DNA from: DASRDR01 sp963812945 [NCBI: uncultured Candidatus Rokubacteria bacterium]
Lineage (GTDB): Bacteria > Methylomirabilota > Methylomirabilia > Rokubacteriales
DNA length: 7,920 bases
Assembly: GCA_963812945.1 (NCBI GenBank)
Contig: CAWEXD010000011.1
Span: 1 to 7,920, forward strand
Reading direction: 5' to 3'
Positions 1 to 7,920 of the stretch are shown one piece after another (within the stretch, counting starts at the first letter, position 1; each line of letters opens with the position of its first letter). A program made the translations under genes and the position numbers. The notes below the pieces were generated by a model, which ran no database searches, was not told the DNA's origin, and saw only the letters and a program-made list of their open reading frames with translations.

Positions 1-60
1 CTGCCGGGGCCGGCGAGCTCGATCGTCGGTCAGAATCTGACCTCGCAACCGCGCGAGCGG

Positions 61-117
61 TGGTGCCGGGTGGGGGAATCGAACCCCCACGGGCTTGCGC
101 CCACCAGATTTTGAGTC
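61..117 (-). repeat. tRNA-Leu 3'-end fragment; distal attachment-site copy of the direct repeat
   Basis: These 57 bases match 2084-2140 at 56 positions; the only difference is T at 71 against A at 2094. Read on the minus strand they are the 3' part of tRNA-Leu: the last two bases of the anticodon 5' stem, the CAA anticodon loop, the long variable arm, the T arm, the acceptor 3' strand and CCA. Identity stops abruptly at 117/2140 inside the anticodon stem and at 60/2083 just past CCA. The D arm and the acceptor 5' strand are absent, so this is not a working tRNA gene. A 3'-end copy some distance downstream of an intact tRNA is the usual scar of tyrosine-recombinase integration. The single change falls in the acceptor stem, as expected for a displaced copy no longer under selection. 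Confidence 0.85.
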
Positions 118-458
118 GCTCGTTTGAGGGGGGACCACGGGTCTCCATCGGTCATGATCGTCGCAATCATCGAGACTTCGGGGCTCTCGGCGATGGGCGT
201 CGAGCCCGATGGTCCCTCTCCCCGCTCGATGGTTCTGGCACAGAAGTGACACAGGCGGGCCGCTGCTCACCTACGTCTCCCCGAGTCCGTCCCGGCCCGC
301 TCTGGCCCTTGCCGGACCGGTCTGCCGCCCGCTAGAGTCCGGCCACCCTGGGAATGAGCCCGCTGGGCTGACGGCGGGGCCGGGGATCGAATCCTGGCGG
401 CTGGACGAGCGGAATCGGCGAATCACGTTGAATGACAATCCGGCGACCTGAACCGAAA

Positions 459-543
459 GGTGGGGACGGTTCACGTGTCAAACATTTGTCGTCGAATGCC
501 AAGACAGCGTTGCCTGCGACGCACTAGTGTTACACGTCTCGGG
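459..543. repeat. Inverted pair of REP-like / transposon-end-like sequences
   Basis: The sequence GGGGACGGTTCACGTGTC at 462-479 and the sequence AGTGTTACACGTCTCGGG at 526-543 are imperfect inverted copies sharing an ACACGT core followed by a C-rich run. About 46 bases separate them. Motifs of the kind 'GTGTnACACGTCCCC' and 'GGGGACGGTTCACGT' recall REP-like ends linked to Y1 (IS200/RAYT) transposases in some soil bacteria; that comparison is from memory and was not searched. No transposase lies nearby. Confidence 0.3.
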
Positions 544-735
544 CAGCACAAGTTGAAGGTGGGTCGAAGATAAGTGCTGCTCGTGGCACGGGGGCGCCTG
601 CGGTTGCTACGGTGTCCGAGTCTACTGCTGTGATGGGCGACTAAGTCCCTCGTGCACCTGCCAACGCCCAAGCCCTAAGGGTGACCGCGTCTAGCAGGCT
701 GTCTGAAGGAGCCGTTCGACGCTTCGCAAAGCAGA

Positions 736-747
736 TTGACGCGTCAA
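736..747. promoter_or_regulatory. Perfect 12-base palindrome, possible operator
   Basis: TTGACGCGTCAA reads the same on both strands. It lies about 40 bases upstream of the candidate -35 box of the secreted-protein gene, where a dimeric regulator could bind. No regulator gene is present in the window, and a chance palindrome cannot be excluded. Confidence 0.25.
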
Positions 748-787
748 CCGGCTGGGGGGTGCCCCCGGGGCCCCGCCCCAAGGAGGC

Positions 788-816
788 TTGCCTTCCCTCG
801 AATCAACGGGTGTAAG
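788..816 (+). promoter_or_regulatory. Candidate sigma70-type promoter for the secreted-protein gene
   Basis: TTGCCT at 788-793 and TGTAAG at 811-816 each match four of six consensus bases, with a 17-base spacer. Transcription would start near 823, giving a leader of about 33 bases before the ATG at 856. Confidence 0.35.
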
Positions 817-844
817 GGGTAACGACACACAGTGCAGTCGAAAA

Positions 845-850
845 AGGAGA
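845..850 (+). promoter_or_regulatory. Ribosome binding site that fixes the start at 856
   Basis: AGGAGA lies five bases before ATG 856. This favours that ATG over the in-frame GTG at 832, which has no comparable site upstream and would place a charged stretch (QSKKEK) ahead of the signal peptide. Confidence 0.7.
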
Positions 851-855
851 AGCCC

Positions 856-1464
856 ATGGTCACCAAAACAGGACTGACCGTTCTCGCTTTCGCAGCGGTT
901 CTTGTTGCGATCCCGATCGGGAGTGCGCTGGCGGCTCCGGGGGGTCAAGTGCAAGGTGGTGCGGAAGTGCAAGGTGTTTGGACTTGCACAGTTGTCAGAG
1001 CCGGCACCATAGAACGACCCATCATCTTCACTTTCGGCGCTGACGGAATCTTTAACTATTCCTCCGGCACAACGATCAACAGCATTGCTCAGGGCCCGGT
1101 GCAGAATTCCGGGTTCCACAGCCGAGGGGGCGGCGTCGGGCAGTGGACAAAGATCAGCAAGAACGTCGTCAATTACAAGTCCGTAGAGCTCTTGTATGAC
1201 GCCAACGGCAATGTGGCGGGCAGCTTCGCTGTCAACTCGACCCAACTTCTCACGCCGGCTGGTCAGCTCTGCAGCGGAAGACCGGAATGCCCCGATCAAA
1301 ACACCGAGATCAGCCTGGTGAAGTACGTATTCGATCAAAATAATGTCGATGCCGACATCGCCGCGGTAAACTTTCTCTTGCCCGCAGGAACCCTGGCGAA
1401 TTCTCTGTGCAACCGCCTGAGTAGCGGTGATGGTTTCCCGGCTCTCCCGATCCCCACGCCCTGA
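856..1464 (+). CDS. Secreted protein of unknown function, predicted beta-rich
   Basis: A 202-residue protein, and the only convincing gene of the island. Residues 1-26 form a typical Sec signal peptide: a basic start (MVTKTG), a hydrophobic core and an ALA cleavage site before APGG, so the mature protein of about 176 residues is exported. It begins with a Gly/Gln-rich stretch and then shows alternating beta-strand-like segments (GVWTCTVVRAG, PIIFTFGADGIFNYSS, GVGQWTKIS, VELLYDANGNVAGSFAV). This rhythm resembles small lipocalin-like secreted proteins that alternate 'F..DG.F' and 'YD.NG...G.F' strands; the resemblance is by eye only. Four cysteines (in WTC, QLC, PEC and SLC) could make two disulfides in the periplasm or outside the cell. 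Codons often end in A or T, unlike the GC-rich operon to the right, which suggests transfer with the island. I do not recognise a function. Confidence 0.8.
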   Translation: MVTKTGLTVLAFAAVLVAIPIGSALAAPGGQVQGGAEVQGVWTCTVVRAGTIERPIIFTFGADGIFNYSSGTTINSIAQGPVQNSGFHSRGGGVGQWTKISKNVVNYKSVELLYDANGNVAGSFAVNSTQLLTPAGQLCSGRPECPDQNTEISLVKYVFDQNNVDADIAAVNFLLPAGTLANSLCNRLSSGDGFPALPIPTP

Positions 1465-2083
1465 TCCAGAGGGCACGCAGCTACCTGCCCCGTGTCGCAA
1501 GGGCGAGCCCGCGCTTCCCCGAGGGTAGTCGACACGATGGCCGTCCGGAGGATCTCTGGACGGTCGCCCACGCACGGCTCGAGTAGGCCCGCGCCACGTT
1601 CGCCGCGCGGGCGGCGGTCAACCCCTTGGGGCGTCCTTCCCGCCTCGAACTCGACAGTCCGTTTCTGAGGGCATCGCACGAGGGGACGGGATGGATGAAC
1701 TCCTCAAGGCCCTCCGCGAGGAGGGGACGCCGCGAGCCGCTGACGGTCGAGCTCGCTGGCCTCGTGAGAGCGCCGGCAACGGGCGAGGTACAAGATCCGG
1801 ACCATCTTCGACCGCTCAGCATCACGAGCGAGAAGGATGTGCGGGAGTCGGTGCCGAGGACAGAAGCTTCTCTGGGTACGTTGCCCGTCGCGACTACCGT
1901 GGCGGCTCTTCGCTCGACCGAGCGGTCTTCCTAGGAACCTACCGCCTGGGCAGTCCGTCCACTTGGCCAGCGTCGGATGAACCGTCCCCCGTGGCAGGCA
2001 CTTCGCCCAGAGCATCGCCCCCCGTGGCTTGAATGACGTCCCCCTTCGTGGTGGATGAGCCCGCCTAAGCCTCCAGAAGAAAC
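1465..2083. other. Right part of the island: no intact gene
   Basis: Roughly 620 bases between the secreted-protein gene and tRNA-Leu. A weak hairpin (CCGTCC at 1541-1546 with GGACGG at 1558-1563, 11-base loop, no T run) follows the gene by about 77 bases and might end its transcript. From 1691 to about 1934, coding-like stretches appear in turn in all three forward frames, which could be a decayed gene (listed separately). Minus-strand open frames have no recognisable content. Confidence 0.45.
1691..1934 (+). pseudogene. Possible frameshifted gene remnant
   Basis: An ATG at 1691, preceded by the purine-rich GAGGGGACGGG, begins MDELLKALREEG, whose codons look genuine. The frame then loses coding character. 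The frame one base over carries REPLTVELAGLVRAPATG from 1731, and the third frame carries RYKIRTIFDR from 1786. Three successive same-strand stretches with good codon choice would fit a short gene broken by two or more indels, but GC-rich non-coding DNA can imitate this. No family is recognised. Confidence 0.2.
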
Positions 2084-2140
2084 TGGTGCCGGGAGGGGGA
2101 ATCGAACCCCCACGGGCTTGCGCCCACCAGATTTTGAGTC
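2084..2140 (-). repeat. Proximal copy of the tRNA-Leu 3'-end direct repeat
   Basis: This is the partner of 61-117. It forms the 3' part of the intact tRNA-Leu, from nucleotide 32 of the gene through CCA. If the element integrated here, this copy was supplied by the element and restored the tRNA. Confidence 0.8.
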
Positions 2141-2171
2141 TGGCGCGTCTGCCTAGTTCCGCCATCCCGGC
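2084..2171 (-). tRNA. tRNA-Leu(CAA), CCA encoded
   Basis: On the minus strand the gene begins with the acceptor strand GCCGGGA, which pairs with TCCCGGC at its end, followed by discriminator A and an encoded CCA (2084-2086). The anticodon stem CCAGA/TCTGG encloses the loop CTCAAAA, so the anticodon is CAA, reading UUG. A long variable arm (TGGGC-GCAA-GCCCG) marks it as class II, as expected for leucine. The T arm is GGGGG-TTCGATT-CCCCC. The mature length is 85 nucleotides without CCA. It is divergent from tRNA-Ala and is the apparent target of the island integration, which duplicates its 3' part at 61-117. Confidence 0.97.
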
Positions 2172-2180
2172 AGCCTCCCG

Positions 2181-2210
2181 AGTCTAGGGTGCGGTCCTGG
2201 GGGGGGTCAA
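2181..2210 (-). promoter_or_regulatory. Promoter of tRNA-Leu
   Basis: On the minus strand TTGACC (2205-2210) matches five of six -35 bases and TAGACT (2181-2186) four of six -10 bases, with an 18-base spacer. Nine bases separate the -10 box from the first tRNA base at 2171, leaving a leader of only a few nucleotides. Confidence 0.6.
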
Positions 2211-2280
2211 GGCGAGGGCGCCCCGTGAGCTGAGGCCCAGCGGAACGCGTGAATCCACGCGATTCTGCGGGGCCCGCGCC

Positions 2281-2310
2281 TTGACAAGGCGGTGACGCGC
2301 ACGGTACCGT
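2281..2310 (+). promoter_or_regulatory. Promoter of tRNA-Ala
   Basis: A perfect TTGACA at 2281-2286 is followed after 18 bases by a weak -10, TACCGT (2305-2310). Start of transcription would be near 2317, about five bases before the tRNA at 2322. It points away from the tRNA-Leu promoter and shares its spacer length. Confidence 0.6.
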
Positions 2311-2321
2311 CCAGTTCCTAC

Positions 2322-2397
2322 GGGGCTGTAGCTCAGCTGGGAGAGCACGAGGCTGGCAGTCTCGGGGTCAGGGGTTCGATCCCCCTCAGCTCCACCA
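2322..2397 (+). tRNA. tRNA-Ala(GGC), CCA encoded
   Basis: Acceptor GGGGCTG pairs with CAGCTCC and includes the G3-U70 wobble pair, the main identity element for alanyl-tRNA synthetase. The D arm is GCTC/GAGC. The anticodon stem CGAGG/TCTCG (closing with a G-U pair) holds the loop CTGGCAG, so the anticodon is GGC, reading GCC. The T arm is AGGGG-TTCGATC-CCCCT. The 3' end is discriminator A plus encoded CCA at 2395-2397. The total is 76 nucleotides. It has its own promoter upstream and a hairpin terminator immediately downstream, so it is a single-gene transcript. Confidence 0.97.
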
Positions 2398-2400
2398 TTT

Positions 2401-2447
2401 GAATCCGCGGGGTTAGGCGCAGGCCCGGCCCCGCGGATTCGCTGTTT
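2401..2447 (+). terminator. Intrinsic terminator of tRNA-Ala
   Basis: GAATCCGCGGGG (2401-2412) pairs perfectly over 12 bases with CCCCGCGGATTC (2429-2440) around a 16-base loop. A short GCTGTTT follows. The stem starts three bases after the tRNA CCA end. The T run is short, as is common at high GC. Confidence 0.7.
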
Positions 2448-2527
2448 CGGGGCCCGGATTCCGGCAGGCTTGCCACTCACCGGGCCGACGCGGGTCGCGT
2501 GGCACGCGGGTTGCTCACTCCAAGCGC

Positions 2528-3568
2528 ATGCACGGGATCGCTCTGTTCGCCGGGCTCCTGCTGAGCCTCCTGACGGCCGCGCCGGCCGCGGCGCTGGACG
2601 GCGTGCCGGAGCCCGCGCCGGCGGGCGAGTCGTCCGCCCCGGAGCCCGCCGATCTCCGCGAAGAACTCGACCAATTGCGCGAGCGGCTGAACCGTCTCGA
2701 GACGGTCCACGCGAGCCTGCCCCGGTCGCTCCACGCCTTTCCGCTGCCGGCGCGCCTCGAGTTCGCCGGGGAGGCCGTGCCGCTCGGGCGGTGGGACGTG
2801 GCGGAGCGCCTCGAGCGGGAGTTTCTCTTGTCCCTGGGGAATCCCGCCCAGGTGGTCCTCTGGCTCAAGCGGAGCGCGCGTTACTTCCCGTACATCGAGC
2901 GCGAGCTCGCGCGGGCGGGGCTGCCCGACGACCTCAAGTACGTGGCCGTCATCGAGAGCGCGCTCCTGCCGGGCGCCTACTCGCACGCGAGCGCGCTCGG
3001 CATCTGGCAGTTCATCGCGTCGACGGCCCGGCGCTACGGGCTCTCGGTCACCTCGGGCTGGGACGAGCGGCGCAACCCCGAGCGCTCCACCGCCGCCGCG
3101 CTCGCCTTCCTTCGCGAGCTCCGACAGCGGTTCGCCGAGTGGCCGCTCGCGCTCGCCGCCTACAACGCCGGCGAGACCCGCGTCGACCAGGCGATGCGTC
3201 ACCAGGGCGTGACGAGCTACTACCAGCTCGCCCTGGCCGACGAGACGGAGCGCTACGTGTTCCGGGCGCTCGCGGCGAAGCTGATCCTCTCCGAGCCGGA
3301 GCGGTACGGCTTCGAGGTGCCGCACGAGCAGCGGTACCGGCCCCACGACGCCGACGTCATCGTGATCGACCTCCGGGACCGGACGGCCGTGGCCGAGCTC
3401 GCCCGGCAGGCCGGCTCGTTCTACCGGGAGCTGAAGGCGCTGAACCCCGAGATCGTGGACGACTGGCTCGGGAAGGGTCGCTACGCGATCCGCGTCCCGA
3501 AGGGCCACGGCCCGACGCTGCGCACCGGGCTCGGGGGCCCCGCCCGGACGGTGAACCCGCTGCGATAG
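2528..3568 (+). CDS. Membrane-bound lytic murein transglycosylase, MltD-like
   Basis: This 346-residue protein cleaves the MurNAc-GlcNAc bond of peptidoglycan in the periplasm, producing 1,6-anhydro-MurNAc ends. Residues 1-22 are a signal peptide (hydrophobic run ending APAAA); no lipobox cysteine is seen, so lipid anchoring is doubtful. Residues 41-61 (ADLREELDQLRERLNRLETV) look like a short coiled coil. The SLT domain spans roughly 115-235: catalytic Glu143 in AVIESALLPGAYS, then SALGIWQFI (155-163) and AYNAGETRV (211-219), all standard for the family. Residues 277-325 (VIVIDLRDRTAVAELA to YAIRVPKG) form one divergent LysM-like module, against two in E. coli MltD (about 450 residues). No strong ribosome binding site precedes ATG 2528, but the signal peptide starts at once from it. 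It seems to be transcribed alone, between the tRNA terminator and the hairpin at 3575. Function is confident; the exact subclass less so. Confidence 0.9.
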   Translation: MHGIALFAGLLLSLLTAAPAAALDGVPEPAPAGESSAPEPADLREELDQLRERLNRLETVHASLPRSLHAFPLPARLEFAGEAVPLGRWDVAERLEREFLLSLGNPAQVVLWLKRSARYFPYIERELARAGLPDDLKYVAVIESALLPGAYSHASALGIWQFIASTARRYGLSVTSGWDERRNPERSTAAALAFLRELRQRFAEWPLALAAYNAGETRVDQAMRHQGVTSYYQLALADETERYVFRALAAKLILSEPERYGFEVPHEQRYRPHDADVIVIDLRDRTAVAELARQAGSFYRELKALNPEIVDDWLGKGRYAIRVPKGHGPTLRTGLGGPARTVNPLR

Positions 3569-3573
3569 CGTCC

Positions 3574-3596
3574 CGGGGGCAGTGAGCCTGTCCCCG
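3574..3596 (+). terminator. Hairpin after the transglycosylase gene, possible terminator
   Basis: GGGGGCAG (3575-3582) pairs with CTGTCCCC (3588-3595), with one G-U pair and an extra C-G closing pair at 3574/3596, around the loop TGAGC. It begins six bases after the stop codon. There is no T run, so termination is not certain, and its right arm overlaps the -35 region of the next promoter. Confidence 0.4.
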
Positions 3597-3615
3597 CGCG
3601 GCTCCACGGTACAAT
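3588..3615 (+). promoter_or_regulatory. Candidate promoter of the glycosyltransferase/PqqD/kinase operon
   Basis: TACAAT at 3610-3615 is a near-consensus -10 box, rare in such GC-rich DNA. The best -35 is weak, CTGTCC at 3588-3593 with a 16-base spacer. Transcription would begin near 3622, about 14 bases before ATG 3636, so the leader is very short and has little room for a ribosome binding site. Confidence 0.5.
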
Positions 3616-3635
3616 GGCGCCGCGCGGGCGCGCCC

Positions 3636-4748
3636 ATGCGAGTCCTGCTCTGGTCGGAGCTCTTCTGGCCCTACGTCGGGGGGGCGGAGGTTCTCGCCGC
3701 CGGGCTCATGCCGGCCTTGCGGGACCGCGGCCACGAGTTCCTCGTGGTCACGTCGCACGACTGCCTGGACCTGCCGGACGACGCGTCGTTCGAGGGCATT
3801 CCGGTCCGGCGGCTCCCGTTCCGCGCAGCCACGGCCGAGCGCGACGTCGCCCGGCTGCGCGCGCTCGGGGCCGAGGTCCTCGCCCTCAAGCGCGCCTTCG
3901 CCCCGGACTTGGTCCATGTGAACGGCATGGGGCCGAGCCTTCTGCTTCATCTCCTCACGCACGCGGCGCACCCGTCCCCCTGGGTCCTGACGCTCCAGAC
4001 CGAGGTGCTGCCGGACCAGACCGGCCGCACGGACACGCTCCTCCACCGGGCGCTCTCGTCGGCGAGCTGGGTCGTGGCGTGCGCGGAGGCCGTCCTCGGG
4101 CAGGCGCGCGCGGTCGCCCCGGAGATCACCCCGCGCGCGTCGGTGATCCGCAACGCCGTCGACGTGCCCGCGGTGGCGCCCGGGCCGCTGCCGCTCGAGC
4201 CGCCGCGGCTGCTCTGTCTCGGGCGGCTCGTGCCGGCGAAGGGGCACGACGTGGCGCTGACGGCCTTCGCGACCCTCAGCCGCCGGTTCCCGGCGCTCCG
4301 GCTGATCGTGGCCGGCGACGGCGCGGCGCGGCCGGCCCTCGAGCGCCAGGCGCGGGCGCTCGGGATCGCGGACGCCGTCGACTTCCTGGGGTGGGTCGCT
4401 CCCGCCGAGGTCCCCGCGCTCCTCAATGCCGCCACCGTGGTCGTGCTACCGTCGCGGCGTGAGGGGCTCCCGCTCGCGGCCGTGCAGGCGGCCCTGATGG
4501 CGCGCCCCCTCGTGGCGACGCGCGTCGGCGGGCTCCCTGAGGTGGTGATCGACGGGGAGACCGGGCTCCTGGTCGCGCCGGACGATGCGCCCGGTCTCGC
4601 CGCGGCAGTCGCGCGGCTCCTCGAGCGCCCCGCGGACGCCGAGCGGCTCGGCTGGGCGGCGCGCGCGCGAGCCCGCGACGTGCTCGGCTGGAAGCGCTGC
4701 GTCGACGCATACGAGGCGGTCTACCGGGCGGTCGGGGGAGGGTCGTGA
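3636..4748 (+). CDS. Glycosyltransferase family 4 (GT-B fold)
   Basis: A 370-residue cytoplasmic or membrane-associated retaining glycosyltransferase that would move a sugar from a nucleotide donor onto a growing glycan, lipid carrier or other acceptor. The N-terminal acceptor domain begins with MRVLLWSELFWPYVGGAE, including the glycine-rich loop at 14-17. The donor domain shows CLGRLVPAKGHD (194-205, with Arg197 and Lys202 in the phosphate-binding positions), VAGDGAARPALE, and SRREGLPLAAVQ (273-284), followed by ATRVGGLPEVVIDGETGLL. In the usual E-x7-E motif Glu276 is present but the second position is Gln284. I chose ATG 3636, which starts the canonical beta strand; the in-frame GTG at 3582 overlaps the hairpin and the promoter. 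It is the first gene of the operon, and its TGA overlaps the next ATG by one base. Sugar and acceptor cannot be told. Confidence 0.88.
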   Translation: MRVLLWSELFWPYVGGAEVLAAGLMPALRDRGHEFLVVTSHDCLDLPDDASFEGIPVRRLPFRAATAERDVARLRALGAEVLALKRAFAPDLVHVNGMGPSLLLHLLTHAAHPSPWVLTLQTEVLPDQTGRTDTLLHRALSSASWVVACAEAVLGQARAVAPEITPRASVIRNAVDVPAVAPGPLPLEPPRLLCLGRLVPAKGHDVALTAFATLSRRFPALRLIVAGDGAARPALERQARALGIADAVDFLGWVAPAEVPALLNAATVVVLPSRREGLPLAAVQAALMARPLVATRVGGLPEVVIDGETGLLVAPDDAPGLAAAVARLLERPADAERLGWAARARARDVLGWKRCVDAYEAVYRAVGGGS

Positions 4749-5197
4749 TGCTGAGGCCGGACGATCGGCTCGTCCCGAACACGAGCGAGGTCGCGGGCGA
4801 GGTCATCGAGGGCGAGGCCATCATCATCGACCTCGCGAGCGGCGTGTACTATAGCATGACCGGCGCCGGCGGCGTCCTGTGGGCGCTCCTCGAGGAAGGC
4901 CGGAGCCTCGGGGACGCGGCCACGGCGATCGCGGCGCGCTACGACGTGCCGGTCGACCGGGTGCGCGCGGACGTCGAGCGCGTCGCCGCCGAGCTCCTCC
5001 AGCATGGCCTCGTGGTCCGAGGGGACGCCGCGCCGCCCCCGCGCCCCCCCGCCTCGCCGGGGCCCGGGCCCCAGCCTGCCTACGAGGCGCCGCAGCTCCA
5101 CGTCTATCGCGACCTGAGCGCGCTGCTCGCCCTGGACCCGCCCGCGCCCGGTCTGAGGGACATCCCCTGGAAGGCGTCCGCGACCGATCCCGGGTGA
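4748..5197 (+). CDS. PqqD-like peptide-binding protein with a C-terminal tail
   Basis: A 149-residue protein. Residues 1-92 have the PqqD (RiPP recognition element) pattern: RLVPNTSEVAGEVIEGEAII, then a strand-turn reading DLASGVYYSMTGAGGVLWALL, then a helix DAATAIAARYDV and a wing-like helix to HGLVV. In RiPP pathways this fold binds a precursor's leader peptide and presents it to a modifying enzyme. A Pro/Gly-rich linker (95-110) leads to a tail at 112-141 with APQLHVYRDLSALLALDP and a later IPW. From memory, tails of the form P.L.V..D...LL.LDP...W recur on PqqD-type proteins near HprK-like kinases. ATG 4748 overlaps the upstream TGA by one base and has GGAG seven bases before it. The stop overlaps the kinase's GTG. 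The partner could be the kinase, the radical SAM enzyme, or a peptide outside the window. Confidence 0.8.
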   Translation: MLRPDDRLVPNTSEVAGEVIEGEAIIIDLASGVYYSMTGAGGVLWALLEEGRSLGDAATAIAARYDVPVDRVRADVERVAAELLQHGLVVRGDAAPPPRPPASPGPGPQPAYEAPQLHVYRDLSALLALDPPAPGLRDIPWKASATDPG

Positions 5198-6285
5198 GCC
5201 CGCCGACCGACCCGGGCCGCCGGCCGGCCGATCCCCGCGGTGAGCGTGGCGGCGACGCGCGCCTCGATCCCGCCGGCGCGCTCGAGGCGCTGCGGGTGGC
5301 CTGGGCGCGCGAGCGCGCGCAGGCGCCGCGAGCCGTGTTCGAGGCGTCGTACCTCCTCGCGGGCCGAACCGTGCGGCTTCGCGTCGTCGGGTTGCGCCTC
5401 GCGCGCCTCGTGTCCCGGCCGTTCGCCCACGTCCGGATCTCTGACCCGGGCTCGCCGGCGCTCACGATCGACCTCTACGAGGGGACGTCGCCGGCGCGCG
5501 GGCACGCGCTCCCGCTCGCCGGGGTCCTCGCGTCGTCCGCCGACGGCGCGCTCCTGGCCCACGCGCGGCCGGACTCGCTCACGGTGCTCGATCGCCGGCA
5601 GGGCCACCTCGCGGGGCGGATCGATCCCGACGGGCGGCAGGCCGGCCGCGAGCGCGCGCGGCCCTTGAGCCTCATGCTGGCGGTCTGGTGCGGCGACCGG
5701 GAGATCCAGCTGGTGCACGCGGGCCTCGTCGCCCGAGACGGGCACGGCGTGCTCCTCGGCGGATCGAGCGGAGCCGGCAAGTCGACCGCTGCGCTCGCCT
5801 GCGCCAGCGCGGGATTCGACTTCCTGGGCGACGACTGCGTCGCGCTCCGCCGGAACGGGGACGGAGCGTTCGAGGGCCACAGTCTCTACTGCTCCACCGC
5901 GCTCGCGCCGGCCGAGCTCCCGTGGTTCCCGGCGCTGGCGGCGCACGCGACGGAGGCCGCGCCGGGCGACGACGACAAGGCCATCGTGTTCGGCACCGAG
6001 GCCTTCCCCGGCCGGCTGCCGCCGATGGCGCGGATCCGGCTCCTCGTCTTGCCCCGCATCGTGCAGCGCGGCCCCCTCGGGGTGCGACCGGCGAGCGGGG
6101 CCGAGGCCCTCCTGGCGCTCGGCCCGAGCTCGCTCGTAAAGCGCGCCGCGCCCGCCCACGACGCCTTGCGGCGACTCTCGGCGCTGGCGACGCGCGTCCC
6201 GAGCTACTGGGTCGACGTGGATCGCCGGCTCGACGCCATTCCTCGCCGGGTCGGCGCCCTGCTGGCGGAGGTGGTGCGCGGGTGA
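5194..6285 (+). CDS. HprK-related P-loop kinase
   Basis: A 363-residue protein. The C-terminal half matches the HPr kinase/phosphorylase fold: IQLVHAGLVARDGHGVLLGG leads into the Walker A loop GGSSGAGKST (189-198), then AALACASAGFDFLGDDCVAL, with the acidic pair Asp213-Asp214 where HprK has its Walker B/catalytic region. Classical HprK phosphorylates a serine of HPr in sugar regulation. No HPr gene is seen here, so a different substrate is likely; related kinases phosphorylate peptides in some lasso-peptide clusters. The N-terminal part (about 45-160; SYLLAGRTVRLRVVG, LTIDLYEG) is a beta-rich domain typical of the 'HprK-related kinase' group rather than the HprK regulatory domain. The start GTG 5194 overlaps the PqqD-like stop by four bases (GTGA), implying coupled translation and matched amounts. 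An ATP-dependent protein kinase is likely; the target is unknown. Confidence 0.8.
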   Translation: MSPPTDPGRRPADPRGERGGDARLDPAGALEALRVAWARERAQAPRAVFEASYLLAGRTVRLRVVGLRLARLVSRPFAHVRISDPGSPALTIDLYEGTSPARGHALPLAGVLASSADGALLAHARPDSLTVLDRRQGHLAGRIDPDGRQAGRERARPLSLMLAVWCGDREIQLVHAGLVARDGHGVLLGGSSGAGKSTAALACASAGFDFLGDDCVALRRNGDGAFEGHSLYCSTALAPAELPWFPALAAHATEAAPGDDDKAIVFGTEAFPGRLPPMARIRLLVLPRIVQRGPLGVRPASGAEALLALGPSSLVKRAAPAHDALRRLSALATRVPSYWVDVDRRLDAIPRRVGALLAEVVRG

Positions 6286-7028
6286 CGGCGCCCGTCGTCA
6301 GCTGCATCATCCCGGTCCTGAACGGGGAGCGGTATCTCGGCGCCGCCCTCGAGAGCGTGCTCGGGCAGACCTACGGCGCGGTTGAGGTCATCGTCGCGGA
6401 CGACGGGTCGACGGACGGCACGCGGGACGTGGCGGGCGCATTCGGGTCCCGCGTGCGCTACCTCCACCAGGCGAACGCCGGCCACGCCGCGGCGCGGAAC
6501 CTCGGGCTCTCCACCGCCGGCGGCGCGTTCGTCGCGTTCCTCGACGCGGACGATCTCTGGCACGAGGACAAGCTCGCGCGCCAGATGGGGCGCTTCGACG
6601 CGCGGCCCGAGCTCGGCATCTCGGTGACCCACGTGCGGAACTTCTGGAGCCCCGACGCGCCGGTGCCGGACGGCGGCCTCGATCCCCGGGTGCCGCAGGT
6701 GATGGAGCCGGTGCCCGGCTACCGGAGCGTCACGCTCCTGGCCCGCCGACGGGTCTTCGAGCTCGTGGGCGCGTTCGATCCCGCGCTCCGGCACGGGAAC
6801 GACACGGCGTGGTTCCTCCGGGCCGCGGAGCACGGGGTGGTGATGGAGCTCCTCCCCGACGTCCTCGTCCTCCGGCGCCTCCACCTCGCGAACCGGAGCC
6901 GGCGCCTGGCGGAGTCGAGCCGGCGGGAGTACCTGCGCATCCTGAAGGCGTCGCTCGACCGGCGGCGTCGCGACGCCACGACCCCCCCACGCCCCTACGA
7001 GTTCCCGGCGTTCCCGTCGGGCGCATGA
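6282..7028 (+). CDS. Glycosyltransferase family 2 (GT-A fold)
   Basis: A 248-residue inverting-type glycosyltransferase of the cytoplasmic face. It starts with VSCIIPVLNGERYLGAALES (6-25), the classic GT2 opening, followed by VIVADDGSTDGT (37-47) with Asp40/Asp41 for nucleotide binding, AGHAAARNLGLSTAGG (66-81), and FLDADDLW (86-93) holding the metal-binding DxD at 88-90. The acceptor-side motif is GNDTAWFLRAAEHG (172-185), where Asp174 takes the place of the usual catalytic 'ED' aspartate. No membrane segment is present. The start GTG 6282 overlaps the kinase stop by four bases (GTGA), so translation is coupled. With the GT4 gene upstream it suggests assembly of a glycan of at least two sugars, or glycosylation of the locus product. 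The C-terminus is short and Arg/Pro-rich. The donor sugar is unknown. Confidence 0.88.
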   Translation: MTAPVVSCIIPVLNGERYLGAALESVLGQTYGAVEVIVADDGSTDGTRDVAGAFGSRVRYLHQANAGHAAARNLGLSTAGGAFVAFLDADDLWHEDKLARQMGRFDARPELGISVTHVRNFWSPDAPVPDGGLDPRVPQVMEPVPGYRSVTLLARRRVFELVGAFDPALRHGNDTAWFLRAAEHGVVMELLPDVLVLRRLHLANRSRRLAESSRREYLRILKASLDRRRRDATTPPRPYEFPAFPSGA

Positions 7029-7082
7029 GCGCACGGGCCGCCGCAGGCCGCCACAGGCCGAAGGCCGTGAGAGGGTAGCCCA
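7029..7082 (+). promoter_or_regulatory. Short gap with AGGCCG repeats and the radical SAM ribosome binding site
   Basis: This is the only non-overlapping junction within the operon. It contains four closely spaced GGCCG units between 7036 and 7067, partly as a repeated CAGGCCGCCA-like phrase. GAGAGGG at 7069-7075 lies seven bases before GTG 7083 and sets that start. No promoter or terminator is evident, so transcription probably continues through. Confidence 0.4.
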
Positions 7083-7920
7083 GTGAGCGACGGCATGGCG
7101 TCGCCGGCCGCCGGGTCTCACCCGATTCCGCTGTTCGAGCGGCTCCAGGTCGAGTCGCAGGCGCACTGCAATCGCGCGTGCTGGTTCTGCCCGCGCACCT
7201 TCGACCGGTCCGGGAAGTACCTCGACGGGGCCGGCCGGGCCGTCCCGGGCCAGATGCCCACCGAGACGATCCTCGGGATCCTGGACCAGGCGCGCGTGCT
7301 CGGCTTCCAGGGCGAGGTCGGCTTCCATCACTACTCGGAGCCCTTGCTCGACCGGCGGAACGTCATGCTGGCGCGCGAGGCGCGGGGGCGGGGCCTCCAC
7401 CCCTACCTCCACACGAACGGGGACGTGCTGCGGCACGACGACCGGCTCTGCCGGGACGTCGTGGAGGTGTACGCGCGCATCGTCGTGGGGCTGTACGACT
7501 ACACGACGGACGAGGAGCGGGCCGAGGCCGAGCGATACTGGGAGCGGAGGCTCGCCGGGGCGCGCCTCGAGTTCAGCCCGATCGGCGTGGCCGGGATCCG
7601 CTCGGGCCACAGCCTCGGGATTCCCCGGGCCCTGGTGCCCACCGATCCCCGGATGGCCGTCCCGGATCTCACGTTCGGGCACGCGCCGTGCCATCGGCCC
7701 CCCCTCCGGATGATCATCCAGCACGACGGCGAGATGGCGAACTGCTGTGAGGACACGCGCGGGGCCTTCGGCCTGGGCAACGTCCATCGGAGCTCGCTCG
7801 CGGAGCTCTGGCTCTCGCCGCGCCACGTCCTGATCGTGGAGGATCTCATCGCCGGCCGCCGGCACCGGTACGCGCTCTGCCGGCAGTGCCCCCTGTCGCC
7901 GACCGGGCGCCCGCCCGAGG
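7083..7920 (+). CDS. Radical SAM/SPASM enzyme (3' end beyond the window)
   Basis: An open frame of 279 complete codons that runs off the right edge without a stop. Near the N-terminus, FERLQVESQAHCNRACWFCP holds the radical SAM cluster motif Cys29-x3-Cys33-x2-Cys36, which binds a [4Fe-4S] cluster and S-adenosylmethionine. GFHHYSEPLLD follows in the place of the usual 'GEPLL' motif. The later part has Cys203-x12-Gly216-x4-Cys221, the first SPASM signature (C-x9-15-G-x4-C), then GNVHRSSLAELW, then Cys266-x2-Cys269; the remaining SPASM cysteines should lie past 7920. SPASM proteins bind extra iron-sulfur clusters and often modify peptides, though some act on sugars or in surface-glycan clusters. 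The start GTG 7083 has GAGAGGG seven bases upstream; ATG 7095 is an alternative. Beside a PqqD-like protein, a peptide substrate is plausible but unproven. Confidence 0.88.
   Translation, partial: MSDGMASPAAGSHPIPLFERLQVESQAHCNRACWFCPRTFDRSGKYLDGAGRAVPGQMPTETILGILDQARVLGFQGEVGFHHYSEPLLDRRNVMLAREARGRGLHPYLHTNGDVLRHDDRLCRDVVEVYARIVVGLYDYTTDEERAEAERYWERRLAGARLEFSPIGVAGIRSGHSLGIPRALVPTDPRMAVPDLTFGHAPCHRPPLRMIIQHDGEMANCCEDTRGAFGLGNVHRSSLAELWLSPRHVLIVEDLIAGRRHRYALCRQCPLSPTGRPPE

Follow-up and report, generated by a model that had tools for sequence, protein, structure and literature searches.

A PqqD-like protein encoded beside an HprK-like kinase and between two glycosyltransferases raises the question of what such a kinase would modify. 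We asked which genes of the window (the whole stretch of 7,920 nucleotides analysed here) form a unit, and where a peptide substrate might be encoded.

Gene layout and protein families in the window

An open reading frame check recovered five coupled frames, in order and all on the + strand, and Pfam matches confirmed the genes, order and common direction given in the initial annotation. The features discussed below are as follows.

3636..4748, + strand: GT4-type glycosyltransferase (Pfam Glyco_trans_1_4, 4.5e-39; the longest frame opens at 3582)
4745..5197, + strand: PqqD-like protein, putative RiPP recognition element (Pfam PqqD, 6.6e-15)
residues ~24-90 of the PqqD-like protein, + strand: PqqD domain (Pfam PqqD)
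residues 93-111 of the PqqD-like protein, + strand: proline-rich linker
5078..5194, + strand: tail at the C terminus of the PqqD-like protein (residues 112-150); alignments A4 and A7 show homologues in Crinalium and genome G189
5081..5098, + strand: YEAPQL, residues 113-118, fitting the leader motif [Y/W]xxPx[L/V/I/F/A]
5162..5194, + strand: IPWKASATDPG, tail end, with S145 and T147 as candidate phosphosites
5194..6285, + strand: HprK-like kinase (Hpr_kinase_C, 7.2e-08)
5713-5724, + strand: kinase His175, in VHAG
5758-5784, + strand: kinase Walker A Lys196, in GGSSGAGKS
5827-5838, + strand: kinase Asp213-Asp214, in GDDC
6282..7028, + strand: GT2-type glycosyltransferase (Glycos_transf_2, 8e-32)
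7083..7919, + strand: radical SAM protein, open at the window end (SPASM, 3.7e-09; Radical_SAM, 6.7e-07)
7167-7190, + strand: CNRACWFC motif of the radical SAM protein

The GT4/PqqD, PqqD/kinase and kinase/GT2 junctions are 4-base overlaps of the GTGA type. The overlaps of 1, 4 and 4 bases reported initially are also acceptable, because the first is reduced to 1 base if the PqqD-like protein starts with the ATG at 4748. A gap of 54 bases separates the GT2 and radical SAM genes, and third-position GC was 0.93-0.96 for each of the five genes. No nucleotidyltransferase was found among the Pfam matches of the visible window, which ends at 7920. As for signs of phage, PHROGs gave no match for the PqqD-like protein, the kinase or the protein encoded at 832-1464 (n = 3).

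The PqqD-like protein scored 55.6 bits against PF05402 (cut-off 23.4), a sequence match that predicts membership of the PqqD-fold family of RiPP recognition elements. The solved chains nearest to its domain were TbiB1 (7.4e-07), LppB (5.2e-04) and PbaB1 (1.4e-03). LppB D70 and Y60 correspond to D76 and Y66, and LppB N33 and F74 to T39 and V80; at Asn33, which LppB requires to bind the leader, the three tail-bearing proteins described below have T, L and K. With two lasso-cluster PqqD models it stayed below the cut-offs (39.6 vs 70 and 34.2 vs 80 bits). The single-sequence AlphaFold model of the protein had a mean pLDDT of 43.8, and both single-sequence models were too poor for use.

The kinase scored 32.6 bits with Hpr_kinase_C, just under the curated 33.3, and retains the His, Lys and Asp-Asp set of RiPP and peptide kinases that is also expected of an LPP kinase and that is given for lasso kinases in the available text of PMC9266682. 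It fell short of the HPr(Ser) kinase/phosphatase model, with 34.3 bits for TIGR00679 against a cut-off of 240.

Recurrence of the PqqD-like, kinase and GT2 genes

When plasmids were searched with the kinase, the single match in 72,556 records was a Crinalium plasmid, and G189 was the best of 398 genomes for both the kinase (1.6e-32) and the PqqD-like protein (2e-16). A PqqD-like protein bearing this tail is accompanied by an HprK-like kinase and by a member of the window's GT2 group both on the Crinalium plasmid and in G189. Both sources additionally contain a PF14907 nucleotidyltransferase, and the plasmid also has an MsbA-like transporter. The G189 PqqD relative scored 14.1 bits in Pfam, below the cut-off of 23.4, and its identity therefore rests on profiles A3 and A4.

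The kinases of the three tail loci formed one clade (100/98) in a tree of 18 rows, from which row G012b was excluded (no P-loop found); in this tree G189 sits on a long branch, and the composition of the window kinase is odd. The corresponding GT2s grouped more weakly, at 93/91. The top-listed of 1,190 plasmid matches to the GT2 lay on the Crinalium plasmid. Seven of the matches were inspected, Crinalium among them; of the other six, four have annotation that names no PqqD or HPr kinase and two are unannotated. Four of the five other PqqD plasmid matches were fetched (H5 was left out): one was a lasso-type cluster, one had a lasso-type PqqD and two were unannotated. A genome-contig scan with the kinase yielded nothing beyond an apparent housekeeping HPr kinase locus. 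No relative emerged when viral contigs were scanned five times with proteins or alignments; a DNA pattern of the tail gave two viral-contig matches, which are surrounded by phage-like ORFs and were judged to be chance.

Collectively, a cassette of PqqD-like protein, HprK-like kinase and GT2 is well supported by three loci. Since the trio also occurs in a cyanobacterial plasmid and a distant genome, it looks real, though unstudied, and the company of the PqqD-kinase pair and a glycosyltransferase is not due to chance. Of the five-gene set originally proposed, recurrence bears out these three genes; for the outer two no link to the cassette was demonstrated. The GT4 gene, a candidate member, is translationally coupled to PqqD, and a GT4-like gene lies two genes downstream of PqqD in G189. 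The radical SAM gene is likewise a candidate. Its product is similar to BtrN (4.3e-16; the alignment covers both regions, the BtrN-like auxiliary-cluster region included) and not to a peptide cyclase. Among the 18 features annotated on the Crinalium stretch, for which the PLSDB table is incomplete, none is named as a radical SAM product, and the family had no match in the 9 full G189 neighbours scanned.

A leader-like tail on the PqqD-like protein

Alignment established the tail as homologous in the window, Crinalium and G189. A likeness to lasso-type leaders is seen at residues 113-132 (YEAPQLHVYRDLSALLALDP), and the motif to which YEAPQL conforms was taken from the available text of PMC13381572. 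The same residues match the Crinalium tail, with 0 of 20,000 shuffles as good; a 23-residue block of the tail scored 56, against shuffle maxima of 45 and 44 (20,000 shuffles each). The initial annotation reported that no precursor peptide was visible, which overlooks this leader-like segment.

In Crinalium and G189, two bacteria that lie very far apart, more of the tail is conserved than of the PqqD domain (18/32 vs 19/76 identical residues, p 0.002), so that a leader-like peptide inside the recognition protein is kept better than its presumed binding domain. The tail of the window protein shows no such advantage over its domain (10/32 and 9/32 vs 21/82 and 21/76). Crinalium and G189 share DPIHE[VI]DVExGWP, which lies beyond the leader motif, and in G189 the aromatic first residue of that motif is replaced by Q. 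No Ser or Thr is aligned across the three tails; counted from the tail end, these residues stand at -6 and -4, at -2, and at -5 and -1. The tail profile matched 1 of 398 genomes and, among 20 PqqD-positive genomes, the match extended through the tail in G189 only. The tail is single-copy in G189 and on the Crinalium plasmid, with neither a second copy nor a separate tail-like precursor in either.

The window, the Crinalium plasmid and the G189 stretch yielded no short ORF near PqqD that was accepted as a precursor, and none of the form YxxPxVLxHQxIxFETxxS. This absence is a weak sign, because no more than 7 of the 14 comparison loci gave a recognisable precursor in the same scan, as judged by the author from script candidates. 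Other listed ORFs were discarded on visual inspection, among them some at G377 and G187, one at window 471-671 and one at Crinalium 1202-1402. The comparison loci represent 14 of the 19 non-tail PqqD genomes (G136, G166, G241, G324 and G185 were left out), and 13 of the 14 also have an HprK-like gene around the discrete PqqD. The gene caller, which favours longer ORFs, missed PqqD in the window and at G336, G106, G220, G368 and G187; PqqD positions at these five genomes were therefore taken from the PqqD genome search. No B2 peptidase or Asn-synthase-like cyclase was found in the window, the 18 Crinalium features (from an incomplete table) or the 9 full G189 neighbours, and a general family scan gave no SpI-type match in the visible window or the relatives' scanned genes.

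Related systems and possible roles of the tail

As far as their available text goes, PMC13381572 and PMC9266682 describe RRE-HprK systems that phosphorylate peptides from separate precursors, and systems related to the window cassette that phosphorylate and glycosylate peptides. The initial suggestion of a modified, glycosylated peptide thus agrees with the nearest studied systems, and the earlier interpretation as a whole was partly supported. The LPP system, as set out in the available part of PMC13381572, shares a recognition element adjoining an HprK-like kinase, glycosyltransferase-rich surroundings, a YxxPx-aliphatic peptide and, with the Crinalium relative, an NTP transferase and MsbA-like transporter. 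LPP clusters differ by encoding the precursor separately and by an SpI-type peptidase, whereas the recognition element of the window carries the leader-like peptide itself; the kinase of the LPP-like locus G012 also belongs to a different clade from the window kinase. Paeninodin and LPP clusters carry PF14907-like enzymes (PMC13381572, available text). The lasso kinases of paeninodin and pseudomycoidin (PMC9266682, available text) are, like the window kinase, HprK-like with the His-Lys-Asp-Asp set, and these systems share with the relatives a nucleotidyltransferase-type enzyme linked to hexose addition. Unlike these lasso clusters, neither the window nor the relatives' examined neighbours showed a cyclase, a B2 peptidase or a separate precursor.

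G186 and G373 have discrete-RRE clusters that include B12-radical SAM and DUF362; in common with the tail loci are the HprK-like kinase, PF14907, PqqD and a precursor leader like the tail. These clusters differ in their separate precursor, a Transglut_core3 protein and kinases of another clade. The G186 leader (YEKPQLIEYGDLNSLTAG) resembles the window tail, the part after the motif giving p ~0.001 as the uncorrected best of 24 pairings; a pooled test of leader-likeness gave 156/20,000, using two precursors chosen post hoc.

The pair had initially been assigned to the HPr-rel-A type (TIGR04352). That system, which we take to include a PqqD-family model of its own, shares a PqqD-like protein and an HprK-like kinase with the window. 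The assignment was not sustained: the kinase reached 37.1 bits against a cut-off of 200, and none of the 4 NCBIfam matches (E up to 0.1) was to an HPr-rel-A PqqD model. SynChlorMet, a cassette that contains radical SAM genes, likewise pairs an HprK-like protein with a PqqD relative (ScmC, ScmD), and was rejected with 25.4 bits against 125 for ScmC and no ScmD among the matches. A literature search found nothing combining PqqD, HPr kinase, glycosyltransferase and radical SAM. PqqD was not found together with HprK either, which is a weak sign because the LPP paper, in its available text, never uses the word PqqD (PMC13381572).

The best reading is that the cassette represents a variant of the peptide systems built on an RRE, an HprK-like kinase and a nucleotidyltransferase, such as paeninodin and LPP, with a self-presenting tail. 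We tentatively propose, at a little short of an even chance, a conserved RiPP-type cassette in which the PqqD-fold recognition element carries a leader-like peptide in cis and the tail is presented for modification. The tail would dock in the recognition groove, either of the protein that bears it or of a neighbouring copy, and present a C-terminal Ser or Thr to the kinase, for which it may be the substrate. The phosphate would then be extended by the GT2 and perhaps also the GT4, and in Crinalium and G189 the PF14907 enzyme could act between the two steps, like PsmN in pseudomycoidin. These steps would leave a fixed, phospho-glycosylated tail on the protein instead of a variable peptide for secretion, and the tail might prime or anchor a surface glycan. 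Against this proposal stand the small number of loci (three), the lack of an aligned Ser or Thr, the Q in place of the aromatic residue in G189, the changes at LppB Asn33 and Phe74, the window tail's conservation at no more than the level of its domain, the uncorrected and post hoc leader-likeness tests, the long branch and odd composition in the kinase tree, and the missing nucleotidyltransferase in the visible window. The furthest extension of the proposal is unlikely in our estimate: the PqqD-like protein as its own substrate, with a non-cleaved leader and a short core whose C-terminal Ser or Thr the kinase would phosphorylate and glycosyltransferases would extend, serving as a RiPP-derived, glycogenin-like primer for surface polysaccharide instead of a secreted natural product.

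It is doubtful, if a serious possibility, that the tail is instead a docking or auto-inhibitory pseudo-leader, which would recruit the kinase or nucleotidyltransferase or cover the groove until a precursor displaces it. Equally doubtful is the corollary that a separate precursor lies past base 7920 or went unrecognised in the relatives. Conservation past the leader motif in Crinalium and G189 is as expected of a docking peptide, the tails have no aligned phospho-acceptor, and the sensitivity of the precursor scan was 7/14 at the controls; yet no precursor ORF was accepted near PqqD in either relative, and neither has a second tail copy. A pseudo-leader would amount to a built-in control of the recognition element.

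The polysaccharide-type genes around the G189 copy (sugar-nucleotide and Wzz-type), the two glycosyltransferases flanking the window copy and the BtrN-like radical SAM gene would also suit a role outside RiPP biology, with the PqqD-like protein as an adaptor and the kinase regulating polysaccharide synthesis through some other protein or small-molecule substrate. We regard this as improbable, given that the nearest solved chains of the domain are lasso and LPP recognition elements, that the relatives have PF14907 enzymes like those of paeninodin and LPP clusters, and that HprK-like genes accompany nearly all of the discrete PqqD comparison loci (13/14). Still less probable is a functionless, disordered extension in a cassette of polysaccharide genes adjacent by chance. 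Neither the GT4 nor the radical SAM gene is tied to the cassette, and the tail is known from three loci and 1/398 sampled genomes, but Crinalium and G189 agree better in the tail than in the domain, and a kinase clade of its own and a GT2 group accompany it.

If, as we propose, the tail is the substrate, machinery for peptide natural products would have been turned into a carrier for glycan assembly. Borosins, in which the peptide is fused to a methyltransferase, offer a likeness in that a peptide substrate is joined in cis to a maturation protein; the fusion partner in the window is a putative recognition element instead.

Organisation of the operon and of the PqqD-like protein

Family profile matches recovered the domains that the initial annotation had proposed for the five genes (GT4, PqqD-like, HprK-like kinase, GT2 and radical SAM), all of which are encoded on the + strand of the window in the order it described. 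The overlaps also held: GTGA is shared at three junctions, and the choice of start decides whether the first overlap is 4 bases or 1. The radical SAM gene starts 54 bases past GT2 and continues beyond the window end. Third-codon GC was 0.93-0.96 in each gene, indicating that the five are real; G+C was 72-78% across positions 3601-7800. The following features were identified upstream:

2084-2171, - strand: tRNA-Leu (caa), ARAGORN and Rfam
2322-2397, + strand: tRNA-Ala (ggc), ARAGORN and Rfam
2528-3568, + strand: lytic transglycosylase with an SLT domain (1.3e-24), immediately before GT4, in the same orientation

A 210-residue ORF with a signal-peptide-like start was also found at 832-1464 (+ strand); its third-position GC was 0.66, as against the operon values, and it had no match in Pfam at 0.1 or in PHROGs at 0.01.

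The PqqD-like protein has 150 residues, of which the Pfam domain covers only 24-90. Residues 93-111 form a proline-rich linker, followed by the tail AYEAPQLHVYRDLSALLALDPPAPGLRDIPWKASATDPG. YEAPQL in this tail fits [Y/W]xxPx[L/V/I/F/A], described as the motif that lasso recognition elements bind and as near the leader motif of linear polyphosphorylated peptides (LPP) (PMC13381572). The pattern [YWF]xxPx[LVIFAM] was found in 2 of the 65 window ORFs of 25-220 residues, the PqqD-like ORF and a minus-strand ORF at 471-671. The earlier statement that no precursor peptide was visible had missed this leader-like tail, which, carried in cis, is the feature that marks the system out among RRE-HprK peptide-phosphorylation systems.

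Recurrence of the tail-bearing PqqD, kinase and GT2

The window kinase had a single match among 72,556 plasmid records, on Crinalium epipsammum pCRI9333.04 (28% identity over 78%, 1e-12). The same plasmid carries the top match of the window GT2 (42%, 5e-43) among the best 30 of 1,190 matching plasmid records, where the best of the other E-values was 2e-28; the window PqqD had no plasmid match at 0.01. The Crinalium PqqD ends in FEKPMLEKFTDMEDLLLLDPIHEVDVEAGWPNAKTA. Its 5 other plasmid matches all end at residue 94 or earlier, and its tail alone retrieved only itself from the plasmid records, even at E 10.

pCRI9333.04, gene order: PqqD, PF14907 nucleotidyltransferase, HPr kinase, FkbM methyltransferase, GT2
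Crinalium stretch L003, 10372-17248, strand opposite PqqD-kinase: oxidoreductase, second GT2, SMP-30-type protein, TPR protein, second PF14907, MsbA-like ABC transporter

The opposite-strand genes would complete an LPP-like set. A sample of 398 genomes from one phylum, centred on G001 (gene content suggests that its locus L001 is clostridial), contained a kinase match in 85 genomes, many presumably housekeeping HPr kinases, and a PqqD match in 20 at 0.001. Genome G189 ranked first for both proteins (kinase 1.6e-32, next 1.3e-13; PqqD 2e-16), and among the 20 genomes with a PqqD match it alone had one extending through the tail. A tail-only profile matched 1 of the 398 genomes, and it matched G189 and the Crinalium plasmid once each; no further tail was found in 149 relatives of G189 or in 10 genomes of its class.

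G189 contig 45, all on one strand:
57035-57763: GT2
57736-58155: tail-bearing PqqD
58174-59886: PF14907
59864-60913: kinase
same strand: GT4-like gene, two dehydratase/epimerase-type genes, another GT2

Close to this PqqD-kinase locus there is a Wzz-type gene. In a tree of 18 kinases, three chosen by the tail on the partner PqqD, those of the window, Crinalium and G189 formed one clade (100/98), to be read with the long G189 branch and the unusual composition of the window row in mind. This clade was apart from a clade of 8 (a WxxP precursor was read at 3 of its loci), three kinases around the LPP-like G012, two with B12-radical SAM/DUF362 neighbours, G013 and housekeeping-type HprK. The four system GT2s also grouped (n = 13; 93/91, not starred), and 2 of 500 shuffles were as clustered. 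The kinase clade and the GT2 grouping indicated that tail-bearing PqqD, kinase and GT2 co-segregate. Of the five genes, these three recur together; membership of GT4 and radical SAM was not demonstrated. The annotation of the Crinalium stretch names no radical SAM product, and no radical SAM family match was found in 9 full G189 neighbour genes.

Resemblance of the tail to leader peptides

A 23-residue block common to the window and Crinalium tails scored 56, against shuffle maxima of 45 and 44 (two sets, 20,000 each). The Crinalium and G189 tails have DPIHE[VI]DVExGWP in common and are better kept than the domains (18/32 versus 19/76 identities, p 0.002), which argues for a fixed function rather than a variable product; in the window's comparisons with the two relatives, tail and domain showed no such difference (tail 10/32 and 9/32; domain 21/82 and 21/76).

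The 12 residues following YxxPxL resemble the G186 precursor YEKPQLIEYGDLNSLTAG, which adjoins a discrete PqqD (p 0.001 window, 0.006 G189, 0.03 Crinalium; 24 uncorrected comparisons overall). Within the same uncorrected set, likeness to the G373 precursor gave p 0.03, 0.09 and 0.19, respectively, and the six remaining precursors no p <0.07. A pooled test against G186 and G373, precursors picked after looking, gave 156 of 20,000 shuffles. Aligned to the G186 leader, the window tail has Leu at the position of the penultimate Thr described for lasso leaders (PMC10368454), a residue that might suit a non-cleaved leader.

Groove residues were numbered on LppB, the LPP recognition element, with 14/14 named residues fixing the register. 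LppB D70, described as holding the leader Tyr (PMC13381572), corresponds to D76 in the window (tail Tyr), Ala in Crinalium (tail Phe) and Val in G189 (tail Gln); three sequences are too few to prove covariation. Against the leader reading, N33, a change of which is described as nearly abolishing LppB binding (PMC13381572), is kept in 0/3 tail-bearing PqqD proteins, F74 is Val in the window and the G189 tail is without the aromatic residue.

Fourteen control loci around a discrete PqqD, out of 19 available, had an HprK-like gene within the fetched stretch in 13 cases and, on our reading, a short leader-bearing precursor in 7 (G098, G106, G012, G396, G368, G186 and G373). The same scan accepted no separate precursor near PqqD in Crinalium or G189; because it misses half of the controls, this lends weak support to tail loci being without one. 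The clusters of G186 (L044 7660-14641) and G373 (L045 4690-10419) each encode an HprK-like kinase, PF14907, discrete PqqD, Transglut_core3, B12-binding radical SAM, DUF362 and a short precursor; their kinases form their own clade, and they are possibly another RiPP class.

Putative chemistry of the pathway

The window kinase contains VHAG, GKS and GDD in the order corresponding to the His-Lys-Asp-Asp set described for lasso peptide kinases of HprK-like type (PMC9266682). For pseudomycoidin, the kinase is described as phosphorylating the C-terminal Ser, where PsmN then adds a hexose (PMC9266682), and for LPP as polyphosphorylating core Ser3 (PMC13381572). On the simplest reading, the tail would be presented in cis to the kinase and could be glycosylated after the kinase step; we infer the step that uses the tail. 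Counted from the C-terminal end, Ser/Thr residues of the three tails lie at -6 and -4, at -2, and at -5 and -1, with no aligned site. The observation made in the initial annotation was confirmed and its interpretation partly supported.

The sole solved relatives of the radical SAM gene product at E up to 1 were two BtrN chains, with the radical SAM part covered by the alignment and the auxiliary-cluster part weakly so. BtrN acts in butirosin synthesis as a cyclitol dehydrogenase. For the window enzyme, sugar-type oxidation would be no less likely than peptide chemistry.
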